Assembly (NCBI GenBank): GCA_016928095.1
Contig: JAFGLL010000010.1
Span: 1-41,381 of the forward strand
Reading direction: 5' to 3'
Source: Thermoplasmatota archaeon
Lineage (GTDB): Archaea > Thermoplasmatota > Penumbrarchaeia > Penumbrarchaeales > Penumbrarchaeaceae
Length of the DNA stretch: 41,381 bases
Position numbers and translations under genes: made by a program. The notes beneath the pieces were generated by a model. That model was not told the origin of the DNA, ran no database searches, and worked only from the letters and a program-made list of their open reading frames with translations. The stretch's first letter is position 1; each line of letters starts with the position of its first letter. This document shows, in pieces, positions 1-41,381 of the stretch.

Positions 1-1022
1 GACCCCACCTCCTTCTGGACATCTTTCAGAGCAACCCAGTCGAAAGGTGCATGTGCGGGTACCGACATGACCACCCCGGTGGCCACCTTCGGGTCCACGA
101 ACCTTCCGGGGAGGATGGGTATCTCGACCCCGACCGGGGTCCGGCATTTCTGCCCTATCAGCCCGGAACCTTTCACGATCCCGACCTTCTCGACCTCCTC
201 CCCCCCTTCCATCTGGTATCTCAATTTCTCGAACCCCTCGGGGGAGATCAGCCAATTTTCCGACCCCACCCGTGCCTTCACATATTCCACCCCGGGATGG
301 AGCCACATGTTCGTCACACCGAAAACGGTCTCCGGTCTCAGGGTTGCGGCTGGAAGGACGGTCCCATCGCCCAGTCTGAACTTGAGGGCGGTGAATTCAA
401 GGACCTCCGCACTGCCGCCCTGGGAGATATCCGTCATCGATGTATCCACGGCCACCGGGCCGCATGAGGGACAGTAGGGGGCATAATGTGGTTTTGTCGT
501 CAGCAGCCCCTTCTCGAAGAGCCTGTGGAACTGCCAGGTTATGAAATTGTTGTAACCTGGAGAAGTGGTGGTCATGCATCGTGTGAAATCCATTCCGAAA
601 CCGAACTTCTTCCAGTATTCCTCGATGTAGACATTCGAGAAGAAATCGATAAGCCTGTCCACATCCCCAAGTTCGTGGACCATCTCCTCCGGGCATCCAT
701 TCCTGATCATGTACTCGATGGTCTTCCGATCCCCTCTTTCGATCCTCTTGGCCAGCGATATGGCGGGAATGCCGGAAGCGTGGAAGCCAACCGGGAAGAG
801 GACATCATGTCCGGTCACCCTCTTGTACCTCGTGATGACATCCGCGTAGGTGAACCCTCTCATATGACCCACATGGAGGTAGCCGGATATTCCCGGATAG
901 GCGAATATCAGAAAGAACTTCTTTCCGCTCCCGCAGTCCGGTCCGATGGATCTGAAAACATTCCCCTCGGCCCACCTTTTCTGCCATTTTTGCTCTATCT
1001 CTGCGGAAACGTATCCGGCCAT
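1..1022 (-). CDS. leuS: Leucyl-tRNA synthetase, N-terminal part (runs off the window)
   Basis: Charges tRNA-Leu with leucine in the cytoplasm. The reading frame is open from the ATG at 1022 to the window edge, giving the first 340 residues. The class I ATP-binding HIGH motif appears as HVGH at residues 50-53, in the context GYLHVGHMRG. A zinc-type CPSC pair follows, with a T-rich editing-domain region after it (around TLRPETVFGVTNMWLHPG). The order and spacing match the archaeal/eukaryotic type of LeuRS. A weak ribosome site (GGAG about 12 bases upstream) supports the start. The gene is separated from nadC by 291 bases and probably has its own promoter. Family call is firm; the C-terminal two thirds lie outside the window. 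Confidence 0.96.
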   Translation of the reverse strand, partial: MAGYVSAEIEQKWQKRWAEGNVFRSIGPDCGSGKKFFLIFAYPGISGYLHVGHMRGFTYADVITRYKRVTGHDVLFPVGFHASGIPAISLAKRIERGDRKTIEYMIRNGCPEEMVHELGDVDRLIDFFSNVYIEEYWKKFGFGMDFTRCMTTTSPGYNNFITWQFHRLFEKGLLTTKPHYAPYCPSCGPVAVDTSMTDISQGGSAEVLEFTALKFRLGDGTVLPAATLRPETVFGVTNMWLHPGVEYVKARVGSENWLISPEGFEKLRYQMEGGEEVEKVGIVKGSGLIGQKCRTPVGVEIPILPGRFVDPKVATGVVMSVPAHAPFDWVALKDVQKEVG

Positions 1023-1313
1023 CGGTCTCACTTCTCCGTGGGAGGATCCCCATTCGGGATCAGGAGGTGTATAGGTTCGTATTAAAAGAGACTTTCGAGG
1101 GGGCGGCCATGGAGCTCTGTCCCTTTGATGCCATCCTTGATGGGCGATCCCTCAAGCGTGGGGATTTAAAGGTACTGGTAAAGTTTTTAAGAGATGGCCG
1201 TGTTGATAGGGGCCGGGAAAATTCAGACCGGGGGTTTCCAGAGGTTTCTTCAAGGGGATGGGAGCTGGTTATGTGTTGTGTTGGCTGTAATCCGTGATAT
1301 CGACCAGACCACA
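1023..1313. other. Intergenic leader between nadC and leuS
   Basis: This 291-base gap holds no supportable gene; the short open frames in it lack any recognisable protein. On the minus strand it has AT-rich TATA-like elements: CTTTAAAT near 1163-1172, CTTAAAAACTTT near 1179-1192 and CTTTTAATAC near 1079-1089. Any of them could drive leuS. The element nearest leuS would give a leader of about 35 bases. I see no convincing hairpin or riboswitch. Confidence 0.4.
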
Positions 1314-2189
1314 TCATGGTTCTGATCTATATTCCATCTTGAAACTGACCAGGGGGGCTGCATAGGTCAGTGAACCCATACTGATGATATCCGCGTAGGG
1401 GGCATAGAGGTTTAGGTTCTCCATCGTGATGCCGCCCGATGCTTCCAGTATCGTACTCTTCCCGTGTTCCTCCGCGTATCTCCGAACCTCCCTGGAAGCT
1501 TTCATGAGGTCCTCGGGAGAGAGATTATCCAGCATTATTATGTCCGCTCCCGCATCGACCGCTGCCATCCCTGAGGGTATGTCCTCCACTTCCACCTCTA
1601 TCTTGATGTAAGGGCCATACCTCTCTCTGAGCATCTCAACACCGCTGAGAACCGCATCAGGACCGCCTCCGAGGGCTGCTATATGGTTATCCTTCAGCAT
1701 GGCCATCGTTGAGAGATCGGGTCGATGCGGGAGTGCGCCGCCGTCGATCAGAGCCCTTTTTTCGAGGATCCCGAAGAGAGGGGTGGTCTTTCTCGTTCCG
1801 GCAACCCTGGTGCCAGGGGACGTTTTGTCGGCTAGGTCCGAGGCCTTCCTTGCCAGGGTTGCGATCCCGGACATCCTGGAGATGGTGTTGAGGGCCACCC
1901 TTTCAGCCCTCAGAAGTGCTTCCACCGGTCCCTTGACCGTCGCTATGACCGCACCTTTCCCGCAGATAGAGCCCGGTAAGGCTCCTTCGGATAACCTTGC
2001 CTCCGCACCTGCCCGTTCGAATACGTATTCAAGGGCCTCAAGCCCTGACAGTATGCAATCATCCTCGGAAATTATTACGGCGTCCCCCATCTCTCCATCG
2101 AACACGCAGGAGGTGAGGTCACCTCTGCCAGAATCCTGCTCGAGTGCCATATCAAGGAGATTCTTCTCCTCGTCCGTCAAGGGCATCAT
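1314..2189 (-). CDS. nadC: Nicotinate-nucleotide pyrophosphorylase (carboxylating)
   Basis: Converts quinolinate and PRPP to nicotinate mononucleotide, CO2 and pyrophosphate in de novo NAD synthesis. With the ATG at 2189 it is 291 residues, the usual family length. Visible signatures are EQDSGRGDLTS near the N terminus, TRKTTP at about 132-137, the HR pair at 155-156 and KDNHI at 166-170, all parts of the quinolinate/PRPP site. A GGI-type C-terminal barrel strand (EASGGIT) is also present. The start is ambiguous: ATG codons at 2204 and 2222 and a TTG at 2240 (preceded by GAGGAG) are in frame. I chose 2189 because family members begin close to this point and the overlap with the upstream surface-protein gene is then only 38 bases. 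nadE lies 6 kb away. Confidence 0.95.
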   Translation of the reverse strand: MMPLTDEEKNLLDMALEQDSGRGDLTSCVFDGEMGDAVIISEDDCILSGLEALEYVFERAGAEARLSEGALPGSICGKGAVIATVKGPVEALLRAERVALNTISRMSGIATLARKASDLADKTSPGTRVAGTRKTTPLFGILEKRALIDGGALPHRPDLSTMAMLKDNHIAALGGGPDAVLSGVEMLRERYGPYIKIEVEVEDIPSGMAAVDAGADIIMLDNLSPEDLMKASREVRRYAEEHGKSTILEASGGITMENLNLYAPYADIISMGSLTYAAPLVSFKMEYRSEP

Positions 2190-5100
2190 GGGGGGCTGAT
2201 TCATCAACTGCCGTATAATCATTGTCACTGCTTTCGACAAACTGCTCCTCGTTATGATAGGTCAGACGGGGTGCAGACTTGTATCCTTCCGGCAGGAGAT
2301 CGTCATCGTTGGCCGGCCGCATCGACTCCTCCAGATCGGACCTGACCTTTTTTATCACCCTCTTAGTGATCGATAACAGGATCAGAGATACTATCAACAA
2401 TGCAACGATGATCATGATCATCCTGAACCAGGGAAAGGCATTCTCCTCTTTCTTCTCCCCGCTGACCATGAAGCTCTTCGAATAGAGGGGCTGCTCCTCC
2501 CCATCCATTAAAAGGTAAAGGAACCATTCACCGGACATGTTCAGGTATACCAGGGAGTAACCCCCACTGCACCTCTCGAAAACAAGGTCCCCGGATTCCC
2601 ACACCCAATGAACCTCGATCCCACCGTCGTAGCCGCCGAACACGCAGCTTGCTGCAGCGGATTCCCCTTTTTCGTATACCTCCCTGTCAGGCTCCAGATG
2701 GACCTCGAACCAGAATGTTGATAGATTGCGGTCCACGATGAGCAACATCTCCTCTGGCCCGGCCGAGGTCCCGTTCACTACCCCGTAGGAAATATCAAGA
2801 TGGTACTCTGCGGAATCACCGTCGACCGGAGACACGCACAGCTTGCTTCCTTCCAGGGAAAGGAAGTCATTCAGACCGTTGACCCGGTACCAGGGAGTTC
2901 CGTTCTTGTCATATCCAAACCCCATATCGAGAAGGAGGATCTCCCTCTCATATAGTATGTAGGAAGGTGGGTGATGCCATTCCGGGAACATGGTTCCCTC
3001 CACTTTCAGAAGGACCTCCATGTTGACACCCAGATACTCATCATCCATGAAGCGGATGGTGAAATCATGGCTGCCCATGTCATCCATTGTTGGAGCCAGA
3101 TGCATGGAAAGGTCATCCTCGTTCACCTTTACCCATTCCGGCATGTCCTCGTCCGGGAGAACGAATACCTTCTCGTCATCGGGGTCGTGAACATCGAAGA
3201 GAACGGTCATCAGGTCCCCGGCCTCGACACGGATGACCATGTTATCAGGGACCACCGGGGCATGGTTTTTAATGTATACCGAAAGGGAAAAGGTCTCCGA
3301 AACCACCGATCCATTATTGTCATCCACCTCGACGGTCACGGTCTGGATCCCGATGTCCACATCGTCGGGTGTTATCCTGATCCAACCGGTCTGGTCGATC
3401 GATGCATCTCCCATGCCCGAATAGTTCAGAGAGAATATGAGGATATCAGGGTCGTCCTCGATGACGACGACCTGGTATGTGAACTCCTGACCTGGCTCCG
3501 CTTCCATGTCCGAGATGGGCATTATCTCTGGGGCTTTGTTCACGTGAAGGACCACTATCCTGATACCGACAAGTGTAAAGGTCCCGTTGTTGTCGCTGAA
3601 GTTCAGAACTGCCCTGTAGTCCCCTTCCTGGCCGAGATAGGGCATGAAGGAGAGGATGAAATATCTGTCGATGCCAAGGGAAAAAGGCGTCTCCGTGCTC
3701 TCCACCCTCACCGAGACCTCATCCCCGTTGGGATCGGAGAAATTGAGCTGGTGTCTCCTCGTCTCACCGGGGTAAATAGAAAATGTAGGGATCGGTTCAA
3801 CCACTGGGGGGAGATTGCGGAAGGTGACAACGATCCGGAATTGCCCGGCATCCATCGATCCGTTGTTATCAGTGACGTTTACCTCAACATCTATGAACCC
3901 AACATCTTCAGGAACTGCAGGATACTCAAAGCGGCCTGTAGCGGGATCGAGGTAAAAATCAGTTCGTGGATCGGTCCTAACCTCGAAGAACGGCTCATCA
4001 CCGTCGGGATCGTGAGCCTCGAAGGTAAGGTTGACCCATTCACCCACAAAGACCGATCTGTCCTCGAGAGGTCCCATATTTATCGGCTGGTTTATTCTTT
4101 GCCCGGGCAGTCCCGAAAGAGGATATTGGTCCACGCTGTCGCCGTCGATCCAGTAAGGCTTGTCATAAATGCCATCCCCGTTGTTATCGAAGAACCCCAC
4201 GAGATCACTCCAATAGTTGCCGCGTTGGTCTTTGTACCAATATTGCGACCCCCCGTCCATCGCGTGAACCGAGTTGTTGATGAACAAGTTCTCGTAAAGG
4301 GTGTTGGACCCGCATGTCGAATGTAAGTAGATACCGGTGCTGCTGGTATTCAGAAAGGTGTTGTTATGAAGCAGCATACTACCCATATTCTTTAAAACTA
4401 CACCGGTATCGCAGTTTTCGAAACTGTTGTCAAGAAGGTCGTCGCTTTCGGTGGAGCTCCCGTTGATGGCCAGCGAGCAGTTGATGAACACATTTCCTGT
4501 TATCTGGTTGTTCTCTGTCACCCAGAACATTCCACCATAATCCAGACCGATACCGGGACAATCGACGATCTCGTTCTCCCTGAACTCGGAGGTCATCATG
4601 TACCTTACATATATTGCGTCGGAGCAATTGATGAACCGGTTCCGGTTGATCCTCATAACACCATAGCTTGCTGCCGAGATGACATAAGGCCGGAGGTATA
4701 GAGCATGAAGGCTGACGTTGGTAAAGAGGCACCATTCGAAGATAGAGTCATCTGCATGGTAGATATCGACCCCCCCATTGCATTTTTCGAAGGTGTTTTC
4801 ACGACAAATGATGGAAGGACTGCTGTATCTCTGATTTTCAAGATCTTTAATAGCCCATCCCCCGATATTCCTGAAACTGCATCGGGTCAGGTCCACCGTA
4901 AACTCACAATTCTCGGATAACAGGATACCATGTCCCGGTATATCCATGAAGTCACAATCAACGAATTTTCCGATGGTCCCTTCTTCAACGTAGATGCCGT
5001 TGTAGCATGAATAGAAGGTTGAGTTGCTGGATGTCGTCCATCTGCTAGCCAGAACTCCACTATTGTTACCATCCCCCCATCCAGCATACGAGATGTTCGA

Positions 5101-5478
5101 ATCGACGATGGACATGGTTCCCATGGAGTTGATGAAGTAATTGTAACCGTGATTGTTGGAGAATGCACCCGTTCTGTTCAGGGTCAGAAGGGCCCCCTTC
5201 TCTATCCTCAGTGTCCCATGGGGCTCCACTGTGAAACCATACTCCCCGTCGCAGGAGCAGTTGAAAATCACGGTGGTATTGCCTATGATCAGGGTCTCCC
5301 CCTCTCCCACGATGATGTTCTCCTGGACATACAAGATAGTGTCGTTCACGTACGTCACGGCTCCCCACATCGGAAGGAAGCTGTCATTGGCCTCTACCGG
5401 CCCCTGGTCATACAGAACGAAACCTGGAACTGCCAACAGCAGAAAGACGGCGATCGTCGCGATCCTCCCTTTCTCCAA
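2152..5478 (-). CDS. Secreted, membrane-anchored beta-helix and cadherin-like surface protein
   Basis: Predicted surface protein of 1108 residues; the molecular role is unknown. Residues 1-28 form a signal peptide after a TTG start. About 40-430 is a right-handed beta-helix of the NosD/parallel-helix type, with repeated N.F.NC and SIVDSNIS-like turns and a closing NYWSDLVGFFDNNGDGIYD segment typical of NosD-like proteins. About 460-850 holds four Ig/cadherin-like modules, each starting near a Pro-rich strand and containing DPDGDE or DNNGS turns. A transmembrane helix lies at about 1013-1035, then basic residues and an acidic cytoplasmic tail of about 70 residues. N-x-S/T sequons are abundant. 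The only upstream start compatible with the signal peptide is TTG at 5478; a TATA-like GATATAATGC lies about 35 bp before it. It probably follows the PAP2 gene (40-base gap). Confidence 0.85.
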   Translation of the reverse strand: MEKGRIATIAVFLLLAVPGFVLYDQGPVEANDSFLPMWGAVTYVNDTILYVQENIIVGEGETLIIGNTTVIFNCSCDGEYGFTVEPHGTLRIEKGALLTLNRTGAFSNNHGYNYFINSMGTMSIVDSNISYAGWGDGNNSGVLASRWTTSSNSTFYSCYNGIYVEEGTIGKFVDCDFMDIPGHGILLSENCEFTVDLTRCSFRNIGGWAIKDLENQRYSSPSIICRENTFEKCNGGVDIYHADDSIFEWCLFTNVSLHALYLRPYVISAASYGVMRINRNRFINCSDAIYVRYMMTSEFRENEIVDCPGIGLDYGGMFWVTENNQITGNVFINCSLAINGSSTESDDLLDNSFENCDTGVVLKNMGSMLLHNNTFLNTSSTGIYLHSTCGSNTLYENLFINNSVHAMDGGSQYWYKDQRGNYWSDLVGFFDNNGDGIYDKPYWIDGDSVDQYPLSGLPGQRINQPINMGPLEDRSVFVGEWVNLTFEAHDPDGDEPFFEVRTDPRTDFYLDPATGRFEYPAVPEDVGFIDVEVNVTDNNGSMDAGQFRIVVTFRNLPPVVEPIPTFSIYPGETRRHQLNFSDPNGDEVSVRVESTETPFSLGIDRYFILSFMPYLGQEGDYRAVLNFSDNNGTFTLVGIRIVVLHVNKAPEIMPISDMEAEPGQEFTYQVVVIEDDPDILIFSLNYSGMGDASIDQTGWIRITPDDVDIGIQTVTVEVDDNNGSVVSETFSLSVYIKNHAPVVPDNMVIRVEAGDLMTVLFDVHDPDDEKVFVLPDEDMPEWVKVNEDDLSMHLAPTMDDMGSHDFTIRFMDDEYLGVNMEVLLKVEGTMFPEWHHPPSYILYEREILLLDMGFGYDKNGTPWYRVNGLNDFLSLEGSKLCVSPVDGDSAEYHLDISYGVVNGTSAGPEEMLLIVDRNLSTFWFEVHLEPDREVYEKGESAAASCVFGGYDGGIEVHWVWESGDLVFERCSGGYSLVYLNMSGEWFLYLLMDGEEQPLYSKSFMVSGEKKEENAFPWFRMIMIIVALLIVSLILLSITKRVIKKVRSDLEESMRPANDDDLLPEGYKSAPRLTYHNEEQFVESSDNDYTAVDESAPHDALDGRGEESP

Positions 5479-5518
5479 ACTGCTACCCCGCTTATATTAT
5501 CCCGTGACATGCATTATA

Positions 5519-6523
5519 TCATTTTCTGTACACATTCATATCCACAGGAGTGCCTCTTTCATTGAATACGGGATCGTTCCGGGGAAGGGGCGCAACCCTG
5601 GAGGACCATTTTCTGTTGAGCCAGTTCGCAGCGTATATAGATATTCCCGCCACCGCGAAACCCGCAGCCACATCGACTACCCAGTGATAGCGCAGGTATA
5701 TCGTCGAGAAGAGAAGGGACAGAGTGAGCGGGATGTAGGCGTAATAGACCCATCTGGATGCCCTCGAGTGGTCCCTCAATCTTCTCATGTAATAGAAGGA
5801 TATCAGGGACATTGCGGTATGATGGCTCGTGAAACAGTCCCGCGTCGTGCTTCTCATCATATCCCAAACCGGTTCCACCCTCTGGTAGAGGAAGATCCCC
5901 TGAAGGTCCACTGAGTATCTTTCAGGCATGAAGTACTTCGGACCGATGGCCGGCACCAGCATGTATCCTATATATGCAATGTAAAGGGATAGACAGACGG
6001 CCAGCATGAGGTCCCTGAAGTCGCCTCTTCTTCCCGATATCGAGAAGACAAGGGCCGGAAGGGCTGGTAGAAAGAAGTAGAGCAGGTAGGCGAATGTCAT
6101 ATAATCTGTCAGAACCGGATGGGTGATCCTTTCCATCCATATTGTTGGCTGTGTCCCGAAGACCGTCCGGTCGATCTCCATCAGGGAAGGATCAGCGAGG
6201 TCTTTTACTACCAGTGGAAAGAGGTGGGTCATGTTCTCGTAAACAAGCAAAACCAATACAAGAGGCAGGTAATCCCTCAGGGACCGTCCCGTACCTTCCA
6301 TGAACATTCTACCGCTCGTGAAACCTCCACGGGCATTCACCCCTCCGATGAAGATCACAATCAGGGCGATGGAAGCGGTGAAGAAAGTAACGAACACGAG
6401 GTCTTCGGGCCTCGCCCACCTCCTGGGACCGGGACCCGGATCCGATCTTCGAACTCCCCCTTTGCACGGGACAAATAACCGTTTTGATTTTTGATCCGCT
6501 CTCCAAAATAGTTTATCGGACAA
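5519..6523 (-). CDS. PAP2-superfamily membrane phosphatase/transferase (Aur1-like type)
   Basis: Integral membrane protein of the PAP2 superfamily. The late motifs are clear: CFTSHHTAMS at about 228-237 (motif C2, His as acid/base) and STIYLRYHWVVDV at about 270-284 (motif C3, with the nucleophile-type His and its Asp). The classical K-x6-RP motif C1 is not seen; GPKYFMPERY stands near its expected place, as in the Aur1/PAP2_3 branch. About six hydrophobic helices are visible. Members of that branch dephosphorylate lipid phosphates or move polar headgroups between lipids; which applies here cannot be told. The start is uncertain: TTG 6523 (used here), ATG 6559 (overlapping the divergent HD gene by 20 bases) or GTG 6397 just before the first helix. 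It is probably first in an operon with the beta-helix protein. Confidence 0.82.
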   Translation of the reverse strand: MSDKLFWRADQKSKRLFVPCKGGVRRSDPGPGPRRWARPEDLVFVTFFTASIALIVIFIGGVNARGGFTSGRMFMEGTGRSLRDYLPLVLVLLVYENMTHLFPLVVKDLADPSLMEIDRTVFGTQPTIWMERITHPVLTDYMTFAYLLYFFLPALPALVFSISGRRGDFRDLMLAVCLSLYIAYIGYMLVPAIGPKYFMPERYSVDLQGIFLYQRVEPVWDMMRSTTRDCFTSHHTAMSLISFYYMRRLRDHSRASRWVYYAYIPLTLSLLFSTIYLRYHWVVDVAAGFAVAGISIYAANWLNRKWSSRVAPLPRNDPVFNERGTPVDMNVYRK

Positions 6524-6539
6524 GTGAGATACGGTTCGG

Positions 6540-7871
6540 ATGAGCGAGCACAAGATCATTAACGATCCCGTTCACGGGACCATCAAGATATCGGGTCCTC
6601 TCCTGGAGCTGGCCGCCACCCCGGAGATCAACAGGTTGAACCAGATAAGACAGCTGGGGCTGGCCTATCTTGTATTCCCCGGAGCCCATCATACCAGGTA
6701 TGAGCACTCTTTCGGAGTGGCCCATGTTGCCGGACTGCTTGCGGACTCCATAGGCCTCGAAGAGCACGAGTCGGACCTGGTCCGGACGGCCGGGCTCCTT
6801 CACGACATCGGCCACGGTCCCTTCTCCCATACCATGGAAAAGATCTTCTTCGACCGTATCGGGATGGACCACATGGCCCTGACAAGGGATATCATCATCG
6901 GAGTTGCCGACCAGTGGGATGAGGAATGGTGGAGATCGAGAGGGGTGGAGAGAGGGCCAACGGTCCCTCAGCTCCTGGAAAGGCATGATCTGGAACCGAA
7001 GAAGGTTGCAGCGCTCATCTGTCAGGAGCATCCCGGCGCACCCCCCGGCCAGCAAACACTGGACCTGCAGGAGAAGCAGTCCTACTTCTCCTCGAGACGA
7101 TATCTATACCAGATCATCCATTCGGCCCTCGATGCAGATCAGCTGGATTTTCTCCTCAGGGACTCCCACTACACTGGTGTCGCCTACGGCATCATCGACC
7201 TGGACCGGATAATCGCCACGACAACCCTCTTCCACGGTGAGCTCATGGTGGAGAGGAGGGGTATCTCCTCGCTGGAAGGGATGCTCGTAGCCAGGAGCCT
7301 GATGTACAGCTCCGTATATTTCCACAAGACCGCAAGGATAGCTGAATCGATGCTGTGCCGGGCGGGGGAGACCTTGACGGATGAAGAGCTTGAGGATTTA
7401 TGGAAGATGCCCGACGGGGAGGCCCTGAGGTTCATGAGGGAGCGCCCTGGACCATGCGGCGAGCTCTCGACACGCCTTACGTACCGCAAATTGTACAAAT
7501 CGGCGTTTCGGACCGATTCCGAGATGATCGTGGGGGAGAGCGAGGCAGCCATCACCATGAGAGAGCGCATCAAGGAGCTTTCGGACAAGAACGCCTCGGC
7601 AAGGTTGGAGAGGGAGATCGAGAGGAAGGTCTCCATGCCCGAGGGGTCCGTGATACTGGACATCCCCGATCCGAGCCTGACCCTGTTCGAGCCCCGGCTC
7701 CGGAGGACCGACATCAAGGTCCTGGGCGATAGACCTGAGATCCTATCAAGGATATCATCATTGGCCAGAGCCCTTCAGAGACGGCCCCCTATACCTTGGT
7801 GCCTGATGATATCGTGTCCGGAGGAATATGTACCGGACGTGAAGAGGGTCGCCGGTACCCTCCTTCAGTAG
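6540..7871 (+). CDS. HD-domain phosphohydrolase (dNTPase/SAMHD1-like, COG1078 type)
   Basis: Cytoplasmic metal-dependent phosphohydrolase of 443 residues. The first metal ligand is H56 in RYEHSFGVAHVAG, the HD pair is H88-D89 in LLHDIGHGPFSH, and the last Asp is in SALDADQLDFLLRD (198-203). That layout matches archaeal and bacterial relatives of dGTPase and SAMHD1. KIINDPVHGTI at the very N terminus is the usual opening of this family. The natural substrate (dNTP, another nucleotide or a cyclic nucleotide) cannot be read from the sequence. The gene is divergent from the PAP2 gene, sharing an AT-rich region at about 6470-6520, and ends 6 bases from the convergent small membrane-protein gene. 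No strong ribosome site is seen before the ATG, so a short leader is likely. Confidence 0.9.
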   Translation: MSEHKIINDPVHGTIKISGPLLELAATPEINRLNQIRQLGLAYLVFPGAHHTRYEHSFGVAHVAGLLADSIGLEEHESDLVRTAGLLHDIGHGPFSHTMEKIFFDRIGMDHMALTRDIIIGVADQWDEEWWRSRGVERGPTVPQLLERHDLEPKKVAALICQEHPGAPPGQQTLDLQEKQSYFSSRRYLYQIIHSALDADQLDFLLRDSHYTGVAYGIIDLDRIIATTTLFHGELMVERRGISSLEGMLVARSLMYSSVYFHKTARIAESMLCRAGETLTDEELEDLWKMPDGEALRFMRERPGPCGELSTRLTYRKLYKSAFRTDSEMIVGESEAAITMRERIKELSDKNASARLEREIERKVSMPEGSVILDIPDPSLTLFEPRLRRTDIKVLGDRPEILSRISSLARALQRRPPIPWCLMISCPEEYVPDVKRVAGTLLQ

Positions 7872-7877
7872 CCATCC

Positions 7878-8096
7878 TCAGAAGAAGAAATAGAGGAACG
7901 CAAAGGTACCTATGAGGCATAGGGTTAGGGCCAGGATCAGGAGAAGGCCTGCGGTCAACCAGGCGTCCGTTCTTCTCTTCCTCTCGAATAGTCCCCGGAG
8001 CTTGGCTATACGATAGGACCATCTGTAGAAGTGGTCCATCTCTGCAAGTTCGGAAAGGGGGTCGTCCCCCACCTGGTGAAGCAGTTCGTATCCCAT
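7878..8096 (-). CDS. Small tail-anchored membrane protein
   Basis: A 72-residue protein with a soluble N-terminal part (1-45), a basic stretch (LRGLFERKRRTD) and one hydrophobic helix at about 47-71 that ends the protein. This is the form of a tail-anchored protein whose N terminus stays in the cytoplasm. The start is supported by GGTGG six bases before the ATG. It lies 10 bases after the TBP-like zinc-ribbon gene on the same strand and is surely co-transcribed with it. I do not recognise the family. The context suggests it may hold the upstream protein or another factor at the membrane, but nothing in the sequence proves an interaction. Confidence 0.75.
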   Translation of the reverse strand: MGYELLHQVGDDPLSELAEMDHFYRWSYRIAKLRGLFERKRRTDAWLTAGLLLILALTLCLIGTFAFLYFFF

Positions 8097-8106
8097 ATGT
8101 TACCAC

Positions 8107-8460
8107 CTATCTCTGGAGCAGATATCCGCATTCGATACAGACCATGTCCTCGGAATCCACGACGGTATTGCAGTTGGGACATGTTATCCTGGGTGTTATC
8201 ACTCCGGATTCCTCCAGTTTCTTGGTGAGCTTCTTGAAGAGTGATTCCACTTCCTGGACCGACCTGACATTGGTGCACATGAGCTTTCCGTTCTCCATGA
8301 TCACTACGACCGCATAGGAGTTCTTCGGTCTCCAGATCACACCGGGGAAGTTCTCCGGGCTGAAGTCCGAATCATCCAGCTTCTCTGCTACCTCGCGAAG
8401 GTCCAGCCTGGCGTTGATGTTGGAAGATGCCATGATGTTCTCTATTTGGTAGTTGGGCAA
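8107..8460 (-). CDS. Single-repeat TBP-like protein with C-terminal zinc ribbon
   Basis: A 117-residue protein. Residues 3-88 match one repeat of TATA-binding protein along its whole length: strand 1 (YQIENIMASSNINARLDL), helix (EVAEKL), the stirrup segment NFPGVIWRPKN, NGKLMCTNVRS, and the long helix (EVESLFKKLTKKLEESGV). Canonical archaeal TBP has two such repeats. One of the two DNA-intercalating Phe positions is kept (F38 in FPG); the other (Phe in LIFSSGK of TBP) is Met55. The C terminus carries CPNC (94-97) and CIEC (108-111), a four-Cys zinc ribbon. I chose TTG 8460 because the ATG at 8433 would cut off the conserved first strand, and because a TATA-like TCAATATACC lies about 35 bp upstream. 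It is divergent from nadE and followed by a tail-anchored protein gene. Role (promoter factor, regulator, DNA or RNA binding) unknown. Confidence 0.85.
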   Translation of the reverse strand: MPNYQIENIMASSNINARLDLREVAEKLDDSDFSPENFPGVIWRPKNSYAVVVIMENGKLMCTNVRSVQEVESLFKKLTKKLEESGVITPRITCPNCNTVVDSEDMVCIECGYLLQR

Positions 8461-8489
8461 GAAGATCCCTTCCGGGAAAGAAGATGCAT

Positions 8490-8517
8490 TGGTATATTGA
8501 TTTTTTGTCGATATTGA
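8490..8517 (-). promoter_or_regulatory. TATA-like element and direct repeat before the TBP-like gene
   Basis: On the minus strand TCAATATACC lies about 35 bp before the TTG start and would give a leader of about 10 bases. ATATTGA (plus-strand reading) occurs twice, at 8494-8500 and 8511-8517, so the TATA-like core is duplicated 17 bp apart. Function is inferred from position only. Confidence 0.4.
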
Positions 8518-8534
8518 GCATTTCACCGACCGAT

Positions 8535-8546
8535 GATATAAAAAAC
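8535..8546 (+). promoter_or_regulatory. TATA box of nadE
   Basis: GATATAAAAAAC lies about 40 bp before the nadE ATG at 8579 in an AT-rich divergent region. A start of transcription about 25 bp downstream leaves a short leader without a ribosome site. Confidence 0.5.
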
Positions 8547-8578
8547 AAATAATACGACCAGTAAAATACCTATTCTTC

Positions 8579-9433
8579 ATGAAGGACCTGATTCCCCGGT
8601 ACGACCCTCACAGCCGGACCATCATCGTGGATTTCCTGAGAGAGCGGTTCGATGAAGCAGGGGCGGACCTTGCACTGATAGGTATCTCGGGGGGCCTGGA
8701 TTCATCCCTTACCCTCGGTCTCGCCAGAGAGGCGGTCGGAAAAGATAGGGTCAAAGGTTACTTCCTGCCCTACGGCGATCTCGGTTCGGAGGACAGGATA
8801 TACGCCCGTTCGGTCTCCGAGACCTTCGGGACCGCTCTGGAGGAGATCGATATAACAGGCATGGTGGATTCCATCCCTTTCCCCATCAATGGAATGGTCC
8901 AGGGAAATGCTCAGGCCAGGGCCAGGATGCTTGTCCTCTATGCAAAGGCAAATATCCTGAACGGTCTCGTCATAGGGACATCGAACAAGACCGAGCTCTT
9001 ACTCGGATATTTCACCAAGTTTGGGGATGGAGGGGCCGATATATATCCTCTCGGGGACCTGTACAAGACCCAGGTCAGGGTCATGTCGAAGGAGATGTGT
9101 GTCCCGAGCCCTATCATAGAAAGACCCCCTTCGCCAGGTCTTATCGCTGGTCAGACCGACGAGGGCGATCTTGAGGTCCCCTATCCGTTATTGGACCAGG
9201 TACTTTACGGTCATATCAGGGATATGGACCCGGATACCATAGCAGACAATATGGATTACACTACCACCACGGTGGAGGAGATGGACCGGGCCGGTTTCGA
9301 GCCTCCCATCTCCACCGAAAAGGTCAGAGAGATACTGAGCAGGGTTAAAAGGACCCGACATAAGAGATGTCCCCTTGCTGTTCCGAAACTGGAGATCGCC
9401 ACGATCGGCCTCGACCTTAGGGAGAGGTGGTGA
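8579..9433 (+). CDS. nadE: NAD+ synthase, ammonia-dependent type
   Basis: Amidates nicotinate adenine dinucleotide to NAD+ using ATP in the cytoplasm. At 284 residues it has only the synthetase domain and no glutaminase domain, so it should use ammonia or a separate amidotransferase. The ATP-pyrophosphatase P-loop SGGLDSS is at residues 37-43. Other family blocks are GTSNKTELLLGYFTKFGDG, DIYPLGDLYKTQVR and the C-terminal KRTRHKRCPLAVP. The start at 8579 agrees with the TATA box upstream. The next gene begins 7 bases after the stop and is probably in the same transcript. NadC in this window makes nicotinate mononucleotide for the same pathway. Confidence 0.97.
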   Translation: MKDLIPRYDPHSRTIIVDFLRERFDEAGADLALIGISGGLDSSLTLGLAREAVGKDRVKGYFLPYGDLGSEDRIYARSVSETFGTALEEIDITGMVDSIPFPINGMVQGNAQARARMLVLYAKANILNGLVIGTSNKTELLLGYFTKFGDGGADIYPLGDLYKTQVRVMSKEMCVPSPIIERPPSPGLIAGQTDEGDLEVPYPLLDQVLYGHIRDMDPDTIADNMDYTTTTVEEMDRAGFEPPISTEKVREILSRVKRTRHKRCPLAVPKLEIATIGLDLRERW

Positions 9434-9440
9434 GGACAGG

Positions 9441-9944
9441 ATGGAAACGTATTGGATAATACCCATCCACGTCAGACCGGTGATATCATACAATGCGATC
9501 ATGGACGGTAGGATCACGGGTCCTTCCTCCGGAATGGACAGGTTCAACCTGACGGAAGTTGGTGATCTCATTCTGGGGCATTTCCGGGATAACGGGGCCG
9601 AGATGAGGCTGAAGAATGTGGAACCTCCCTTCCCCTGGGAGATGATCTTCAGGATGGACGGCGAGGCGAAAGCCTCGCTCCTTGGTCTGAAGGTCGGACC
9701 GAGCACCTTCAGGTCCATATTCAAGCTGCTCCATACAGGCGAACCGGGAGTGGTCTCGATAATATCGGACTCTCTCTCATCACTGGGCCGGGACCCCCTG
9801 GATTCCCCGTACTGGGGTGATGCCGAATGGCAGTCGTTCCAGAAGATGTATCGGCTGACAAGGGACAGGATCGCTTCTGATAACAGCTCTTTATGGTCCC
9901 TGCCGGGTTCAGAACTCCATGTCCATCCAGGTCTCTGTGAATGA
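9441..9944 (+). CDS. Unknown protein downstream of nadE
   Basis: A 167-residue protein I do not recognise. The ATG at 9441 is preceded by GAGGACAGG and lies 7 bases after the nadE stop, so the two are likely co-transcribed. No signal peptide, membrane helix or cysteine motif is visible. The first half has regular strand-like segments (YWIIPIHVRPVISYNAIMDG, EMRLKNV, EMIFRMDG) and the second half is helical, with a WQSFQKMYRLTRDRI helix. Its last 36 bases overlap the end of the convergent winged-helix gene. Codon use resembles the neighbours, which supports it being real. It may be an accessory of NAD metabolism by position only. Confidence 0.7.
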   Translation: METYWIIPIHVRPVISYNAIMDGRITGPSSGMDRFNLTEVGDLILGHFRDNGAEMRLKNVEPPFPWEMIFRMDGEAKASLLGLKVGPSTFRSIFKLLHTGEPGVVSIISDSLSSLGRDPLDSPYWGDAEWQSFQKMYRLTRDRIASDNSSLWSLPGSELHVHPGLCE

Positions 9945-10436
9945 GTCCACCAGGTCGTCCATGAAGGAACGTTTGTAGATGATCAGTGTCCTGGACACGG
10001 TCTCGGGGTCGGAAACGTGATATCCCTTTCCGCCCTCGTCCCCTTCTTCGATCACCAGACCCTTTTTGATCATCTTCTTCAGATGGAATGTCAGTGTGGA
10101 CCCGGACAGACCCAGCTCGGACTTCAGGTCCCTGTGTCTGGCACCCGGATTGAGCATGAGGTGCATCAGGATGGCCCTCGGGACATCCTTCCTCAGGAAA
10201 GCCAGTACGGATTTTTCTTTTGAACCGATCTTCCCCTCGGTGTAGTAACGCTTGTACCTCCCCTCCATCCGTGCGACTATCATATCCCTCTTCAGCATAT
10301 AATTGATATGGTATTCGACCACCCCCATGGGTATGTCAAGGCGCCTTGATATCTCCCTGAAATGGATACCCGGCGTGGTCTCTATCAGATCATAGATCTT
10401 CTTCCGGGTATCCAGCTGAAGAGGTTCTTCCTTCAT
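9909..10436 (-). CDS. Tandem winged-helix transcription regulator
   Basis: A 175-residue DNA-binding protein with two winged-helix domains. The first is at about 10-75: LDTRKKIYDLIETTPGIHF, recognition segment MGVVEYHINYMLKR, and a wing ending GRYKRYYTEG. The second is at about 80-145: RAILMHLMLNPGARHRDLKSELG, recognition segment GSTLTFHLKKMIKKG, and the wing GGKGYHV. A C-terminal helix follows (LIIYKRSFMDDLVDSF), likely for dimerisation. The start at 10436 is preceded by GGTGATACCCCG; the longer open frame upstream would run into the membrane gene. It is third in an operon after an anchored ectodomain protein and a 3-TM protein. The domain order and key residues parallel the C-terminal part of the 1266-residue regulator encoded next door, so it is probably the soluble output of a split version of that system. 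Confidence 0.88.
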   Translation of the reverse strand: MKEEPLQLDTRKKIYDLIETTPGIHFREISRRLDIPMGVVEYHINYMLKRDMIVARMEGRYKRYYTEGKIGSKEKSVLAFLRKDVPRAILMHLMLNPGARHRDLKSELGLSGSTLTFHLKKMIKKGLVIEEGDEGGKGYHVSDPETVSRTLIIYKRSFMDDLVDSFTETWMDMEF

Positions 10437-10455
10437 CGGGGTATCACCAGAGCCC

Positions 10456-10764
10456 TCAGGACCTGCCCTTTCTGAACAAAGCCAGATATAGTGCCAGTAG
10501 GACCAGCACATCAATTGCAAGCATTATGTCGAAGGAGAAGGCGAAACCCCTTGGAACCCTCACAAGGTCCGTGAAGTACAGACCAACCGCAAGGAATATC
10601 CCCTTGAGGAGGAAGAGGATGAAGGATATGGTCACCATACCCACCTTGGGATTTCCGGTACGTCGGTATGACAGGAGACCGATGACGGTGAGGGCAAGGG
10701 ACAATACCATCAGAAGTCCCACCAGGACATCCTTCGACGCTGCCGCCACGTCCAGGAATTCCAT
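10456..10764 (-). CDS. Three-helix membrane protein of the split regulator operon
   Basis: A 102-residue integral membrane protein with three clear helices at about 13-33, 42-64 and 75-97 and short polar loops (SYRRTGNPK between the first two). No catalytic motif is seen. The ATG directly follows the stop of the upstream ectodomain gene, and a near-perfect ribosome site lies 6 bases before it. The winged-helix gene starts 19 bases downstream. Small 3-TM proteins next to winged-helix genes are common in Thermoplasmata as I recall; a role in relaying a membrane signal is inferred from context only. Confidence 0.85.
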   Translation of the reverse strand: MEFLDVAAASKDVLVGLLMVLSLALTVIGLLSYRRTGNPKVGMVTISFILFLLKGIFLAVGLYFTDLVRVPRGFAFSFDIMLAIDVLVLLALYLALFRKGRS

Positions 10765-12135
10765 TCAGGTATCACCTCCTTTCCTCTTCATGGTCATGAC
10801 CTTCCTCGAGTAAAGTGTTGCTCCCACCACAAGTATCCCAAGGCCCAGACCACATAGCATTATCAGAACGCTATTGCGGATGAAATCCTCGTCGGGTTTC
10901 ACATCCGGTATGTTCTCCGGGTCCATTCCCACGGTCGGATCGTGATGGATCACCTGAACGTCCCCTTCGAGGGGGTAAGAGAACCAGATGTCGGCCACTC
11001 CATCGCCGATATCGTACCATGTCGATGCCTCCGACCCTGTGCTCAACGATGAGTAACCCACGGTGATCTCATCGGTCCACGAATAGGTGTTCTGCGTCCC
11101 GCCCCTATCGTTGACCACCCTGAGCTGGTGAACAACGGGGTCAGATCCATCCTCCGGACCTTCCTCGATGGACCTCTCTCCCGTATCGTCCCTCAATGTG
11201 TGGAGCACTGCAATATGCGTCGCATCAAGAGGCTGCCAGAGATCTATGTCGATATCGAACTTCTGGGAGTCATAGGTCTCGAGCAGCAATGTGGAGGTCA
11301 GCCTGAAGGTGACCTTCGCCCAGGCCACGAAGGTGGTGGTACCTGCAAGCCTGAGCTGAACGACACCGTAGAGGGATATGACCACTCCGTTCTTGACATC
11401 AAGGTCGAGCTCCCAGTCGACCATGGTGAGGTCGGCCTCGTACTTCTTCTCGTCCAGTTCCGGGTCCCAAACACCGTCGCTGTCGGAATCGTCGAAGGCT
11501 ATGAGGGTCGTGTATGTCAGAGAAGAGGTAGAACCCCTTCCTTCGTCAACCGTGTAGAAGAAGGTGAGCTGGGGGTATGTCTGGTTCACCGAGATCGTCA
11601 GAGGGTCCCCGATCACGTAGACCTTGTCCCTGTCTGTACTGACGGACACCCTGCCGGTACCCTGCGGGGCCTCGAACATCTGCGGCCTGTAGATATCCGA
11701 TGTGAAGATCTCCTTGACAACAGGGTCAAGGCTGGAATCGGTGGAATACAGTTCCAGTTCGATCCGGTAATGGCCCGTTACCCCAAAAAGCGATATGTCC
11801 CCTCCTGAGAACCTGAGCTCCAATTCGTGTGGTCCGATCTCCAACACCAGCGGTCCGTGGCTCGCAGCTATATGGTCACCGCCGATGGTCCCGTGAAGGA
11901 TATAGGCACCCGGTTCGTAGACGTTGACCTTCACCTTGATGACGAGATACTCGGCGAGACCGTTATGGTCCGCATCCTCAAGGACATCGGTAGCCTCGTC
12001 ACCGAAGTCTATTACGGTGGCTCCCTGTGAACTTGACATGATCGGCATGAGCATGGTCAGTGTCAGCAGGCACATCAGAACCACAGTCTGCCCGGTGAAG
12101 GGCACCCTCCCGTAGAACGATAACATTCCAGGCAT
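10765..12135 (-). CDS. Secreted ectodomain protein with one C-terminal membrane anchor
   Basis: A 456-residue protein. The signal peptide is at about 15-38 (VVLMCLLTLTMLMPIMSSSQG). A beta-rich domain starts at VIDFGDEATDVLEDADHNG, which contains an Asp-rich DADHNGLAEYLVI turn that I associate with a recurrent archaeal surface module. A second acidic loop is DDSDSDGVWDPELDE. One membrane helix lies at about 418-440 (LIMLCGLGLGILVVGATLY), followed by a short basic tail. The ATG at 12135 has GGAGGG eight bases upstream; an in-frame upstream start at 12171 would add residues before the signal peptide and lies at the likely transcription start. First gene of a three-gene operon with a 3-TM protein and a tandem winged-helix protein, so it may be the sensor of a split transmembrane regulator. 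The ligand is unknown. Confidence 0.82.
   Translation of the reverse strand: MPGMLSFYGRVPFTGQTVVLMCLLTLTMLMPIMSSSQGATVIDFGDEATDVLEDADHNGLAEYLVIKVKVNVYEPGAYILHGTIGGDHIAASHGPLVLEIGPHELELRFSGGDISLFGVTGHYRIELELYSTDSSLDPVVKEIFTSDIYRPQMFEAPQGTGRVSVSTDRDKVYVIGDPLTISVNQTYPQLTFFYTVDEGRGSTSSLTYTTLIAFDDSDSDGVWDPELDEKKYEADLTMVDWELDLDVKNGVVISLYGVVQLRLAGTTTFVAWAKVTFRLTSTLLLETYDSQKFDIDIDLWQPLDATHIAVLHTLRDDTGERSIEEGPEDGSDPVVHQLRVVNDRGGTQNTYSWTDEITVGYSSLSTGSEASTWYDIGDGVADIWFSYPLEGDVQVIHHDPTVGMDPENIPDVKPDEDFIRNSVLIMLCGLGLGILVVGATLYSRKVMTMKRKGGDT
10771..10779 (-). promoter_or_regulatory. Strong Shine-Dalgarno site
   Basis: GGAGGTGAT is complementary to the archaeal 16S rRNA 3' end. It lies 6 bases before the ATG at 10764 and inside the last codons of the upstream gene. 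It fixes the start of the 3-TM protein and shows that this lineage uses ribosome sites inside operons. Confidence 0.75.
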
Positions 12136-12184
12136 GTTCACGACCCTCCCTGACGGCCGCTGACATACCAAATGGAGGGGTACG

Positions 12185-12196
12185 GATATAAAAGAT
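12185..12196 (-). promoter_or_regulatory. TATA box of the split regulator operon
   Basis: On the minus strand ATCTTTTATATC lies about 55 bp before the ATG at 12135. Transcription about 25 bp downstream would leave a leader of about 30 bases that contains the GGAGGG ribosome site. Confidence 0.55.
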
Positions 12197-12249
12197 TTGT
12201 AGGGCGTACATTGAACAGGTCCAGGATGAAGCGTCTGGAGGGGGCATCA

Positions 12250-12259
12250 TCGGATCCGA
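12250..12259. repeat. 10-bp palindrome in the divergent promoter region
   Basis: TCGGATCCGA is a perfect dyad centred about 42 bp (about four helical turns) from the larger palindrome at 12288-12304. Possibly a half or secondary regulator site; a 10-bp dyad alone can be chance. Confidence 0.3.
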
Positions 12260-12287
12260 CCGTACAATTGATGAGCGGTGTACATCG

Positions 12288-12304
12288 CGATCTGGACCAG
12301 ATCG
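12288..12304. promoter_or_regulatory. 17-bp perfect palindrome, candidate operator
   Basis: CGATCTGGACCAGATCG is a perfect inverted repeat (8+1+8). It sits between two divergently transcribed systems that both encode tandem winged-helix domains, about 40 bp upstream of the TATA box at 12339. Size and symmetry suit a dimeric winged-helix protein. Binding by either neighbour is inferred, not shown. Confidence 0.55.
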
Positions 12305-12338
12305 TCCTTTTAGACCGATGCAGGGAAAGTACGTACAG

Positions 12339-12353
12339 ATAAAAAGATATATC
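12339..12353 (+). promoter_or_regulatory. TATA box of the 1266-residue regulator gene
   Basis: ATAAAAAGATATATC lies about 35 bp before the ATG at 12383. The ribosome site GGAGATGG is directly before the start, so the leader is short. Confidence 0.55.
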
Positions 12354-12382
12354 AAGAAAACCAGTGAATCAGGAGATGGACC

Positions 12383-15300
12383 ATGTCCTCCAAGAAGCGA
12401 TTCGACCAGTCGATATCCTTCATTATTGTTATAGTGGCAGCTCTGTCCTTTGCATCGATACCAGATAGTGGTTCCGCCCGGACCACGGAACAGCTCCTCA
12501 AGGGGAACACACCTGGCGAGTTCTTCGACCTGGAGTTCCCCCAGGGAGGAGGCAGGGACTCAAGTGTATCGATATCGGTACCTGACAGCGGCCCTGTAAT
12601 GACCTCGAGCCTGATCATATCCACTGTGGAAGGATCGGCAGGACCCGATAGCATCTTCATCGACATCGGTTCGGACGAGAGGTCCGAATGGACGTTCGGT
12701 GGGGCCGAGGAGGGTGCTTTCGGTCTGCAGAATTCATTCGTGAACGGCAAGAAGGTCATTCGCGACAGTTTGAACCAAAATGCCGTGATATACTCCTTCT
12801 TCCTGCCGCAGGGATCGGACATCCTCTCCTCCGGGATGTGGGTTTCAAGCCCCCCCTCACCGGAAGTGGAAGGGATAAGGAGCGTCTTCGGAATGGGCAA
12901 GGACCTGCTTTCTGTAGATGCGGTGGATGCGGGCGATATAGACTTGGACGGTGAGCTCGAACTCGTATATTTCGATCCCCGGGACGATTGCATATACGCA
13001 ATAGACGTGGAAGAAGGCCAGAACACTTCGAAAGTAGCGCTGGTGGAAGATGTACCAGGCGTGACCACACTGACCGTCATCGAGGGCTCCAGGGACTGTT
13101 CGAACGGGATATTGTTCTCCATGACAGAGAACGGGGAAGGTTCTGTAGGGATGCTCCTCGGAAACGACCTTGAGAACATGGAGCGCATGGAACTATCATC
13201 CGGACTACCGGCCAATTCTTCCGGATACTGTTACAACAGGGACACGGGTCTAATACATGTCCTCTCCGGGCTCTCAGGGAGGATCATGAGGGTTTCCATG
13301 GTGAGTGGTGATAAGGTCAACACCACAGATGTCCTCGATGCATCCATCAACGGAAGCGCCATTGCGGAAGCCGATCTCGACGGAGATGGCGACCAAGACC
13401 TGGTGGTATTTCCCGGGGTGTCCTCCGGAAGCAATGTGACCATCTGCGCATCGAGTGTCGAGAACGGCACCGAAGTGCTGACCCTAGACGACACCGGTAT
13501 CCCTCTGTGGAGCGAGAGCATCGCTGCGGTCCTTGATATCGACGGGGACGGAAAAGAGGAGATCTACATCTCCATGGGTCTTCACAAGAGGATAGCCTCC
13601 CTCTATCTTGACGGGTCGGGCAGCATGTCCCTGAAATGGATCGGCCTCAACAACACCGACGGAAGACCCAGGAGCCTCCCGAGGGAGAGCTACGGCGACG
13701 GCAGCATATTCCAAGGTCCTGAAGGACTGTTGTACATATCCACATACGACGGCCTCTATCATGTCCTTCCCCGGGATGGACCCGAATCCGACCATATCTG
13801 GAGAAAATCCCTCACACTTTCTTCATTGGCGATGATCTGCAGGGTCGAGGACGGATACAAGGTTGCCGCTATCGGGACGGACAATTCCCTGTTTGTAGGC
13901 AACGCCATGTGGTCTTCCGGGAGCGACGTGGTAATGAGGTCGGTAGAAGGTGATGTGAATATTGAGGTCGTATTGGACGCTACAGAAGGGAAGAACGTGG
14001 ACATAAGCCACTTGGTCCTTATGGGGGACGATAGACCCATGAAGGTCACACCTTCGGGCAATATCCTTCTTAGGTATGATATAGCCATTACGGGTTCCGA
14101 CGGTTTCCTCTCCATGACCGCTCTGAGGATCGATTACGATGTAAGGATGGATGCATCGTCCTCGGTGTCTTTCAATCCGGCGATCCAGAAGGTGGTGGAC
14201 ACTTCCGATCTGATCGACATACCCATCACCGTCAGGGCCACATCAGAGGGTGTATTGAGGATCGGGCCTGTCAAAATGAGGTATGATTCTCCTCCCGATG
14301 TCCTTCCCACCCTCCCAAGGACCCTCTCTGTCAAAGAAGGGTCATCAGGCACGAGCCTGTTCAATATAAGAGACCATATCCAGGATGACGATCTGCTGCC
14401 CCAAGGTCTCGATGTGGAAATAATCCCTGGCCCAGATCTACCCCCATCCTTGTTATTCTTCGACAGGAACGGGAACCTGGTCGTGCAGCCTTTCATGTTC
14501 CCCGATCTGAACGGTGAGTTCCTGTTCGCTCTGACGGTTTCGGATCTCAGGAGCACTGTCCAGACAGAACCCATATCCCTTATAATCGAGCCGACCCCGG
14601 ACAGTCCGGTCCTTGTGGGTGGGGTCGACGAGATGACGATAATGGAAGGTGGAGTGTCATTCATACAGCTTTCCGGTGAGGGCGGGATGTTCATGGACCC
14701 CGACGGGGACCTCCCACTTTTCACATGCAGCATCGCCGATCCGCAGCCTCTATCACTGCGCGATACGGTGGAGATCGAATTCATCAACGACACGATCGAG
14801 CTCTTGGCGCCGATCTCGGGTTCTGGAGGAAGCTTCAGGCTAGAGATCACGGCTTCCGACGGTTCCGGAGAGAGCGACCCGGCAATGGGTGCGGTCAAGG
14901 TGAACATTCTGAACAATGATGCCCCCCCTCTGCTTGGCAGGAACCCCGGTCCAGTCACCCTCATGGAGGACCAGGATACACCGTCCAGGGTCCCTCTGAG
15001 CGGCTGGTTCCTGGACCCAGATACGGAGCTGTCCGGATACGAGTTCGATGTCTATTCCCCTGTTGCCCGGCTGGAGGCCGATATCAAGGATGCCGGTGGC
15101 GAACCGTACCTCTCCCTTCTACCCACAGGCAACCTGAACGGTGAGTACTCGCTCATGGTGGAGATGACCTCGGAGGGGACCATCATCGTCGACAGGCTGA
15201 AGGTCGATATCAAACCTGTAGCCGATGTCCCCCGGGTCTTCATGGACGGAAAGGACCTTCTCGAGAACCGGGGATGGCTCCTCAACGGGCACGTGAGCGA

Positions 15301-16183
15301 TCCGGATTCGGACACCGGGATCATCGAGTACCGCATAGGTGACGGAGATTGGATGACGGCATGGGGTTTCGAGAGCTGGTCCCTGGTCGTCGATTTCAGG
15401 AGCATGCCCACGGGGAGCGCCTTCGTTTTCATTCGTGCCTTCGATGGGGAGGAATACTCCATCGTTACCTACATCAAGCTGTCAAGTCCCGAAGAGCAGC
15501 CATTGCCTATCATACATGATCCAGGAACCGATGTGCCTGACGACGATGATGATGGAGATGATCCATTCTTACCTGGTGATGATGAGGATCTGGTACCCCA
15601 CGAGGATAACGGGAGGGATGCCCCCTGGCTTCTCTACGGTGGCATTGCTGGGGTCTTACTCTCCCTTCTTGCGTTCTTCGGGTTCACGGAGGTGGGGATG
15701 GTGGTGATGTTCACCATGGGCGTCACTCTTTATTCGAAGCTCAGCAAGAAGGACATCCTCAACCACGAGGTGAGGGGGCTCATAAGAGGTTATATAATAG
15801 CGAATCCGGGCGACCATTATTCGTCCATCAAGCGTAACCTGGACCTCAACAATGGTACCCTGGCCTATCATCTCAGGGTCCTCGAGCAGTCGGGATTCAT
15901 AAAATCCATGTACGACGGTATCTACAAGAGATACTACCCATCGAACGTGAACATCTCCAAGCTCAAGAAGAACGTATCCAAGCAGGAGGAGATATTCAAT
16001 ATCATACTGGAGAACCCCGGGGTCACCATGGAGCAGATAGGACACTTGATAGGCGTCTCACGTCAGGTGGTCAATTATCACGTCAAGAACCTGATCCGGG
16101 CAGGCGTAGTCTCCTACCTCAGGGACCAGAAATCCGCGAAGTTCTTCCCGATCGACCAAGCGGATCATGGGTTCGAGACATAG
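12383..16183 (+). CDS. Transmembrane one-component regulator: large ectodomain fused to two winged-helix domains
   Basis: A 1266-residue fusion. The N terminus is a signal peptide (about 10-32). About 165-420 contains FG-GAP/VCBS-like repeats with calcium-type loops DIDLDGELEL, DLDGDGDQDL and DIDGDGKEEI. About 640-1000 holds cadherin/Ig-like modules, each opening near LSVKEG, MTIMEGG or VTLMEDQ. An Asp-rich linker leads to a hydrophobic helix at about 1082-1101 and a second, shorter hydrophobic stretch (MVVMFTMGVTLYSKL). Two winged helices follow: about 1127-1186 (ANPGDHYSSIKRNL, NGTLAYHLRVLE, GIYKRYYP) and about 1200-1256 (ENPGVTMEQIG, SRQVVNYHVKNL). The DNA-binding part must be cytoplasmic, so the second hydrophobic stretch probably does not cross the membrane. 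GGAGATGG precedes the ATG. It likely senses a surface ligand and acts on DNA directly. Similar TM-winged-helix C termini occur in other archaea as I recall; target and ligand are unknown. Confidence 0.87.
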   Translation: MSSKKRFDQSISFIIVIVAALSFASIPDSGSARTTEQLLKGNTPGEFFDLEFPQGGGRDSSVSISVPDSGPVMTSSLIISTVEGSAGPDSIFIDIGSDERSEWTFGGAEEGAFGLQNSFVNGKKVIRDSLNQNAVIYSFFLPQGSDILSSGMWVSSPPSPEVEGIRSVFGMGKDLLSVDAVDAGDIDLDGELELVYFDPRDDCIYAIDVEEGQNTSKVALVEDVPGVTTLTVIEGSRDCSNGILFSMTENGEGSVGMLLGNDLENMERMELSSGLPANSSGYCYNRDTGLIHVLSGLSGRIMRVSMVSGDKVNTTDVLDASINGSAIAEADLDGDGDQDLVVFPGVSSGSNVTICASSVENGTEVLTLDDTGIPLWSESIAAVLDIDGDGKEEIYISMGLHKRIASLYLDGSGSMSLKWIGLNNTDGRPRSLPRESYGDGSIFQGPEGLLYISTYDGLYHVLPRDGPESDHIWRKSLTLSSLAMICRVEDGYKVAAIGTDNSLFVGNAMWSSGSDVVMRSVEGDVNIEVVLDATEGKNVDISHLVLMGDDRPMKVTPSGNILLRYDIAITGSDGFLSMTALRIDYDVRMDASSSVSFNPAIQKVVDTSDLIDIPITVRATSEGVLRIGPVKMRYDSPPDVLPTLPRTLSVKEGSSGTSLFNIRDHIQDDDLLPQGLDVEIIPGPDLPPSLLFFDRNGNLVVQPFMFPDLNGEFLFALTVSDLRSTVQTEPISLIIEPTPDSPVLVGGVDEMTIMEGGVSFIQLSGEGGMFMDPDGDLPLFTCSIADPQPLSLRDTVEIEFINDTIELLAPISGSGGSFRLEITASDGSGESDPAMGAVKVNILNNDAPPLLGRNPGPVTLMEDQDTPSRVPLSGWFLDPDTELSGYEFDVYSPVARLEADIKDAGGEPYLSLLPTGNLNGEYSLMVEMTSEGTIIVDRLKVDIKPVADVPRVFMDGKDLLENRGWLLNGHVSDPDSDTGIIEYRIGDGDWMTAWGFESWSLVVDFRSMPTGSAFVFIRAFDGEEYSIVTYIKLSSPEEQPLPIIHDPGTDVPDDDDDGDDPFLPGDDEDLVPHEDNGRDAPWLLYGGIAGVLLSLLAFFGFTEVGMVVMFTMGVTLYSKLSKKDILNHEVRGLIRGYIIANPGDHYSSIKRNLDLNNGTLAYHLRVLEQSGFIKSMYDGIYKRYYPSNVNISKLKKNVSKQEEIFNIILENPGVTMEQIGHLIGVSRQVVNYHVKNLIRAGVVSYLRDQKSAKFFPIDQADHGFET

Positions 16184-16220
16184 CGAAAATCATTTCTCAT
16201 CAAAGGCCGATGCTCCTGTC

Positions 16221-16931
16221 ATGAAGATCGGCCTACTGACAGGTTCCGTACATCCGGCGACCCTGCCCCGGGGTAAGGTCCAGCACACTGAAATGGGGGA
16301 TCCCTCCTCGCCGATCTATACCATATCGGTCAGCGGAGTGGAATACCTGATGATAGCAAGACATTCACTTCCACCGAGGATACCCCCGCACAGGATAAAC
16401 CACAGGGCGAACCTCATGGCCCTGAAGGGGTCGGGAGTATCCAGTATCATTTCTATCTGCTCCACTGGTGCTCTGAAAAGAGAGGTCCCTGTCCCATGTG
16501 TCGCGGTTCCCGAGGATTTCATTGACCTTTCACCGGTCAAGACCTTCTTCGATGAGGGTATCCACCACGCCACTCCCGGTCTTGACCCCTGGTTGCGTAA
16601 GGTAATGGTCCTTTCTGCAGAAGGGTCTGGGCTGCCCTGTATCGACGGAGGTGTCTATATCCAGACCACTGGACCGAGGCTGGAGACAAGGGCTGAAGTG
16701 AGGTTGCTTTCCGGTTGGGGCGACTATGTGGGGATGAACATGGCTTCCGAAGCAGGCTTGTGCTCCGAACTCGGATTGCCTGTTGTCGGGATCGTAACGG
16801 TGGACAATCATGCCAATGGTATCCTGGATAAGGAGCTCGATTACCGGGAGGTACTGAGCAAGGCCCGTTCCAGATGGGACCTGATGATGGGCATACTCAC
16901 CAGATTTGCTGAACATATCATGACCATGTGA
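16221..16931 (+). CDS. Methylthioadenosine/methylthioinosine or purine nucleoside phosphorylase
   Basis: Phosphorolysis of a purine nucleoside to a free base and (methylthio)ribose 1-phosphate, part of purine and methylthio salvage. A 236-residue member of the PNP/MTAP family. Signatures are ARHSLPPRIPPHRINHRANLMAL (phosphate and substrate loop), the family block TTGPRLETRAE, and VGMNMASEAGLCSELGLP. The base-recognition loop reads VTVDNHANGI, which is neither the clear DYD of MTA phosphorylases nor the simple Asn motif of human-type PNP, so substrate choice is open. I start at ATG 16221; the frame is open 18 codons further upstream but those lack similarity to the family. The phosphoribosyltransferase gene follows 44 bases downstream and would reuse the released base. 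Confidence 0.87.
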   Translation: MKIGLLTGSVHPATLPRGKVQHTEMGDPSSPIYTISVSGVEYLMIARHSLPPRIPPHRINHRANLMALKGSGVSSIISICSTGALKREVPVPCVAVPEDFIDLSPVKTFFDEGIHHATPGLDPWLRKVMVLSAEGSGLPCIDGGVYIQTTGPRLETRAEVRLLSGWGDYVGMNMASEAGLCSELGLPVVGIVTVDNHANGILDKELDYREVLSKARSRWDLMMGILTRFAEHIMTM

Positions 16932-16975
16932 GCGGTCGTACTCGGTCCAATATCGAGGAAGATGGAGGTCAAAGA

Positions 16976-17578
16976 ATGGATAGGAACATGGAGCGTCTGA
17001 GGAATTCTTTCAGGGATGTACCCATTGTCAGGATGGGGGATTATAACTACTTCGTTCATCCGCTTTCGGACGGGGTCCCCCTTCTGCGACCCGAATTGAT
17101 AGAAGATGCATCTCGATGCATGATAGAGCTCCTACCTGAATCGTCAGGATACGACATTCTGCTGACGGTGGAGTCCATGGGTATCCCGATAACGACCGCA
17201 GTGTCGCTTCGGGTATCGAAACCCTATTCCATCGTAAGAAAGAGGAGGTATGGCCTCCCCGGGGAGGTGGTCATCGGTCAGAGAACGGGATATTCTTCCT
17301 CCGATCTACATCTGGACCTTCCGCCTGGAGGCGGAAGAGCGGTCATGCTCGACGATGTCCTATCGACAGGAGGTACCCTGATGGCTGTTGCTGACGGGAT
17401 AAGAAGAACAGGGTGGGAACTGGTCTGCGCAGTCATCCTCTTCAACAAGATGGGGCAGGGTCGGGACGAACTCTCTGGAGGGGTAGGAGCTCCTATCAGG
17501 ACCGTCCTTGATGTAAATTACATGGACGGCTCCTTCCAGGTATCCCCCTCCGACAACGGACCTGTGACAGGGGGATGA
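16976..17578 (+). CDS. Purine phosphoribosyltransferase (adenine/hypoxanthine type)
   Basis: Joins a purine base to PRPP to give the nucleotide. A 200-residue type I phosphoribosyltransferase with the PRPP loop VMLDDVLSTGGT (D126-T134). Upstream blocks include DILLTVESMGIPITTAVSLR and KPYSIVRKRRYG, typical of archaeal Hpt/Apt proteins. GGAGGTCAAAGA before ATG 16976 fixes the start; a longer frame from 16928 would overlap the previous gene. Whether it prefers adenine or hypoxanthine cannot be decided from sequence. With the phosphorylase just upstream it forms a compact salvage unit; purA, which starts AMP synthesis from IMP, is encoded 2.6 kb away on the other strand. Confidence 0.88.
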   Translation: MDRNMERLRNSFRDVPIVRMGDYNYFVHPLSDGVPLLRPELIEDASRCMIELLPESSGYDILLTVESMGIPITTAVSLRVSKPYSIVRKRRYGLPGEVVIGQRTGYSSSDLHLDLPPGGGRAVMLDDVLSTGGTLMAVADGIRRTGWELVCAVILFNKMGQGRDELSGGVGAPIRTVLDVNYMDGSFQVSPSDNGPVTGG

Positions 17579-17598
17579 CACACCGGTCCCCCGGGAAA

Positions 17599-17609
17599 CG
17601 TTATTATCC
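17599..17609 (+). promoter_or_regulatory. TATA box of the MBL hydrolase gene
   Basis: CGTTATTATCC lies about 27 bp before the ATG at 17631. No ribosome site is seen, so the transcript is probably leaderless or nearly so. Confidence 0.45.
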
Positions 17610-17630
17610 ATCCGATCGTTTGATGATGAA

Positions 17631-18209
17631 ATGGCCGATATACGGATCATCGTCGATGGCATTGCCCGGAGGGAAGGGAACGGTTGGTTTGCTGTCCCCA
17701 ACACGGTACTCTTGACCGATGGAAAGCACAGGGTCCTGGTGGATCCGGGAAACCACCCGAAACTCCTGGAGTTGCTCGAGGTCAGGTCCATCTGGCCGGA
17801 GGAGATAGGAACGGTCTTCCTGACCCATTCGCATATTGACCACTCCCTCAATATCAAGCTCTTTCCGGATGCGGACATCATCGATGGGCAGTTCATCCAT
17901 CGTGGGATGAAGATGACACCTCATGATGGTATCATCCCGGGCACCGCGATCGAGGTCATCCCGACTCCCGGCCATACCCACGATCACGCATCGCTCATAG
18001 TGGGGACTCCGGAAGGGAAAGCAGCCATATGCGGTGACCTCTTCTGGTGGGAGAGCTCACAGGAGCAGAGGACCGACCATAATTCATTGATCTTCCTTGA
18101 GGACCCATTCGCAGTGGATATTGAGCTGTTGATGTCGAGCAGACGGACCATGCTGGAGATAGCCGATCGATTCATCCCTGGGCATGGCCAACCGTTCATA
18201 AAACGTTAA
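17631..18209 (+). CDS. Metallo-beta-lactamase-fold hydrolase
   Basis: A 192-residue cytoplasmic metallohydrolase. The zinc motif HSHIDH is at residues 66-71; later ligands are the His in TPGHTHDH, the Asp in AICGDLFWW and the His in the C-terminal PGHGQPF. The short single-domain form resembles MBLAC1-like proteins, which cleave RNA or small thioesters; the substrate here cannot be assigned. It has its own TATA-like element and ends 3 bases before the convergent pcm gene. Confidence 0.86.
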   Translation: MADIRIIVDGIARREGNGWFAVPNTVLLTDGKHRVLVDPGNHPKLLELLEVRSIWPEEIGTVFLTHSHIDHSLNIKLFPDADIIDGQFIHRGMKMTPHDGIIPGTAIEVIPTPGHTHDHASLIVGTPEGKAAICGDLFWWESSQEQRTDHNSLIFLEDPFAVDIELLMSSRRTMLEIADRFIPGHGQPFIKR

Positions 18210-18212
18210 GGT

Positions 18213-18872
18213 TCAATACCCGAGCTCTCCGATCAGGGGGACGAACACGCAGTGGGTCAGAAGCTCCTTCGAGGTCCAGCTTCCTTGCCTGCTGAACCTG
18301 ACAAGCCTCTGGACATCGTTGATCCGACCCACGACCCCGAGAAGAGAACCATCATCCGACAGCTGGTCCAGTACAGATGCTGGTATGTCCGGTGCCGCGC
18401 ACGTGTAGTATATTCTGTCAAAGGGTGCCTGCTCGGGAAGACCTACCGAACCGTCACCTTCTACCACTGTAACATTATCAATTCCGGAAAGGTCCAGGTT
18501 CCTGCGGGCCTTGATGGCAAGTCCTTCGACCCTCTCAATGGTGAAGATGTGACCTCCGGGCAGGATGAGCCGTGATATAACGGCAGCATGGTATCCTGAA
18601 CCGGTCCCTATCTCCAGGACCTTGTGACCCGGTCTGGTGTTCATCTCCTCGGCCATTATGGCGACCATGTGCGGTGCGGAGATGGTCTGGCCATTTCCTA
18701 TAGGCAGAGGACGGTCGTGGTATGCCTCCATTCTAAGCAGGTCCGGGACGAAAAGCTCTCTAGGTACGGAAAGCATGGCCGACCTGACCTCATCGCTCCG
18801 GATCTCCCCCCCTTTGAGAAGTTTATCAACCAGTATCGTTCTTTTTTCAGTATAACGGTCCCCTTCTCTCAT
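18213..18872 (-). CDS. pcm: Protein-L-isoaspartate O-methyltransferase
   Basis: Uses S-adenosylmethionine to methylate abnormal L-isoaspartyl residues so that damaged proteins can be repaired. At 219 residues it has the normal length. The SAM-binding motif is VLEIGTGSGYHAAVIS at about 86-101, preceded by the family block GNGQTISAPHMVAIM. Later blocks are NVTVVEGDGSVG and DRIYYTCAAPDIP. The ATG overlaps the purA stop by 4 bases (ATGA) and GGAG precedes it inside purA, so the two are translationally coupled. Confidence 0.96.
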   Translation of the reverse strand: MREGDRYTEKRTILVDKLLKGGEIRSDEVRSAMLSVPRELFVPDLLRMEAYHDRPLPIGNGQTISAPHMVAIMAEEMNTRPGHKVLEIGTGSGYHAAVISRLILPGGHIFTIERVEGLAIKARRNLDLSGIDNVTVVEGDGSVGLPEQAPFDRIYYTCAAPDIPASVLDQLSDDGSLLGVVGRINDVQRLVRFSRQGSWTSKELLTHCVFVPLIGELGY

Positions 18873-20197
18873 GGTAGGTCTCCATCGATACTGATGGTCT
18901 GCTCCCTTCCCTTTCCGAAGGATAGCAGTTTAACATCCGCATTCACCTCGCGCTCGATAAGACCCATGTATTCCAGGAGTTCACCGGGAAGGTCATCCTT
19001 GCCCTTCACCATCCTCCAATCCTCGTCGGTCATATCCCCCCAACCCTTGACCTTGACATAGACCGGTTCGGCCTTTGCCAGAAGCTCGAGGTGTGACGGG
19101 AAGTATCTCATGACCGTCGCCAGACCGTGTTCCTCTGCCTCTTTCCGGGGGATGCGGTAACCGGTGCATACCATCAAGGTCCCCGATCCGGAGAGGACAT
19201 CGACCTTGGTGAGGGCGAGGTCCGTGATGGAGTTCCATTGGACCGAGGAGCGAACCATGACCAGATCCAGCCAGCCGCATCTACGGGGCCTGTTTGTGGT
19301 CGTTCCAAACTCGTGGCCCCGGTCCTGGATGTGCTTTCCAAGGTCGTCCTTCAATTCCGTGGGGAAGGGGCCTTCGCCGACGCGTGTCGTATAGGCCTTC
19401 ACGACACCGACGATCCTGTCGATATCAAGAGGCCCGATACCGGAACCTGCGGACGCATACCCTGCTGTACAGGAAGAGGAGGTCACAAAAGGATACGTGC
19501 CCCTGTCGATATCCAGGAAGGTCCCTTGCGCACCCTCCAGAAGAATGTTCTTACCTTTCTCGATCATATCGTTGAGGAGCAGTGGAGCATCCCTCATATG
19601 AGGAATAAGGGTGTTTCCCACCTCTGTCAGGTCTCTGAAAGTTTGCTCCTCGTCTATTTCCAGGTCGACCCCGAATGCCTTTGCCAGCTTTTTTGCGTTC
19701 TGAACACCGTTGCACACCTTCTCACGGAGCAGTTCCGGATACCTCAGGTCACCCATCCTTATGCCGACCCTTGCGGCTTTGTCCTGGTAGCACGGACCGA
19801 TACCTCTCCCGGTCGTTCCAACCTTTCTCCCCTCCTTCTTTCCCGCTTCCTGAAGACCGTCAAGCATGCGGTGATAGGGCATGATCAGATGGGCTCTGTC
19901 AGATATCACGATGCCCCCCGTGCTGATACCAAGGTCATTCAGATGGCGGATCTCGGTCCTGAGCACCCATGGATCTATGACCGTTCCGTCACCGATGACA
20001 GATAGGGTGTTCTCCCGGACGACCCCGGACGGGACCAGATGGAGTTTGAAGGTCCTGTCCCCCACCACGATGGTGTGACCGGCGTTATTGCCCCCCTGAT
20101 ATCTAACGACGGCATCCGCCTCCCTGGCCAGTATGTCCGTCACTTTTCCCTTGCCTTCATCGCCCCACTGGGTTCCCATAAGGATCGTGCAAGCCAT
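18869..20197 (-). CDS. purA: Adenylosuccinate synthetase
   Basis: Condenses IMP with aspartate using GTP, the first step from IMP to AMP. A 442-residue full-length form, longer than the roughly 340-residue PurA of some archaea such as Pyrococcus. GTP-binding loop GTQWGDEGKGKV is at residues 7-18; other blocks are YQGGNNAGHT, GTTGRGIGPCYQDKAAR, LEGAQGTFLDIDRGTYPFVT and TTTNRPRRCGWLDLVM. ATG 20197 is chosen since the family starts here; a TTG at 20212 is also in frame. A TATA-like GAAATAAAGG lies about 30-35 bp upstream. Overlaps pcm by 4 bases. Confidence 0.97.
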   Translation of the reverse strand: MACTILMGTQWGDEGKGKVTDILAREADAVVRYQGGNNAGHTIVVGDRTFKLHLVPSGVVRENTLSVIGDGTVIDPWVLRTEIRHLNDLGISTGGIVISDRAHLIMPYHRMLDGLQEAGKKEGRKVGTTGRGIGPCYQDKAARVGIRMGDLRYPELLREKVCNGVQNAKKLAKAFGVDLEIDEEQTFRDLTEVGNTLIPHMRDAPLLLNDMIEKGKNILLEGAQGTFLDIDRGTYPFVTSSSCTAGYASAGSGIGPLDIDRIVGVVKAYTTRVGEGPFPTELKDDLGKHIQDRGHEFGTTTNRPRRCGWLDLVMVRSSVQWNSITDLALTKVDVLSGSGTLMVCTGYRIPRKEAEEHGLATVMRYFPSHLELLAKAEPVYVKVKGWGDMTDEDWRMVKGKDDLPGELLEYMGLIEREVNADVKLLSFGKGREQTISIDGDLP

Positions 20198-20258
20198 TTT
20201 CTCACGGCACAAGTACGGTGACCCTTTATTTCAACGTGTCGAACAGCGTATACTGATG

Positions 20259-20293
20259 TTTTTTTATCAATAATACAATCGGAATGGTTAAAT
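20259..20293 (+). promoter_or_regulatory. Promoter region of the KaiC-like ATPase gene
   Basis: Two AT-rich elements, TTTTTTATCAATAATAC (about 20260-20276) and GGTTAAATCGG (about 20286-20296), precede the GTG start at 20357. Either could be the TATA box; the leader would be about 40-70 bases. A small CTGGG/CCCAG hairpin lies at about 20315-20329 in this leader. Confidence 0.4.
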
Positions 20294-20356
20294 CGGGAGA
20301 CCCACATTCGAGCTGGGTGATCCCCAGTCGGATCGCGAGATCGGGGGTGGATATCA

Positions 20357-21040
20357 GTGTTTCATAACACCGTTACGGGGCTCGACAAGGTATTCAGGAA
20401 CGACATCAGGCGGCCCAAGGTGGTCCTGGTCACCGGTCCACCGGGGTCGATGAAATCCAGTTTCATATATTCCCTCCTCACGAGCTATCTGGAGCAGAGC
20501 GGTGAGTTCGGGGTCTACACTACCCTTGAGGAATCGGTCACATCCCACCTGGCGAACATGGAAAGCCTCGGGGTGCAACTGTGCATGAACATGCAGATAA
20601 CCGACTTCACGGACATCAGGGAGGAGAACGAAGAATTGGACTATCTCAAGTTCCTCGAAAAGATGTTAAGACATTTCAAGAAGGTCAAAGGGGAGCAGTT
20701 CACCTGCTTTGCCATGGATTCCCTTGGAGCCCTGTACTCACTGATGGACGGGGAGGAGAACATGAGGAAGAAGATGTACCATTTCTTCCAGCTCCTGAGG
20801 GAATTGAACCTTTACAGTTTCATTATAATGGAAAGGTCACAAGATGGTGAATCCAACTTACTGGGTAACGAGGGTTTCCTGAGTGACGGGATCATCTACC
20901 TCGGTCTTAAAAGGAGGCAGGGAAGACTTTCCAGGTTCCTTCAGATAGAGAAGATGAGGGCATGCGAACATTCCATGGAGCTCCACGCTCTCGACATAAG
21001 GATGGGGAAACTCTGCGTCCTTGGCCCCATATTCGAATGA
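20357..21040 (+). CDS. KaiC/RecA-like ATPase with altered Walker A
   Basis: A 227-residue single-domain RecA-superfamily ATPase, closest in layout to archaeal KaiC-like and GvpD/FlaH-like proteins. Walker A reads TGPPGSMKSS (26-35), with Met where the third Gly of GxxGxGK[ST] is usual. YTTLEESVTSHLANMESLG is the classical second KaiC block, and FAMDSLGALY carries the Walker B Asp. A late SDGIIYLGL strand also matches KaiC-like proteins. GTG start, supported by GGTGG six bases upstream. First of a probable set with the disordered protein (18 bases downstream) and the giant helical-repeat gene. May act as an ATP-driven switch or assembly factor; no target is visible. Confidence 0.85.
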   Translation: MFHNTVTGLDKVFRNDIRRPKVVLVTGPPGSMKSSFIYSLLTSYLEQSGEFGVYTTLEESVTSHLANMESLGVQLCMNMQITDFTDIREENEELDYLKFLEKMLRHFKKVKGEQFTCFAMDSLGALYSLMDGEENMRKKMYHFFQLLRELNLYSFIIMERSQDGESNLLGNEGFLSDGIIYLGLKRRQGRLSRFLQIEKMRACEHSMELHALDIRMGKLCVLGPIFE

Positions 21041-21058
21041 AAAAGGTGAAGATCGAAC

Positions 21059-21814
21059 ATGACCGAAGATAACAAGGAGAAGAGCAACGAGCAGAAGAGC
21101 TGGATCAAGGAGCATGATTCCATCCAGGTGGACCTTCTCAAGATGAAGGACGAGCTGCTGACGGGGCAGAGTCCCGAAAAGGAAATTAAAGCAGAAACGG
21201 CTCAACAGTCCCGAACGAGCAAAGAGGATGTCCCGAAGAGGGATGGGGACAAGGTGGCAAGAAAGGAGGGTGACCCCAGCTTTGTTGCCGGAGAATTGAC
21301 CATCAAACAGATGCTTGCAGGGAATGGAAAGGCCCCTAAAAAGGAGGTCAAGGAGACCCGTTCTGCGGAAGCTCCGAAGCTTGCGGAGGGGCATATTCCC
21401 GTTTCACCGGACCTGACGGATAAGATCGCAAACGTCCTGGTCCTGGAGAGCAAATTGAAGAGACGCAGCTTCGAACTCGAGAAGGAGGCCCGGGAAGATG
21501 ATACCACCTCCACTCCTATCAAGCCCCACGTCCAGAGAAGGGCTGCTACTCTCCGCACCGAGGGGAAGACGGTCGATGAAGTTCCCGAAAAGAATGAACC
21601 GAGGAAGGACCTGATCATGGAGGGGCACAAGAAGGAAATGACCCCCAAGGAAACCAAGGTTACCGGTCCCTCGGCGAAAAAAGGAACGACCGTTCCTAGG
21701 ACCCCTGAGGTGGAAGGCAAAAAGCCTGGCGCTTCCCGATCAAAAAGTAATGCGCAAGATCACAAGGAGATCAGGAAGAAGAAAAAGGGGATATGGGCCC
21801 TTTTCGGACGTTGA
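21059..21814 (+). CDS. Charged, mostly disordered protein
   Basis: A 251-residue hydrophilic protein dominated by Lys, Glu, Thr and Pro, with no membrane helix until the extreme C terminus. Two short regions look structured: SWIKEHDSIQVDLLKMKDEL near the N terminus and LTDKIANVLVLESKLKRRSFELEKEA at about 118-145, likely a coiled coil. It ends with KKKKGIWALFGR, a basic patch followed by an aromatic-hydrophobic tip that could be a membrane or protein docking peptide. It follows the ATPase gene by 18 bases, so it is probably an adaptor of the same complex. I do not recognise a family. Confidence 0.78.
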   Translation: MTEDNKEKSNEQKSWIKEHDSIQVDLLKMKDELLTGQSPEKEIKAETAQQSRTSKEDVPKRDGDKVARKEGDPSFVAGELTIKQMLAGNGKAPKKEVKETRSAEAPKLAEGHIPVSPDLTDKIANVLVLESKLKRRSFELEKEAREDDTTSTPIKPHVQRRAATLRTEGKTVDEVPEKNEPRKDLIMEGHKKEMTPKETKVTGPSAKKGTTVPRTPEVEGKKPGASRSKSNAQDHKEIRKKKKGIWALFGR

Positions 21815-21863
21815 TGTTGGTCACATATTCCGTTGTTATCCCGGAAAAATAATTAAAGGAGCA

Positions 21864-21875
21864 CTTTAATAATTA
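21864..21875 (+). promoter_or_regulatory. TATA-like element before the giant repeat gene
   Basis: CTTTAATAATTA lies about 90-100 bp before the ATG at 21964; the leader would be about 70 bases and ends in a GGGGGTGG ribosome site. It suggests the giant gene can be transcribed separately from the ATPase pair. Confidence 0.45.
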
Positions 21876-21963
21876 GGATTGTACATCATTGTCCAATTGC
21901 GGCATTGAGGCATCACGACCATGTATGTGATCCGGCAGTTTCAACGTCGGGGGTGGATTTGAG

Positions 21964-24900
21964 ATGGGGTCTTCAAAGAGCAGGAAGGGAAAAAAGGCCG
22001 ATGGACCAAAAACCCATGAAGATAAGGTCGAGTTGGTTGCAGAGGAGGAATCACGATATGGGCTCTTTGGTAACCTGGGACTTTCGGTGGCTGGTCTCAG
22101 GAAGGAGATAAATTCATTGGCCAAGGCCATCAATTCAGGGGAAGGGGAAGCAGAAGAGCTCCGTGAGAAGCTCAAGGAAAAGATGGATTCCATTTTCGAG
22201 GGATGGCTGGAGAGGAGGATCGGCTTCGGCCTATCCCATGCCGAGAAGGGCATCGAGATAATGAAGGAGAAGGAACTGGACACCACCCTCATCAGAAAAA
22301 AGACCGACGGGGTGACAAGAGAGCTAAAAAAGAAGGCCTTCGATGAAGCTTTCCAGAAACTGACGGATATCAGATCGTATTTCGACCAGGCCCTCTCTCC
22401 CTTCCCGGAGGTGACGCTTCCGGGAGGATGGGAGATCATGGAGAGGTCCATGGATGCTTACGAGGACCTCAGGGTTCCGAAGGGAAAGATGGCGCAGCCC
22501 AAGAGATTGTTCAAGAAACTCGTCAAGTACCTCCAGGAGAAGGACTTCGACCAGAGCCTTGTGTATTCGAACCTGCTCTACACGACCATCCAACATGATA
22601 TGGGTGAAGAGGTATCCCGGGACCGGTTCAAGGCGATCCAGAGCGAAGTCCGCTCCCTGATGGATACCATGGAGGAGTTCCGGAAGTTCGGGATCGAGCC
22701 TGAAGGAATGAACAGGGAGCTCAAGAAACTGGAGACCATCGATCCGGGTAAGTATTCCGAGGTGCAGACGACCATCAACCGGCTGAACAAGAACGTCTCC
22801 AGGGCCGAGAAGGAATATTTCCGGAGGAAAGGAAGCGTTAACATTCTCGAAACAGAGGAGCTTGTCTCGGAGTACGGTTCCCTCCTTGACCTCGATGAGC
22901 AGAGGAAGAGGGCAGAGAAATTGAAAAGGAGCCAGACGAGGCTCTCACCAAGAAAGTACATGGAAGAGAGCACGGATCTTCTGGACGATGTGAAAGGGAT
23001 ACTGTTCACAAATTTCGAGGAGCATGTGAAAGAGCGGATCAAGGCACTTGACGAGGGTATGAAGAGCATCCGCTCTGAAGATGAGAAGAAGAGGATAAAG
23101 GAATTACAGGGGTCGGTCCAGACCGCTCTGGAGAACAAGGACATCAGCGATGCAATGGAATATCTTGCGATCGCTGAATCCATCATCGGGCAGTCCCAGG
23201 ACGAGGACAGGATCGCGGTGATCGCCGATCGTTATGATGATTTCCTCGAGCAGTACGAGATCCTTCTGAACGAGAACCTGGAGATCGATGAGCTCAAAGA
23301 GGAGATCACCGAGATCGAGAGGATGTTCCTGTCGGACGATATATCGGAACCCAAGATCGCAGAGAAGGTGAGCTCCGTCGAGTATAAGGTCCGCGATAAG
23401 ATCACCGATATCCGCATGGATGCGGTGGGAAGACAGAAAAGCAATTTCCTCGGTCTCATGGGGGCCTTGAACCTCCCACCGGAAAGGGTGGGACGCTTCG
23501 AGAACAAGTTCCTAGAACTGGAAAATTATGCTCCCGAAGCAGTGGAGGGAGAGTTCAGAAGAAGGATGGACGAGCTGAAGAACGAGATGGATGAGGAGCT
23601 ATCTTCGTATTTTCGGGAGAATTACGATCCGTGGGCCAAAGAGATCCAGTCATCTCTCGATAGGTTGGAAAGGGATGAGGGGGAACGGAAAAGGCTCCAG
23701 TCCAGATTGGATGAGGCTAGTACATTCCATCGCGAAAGGAACTATCTGATCTCAGGCGAGATCCTCAGAGAGCTGAGGGGCAGGATAGAGACCATAGAGA
23801 ACGAGAACACCCAGCGTGATCTGGAGGGAAAGATAGATTCGGCAGAGTTCCTCTTCGAGGAGGCCTCCAGGGCCGGTGTCGACGTGACACCGTTGCATGA
23901 GGACCTTGAAAAGGCAAAGGAGCTTCTCACAAAGGGAGATGTCAAGAAGGTCGACATTCAGGTTCAGGAGATCGATACAAAGATCAAGAACCTATGGAAG
24001 GAAAAGAAGAAGCAGGATATCCATGATGATATCGAGGGTTTCAAGGATCTCCTCGGAGAATCCGACAAACTGGGATTGGACCTCTCAGAAGCCTCGGACC
24101 TCATGGAAGAGGCTGAGACGCTGTTTCGGGAGGAGCGTTTCGATGAGATCAACGAGGTAATGACCAAGGCCAGGGATACCGTTATCTCGGAGAGGAACCA
24201 GTTCTTTTCCGAGAGTGCGATGGACTCCATCAAGAAATTGAAACAGGATATCTCGACACTTTCCGAAATGGACATCAACACCATGGAGATGGAAGCCCTT
24301 CTCATCGAGGCCGAGAGGTTGTTCATGAACGATGAGTACGAGAAGGCGTATTCTCTCACTCTGGACATAAGGGAGCAGATGGGTGCATCCCGGGATGCCT
24401 CGATAAAACAGAGGGTCCAGAAGGAGATGGATGAGACCCTCAGTAAGGTTGGAAAGCTCGAGGTGATGGGGCTCGACACGAGGGATGTCAGGGAATACAT
24501 GGACCTGGCGAACAGGGGGATGTCGGAAGGAGACCTTCATTTCAGTATGGAGAACCTCCAGAAGGCCAGGGAGATCTCGGATGAACTCTTCAAGACACAT
24601 ATATCGCTCACCATACCGGATACCCTGGTGGATGTCAAGAGACAGATGGGTTCAGCCCTGGAAGAGGGGCTTGAGCTTGATGATGTCCAGTCCCTTCTGG
24701 ACGAGGCCGAGGATTATTTCCAGAACGAGGATTACGACCTGGCCATGGATACCATTGAAAGAGCTCAGGACAGGTTCAATCTCAAGAGGGATGGCTACTA
24801 CCAGGACCAGTACCGGTCCAACCTGGATGCTGCGGAGGAGATAATAGGGAACGTTACAGGCATGCCCCACGAGCTGGAGCTGTCGAGGGATAATATCAAT

Positions 24901-27234
24901 ATGGCCAGGGACGCTTACGAAAGAGGCGATTTCGAAGCTTCCCACAAATTGATGTCCAGGGTCATGAAGTACCTCGAATCCTCAATGGATAACAAGGCCC
25001 AGAACAAGAGACGAGAGATCGTGCAGACATATTATGATGAGGTAAAGACGCTGCTCCTGGTATGTGAGGGGGAGAACATCGATGTCGCCGAGGAGAGACA
25101 GCTGTTCACTTCTGCAGGGGAGCTTCTGACCAGGGGTGATTTCGACAGTTCCGAGCAGATCCTCGAGGGGGTGAGGATATCCCTGAACGAGAAAAGGATC
25201 GCCATGAAGAAGAACCTCATAGAGAATTCCATTCAGACATCTGAGATCCTTCTCGGGAACCTCTACAACATAGGGGTGGACACCACCTATGAGAGAGAAC
25301 TCATATCACAGCTCAAGGACGCACTGAGGAAGGGTGACCTAGAACAATGTGAGAACATCAACCTGAAGCTTACCGAGATACTGCAGAGGAACCAGGGCCC
25401 CTACATGGTCCAGAAGGTACAGAAGGACCTTTCGAACCTGAGGAACAGGATCGTGGATGCCGCCACCAGAGGTCTCGATGTCTCAGAAGTGCAGGAGGTC
25501 ATGACCCATGCCAGGGAACAGTTCGAGATGGGGGACCTGCAATCTGCCCAACATAACATAGATACCGCCAATGAGGCTTTGGACGATGTCCTCCGGGACC
25601 AACAGTTCGCAGATTATACGATATCTCAGGATGAGCTGAAGAAGTCCCTTGCCGAACTCCGGTCCATGGGTATTCCCGTGGATGACGAGGAAGAGCTCGT
25701 CAGGAAGGGTGACGAGATCGCCAGGTCGGGTGATATGCAGGAAGCCATCTCCTGGATCCAGATAGCCCAGATAGGAGCGGAAGCCAAGATAAACACGTTT
25801 CGGAGCGCGACCGCCGAGGGATACATCACCCAGATCAGGTCATATCTGGATGAGCTTGAATCCGGTGGGACCGACATCGAGGACCTTTTCAAGATATACA
25901 GCGAGGGGCTGGAACTTCACAGGCGTGGAAGGGATGACAGAGCGGTTCCCAAGTTCTGCTCGATACTGGAACTGGGTGAAGAGCTTCGTACACTTCAGGC
26001 AATTGATATCCAGAGGATGAGGTTCGATGACCAGAAGAGGACATATGATGACCTCAAGGCTGTGGGCATGAAAGGTTCCAAGAAGGTGAACGGTAAGGTC
26101 CAGGAGATCGAAGCTCTCCTTAATGCTGACAGCCTGGATATCGATGCCATCAGGTCTTCGATAGACGAATTGGCCTCCATTCTTGACAAAAAAGCCCGAC
26201 CCTATCTACCCCAGCTGGCAAAAAAGAGGATATCCGATGCCTCAAAGAACTACAGGGAGATCGTATCAAGAGGTCTCGAGGACCCGTCGATACCGGGAAA
26301 GATCAGGGAGGCTGGCGAGAAGTTCAGGGCAAAACTGTACGATGAGGCCGACCGACTCGCAAGGGAGATATTCGATGATATAGAGGCCCTGAGAAAGAGC
26401 GAGACCGGTCAGATCCTCCGCGAGGAGATAGCTCAGGTCAAGCAGATGCTGGCCAGACTGAAGACGCTGGGATCTGATGTCTCGCATGCTGATGGCCTGG
26501 TGTCGAGATCGGAAGCGGCCCTATCAGGAGGAAGGGTTGACAACGCAGAGAAGCTCATCAGGTCCGTGCGTCAATCCGTCAAGGACATCGTCAGGAGGAA
26601 CATGAGGGAAACAGCTCTTGAGACCATCGAGTTCGTTGACGCAATGATACATTATCTCAAGGATAACTTCTCGGGCATATCTCCAAAGATCGCTCCTTCC
26701 GAGGCGAAGCTCGATGAGGCTCGCGAACTTTTCATGGAGAAGAAGTTCAAGGCGGCCAAGGCCAAGGGCGAGGAGGCAAGGCAGATAGTGGAGAGGATGG
26801 ACCTGGCGAACATTAAACAGTTCCTGTTCGTGTTCAGGTCCATGCAGGGCGAGGAGATGCAGAGGGACGTGTCACTCAGACTGGATGACCTTCAGGAGAA
26901 AGGTACGGACATATCCAAGGCCAGGATCCTCTTCAACAAGGCGGATGAGCACTTCAAGAAGGATGAGTTCGACAAGGGCAGACAGATGATCACCCTCGCC
27001 AGGATAATGATATCCGAACTCGACCAGCAGTCCCTAAGGGACAAGGCCTTCGACGAGCTCAACGCTGCCCATGTCGATATCCTCTCCAAGAAGAAAGAGG
27101 GTGCCAATGTCACACAGGCATACAAGACCTACAACAATGCGAAGGACTCGTTCTCGATGAGGGAGTACAAGAAGTCCATACTGTTGTCGAAAAGGGCATC
27201 CTACCAGGCCAGGACAGCGACCATCAAGGGATGA
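21964..27234 (+). CDS. Giant alpha-helical repeat (solenoid) protein
   Basis: A 1756-residue, highly charged, almost wholly helical protein with no signal peptide, membrane helix or catalytic motif. It begins with a basic tail (MGSSKSRKGKK) and a short RYGLFGNLGLSVAGL segment. From about residue 638 a unit of about 67 residues recurs: a short Leu-rich helix, a turn G(L/V/T)D(V/I/L), a helix with L..A...F, then GD/DE(F/Y) and a helix with A......A. Unit starts fall near 638, 702, 769, 836, 901, 966, 1036, 1103, 1169, 1235, 1301, 1366, 1436, 1502, 1570, 1646 and 1712. Weaker copies precede 638. The form is TPR-like but the unit is twice the TPR length. GGTGG seven bases before the ATG fixes the start. 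Likely a scaffold; the ATPase and disordered protein upstream are its probable partners. It is not an SMC protein: no ATPase heads are present. Confidence 0.88.
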   Translation: MGSSKSRKGKKADGPKTHEDKVELVAEEESRYGLFGNLGLSVAGLRKEINSLAKAINSGEGEAEELREKLKEKMDSIFEGWLERRIGFGLSHAEKGIEIMKEKELDTTLIRKKTDGVTRELKKKAFDEAFQKLTDIRSYFDQALSPFPEVTLPGGWEIMERSMDAYEDLRVPKGKMAQPKRLFKKLVKYLQEKDFDQSLVYSNLLYTTIQHDMGEEVSRDRFKAIQSEVRSLMDTMEEFRKFGIEPEGMNRELKKLETIDPGKYSEVQTTINRLNKNVSRAEKEYFRRKGSVNILETEELVSEYGSLLDLDEQRKRAEKLKRSQTRLSPRKYMEESTDLLDDVKGILFTNFEEHVKERIKALDEGMKSIRSEDEKKRIKELQGSVQTALENKDISDAMEYLAIAESIIGQSQDEDRIAVIADRYDDFLEQYEILLNENLEIDELKEEITEIERMFLSDDISEPKIAEKVSSVEYKVRDKITDIRMDAVGRQKSNFLGLMGALNLPPERVGRFENKFLELENYAPEAVEGEFRRRMDELKNEMDEELSSYFRENYDPWAKEIQSSLDRLERDEGERKRLQSRLDEASTFHRERNYLISGEILRELRGRIETIENENTQRDLEGKIDSAEFLFEEASRAGVDVTPLHEDLEKAKELLTKGDVKKVDIQVQEIDTKIKNLWKEKKKQDIHDDIEGFKDLLGESDKLGLDLSEASDLMEEAETLFREERFDEINEVMTKARDTVISERNQFFSESAMDSIKKLKQDISTLSEMDINTMEMEALLIEAERLFMNDEYEKAYSLTLDIREQMGASRDASIKQRVQKEMDETLSKVGKLEVMGLDTRDVREYMDLANRGMSEGDLHFSMENLQKAREISDELFKTHISLTIPDTLVDVKRQMGSALEEGLELDDVQSLLDEAEDYFQNEDYDLAMDTIERAQDRFNLKRDGYYQDQYRSNLDAAEEIIGNVTGMPHELELSRDNINMARDAYERGDFEASHKLMSRVMKYLESSMDNKAQNKRREIVQTYYDEVKTLLLVCEGENIDVAEERQLFTSAGELLTRGDFDSSEQILEGVRISLNEKRIAMKKNLIENSIQTSEILLGNLYNIGVDTTYERELISQLKDALRKGDLEQCENINLKLTEILQRNQGPYMVQKVQKDLSNLRNRIVDAATRGLDVSEVQEVMTHAREQFEMGDLQSAQHNIDTANEALDDVLRDQQFADYTISQDELKKSLAELRSMGIPVDDEEELVRKGDEIARSGDMQEAISWIQIAQIGAEAKINTFRSATAEGYITQIRSYLDELESGGTDIEDLFKIYSEGLELHRRGRDDRAVPKFCSILELGEELRTLQAIDIQRMRFDDQKRTYDDLKAVGMKGSKKVNGKVQEIEALLNADSLDIDAIRSSIDELASILDKKARPYLPQLAKKRISDASKNYREIVSRGLEDPSIPGKIREAGEKFRAKLYDEADRLAREIFDDIEALRKSETGQILREEIAQVKQMLARLKTLGSDVSHADGLVSRSEAALSGGRVDNAEKLIRSVRQSVKDIVRRNMRETALETIEFVDAMIHYLKDNFSGISPKIAPSEAKLDEARELFMEKKFKAAKAKGEEARQIVERMDLANIKQFLFVFRSMQGEEMQRDVSLRLDDLQEKGTDISKARILFNKADEHFKKDEFDKGRQMITLARIMISELDQQSLRDKAFDELNAAHVDILSKKKEGANVTQAYKTYNNAKDSFSMREYKKSILLSKRASYQARTATIKG
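23870..27190 (+). repeat. Tandem ~67-codon protein repeats
   Basis: About 17 successive coding units of 64-76 codons in the giant gene. DNA identity between units is low; the repeat is kept at protein level (turn GxD, then L..A...F, then GD/DE with A......A), so it is old rather than a recent expansion. Confidence 0.75.
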
Positions 27235-27238
27235 AAGC

Positions 27239-27997
27239 TCACTCTATCCCCTTGATCATCTCCTGCGCCATGTTGAAGGCACGTTTGGCGCTGGTGGAGT
27301 TCGGGGTCTGCTGAAGTACCTTTTCGAAAACGTCCCTGGCACTCCCGAAATCATCCATCCCGAAAAGGACGCAGCCTTGCTTGTACATGATCTCGGGGTC
27401 CTCCCTTGATCGGGCTGGGAGCGTCCTGAGGACCCTTTCCGCCTCGTCCAGTCTGTCCAGGTCGATGAGATATGAAATGGCCTTCGGCAGGACCTTCGGG
27501 TTTGTCGGGTCCCTTGAAAGTTTGGCCATGATGGTATCTATCTCCGAATTGGCCTTCTCCATGCGCTTTTGGGCCTTGTCATGGGTCCTCTCGACCTCTT
27601 CGACCAGGTCATCCGAGGGACCGAAGAACAATGCCCTCTTGAGAAAGGTCACGGCTCTGGCATTGAGTCCCATCAGTGCGTAGGAATCTCCGATTATGGT
27701 CCATTTTCTGGCCTGTCTGAGGTCAATACATCTTCTGTACCTGTCGACCATATCTCCCTCGCCACGTGCGGAATGGAGCTCTATCAGGGTGTTGTATATG
27801 TCATCGCTGTCGAAAGGCCTCAGATAGTATTCCCTGGTCCTTTTCTCCTGGTCGGAGACCAGCTTCAATGCGCTGGTGGAAAGAGCATCAGAGGGACCTT
27901 TTTCTATGCTCTGAAGCAGTTCGACCACGGCGCTCATTATATCTGCCATGCTATCCGAAGGGTCCATTGACCCGAGCCTCTCCAATGCCTTTTCCAT
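27239..27997 (-). CDS. TPR-repeat protein
   Basis: A 252-residue soluble protein with tetratricopeptide repeats. Recognisable units are ARKWTIIGDSYALMGLNARAVTFLKRAL at about 95-122 and the C-terminal pair around AISYLIDLDRLDEAERVLRTLP and YKQGCVLFGMDDFGSARDVFEKVL. The N-terminal third is helical but not TPR-like. GGGGA before the ATG at 27997 supports the start; a TATA-like GAAATAACG lies about 35-45 bp upstream. Its stop is 4 bases from the stop of the giant solenoid gene, and both are helical-repeat scaffolds, but they are convergent, so co-function is only a guess. Confidence 0.87.
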   Translation of the reverse strand: MEKALERLGSMDPSDSMADIMSAVVELLQSIEKGPSDALSTSALKLVSDQEKRTREYYLRPFDSDDIYNTLIELHSARGEGDMVDRYRRCIDLRQARKWTIIGDSYALMGLNARAVTFLKRALFFGPSDDLVEEVERTHDKAQKRMEKANSEIDTIMAKLSRDPTNPKVLPKAISYLIDLDRLDEAERVLRTLPARSREDPEIMYKQGCVLFGMDDFGSARDVFEKVLQQTPNSTSAKRAFNMAQEMIKGIE

Positions 27998-28075
27998 ACG
28001 GATTCCCCTACCTGAACATCGAACATGGTATTCGTTATTTCAACTTTTGGTAAACCCATCTTCCACCCCCCATTC

Positions 28076-28086
28076 GATATTAATAC
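28076..28086 (+). promoter_or_regulatory. TATA box of the DNA methylase gene
   Basis: GATATTAATAC lies about 28 bp before the ATG at 28109, so the transcript is probably leaderless. It also argues against the longer open frame from 28025. Confidence 0.55.
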
Positions 28087-28108
28087 ATCCCATCCTTTTT
28101 CCCTGTCG

Positions 28109-29350
28109 ATGGTCAGGACCGAAGATCTTTTAACATCGCTGAGGGAATTCCATCTGGAGGAGGATGAACGGACCCCGGAGGAGACCAGAACAGAGACCAT
28201 CATTGTCAAAGGGATCGCCGTGGAGAGGTTCGCGAACGAGTTCTGGACTTCGAAGCAGAGAAAGGGCTCCTCGGTCCATGAGGTATCGTACCGGGCCTGT
28301 TTCAAGCCACAGCTCCCCAGGTTCTTCATCGAGAGGCTCTCCGGACGTCAGGATGTCGTCCTGGACCCCTTCAGCGGAAGGGGAACCACCATCATCGAGG
28401 CCGCCCTTCTCGGGAGGAGGGTCATCTCCAACGATGTGAACCCGCTGAGCTCCATCCTGTCGAGACCCAGGCTGGACCCGCCGACGGTCGGTGAAGTGAG
28501 GGAGCGAACATCGTCCATAGATCTGGACCAGGCTGCGGAGGCCGAAAGTCCGGACCTGTCCATGTTCTATCACAAAAGGACGCTGGGAGAGCTTCTCTCC
28601 CTCAGGGACCATCTCTCTGCCAGGAGGGAAGGAAGCAAAGAGGACCATGTGGACAGATGGATACGGATGGTGGCAACCAACAGGCTGACAGGGCACTCAA
28701 GGGGTTTTTTCTCGGTATATACATTGCCCCCAAATCAAGCGGTCACCCCCGAGAGGCAAATTCTCATCAACAGGAGAACTGGTCGGACCCCCGAATACCG
28801 GAACGTGAAGGAACTGATGATCGGAAAGACCAGGAGCCTGCTTAGGAACCTGACGGCCGAGGACATATGTAACCTGAAGGAGGCCTCCCGCTCCGCGAGG
28901 TTCCTGGAATGTCCGGCGGACAGAATGGATGCCATCGGGGATGGTATGGTGGACCTGACCGTGACATCCCCCCCTTTCCTGAACATAGTCCAGTATTCAA
29001 CGGACAATTGGTTGAGATGTTGGTTCAACGGTCTGGATGCGGGGGAGATAGAGAGAAGGATGACGCTCCCCTCGTCCCTGGTCGAATGGGAGAGGTACAT
29101 GTCATCCGTTTTCGGGGAGCTTTACAGGGTAACGAGGAAGGGAGGATGGGTGGCATTCGAGGTCGGGGAGGTAAGGAACGGGGGCATCAACCTTGACGAG
29201 GCCGTGGTCCCTCTGGGATCGGACCAAGGGTTCGAATGCGTCGGAATACTTGTCAACGATCAGGTGTTCACCAAAACCTCCAACATATGGGGGGTCTCCA
29301 ACAATCGAAGGGGTACAAATACCAACAGGATCGTGATCTTCAAAAAGTGA
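28109..29350 (+). CDS. DNA methyltransferase (N4-cytosine/N6-adenine type), orphan
   Basis: A 413-residue SAM-dependent methylase. The SAM loop is DPFSGRGTT (86-94), followed by EAALLGRRVISNDVNPLS with the acidic strand-2 residue. The catalytic motif is TSPPF (286-290). A FKPQLPRFFIERL segment before the SAM loop is a likely motif X. Motif order is X-I-target region-IV, unlike the common beta class in which the catalytic motif comes first. About 190 residues between motifs I and IV would be the target-recognition part. No endonuclease or other restriction gene lies nearby, so it is probably a solitary regulatory or housekeeping methylase. An RNA substrate cannot be fully excluded from sequence. 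Start at 28109 from the TATA distance. Confidence 0.85.
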   Translation: MVRTEDLLTSLREFHLEEDERTPEETRTETIIVKGIAVERFANEFWTSKQRKGSSVHEVSYRACFKPQLPRFFIERLSGRQDVVLDPFSGRGTTIIEAALLGRRVISNDVNPLSSILSRPRLDPPTVGEVRERTSSIDLDQAAEAESPDLSMFYHKRTLGELLSLRDHLSARREGSKEDHVDRWIRMVATNRLTGHSRGFFSVYTLPPNQAVTPERQILINRRTGRTPEYRNVKELMIGKTRSLLRNLTAEDICNLKEASRSARFLECPADRMDAIGDGMVDLTVTSPPFLNIVQYSTDNWLRCWFNGLDAGEIERRMTLPSSLVEWERYMSSVFGELYRVTRKGGWVAFEVGEVRNGGINLDEAVVPLGSDQGFECVGILVNDQVFTKTSNIWGVSNNRRGTNTNRIVIFKK

Positions 29351-29496
29351 TATTTCAATGGGAGTTTTTGCACGATGGGGTCATCTTCAAGCGGTCTTCC
29401 GGAAATTCGAGCCAGTGAGATATGTAATTCACTTCCCTGAACGAACCTTCTATGCTCCCCCCGCCTCCCAGGGTAAAGTATACAATGAACGGCAGG
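29351..29496. other. Convergent gap between methylase and rtcB
   Basis: 146 bases between two stop codons. It has T-rich stretches just after the methylase stop (AGTTTTTGC) and a CCCCCCGCCTCCC run near 29457-29470. No gene, hairpin or repeat that I can support. Confidence 0.4.
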
Positions 29497-30978
29497 TCAG
29501 CCCTTGACCACGGCGATCGGGACCATCTTCGCCACCTTTTTCGAAAGACCCGAACCGTGGGCAACCTCTATCACGGCATCGATGTCCTTGTAGGCGTCGG
29601 GGGCCTCCTCGGAGATCACCTTCGGAGAGTTGGCCCTGACGTATATGCCCTTGGAGGAGAGCATATCGATGACCTTCTGGGGTCTGAAGCTCTTTATGGC
29701 CATGGACCTCGACATGACCCTTCCTGCACCGTGGCAGGTCGAGCCGAAAGTCGTTCTCATCGCCGTTTCGGTCCCCACGAGAAGATAGGATGCAGTTCCC
29801 ATATCCCCGGGGATGAGGACAGGCTGGCCGACATCTCCGTACTCGGAAGGTATCTCCGGTCGGCCCGGACCGAACGCCCTCGTCGCCCCTTTTCTGTGGA
29901 CACAGACCTCCCTTCTTCTGCCTTCTATGTCGTGCTCCTCGACCTTCGCTATATTATGGGCGATGTCGTATACCAGTTCTATATCCATATCTGGGTGGTC
30001 CCCCCCGAGCACGTTCATGAATGACCCGCGGGTCCAGTGTGTTATCAGCTGCCTGTTTGCCCACGCGTAATTGGCGGCGGACCTCATGGCCCCAAGATAG
30101 GAATCGGCCTCTCTGGAACCCAATGGGGCCGCGACAAGCTGCCTGTCGGGGATGGTTATCCCGAACCGTTCGCTGTGATAGCTTCTGTCCTTGCCGTGAT
30201 AGAGGTCCTCCAGACCCCTCACCTGGTCCTGACATACCTGGTATCCCAGTCCCCGCGAGCCGGTGTGGATCATGACCATGATCTGGCCTATCTCACGGAC
30301 CCCCATGATCCTGGCGGTATCCGTATCATATATGCTTTCCACTCTCTGTATCTCCAGGAAATGGTTCCCCGCCCCCAGCGATCCCACCTGGGGCATCCCC
30401 CTCGACTTGGCCTTGGAGGAGACCTGGTCCGGATCGGCATCCTCCATCCCTCCGCCTTCCTCCATGCGGGTGAGGTCGCGCTCGTACCCGTAACCCTGGG
30501 AAACGGCCCATTTCGCCCCTGTCGCCAATATCTCGTCTAGCTCCCTGGCGCCCACCCTTATCCGGGCTTTGGAGCCAATGCCGGAAGGCACGTTCAGGAA
30601 GAGTTCGTCCGTGAGCTCCTTCACCTTCGGGAGGACCTCTTCCTGGGTCAGGGATGTCGATAACAGCCTGACACCACAGTTGATATCGAACCCGACCCCT
30701 CCCGGGGATACGACACCCCCTTCGTCGTAGAGTGTCGCTGCAACACCGCCTATGGGGAAACCGTAGCCCCAGTGGACATCAGGCATCGCCATCGACGGCC
30801 CGGCCAGGCCGGGGAGGGTGGCGACGTTGGCAACCTGTTCGCATGCCTCGTCCTGCAGGATTGTCGGAAGCATACCCTCACTGGTGAAGAGGAGCCCGTC
30901 CATGTTCATGTCCTTGCGATAGCTCTTTGGTATCCTGAACCTGTGAGCGTCCATCTTCTCGATCGGGCCCTGCCACAT
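29497..30978 (-). CDS. rtcB: RNA-splicing ligase RtcB
   Basis: GTP-dependent ligase that joins RNA 2',3'-cyclic-phosphate/3'-phosphate and 5'-OH ends; in archaea it seals tRNA exons after intron removal. 493 residues, close to the family norm and without an intein. Signature blocks: MPDVHWGYGFPIGGVAA, GGVGFDINCGVRLL (metal Cys), GSLGAGNHFLEIQ, MVMIHTGSRGLG, and STCHGAGR with the guanylylated His at about 416. The C terminus ends with VIEVAHGSGLSKKVAKMVP. ATG 30978 is preceded by GGTGG; an in-frame GTG at 30987 lies within that ribosome site. Archease is not adjacent. Relevant to the apparent tRNA intron at the window end. Confidence 0.97.
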   Translation of the reverse strand: MWQGPIEKMDAHRFRIPKSYRKDMNMDGLLFTSEGMLPTILQDEACEQVANVATLPGLAGPSMAMPDVHWGYGFPIGGVAATLYDEGGVVSPGGVGFDINCGVRLLSTSLTQEEVLPKVKELTDELFLNVPSGIGSKARIRVGARELDEILATGAKWAVSQGYGYERDLTRMEEGGGMEDADPDQVSSKAKSRGMPQVGSLGAGNHFLEIQRVESIYDTDTARIMGVREIGQIMVMIHTGSRGLGYQVCQDQVRGLEDLYHGKDRSYHSERFGITIPDRQLVAAPLGSREADSYLGAMRSAANYAWANRQLITHWTRGSFMNVLGGDHPDMDIELVYDIAHNIAKVEEHDIEGRRREVCVHRKGATRAFGPGRPEIPSEYGDVGQPVLIPGDMGTASYLLVGTETAMRTTFGSTCHGAGRVMSRSMAIKSFRPQKVIDMLSSKGIYVRANSPKVISEEAPDAYKDIDAVIEVAHGSGLSKKVAKMVPIAVVKG

Positions 30979-31048
30979 GGATGCCACCTAGGGATGGTTC
31001 GTTCATAAACCTTTTCGTCTCTCTTTACCCGTATCAGCCGTTAAGTAA

Positions 31049-31058
31049 CCTTTATCAT
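31049..31058 (+). promoter_or_regulatory. TATA box of the DtxR/MntR-family gene
   Basis: CCTTTATCAT lies about 28 bp before ATG 31082, implying a leaderless transcript. A GTTAAGTAAC dyad-like stretch (31040-31049) directly precedes it and could be an autoregulatory site. Confidence 0.4.
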
Positions 31059-31081
31059 GGAATAGTCCGTTGACATGATGG

Positions 31082-31483
31082 ATGACGACCCACCGGGAAG
31101 AGGATTATCTCGAGGCGATCCTCCATATCGTCAGGAGAAAAGGGTATGCCAGGGTCGGTGATATAGCGAAGCATCTGAAATGCTCCGCGGCCACGGTCAC
31201 CGAGATGTTCGGGAGGCTCGGAGATAGGGGCCTTGTGAACTACGAGAAGTACGGTGGCGTCACCCTGACGGAGAAGGGTGAGAGGATCGGCATCGAGGTG
31301 GATGGCCGCCACAGGCTCCTCAAGAGGTTCCTCCAGATGCTGGGGGTATCGGAGGATGTCGCTGACGAGGACGCATGCGAGGTGGAACATTCCCTTCACC
31401 CGGAGACCCTAAAGAAACTGCGGGATTTCCTAGCGGACGTCAACAATCACCCCGAGAAGTACCCGTTCCTGAAGAACGAGTGA
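31082..31483 (+). CDS. DtxR/MntR-family metal-dependent repressor
   Basis: A 133-residue metal-sensing transcription repressor without the SH3-like third domain, so MntR-sized. The N-terminal winged helix spans about 5-65 (KGYARVGDIAKHLKCSAATVTEMFGRL, wing NYEKYGGVTLTEKG). The dimer and metal domain follows. Counting in the MntR frame, the ligands are D8, E11, H77, E102 and H103, exactly as in Bacillus MntR, but the position of MntR E99 is Cys (C99 in DACEVEH), as in DtxR/IdeR. The site is thus a mix of the Mn-type (D8) and Fe-type (Cys) ligands. Neighbour genes are not obvious metal transporters, so targets lie elsewhere. Probably leaderless. Confidence 0.92.
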   Translation: MTTHREEDYLEAILHIVRRKGYARVGDIAKHLKCSAATVTEMFGRLGDRGLVNYEKYGGVTLTEKGERIGIEVDGRHRLLKRFLQMLGVSEDVADEDACEVEHSLHPETLKKLRDFLADVNNHPEKYPFLKNE

Positions 31484-31499
31484 GGGGCGACACCAGGAC

Positions 31500-31509
31500 A
31501 AGTTTTTAA
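31500..31509 (+). promoter_or_regulatory. TATA-like element of the SMC-like ATPase gene
   Basis: AAGTTTTTAA lies about 27 bp before ATG 31533, predicting a leaderless transcript that covers the ATPase and its coupled small gene. Confidence 0.45.
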
Positions 31510-31532
31510 CAGCCACCTGCCATACTCTATGG

Positions 31533-33656
31533 ATGGCTGAAGGGAACGACCCCGGAAGCGACAAGGCTCCGACAAGCGAGTTCGGGGCGATCATGGCAAG
31601 TATCGGTCCCGTCGAGCTTGCAGATCGCATACTGGCATCCCCCCTTGAGGACCTCGGGTCCGAGGGTATGCCCATCGGAAAGATCCCATCTCTCAGGATA
31701 GACCGGGTAATGCTTGATGGTTTCGGACCGCACGACGGCCCGAACGTTCTGGACCTCGAGGACGGGTTCACACTGATCACGGGCAGGAACGGGACAGGCA
31801 AGACCCATATCATACTTGGCATCCACTGGTGCCTGTTCGGTGAAAGGGGCTCCCTCGACCCATGGATGTCGGAGGTGGACCCGATGGGGAAGGACCTGGT
31901 CAACTGGGGGCGGTCCGGATCGGGAGATCCGCGTATGAGAGTGGATGTGGACCTGACCTGGAACGGGGAGCGCTTCACAGTTTCCAGGGAGCTGAAAGGT
32001 CAGAAGGAGAGGTTCAGGGTCATACGGCCCGGGGATCCTCAGGCAGAGGAGATGGATTCACTCCCCGGAGGGTTGGACCCCGGAGTGATGGCGTATCTCC
32101 TCTTCCAGGGGGAAGCGGTGATGTTCCTCGCCAGTGAGGACCCTTTCCTCCCCGAGGGGAACCTCCGATCGGTGCTTTCCAAGCTATCTGGTGCAGATCG
32201 GTCCCTGCACGCTTCCGACATGCTGATCTCGGCGAGGGAAGTGCTCATCGAACGGTTGAGAGGCCTTTATCAGGCATCAGCGCCAAAGGAGAGCGAATTC
32301 TCCACCCTGCGGTCCAGACTCTCGGATGTCGAGGACTGCATCGAGGGTACGCGGTCCAGGATAGAGATCTTGGCAAAGGACCGTAAAAGGGCCATGGCAT
32401 CTTACAGGCACAAGTTGAGGTCCCTCTCGGAGAGGGGGACGCTCAATCGTCTGATGCGTGAGGAGGCCGTGGCAAAGGCAAGGATGCCGATGATGAACGA
32501 GAGGATCTCCTCGTTCCTCGCTTCCGCGGGGAGAGAGGTCCTGAGAAGCATGACCGAGAGAGCGATGGACATATGTGCCAGTGAGAGGGAGGAGAGGACC
32601 AGAAGGAGGATGAAGGTCGGTGCCCTGGAAGCCCAGGCCTCCATCGTCCGCAGTATACTGGAAAGGGAAAGATGCATGTGCGGTACCTCGGTCGGGAGGT
32701 CGGGGATCGGCAAGGAACGCATCGAATCCCTGCTGACAAGGCTCGAGGCCGGAAAAGCCGAGCTGTCCCTGAGCATCACCGAACCCATCTGGTCATCGGA
32801 CCAGGTCATGGAGGGTGCCAGGCGGTGTCTGGCCGCTTCGCGCCAGACCAGGAGGGAATTCCTGGACCTGGTAAAGGAGTACAGGTCCACCAGGTCCACC
32901 CTTGAAAGGATAGCGATGAAGGCCGGGATCGAAAGCGAGCCCATGGAGGACCTGATATCCGCGGTACGAGAGATGGAGAACAAGACCACTCTCCATCAGA
33001 GGGAGAGAGAGGAGCTGAAAAGGCTCGTCATGGAGAGGAGCGACCTTCGATCCGCTGCGAGAAGGCTCGAGAGCGAACTCGCCGAGAGCTGGGGTGTCCA
33101 GGGTGGGGAGGGAGGTTATACGCAGAGGATAGAAGCCATCGACAGGACCGTTGAGGCTCTGCAACGATCATCGGCGGAAAAGATGGGGTCACTGAGGGCG
33201 GAGGTGGAAGAGAGGGCGAACATTACGCTTTCCAGGTTGGACCCGGACAGCAGGCTCGGGCAAATCAAGGTCCATGAGACAAACTACAGGATAGGCAGGG
33301 CATTCGGAGAGGGATGTATGCAACGGGTCCTGACAATGCCCTACCTCTCCGCCGGAGAGAGGGAACTTACTGCCCTCTCCGTTCTGACATCCATACCCGG
33401 GATATCCGGTGGAATGCTGGTCCTGGATTCTCCATTCCCCTACATCGATATCGATAAAAGAAGAAGGATAATAGAGGGCCTCCCGGAAATATCCACCAGG
33501 GTGCTCATATCTCTTCCGGAGGGGAGCATGTCGGAAAAGGAGATGGAAAAGGCAAGAGAGGTATGGTTGGCAAAAGGCCTGTCCTTCAGACACTACGTGC
33601 TCGAGATTGAGGGACAAGGAAGCATCCTGAAGCTCTATGGGGGTGCAGGTGGATGA
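31533..33656 (+). CDS. Compact SMC/Rad50-like ATPase
   Basis: A 707-residue ABC-type ATPase of the SMC/Rad50/DndD group. Walker A GRNGTGKT is at 84-91, a Q-loop-like LLFQGEAVMF at about 190, the ABC signature LSAGERE at 605-611, and Walker B MLVLDSPF with D632. Between the ATPase halves lie two coiled-coil arms (about 230-375 and 390-570). They meet at CMCG (C381, C383), a CxC in place of the CxxC zinc hook of Rad50. The arms are much shorter than in Rad50 or SMC. About 60 residues precede the ATPase fold. No Mre11-like nuclease or Dnd gene is next to it. Likely acts on DNA ends or structures with the coupled 114-residue protein; the process is unknown. ATG 31533 fits the TATA distance. Confidence 0.87.
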   Translation: MAEGNDPGSDKAPTSEFGAIMASIGPVELADRILASPLEDLGSEGMPIGKIPSLRIDRVMLDGFGPHDGPNVLDLEDGFTLITGRNGTGKTHIILGIHWCLFGERGSLDPWMSEVDPMGKDLVNWGRSGSGDPRMRVDVDLTWNGERFTVSRELKGQKERFRVIRPGDPQAEEMDSLPGGLDPGVMAYLLFQGEAVMFLASEDPFLPEGNLRSVLSKLSGADRSLHASDMLISAREVLIERLRGLYQASAPKESEFSTLRSRLSDVEDCIEGTRSRIEILAKDRKRAMASYRHKLRSLSERGTLNRLMREEAVAKARMPMMNERISSFLASAGREVLRSMTERAMDICASEREERTRRRMKVGALEAQASIVRSILERERCMCGTSVGRSGIGKERIESLLTRLEAGKAELSLSITEPIWSSDQVMEGARRCLAASRQTRREFLDLVKEYRSTRSTLERIAMKAGIESEPMEDLISAVREMENKTTLHQREREELKRLVMERSDLRSAARRLESELAESWGVQGGEGGYTQRIEAIDRTVEALQRSSAEKMGSLRAEVEERANITLSRLDPDSRLGQIKVHETNYRIGRAFGEGCMQRVLTMPYLSAGERELTALSVLTSIPGISGGMLVLDSPFPYIDIDKRRRIIEGLPEISTRVLISLPEGSMSEKEMEKAREVWLAKGLSFRHYVLEIEGQGSILKLYGGAGG

Positions 33657-33997
33657 GAGATGACCCCATGGGGCCGATAATATCGCTGGTAGGGGACGGT
33701 CTGTTCCCGACAAGGCGGTCGCTGGAGGAATTCTGCCTTGCAGTCGGTCTGACCCTGGAAAAGAGACCGGAAGTCGAGGCAACCCCCCCAAACAACTGGG
33801 ACCCATCAAGATATGCTTCATGGCCGATGCTCGAACTGATCGCCTACCAGAAGGACACCGGGATATCAGGGAGGAGCGGTATGCGTGAGTTCCTCTACCC
33901 CTATCTTGTGCTCGGAGCCAAAACGGTCGCAAGCAAGGTTGGTGGGAGTGCGGGCATATCCGCGTTGGAACGGCTGTCCTGTTTCTTCCCGGTCTGA
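33653..33997 (+). CDS. Small partner protein coupled to the SMC-like ATPase
   Basis: A 114-residue protein I do not recognise. The ATG overlaps the ATPase stop by 4 bases (ATGA), which indicates translational coupling and usually a physical partner. It has no signal, membrane helix or metal motif. It opens with a short hydrophobic strand (IISLVGDGLFP), then a helical part (SLEEFCLAVGLTLEK), a Pro/Asn-rich turn and C-terminal helices (FLYPYLVLGAKTVASKVGG, ISALERLSCFF). By size and position it could be a clamp, DNA-binding or regulatory subunit, comparable in place but not in visible sequence to accessory proteins of SMC-type complexes. Confidence 0.75.
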   Translation: MRDDPMGPIISLVGDGLFPTRRSLEEFCLAVGLTLEKRPEVEATPPNNWDPSRYASWPMLELIAYQKDTGISGRSGMREFLYPYLVLGAKTVASKVGGSAGISALERLSCFFPV

Positions 33998-34018
33998 ACG
34001 TGATGAAAATCCGGACCC

Positions 34019-34032
34019 AAAAGATATTAATC
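34019..34032 (+). promoter_or_regulatory. TATA-like element of the subtilase gene
   Basis: AAAAGATATTAATC lies about 100 bp before the ATG at 34127, leaving a leader of about 75-80 bases that ends in AAAGGTGA, a usable ribosome site. Confidence 0.45.
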
Positions 34033-34126
34033 GAAGCTGTTCCTAGACCGTAAAAGGCCTGCACCTGGAGTGATCCGAAACACCTCGCCTCCATGGTAGG
34101 CGAACGCCAAACAGAAAGGTGACCAT

Positions 34127-37100
34127 ATGTCCAATAACAGGAACAGGGCACTGGCAAGCTCCATGGCCCTTCTTATGACCATCGCGACCCTGCTCTCGAC
34201 GACAGTGGCCATGGAGAGCCCGGGTATCGGAGACCTACATGACCTCACGGAAAGGTATCTTGTGAGGACCCTGTGGGGTGACATCGTGATCGGGGAGCTG
34301 ATGGAAAGGGTCCCGGTATCACCGATGGACGAACGATCGGAGATCTACATTGTCCAGTTCCAGGGACCGGTCCTCAGGGAATGGAGTGACTCCCTTGTGA
34401 GAAGCGGCGTGGACATCCTGGGATACCTACCGGACATGTGCTACGTGGTCAGGTCCGAGGAGATCGGACCGGATGATCTGTTACAATATGACGGCGTGAC
34501 CGGTGTTTCCCATTTCCCTTCCGGTCTGAAGGTCTCACCCACTGTCCACGATGCTCTTGTTTCTGACCCCGCAGCGACCGAGGTCTCCGGTTCGGACCGT
34601 CTGATGGTGGATCTTTTCTACCCCGATCCGACCATAAAAATTGAACTTGCCAGGATTTCCTCCGGGGTCGAGGTGGGTTCCTCCACCCGCTATGTTCTGG
34701 AACTCCCGATCATCTCCTTGGAAGCCCTGATATCGATCCCGTCCATCCAGTGGATCGAGCCCAGGTTAAGGATGGAGCTTCATAACAACGTATCAAAGGA
34801 CATCATCGGGGTCCAGACCGTATGGGACACTCTGGGTCTCGATGGTTCCGGGCAGAAGGTCGCAATCGCCGATACCGGGATCGACACCGGTGTTGACAAT
34901 CACTCGGTCAACGGGGACATCATCGCTGACTTCGACAACAGAGTGACGACCTCGCTCTGGGCCGGTCCCAACTCGAACGATACTCACTCCCACGGGACCC
35001 ATACAACGGGTTCCATTGCCGGGAACGGTTCGAACTCCAACGGTTCGATCAGAGGGATGGCACCCGAAGCGGAGATATTCTTCCAGTCCATAGCCAATCA
35101 GAACGCCGGTAACAGACTGGAGCTCCCGTCCAACCTGAGCCTTTTATTCCAGGATGCATACGATTTCGGAGCAAGGGTTCATTCCAACTCCTGGGGAGCC
35201 GCTTATGCCGGAGCCTACACGACCAACTCCCGGGACGTGGACTGGTTCCTGTACTATCATCCGGACATGATCATCCTATTTTCCGCGGGCAATGATGGTA
35301 TCGATTATTACAAACCATACGGGACATACAATCCGGATGGGAAGATCGATGACGATTCCATAGGCTCCCCGGCAACCTCAAAAAGCGCTATAACCGTCGG
35401 TGCCAGCGAGAACTACAGGACGGAAGGTGGGTATCAGTTCCAGTGGGGCACAGGAAGCTGGCTCTGGAAATATTCCAAGGACCCCATAACAACGGACAAG
35501 ATGTCGGATGATCCCACCGGTATGGCCGCATTCTCCTCGCGCGGCCCTACGAACGACGGCAGGATCAAACCCGACGTTGTCGCCCCCGGTACCAATATAC
35601 TCTCGGTCAGGTCCACCCAGACCTCGGCCACAGGGTGGGGGGCCTATCAGGATAATTCACAGTATATTTTCATGGGTGGCACATCGATGTCAACCCCCAT
35701 CACGGCAGGGACGGTCGTCCTCCTTCGGGAATATTACGAGGAGATATTGGACCACAACTCTCCTTCGGGAGCTCTTCTCAAGGCGACCCTGATAAATGGT
35801 GCCCTCGATATGACCCCGGGGCAATACGGGTCCGACAACGAGACAACACAGGAGATAACGGGTCGGCCGGACAATGCTCAAGGCTGGGGCAGGATCGACA
35901 TTCGGAACTCTCTCGTTCCAAGGGTGGGGGCGACCGTATCCTACATAGATCAGAAGGTCGGAGTCCAGACGAACGATGTGGTGACAAGGTACGTGAACGT
36001 CAACAGTACGGATGACCTGAGATTGACCCTTGCATGGTCCGACTATCCGGCGGCTGCCTATGCGGCGAAGACACTGGTTAACGATCTGGACATCATCATC
36101 ACTGCACCTAACGGAACCACCTATCACGGGAACGATCTCCTGTCGCCCTTCAACGACACGACCGACAGGACGAATCCGGTCGAGGGGATAAAGATCCCCA
36201 CACCGGCCATGGGCTGGTGGAAGGTCGAGGTGAAGGCATACAACATACCGATGGGGCCCCAGAACTTCGGACTCGCGGCGAACTACGAACTCATCCAGAC
36301 CGGTAACGTTCTTGGACTGGAAACATACAGGAAGTATGTTTCCACCGGTTCGGACAACGTTACCGTCAGCGTCTTCAACCCGTCCCAGACGTCACGATCC
36401 AGCGTAAACGTCCATATATTTTCCGACAGCGACCCCCCCGGGAAGAACATCGTTCTGAACAAGATCGGACCATTCGGCCAGTTCACCGGGTTCTTCCTGA
36501 CGAGCAACACATCCACCCCGTCCCCTTCGTCCCTGTATGTATCTCATGACGATATCATCAACGTTTCCTACAGTTATTCCACCTCGACCCTTTATTCCGA
36601 GATCACTGCAAAGGACCCGGTCAGGATCGCGGTCCAGCATACGATGGAACTGGGGCTTGTCCAGTCGGAGCATGAGGTCCTGCACTTGATGGGGGAGACC
36701 CTGACCGGGACTCGGACCTTCTGGAAATTTCAGGGCATGAATGATGTCTGGAGTCCGTTCTTCGATGACGGCTCGAACGCAAGCGGAGATCTCCAGGAGA
36801 ACGACGGGAACGTATCTGCGGTATGGACCGTTCCAAACGGAACCTTCGGGACCTTCCCTCTGGTGACCCTCGTCGAAGACCCATTCCTCGGACCTCTCAT
36901 GTACGGTCAGTTCAACGTGACCTTCAACACCTCGTTACCCAGGTATCCGAAGAACCTGACAGCAACGACCCTTGGAGGGGGTAACACGGTCCTTCTGAGA
37001 TGGGATGAGAGCAACGAGACGGACCTGTCCCACTACTCCGCGTTCGTCAATCTGAGCGGTCCGACCGCTTTTGGTACAGGGGAATGGAAGCATATCGCAA

Positions 37101-39880
37101 ACACAACCAGCGTGGTCTCGAACATGACCATCGGGAACCTCACCGATGGTATGGAGCACTGGTTCAGGTTATCTGCCGTGGACATCAACGGTAACGCCTC
37201 ATCATTGTCCCTCCCCTTCAACGTAACACCCACAGACACCGAGCCACCGGTCGTTGACCTTATCACGACCCCGTATACGATCGTCGGGGTAGCGGACCTC
37301 TTATTTGTCGGAAGCCCGGACCTCGCAATGGTCGAGATGCAGTACTACAACGATTCGAACGGGAACGGATTGGAGGATGACGGTATCTGGATGGATGCCG
37401 GCATGGGATACCCTGAAAACTATACATGGGATACAAGGAACGTGTCCGGTGGTCCGGGGAACATCGACAGCATGTTCCTCAGGTATCGTGGCTACGACGA
37501 GGTCCCGAATATATCCGAATGGGTCGTTGCCTTCGGTTTCCGCATCGATAATCTGGGGCCGAGCTCCGTTGAGATACTCAACCCGCCCCCCAGGATCACC
37601 AACTCGGGATCATACCAGCTGGACGGGAGGTCAGAAGCTTCTGGTTACGTCCAGATATGGAAGAATGGGAGCATGGACAGCAACTCCACGGTGAACGAAA
37701 TGGGGAGTTTCTCGTTCGACCTGGACCTGGATGAAGGTTTCAACAACATCACCCTTGCGGCCTTTGACCAGTACGGTGCCGGTCCAACAATTCGTACCTA
37801 CCTGTTCACACTGGACACCATGCTGCCGGTTCCGATCATAGATGTTGAGGACCAGGAACATGTGTTCAGGGAAATAATGGGTCATCAGTACCTCTTCAAT
37901 TCAACCTCCTACGACACCGGATACGACACCAACTTCACCTACATAGAGAACATCACCTGGACCTACAGGGGGCCTGATGGGGTGGCCAAGGTACGCTACG
38001 GTACGGACCAATACCTGGTCACCTTCACCGAAATGGGTGACCATCATCTATCCCTGTACGTCAGGGACCCCGCCGGTAATTCGGACGAGATGACCCTGAT
38101 GATAACGGTGTACGACAATACATCGCCAGTGATGTCGGTCGAAGGTGAACTTGAAGTGGATGAAGATACCCTGGTCACCTACGACCTCAACTGGACCGAC
38201 AATGACCCCTGGGCGCATCTTCGAGAGGATTTCTCAATAGAATGGAGCTTTACCGGACCGTATGGGTTCATCCAGGACCTCTCCTCCCCAATTGTCCATA
38301 TAGTGTTCCCGGAACCTGGCATATATTCTTTCCATGTCAAGATACGTGATGGTGGCGGCAATACGGCCGAACTTGAGATGAACATCACGGTAGATGATAT
38401 AACGCCTCCGGCCGGAAATATACAGGGGATGAATAACGTCATCCTGGGAATACCGGAGACCTACACAGCGAACCTCACGGACAACGGGAGGCCCATTCCC
38501 GATGGATGCCAGTATGATTGGAGCCTGCAGTATCTCGAGGGACCGCCTTCGCAATGGTGGACCTATAATTTCTCTGGCCCCTCCTTCGATCACAATTTCA
38601 CCGAACCGGGATCCTACACACTGCTCCTTCTGGCCACGGACCCTTACGGTAACTTCAGGGAATTCCAGATCAACATATATGCGGAAGGGGACCTCACACC
38701 GCCCCGTGTCGCCGAGGTGCTCCCGGCCCCCAACGGGACCTACCAGTTCAGCGAGGACATGCATTTCATTGTCCGTTTCTCGGAGAGGATGGATAAGGCT
38801 TCCATCAACTCCGCATCTGTCCATCTGCTCGATCCCAACGGCACCGATATACCAGCGACACTGACCGTTTCGATCAAAGAGGAAAGAACGGAGGTCCTCC
38901 TGCAGACCGATACCCTGGAGTTCGAACTCACATACTCGCTGGTTGTGGAACCGACGGTCAGGGATACATGGGGCAACGCTCTGTCCCAAAGGTTCACTGC
39001 CAACTACACGATCAGGACACAGTTCAGGCTTGTGTTTCCCTGGGGGTCATCCCATTCCGGGTTCTTCGAAAACATCACGAACACGACAGCCATCGTCCTC
39101 AGGTTCTCGAACCCGGTATCCCCATCCTCCATTGTGAACTATATCTCGATCAGGGTAATTACCAAGGAGATCGACATCTACACGGGTAAGGAGAGGATCA
39201 TCAGGACCCCTACATCGTTCATGGTCAAGCAGGGAGAGGATAACTACACGGTCATCGTCGAAGCCGTTATGGACGAGGGTGCCACCTATAATTTCACGAT
39301 TTCGGAACAGGCTCTTGACATCTTCAACTACCAACTTGACCAGACATACATGTGGGATTTCAAGACATATCTTCCACCCGTTACTGAGGACGAAAATGAT
39401 GATGATGTCGTTGAAGAGGACCCCCTGCCGGACTGGATGGAGGATCCGAAATGGTGGATCATCGCCGCTGTGTTGGTTGTCGTTCTCTTCATGTTCCTCA
39501 TGATATTTGGGGTCATCAGGAGGAGAAAGAACCTCGACAGGATCTGGGAGGCCGGAAAGGAGGAGGAGGCGATGAGGGGGCGAAGCATAGCGGAGCCGGA
39601 ACCATCTCTCGTCGAAGAGGCCCCCCCGCTCCAGGAAGAGGAGGAGGGGGCAACGATCGAACCACCCAGCTATGAGGATCTCTACGGCACTCCTCCGGAC
39701 CCTGCCGGGCAAGGACCCGATACCATCTCATCGGAGGAGGTCCATGAAACGTCGGACCTCTCTCGCACCATGGAGGCGTCCTCCAGGAAGGAGATCGACT
39801 GGGACGAGGATGAGGATGAGCCTGAAGAGGAGGACTGGGGGGATGGGGAAGAACTCGATGAAGAGGATTGGGACGGGTAG
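34127..39880 (+). CDS. Giant membrane-anchored subtilisin-like protease (S8)
   Basis: A 1917-residue surface protease. Signal peptide about 9-29. About 60-220 is a propeptide-like region, perhaps duplicated. The S8 domain (about 225-600) has a complete catalytic set: D249 (ADTGIDTG), H289 (SHGTHTTG), oxyanion N389 (SAGNDG) and S520 (GGTSMSTP). A jelly-roll/P-like domain follows (LAWSDYPAA, LVNDLDIII). Then a fibronectin III-like module (about 940-1040), several Ig/PKD-like modules, and a Big_5-type domain near 1520-1620 (PPRVAEVLPAPNGTY, FSERMDKAS). A membrane helix is at about 1777-1799, followed by RRRK and an acidic cytoplasmic tail of about 115 residues. Sequons are very frequent. GGTGA precedes the ATG. 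It should degrade proteins outside the cell while tethered, as in heterotrophic archaea feeding on peptides; the substrate is not known. Confidence 0.95.
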   Translation: MSNNRNRALASSMALLMTIATLLSTTVAMESPGIGDLHDLTERYLVRTLWGDIVIGELMERVPVSPMDERSEIYIVQFQGPVLREWSDSLVRSGVDILGYLPDMCYVVRSEEIGPDDLLQYDGVTGVSHFPSGLKVSPTVHDALVSDPAATEVSGSDRLMVDLFYPDPTIKIELARISSGVEVGSSTRYVLELPIISLEALISIPSIQWIEPRLRMELHNNVSKDIIGVQTVWDTLGLDGSGQKVAIADTGIDTGVDNHSVNGDIIADFDNRVTTSLWAGPNSNDTHSHGTHTTGSIAGNGSNSNGSIRGMAPEAEIFFQSIANQNAGNRLELPSNLSLLFQDAYDFGARVHSNSWGAAYAGAYTTNSRDVDWFLYYHPDMIILFSAGNDGIDYYKPYGTYNPDGKIDDDSIGSPATSKSAITVGASENYRTEGGYQFQWGTGSWLWKYSKDPITTDKMSDDPTGMAAFSSRGPTNDGRIKPDVVAPGTNILSVRSTQTSATGWGAYQDNSQYIFMGGTSMSTPITAGTVVLLREYYEEILDHNSPSGALLKATLINGALDMTPGQYGSDNETTQEITGRPDNAQGWGRIDIRNSLVPRVGATVSYIDQKVGVQTNDVVTRYVNVNSTDDLRLTLAWSDYPAAAYAAKTLVNDLDIIITAPNGTTYHGNDLLSPFNDTTDRTNPVEGIKIPTPAMGWWKVEVKAYNIPMGPQNFGLAANYELIQTGNVLGLETYRKYVSTGSDNVTVSVFNPSQTSRSSVNVHIFSDSDPPGKNIVLNKIGPFGQFTGFFLTSNTSTPSPSSLYVSHDDIINVSYSYSTSTLYSEITAKDPVRIAVQHTMELGLVQSEHEVLHLMGETLTGTRTFWKFQGMNDVWSPFFDDGSNASGDLQENDGNVSAVWTVPNGTFGTFPLVTLVEDPFLGPLMYGQFNVTFNTSLPRYPKNLTATTLGGGNTVLLRWDESNETDLSHYSAFVNLSGPTAFGTGEWKHIANTTSVVSNMTIGNLTDGMEHWFRLSAVDINGNASSLSLPFNVTPTDTEPPVVDLITTPYTIVGVADLLFVGSPDLAMVEMQYYNDSNGNGLEDDGIWMDAGMGYPENYTWDTRNVSGGPGNIDSMFLRYRGYDEVPNISEWVVAFGFRIDNLGPSSVEILNPPPRITNSGSYQLDGRSEASGYVQIWKNGSMDSNSTVNEMGSFSFDLDLDEGFNNITLAAFDQYGAGPTIRTYLFTLDTMLPVPIIDVEDQEHVFREIMGHQYLFNSTSYDTGYDTNFTYIENITWTYRGPDGVAKVRYGTDQYLVTFTEMGDHHLSLYVRDPAGNSDEMTLMITVYDNTSPVMSVEGELEVDEDTLVTYDLNWTDNDPWAHLREDFSIEWSFTGPYGFIQDLSSPIVHIVFPEPGIYSFHVKIRDGGGNTAELEMNITVDDITPPAGNIQGMNNVILGIPETYTANLTDNGRPIPDGCQYDWSLQYLEGPPSQWWTYNFSGPSFDHNFTEPGSYTLLLLATDPYGNFREFQINIYAEGDLTPPRVAEVLPAPNGTYQFSEDMHFIVRFSERMDKASINSASVHLLDPNGTDIPATLTVSIKEERTEVLLQTDTLEFELTYSLVVEPTVRDTWGNALSQRFTANYTIRTQFRLVFPWGSSHSGFFENITNTTAIVLRFSNPVSPSSIVNYISIRVITKEIDIYTGKERIIRTPTSFMVKQGEDNYTVIVEAVMDEGATYNFTISEQALDIFNYQLDQTYMWDFKTYLPPVTEDENDDDVVEEDPLPDWMEDPKWWIIAAVLVVVLFMFLMIFGVIRRRKNLDRIWEAGKEEEAMRGRSIAEPEPSLVEEAPPLQEEEEGATIEPPSYEDLYGTPPDPAGQGPDTISSEEVHETSDLSRTMEASSRKEIDWDEDEDEPEEEDWGDGEELDEEDWDG

Positions 39881-40049
39881 GTCAGGTGGTGGATGACGAT
39901 CGGTCGGCCCTTGTGAACACGGATCCTGTCCAAATATGTGCATGGTTATAGGTTTGGGAAATCAGCCAGTAAGTATTATTAAGGTCATGCAGGTTCATAT
40001 TGTCGAGAGTGTGAAAAAACCTCTTTGAAGCTGGCGAGGTAAGGTCGAC
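39881..40049 (+). promoter_or_regulatory. Intergenic region with promoter of the small ORF
   Basis: 169 bases. AAGTATTATTAAGG at about 39970-39983 is a likely TATA box; it lies about 70 bp before the small ORF at 40050. The end of the region has GAGGTAAGG as a ribosome site. No other gene is seen here. Confidence 0.4.
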
Positions 40050-40244
40050 ATGACCATGGGTCTGAAGATACACCGGATGCTCAAGGACGAAAGGTCCGAT
40101 CCTCCCGAGATGATAGAGGAGGCCAAAAAACGCAGGGATATGTCCGACAGCATCCTGGAAATGATTTATTCAAAGCTCACCAGCAGAGGAAAGAACAAGC
40201 ATACGGACAGCTCGTTGCTGGACGATGATGGTCCTGACCAGTAA
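40050..40244 (+). CDS. Small charged helical protein
   Basis: A 64-residue protein of unknown function. It is preceded by GAGGTAAGGTCG and a promoter-like element, which supports translation. It is hydrophilic, predicted as one or two helices (PEMIEEAKKRRDMSDSILEMIYSKLTSRG) with an acidic end (LLDDDGPDQ). An internal ATG at 40056 is an equally possible start. Nothing identifies its role; it lies between the subtilase and kptA. Confidence 0.55.
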   Translation: MTMGLKIHRMLKDERSDPPEMIEEAKKRRDMSDSILEMIYSKLTSRGKNKHTDSSLLDDDGPDQ

Positions 40245-40269
40245 TCCCGGGTGCGTTACATCCCGTGCG

Positions 40270-40284
40270 TTTAATATAATAAAT
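40270..40284 (+). promoter_or_regulatory. TATA box of kptA
   Basis: TTTAATATAATAAAT lies about 85-95 bp before the kptA start. Transcription about 25 bp downstream would place the hairpin at 40310-40340 in the 5' leader. Confidence 0.5.
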
Positions 40285-40309
40285 GTACATTGCATGTTCG
40301 ACCAGGAAG

Positions 40310-40340
40310 GAATGCGACAAGGTTCAGGAACCTGTCGTTC
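40310..40340 (+). other. Hairpin in the kptA leader
   Basis: CGACAAGGTT pairs with AACCTGTCG (one bulged A) around a short CAGG loop, with GAA/TTC extending the stem. It lies just upstream of the ribosome site. It could affect translation or be a processing site; an intrinsic stem of about 9 pairs is stronger than expected by chance but has no known homologue to me. Confidence 0.45.
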
Positions 40341-40365
40341 AAGTTTCTGTTTGAGAAGGTGACCG

Positions 40366-41265
40366 ATGATGCTTCGAATGTGCACTGACCATGGGTATTT
40401 CAGAGGAGAGGACTGTCCTGTCTGCGGAGAAGAGGGGAAGTTCCTCATGAGCTCCTACGAGCTGGAATCACTTGGAAGGATATTGGCCGGCATACTGAGA
40501 CATTTTCCCGAGAAGTTCGGGCTTGACATGGATGAGGAGGGGTTCGTTGACATCTACAAGATGGTGTCAGCCATCAAACGCAAGAGAGGCGATAGAATGA
40601 GGTGGTTGAGACCGACCCATATCATCGGTCTGGTAGAGACCGATCCCAAAGGGAGATATCAGGTGGACAGCAACCATGTCAGGGCGACCTACGGCCACTC
40701 CATAGAGCTCAGCATGAGCCTCCCCACCGATAACATCCCAGAGAGGCTCTACTATCCATCAGACCCGGGAGAGGTCGACCAGCTCCTCAAGAACGGCCTC
40801 CACCCGGTGGACAGGACCATGGTCCATCTCTCGAAGACCTGGAACGATGCCTACGAGGCCGGGATACACCGTGAAGGTCCCGATCCGGTCATTATCAGGA
40901 TCGATGCCGAGGGAGCCCAGAACAACGGGATCATCATTCAGAGGGCAGGGAAGACAGTATTCACAGTGGAGGAGATACCCTCGGATTTCCTATCTCTCTC
41001 GGATGAGGTCGATATCGAGCTTTCCAGGAAGGAGATGATGGAGAGAGGTATCGATCTGGATGAGAAGGTACCGGAGAAGGAAAAGGAGACATCTGACCCG
41101 GACGAGCCTTCAGATGATGATGACCTAGATGTGGAAGAGGGCGACCTCACGGATAAGGACGCTGACCTGCTGGAGGACGACGAGACGGATGAGGACCTCG
41201 AATTCGAGGATGATGATATTACCGATGATGACCTGGACATAGAAGAGGATGGGTCCGACAAATGA
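40366..41265 (+). CDS. kptA: RNA 2'-phosphotransferase KptA/Tpt1 with N-terminal zinc knuckle and acidic tail
   Basis: NAD+-dependent enzyme that moves an internal RNA 2'-phosphate to ADP-ribose. The N terminus has a C6-H9-C17-C20 zinc knuckle usual in archaeal KptA. The catalytic body spans about 32-225: GILRHFPEKFGL (R45-H46), NHVRATYGHS (R106), LYYPSD, HPVDRTMVHLS (R150) and QNNGIIIQRAG. These match the Arg-His-Arg-Arg set of Tpt1. After about 240 the protein ends in a tail of about 60 residues made almost only of Asp, Glu and Leu/Ile, with repeated DDLD-EE units; this tail is not part of the family core. ATG 40366 or 40369 both fit; AAGGTGA precedes them. RtcB in this window makes no 2'-phosphate, so the archaeal substrate is unclear. 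Confidence 0.93.
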   Translation: MMLRMCTDHGYFRGEDCPVCGEEGKFLMSSYELESLGRILAGILRHFPEKFGLDMDEEGFVDIYKMVSAIKRKRGDRMRWLRPTHIIGLVETDPKGRYQVDSNHVRATYGHSIELSMSLPTDNIPERLYYPSDPGEVDQLLKNGLHPVDRTMVHLSKTWNDAYEAGIHREGPDPVIIRIDAEGAQNNGIIIQRAGKTVFTVEEIPSDFLSLSDEVDIELSRKEMMERGIDLDEKVPEKEKETSDPDEPSDDDDLDVEEGDLTDKDADLLEDDETDEDLEFEDDDITDDDLDIEEDGSDK

Positions 41266-41293
41266 CCCAAACTCCCCATACCAGGCCGTAAAC

Positions 41294-41303
41294 CGTTAAA
41301 TAG
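41294..41303 (+). promoter_or_regulatory. TATA box of the tRNA gene
   Basis: CGTTAAATAG lies about 38 bp before the tRNA 5' end, the usual spacing for an archaeal tRNA promoter with a short leader. Confidence 0.5.
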
Positions 41304-41337
41304 GACCGTTCGATTAGGGCCCGTTCAAGCCAATAAT

Positions 41338-41381
41338 GCAGAGGTAGCTCAGCCCGGTAAGGCGCGAGACTGGAATACGAC
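41338..41381 (+). tRNA. tRNA-Ser(GGA), 5' part, apparently intron-containing
   Basis: The 5' half of a tRNA cut by the window end. Acceptor strand GCAGAGG, TA at 8-9, and a D arm with GCTC-AGCCCGGTA-AGGC (41347-41363). The anticodon-arm left side is CGAGA, then C-T-GGA-A with anticodon GGA at 41372-41374. GACTGGAA and TAAGGCGC are typical of tRNA-Ser. The next bases should be ATCTCG to close the stem, but TACGAC is found instead. The simplest reading is an archaeal intron at the canonical 37/38 position. The 3' exon is outside the window. Confidence 0.72.

What the first reader, a model, noticed from the sequence alone, without database searches (positions are those of the whole stretch)
8107..8460. 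Half TBP fused to a zinc ribbon
The protein contains just one TBP repeat, matching canonical TBP from the first strand to the long helix, followed by a four-Cys zinc ribbon. Archaeal TBP has two repeats in one chain, so this form would need to dimerise to make a saddle, or bind nucleic acid or protein differently. One intercalating Phe is kept (F38) and the second is Met55, so the DNA-bending surface is altered. Single-repeat TBP-fold domains are known (for example in RNase HIII), but this close TBP sequence plus a ribbon looks like a distinct, possibly regulatory, basal-factor variant.
Basis: partly seen in the sequence, partly recalled or inferred. Interest (0 to 1): 0.85.

Follow-up and report, generated by a model that had tools for sequence, protein, structure and literature searches.

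The report
Half-TBP fused to a zinc ribbon
A small archaeal protein consists of one half of the TATA-binding protein, a universal gene-start factor that normally has two halves, joined to a small zinc-binding domain; it has been kept as a single gene across one family of Thermoplasmatota archaea alongside the normal factor, so it is probably a specialised accessory transcription protein.

Summary
Window 8107-8460, minus strand, is an intact 117-codon ORF with one TBP repeat (PF00352, 67.3 bits, cut-off 22.9) followed by a CPxC-x10-CxxC zinc ribbon. No second repeat lies nearby in any frame.

It is neither truncated nor an assembly error. Seven genomes of one Thermoplasmatota family carry it as a single-copy orthologue (55-82% identity to the window protein). 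All have one repeat, all four cysteines, the same neighbours (nadE and an HD phosphohydrolase), and purifying selection.

The same genome has a canonical two-repeat TBP, a divergent two-repeat TBP and one TFB, so this is an accessory factor. Minor-groove residues (N8, F38, T63) are invariant. Two groove valines are Met/Ile, and the TFB-contacting stirrup Glu is lost. M55 is lineage-specific: three of seven orthologues keep Phe.

Single-lobe TBPs in archaea are already reported. The ribbon fusion and its fixation in one family are, as far as I could search, new.

Best reading: a homodimeric, TBP-like DNA-binding regulator (mechanism confidence 0.42; dimerisation untested).

The parts
8107..8460 (-). 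ORF of the half-TBP / zinc-ribbon protein (117 aa, TTG start, TAG stop)
   Evidence: seven orthologues of nearly the same length; dN/dS 0.10-0.25
8209..8451 (-). single TBP repeat (residues 4-84)
   Evidence: PF00352 67.3 bits; the only match on the contig; fold match to TBP chains
8125..8181 (-). zinc ribbon core C94-P-N-C97-x10-C108-I-E-C111-G
   Evidence: 4 Cys invariant in 7/7; all 7 match Zn_ribbon_3/Zn_Ribbon_1/DZR at E<=0.01
8465..8473 (-). Shine-Dalgarno-like GGAAGGGAT just upstream of the TTG start; GGGAT is conserved in 6 of 7 genomes (GGGTAT in G004)
   Evidence: upstream sequences and alignment
8491..8509 (-). putative BRE/TATA-like core promoter GACAAAAAATCAATATACC, near-identical in the three genomes of the genus and loosely kept in the others
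   Evidence: alignment of intergenic regions; inferred, not tested
7878..8096 (-). small protein (72 aa, hydrophobic C-terminus) 10 nt downstream, probable operon partner; found in 6 of 7 genomes
   Evidence: synteny; no Pfam family
8579..9433 (+). divergent neighbour nadE (NAD synthase)
   Evidence: PF02540 199 bits; adjacent in all 7 genomes
6540..7871 (+). convergent neighbour, HD-domain phosphohydrolase
   Evidence: PF01966 / PF19276; conserved neighbour in all 7 genomes

Best explanation
This is a stable, accessory member of the TBP superfamily, a monopartite TBP with a C-terminal zinc ribbon. SHOWN: one TBP lobe plus a four-Cys ribbon; vertical inheritance and purifying selection in one Thermoplasmatota family; coexistence with canonical TBP and TFB; retained minor-groove residues with a distinct family signature on the same face. 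INFERRED: the protein dimerises through the free S1 edge strand, which in two-repeat TBP pairs with its counterpart. This would rebuild a symmetric ten-stranded saddle that sits in the minor groove of A/T-rich, TATA-like DNA. Because the stirrup lacks the Glu that holds TFB and canonical TBP is present, it would act as a regulator (occluding or replacing TBP at a subset of promoters), with the ribbon as a contact for RNA polymerase or a partner. Its own promoter and the divergent nadE promoter are the first candidate targets.
For: Domain content and fold. Orthologues, single copy. Two-repeat TBPs and one TFB in the same genome. Purifying selection (omega about 0.2 in the unsaturated pair G006/G007). 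Clade support 100/99. DNA-face residues: N8, F38, T63 invariant, K/R59 kept, against V10 to M/I, V61 to M, G64 to N, S57 to D/N; stirrup E34 to N/S/K (contact roles from established TBP-DNA/TFB structures and PMC7221094). Divergent nadE neighbour and shared intergenic promoter region.
Against: No direct evidence of dimerisation or DNA binding. The acidic residue at position 57 in most orthologues and bulkier groove residues could weaken DNA binding. A search for the start-site inverted repeat found no regulon. The nadE synteny is part of a wider conserved neighbourhood, so it is weak evidence for nadE as target. The model confidence is moderate and covers the monomer only.
Confidence: 0.42

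Rival explanations
1. It works as a monomer: the single lobe grips a nucleic acid (duplex DNA or DNA-RNA hybrid) like the TBP-like N-domain of RNase HIII, with the ribbon as a second nucleic-acid or protein contact.
For: Known single-lobe TBP domains outside TBP act as single copies (RNase H3, PMC4132731 abstract; PMC7221094). The concave face is altered relative to canonical lobes.
Against: Sequence is far closer to canonical TBP lobes than to RNase HIII: the strong PDB hits are all TBP, with no RNase H3 among listed matches.
Confidence: 0.23
2. It is mainly a protein-protein regulator: it binds RNA polymerase (ribbon) or the TBP/TFB complex and inhibits or tunes initiation, in the manner of repurposed factors such as Sulfolobus TFS4.
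For: Presence of canonical TBP and TFB; short ribbon; precedent of zinc-ribbon paralogue TFS4 as an RNAP inhibitor (PMC5715097 abstract); an adjacent small protein with a hydrophobic C-terminus that could be a membrane partner.
Against: Minor-groove residues N8, F38, T63 stay invariant, which pure protein binding would not require. The ribbon is closest to generic ribbons, not TFB's.
Confidence: 0.2
3. An alternative basal factor: a dimer that recruits TFB and replaces TBP fully at some promoters.
For: Retained DNA-face residues; many archaea use several TBPs (PMC7289017).
Against: The stirrup Glu (C.L3.2), which PMC7221094 ties to TFIIB binding, is N/S/K in all 7. A symmetric dimer would lose the N/C asymmetry that orients TFB.
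Confidence: 0.1
4. A truncated or frameshifted two-repeat TBP, or an assembly error.
For: None in the window; one damaged copy exists in a 54%-complete sister-family genome (G009).
Against: Seven assemblies with the same architecture, omega 0.1-0.25, no second repeat near it.
Confidence: 0.01

Closest known systems
Canonical archaeal TBP (e.g. Pyrococcus woesei 1AIS/1PCZ, Methanocaldococcus 2Z8U)
   Same: Same TBP repeat, about 30-33% mean identity of the window protein to either lobe of phylum relatives; minor-groove Asn, Phe and Thr kept
   Different: One repeat instead of two; extra zinc ribbon; V to M61 and G to N64; TFB-contacting Glu lost; coexists with canonical TBP
Monopartite (single-lobe) archaeal TBPs, Brindefalk et al. 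2013 (NAR 41:2832), noted again in PMC7221094
   Same: Stand-alone single TBP lobe in archaea
   Different: From memory of its abstract, the earlier report describes proteins consisting of a single TBP domain; the C-terminal zinc ribbon and its fixation across a family are not described in what I could read (the 2013 paper is not held)
TBP-like N-domain of RNase HIII
   Same: Single TBP lobe that binds a nucleic-acid duplex
   Different: There it is fused to an RNase H domain and is very divergent in sequence; no RNase H domain here
TFB/TFIIB N-terminal zinc ribbon
   Same: CPxC...CxxCG ribbon; 4 of 7 members match PF08271 weakly
   Different: Shorter spacing (x10 here; longer in this genome's TFB, read); nearest ribbons in the genome are generic ones, not TFB

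Membership tests
TBP superfamily (PF00352 lobe) | Significant match to the TBP repeat profile | tested here: met
   67.3 bits vs cut-off 22.9; all 7 orthologues
TBP superfamily (PF00352 lobe) | TBP-lobe (helix-grip) fold | tested here: met
   AlphaFold2 pLDDT 80; Foldseek E 1e-6, rmsd 1.2 A to TBP
Canonical two-repeat TBP | Two tandem repeats in one chain | tested here: not met
   One repeat only, 7 of 7 orthologues
Canonical two-repeat TBP | Minor-groove Asn and Thr, first intercalating Phe | tested here: met
   N8, T63, F38 in 7/7
Canonical two-repeat TBP | Second intercalating Phe | tested here: not met
   Met55 in the window protein and 4 of 7; Phe in the other 3
Canonical two-repeat TBP | TFB-contacting stirrup Glu of the C-lobe | tested here: not met
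   N/S/K at position 34 in 7/7; Glu in 37 of 40 canonical C-lobes
Canonical two-repeat TBP | Binds TATA DNA and supports initiation | not testable with these tools
   needs biochemistry
Monopartite archaeal TBP | Single TBP lobe in an archaeal protein without a partner lobe | tested here: met
   category documented in PMC7221094; here it carries an added ribbon
Zinc ribbon | Two CxxC knuckles | tested here: met
   C94, C97, C108, C111 invariant in 7/7; Pfam scores of the window protein just below curated cut-offs
Zinc ribbon | Zinc binding | not testable with these tools
   inferred from Cys pattern
TFB ribbon | PF08271 match above cut-off and TFB-like spacing | tested here: not met
   20.7 bits vs 29; shorter spacing than own TFB; own TFB not among ribbon hits
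RNase HIII | RNase H catalytic domain | tested here: not met
   117-aa protein with only TBP and ribbon matches of note

The most novel reading that the evidence does not exclude
A homodimeric single-lobe TBP with two zinc ribbons forms a perfectly symmetric saddle and works as a promoter-directed regulator, giving a living model of the presumed one-repeat ancestor of TBP and a second, TFB-independent way of using the TBP fold in archaeal transcription.
Probability: 0.2. Interest if true: 0.85.

Novelty: new variant of a known kind. Interest (0 to 1): 0.55.

Why it matters
TBP is thought to have arisen by duplication of a single repeat. A conserved one-repeat TBP-like protein that keeps the key minor-groove residues, lives beside normal TBP and carries its own zinc ribbon lets one test directly whether one repeat can dimerise into a working saddle, and what archaea use it for. 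It also extends the list of archaeal transcription-factor paralogues with an architecture not in Pfam or NCBIfam as a named family.

Tried and rejected
Frameshift or assembly error: rejected by seven orthologues and no second repeat nearby. Ribbon derived from TFB: not supported. Viral or plasmid origin: no half-TBP/ribbon in viral contigs. Haloarchaeal virus and plasmid hits are annotated TATA-box-binding proteins; the two viral genes checked are 180-205 codons long. Origin by loss of one lobe of the canonical TBP: a tree of 86 columns cannot decide; grouping with the family's own N-lobe or C-lobe is not rejected (p-AU 0.19 and 0.09). SD-sequestering hairpin: no better than shuffles in the window sequence. 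Regulon from the start-site inverted repeat: four genome hits, not pursued further. G239 candidate half-TBP: contig end of an ordinary TBP. G003 lacking the gene: nadE is missing too, so the locus is probably a gap in that assembly. Own-genome FASTA was not available. Brindefalk 2013 is not held.

Full report
OBSERVATION. The ORF lies on the minus strand, 8460-8107, 117 codons, TTG start with an upstream GGAAGGGAT and a TAG stop. One TBP repeat covers residues 4-84 (PF00352 67.3 bits, cut-off 22.9), and phmmer against the PDB gives archaeal TBPs at 3.6e-28, matching each of their two repeats in turn. C94-P-N-C97-x10-C108-I-E-C111 forms the ribbon. The AlphaFold2 model (pLDDT 80, 7-row alignment) matches TBP chains with rmsd about 1.2 A over about 80 residues.

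NOT AN ARTEFACT. A whole-genome PF00352 search finds one match on this contig, plus two repeats of a canonical TBP (C51) and two of a divergent TBP (C108). A PF00382 search finds one TFB. The same architecture appears in seven genomes of the family, one copy each, 55-82% identical to the window protein and of nearly the same length. The eighth genome (G003) lacks nadE as well, so the locus is probably missing from its assembly. dN/dS is 0.10-0.25 where it could be computed; in the one pair with unsaturated dS (G006/G007, dS 0.44) it is 0.20. Record titles of the orthologues name Candidatus Thermoplasmatota or Thermoplasmatales MAGs.

DISTRIBUTION. Among 390 Thermoplasmatota genomes no other full-length match appears (matches are listed best first and the list is cut, but the full-length ones score far above the rest). 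A pattern-based scan of 84,980 species genomes returned only the six other family members, and no viral contig did. A sister-family genome (G009, 54% complete) holds a damaged copy in which two short stretches are missing, but the CxECG end is still readable. Two other single-lobe proteins turned up without a ribbon: G011 (single lobe plus acidic tail, about 148 aa) and G107 (99 aa, encoded about 0.7 kb upstream of a TFB gene).

CONTEXT. Gene order x468 - TM102 - winged-helix - (x170) - nadE <-> half-TBP -> small protein - HD phosphohydrolase is kept, with nadC on the far side of HD in the genomes whose contigs reach that far. The small downstream gene is absent in G004. Because the whole neighbourhood is conserved, adjacency to nadE is weak evidence of a functional link. 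The intergenic region carries a conserved BRE/TATA-like block and an SD.

RESIDUES. Against 40 canonical N-lobes and 40 C-lobes, N8, F38, G58, T63 are invariant in the half-TBPs, and position 59 is K/R. Canonical V is M/I at 10 and M at 61; canonical G is N at 64; S is D/N at 57; PK is xY at 48-49. Position 55 is M in 4 and F in 3. The stirrup position equal to the TFIIB-contacting Glu (C.L3.2 in PMC7221094) is N/S/K. Which TBP residues touch DNA is established knowledge of TBP-DNA structures; the mapping here is by alignment.

PHYLOGENY. The half-TBP/ribbon proteins form one clade (100/99), with subgroups that match the genome groups, so inheritance looks vertical. With 86 columns their place relative to N- and C-lobes is not resolved; grouping with G011 is weakly favoured (70/69), and origin from the family's own lobes is not rejected.

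HOW IT PROBABLY WORKS. In two-repeat TBP the S1 strands meet at the pseudo-dyad (established knowledge, not re-derived here). In this protein that edge would be free, which makes homodimerisation into a symmetric saddle the simplest way to use the retained minor-groove residues. The loss of the TFB-contact Glu and the presence of ordinary TBP and TFB point to a regulatory rather than basal role. The ribbon resembles generic ribbons more than TFB's. Dimerisation, DNA binding and targets are inferred, not shown.

KNOWN OR NEW. PMC7221094 states that single-lobe versions of TBP exist in archaea, citing Brindefalk et al. 2013; that paper is not held, and its abstract, as I recall it, describes proteins consisting of a single TBP domain. 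No paper found here describes a TBP lobe fused to a zinc ribbon. I therefore call this a new variant of a known kind.

Noticed in passing
G000:C108:82949-83443 (L004/L005; L046 10917-11510): A second, strongly diverged two-repeat TBP with counterparts across the family (G003, G004, G005, G006, G007) and probably in G009; second repeat reads like 'LPGF.L..G..GIE.LIFPEGKIIS.GA'. A separate TBP paralogue worth its own look.
   Followed up: partly
L098 2451-2747 (G107:C1): Stand-alone single-lobe TBP, 99 aa, encoded about 0.7 kb upstream of a TFB gene in a distant Thermoplasmatota genome; no second repeat found nearby in any frame.
   Followed up: partly
L045 8984-9427 (G011:C245): Single TBP lobe followed by a long, very acidic tail instead of a zinc ribbon; a possible DNA-mimic tail.
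   Followed up: partly
L037 5003-5403 (G009:C48): Damaged copy of the half-TBP/ribbon gene in the sister family: two short stretches missing, both junctions containing GGTGGAG; pseudogene or assembly fault.
   Followed up: partly
window 8458-8460 and orthologues: All seven orthologues appear to start with a non-ATG codon (TTG x5, CTG, GTG) behind a GGGAT-type SD; possible conserved low or controlled translation.
   Followed up: partly
window 7878-8096: Conserved 72-aa protein with hydrophobic C-terminus directly downstream (6 of 7 genomes); possible membrane partner of the half-TBP.
   Followed up: no
window 1317-9433: nadC and nadE flank this locus in the family, with the HD phosphohydrolase and half-TBP between them.
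   Followed up: partly
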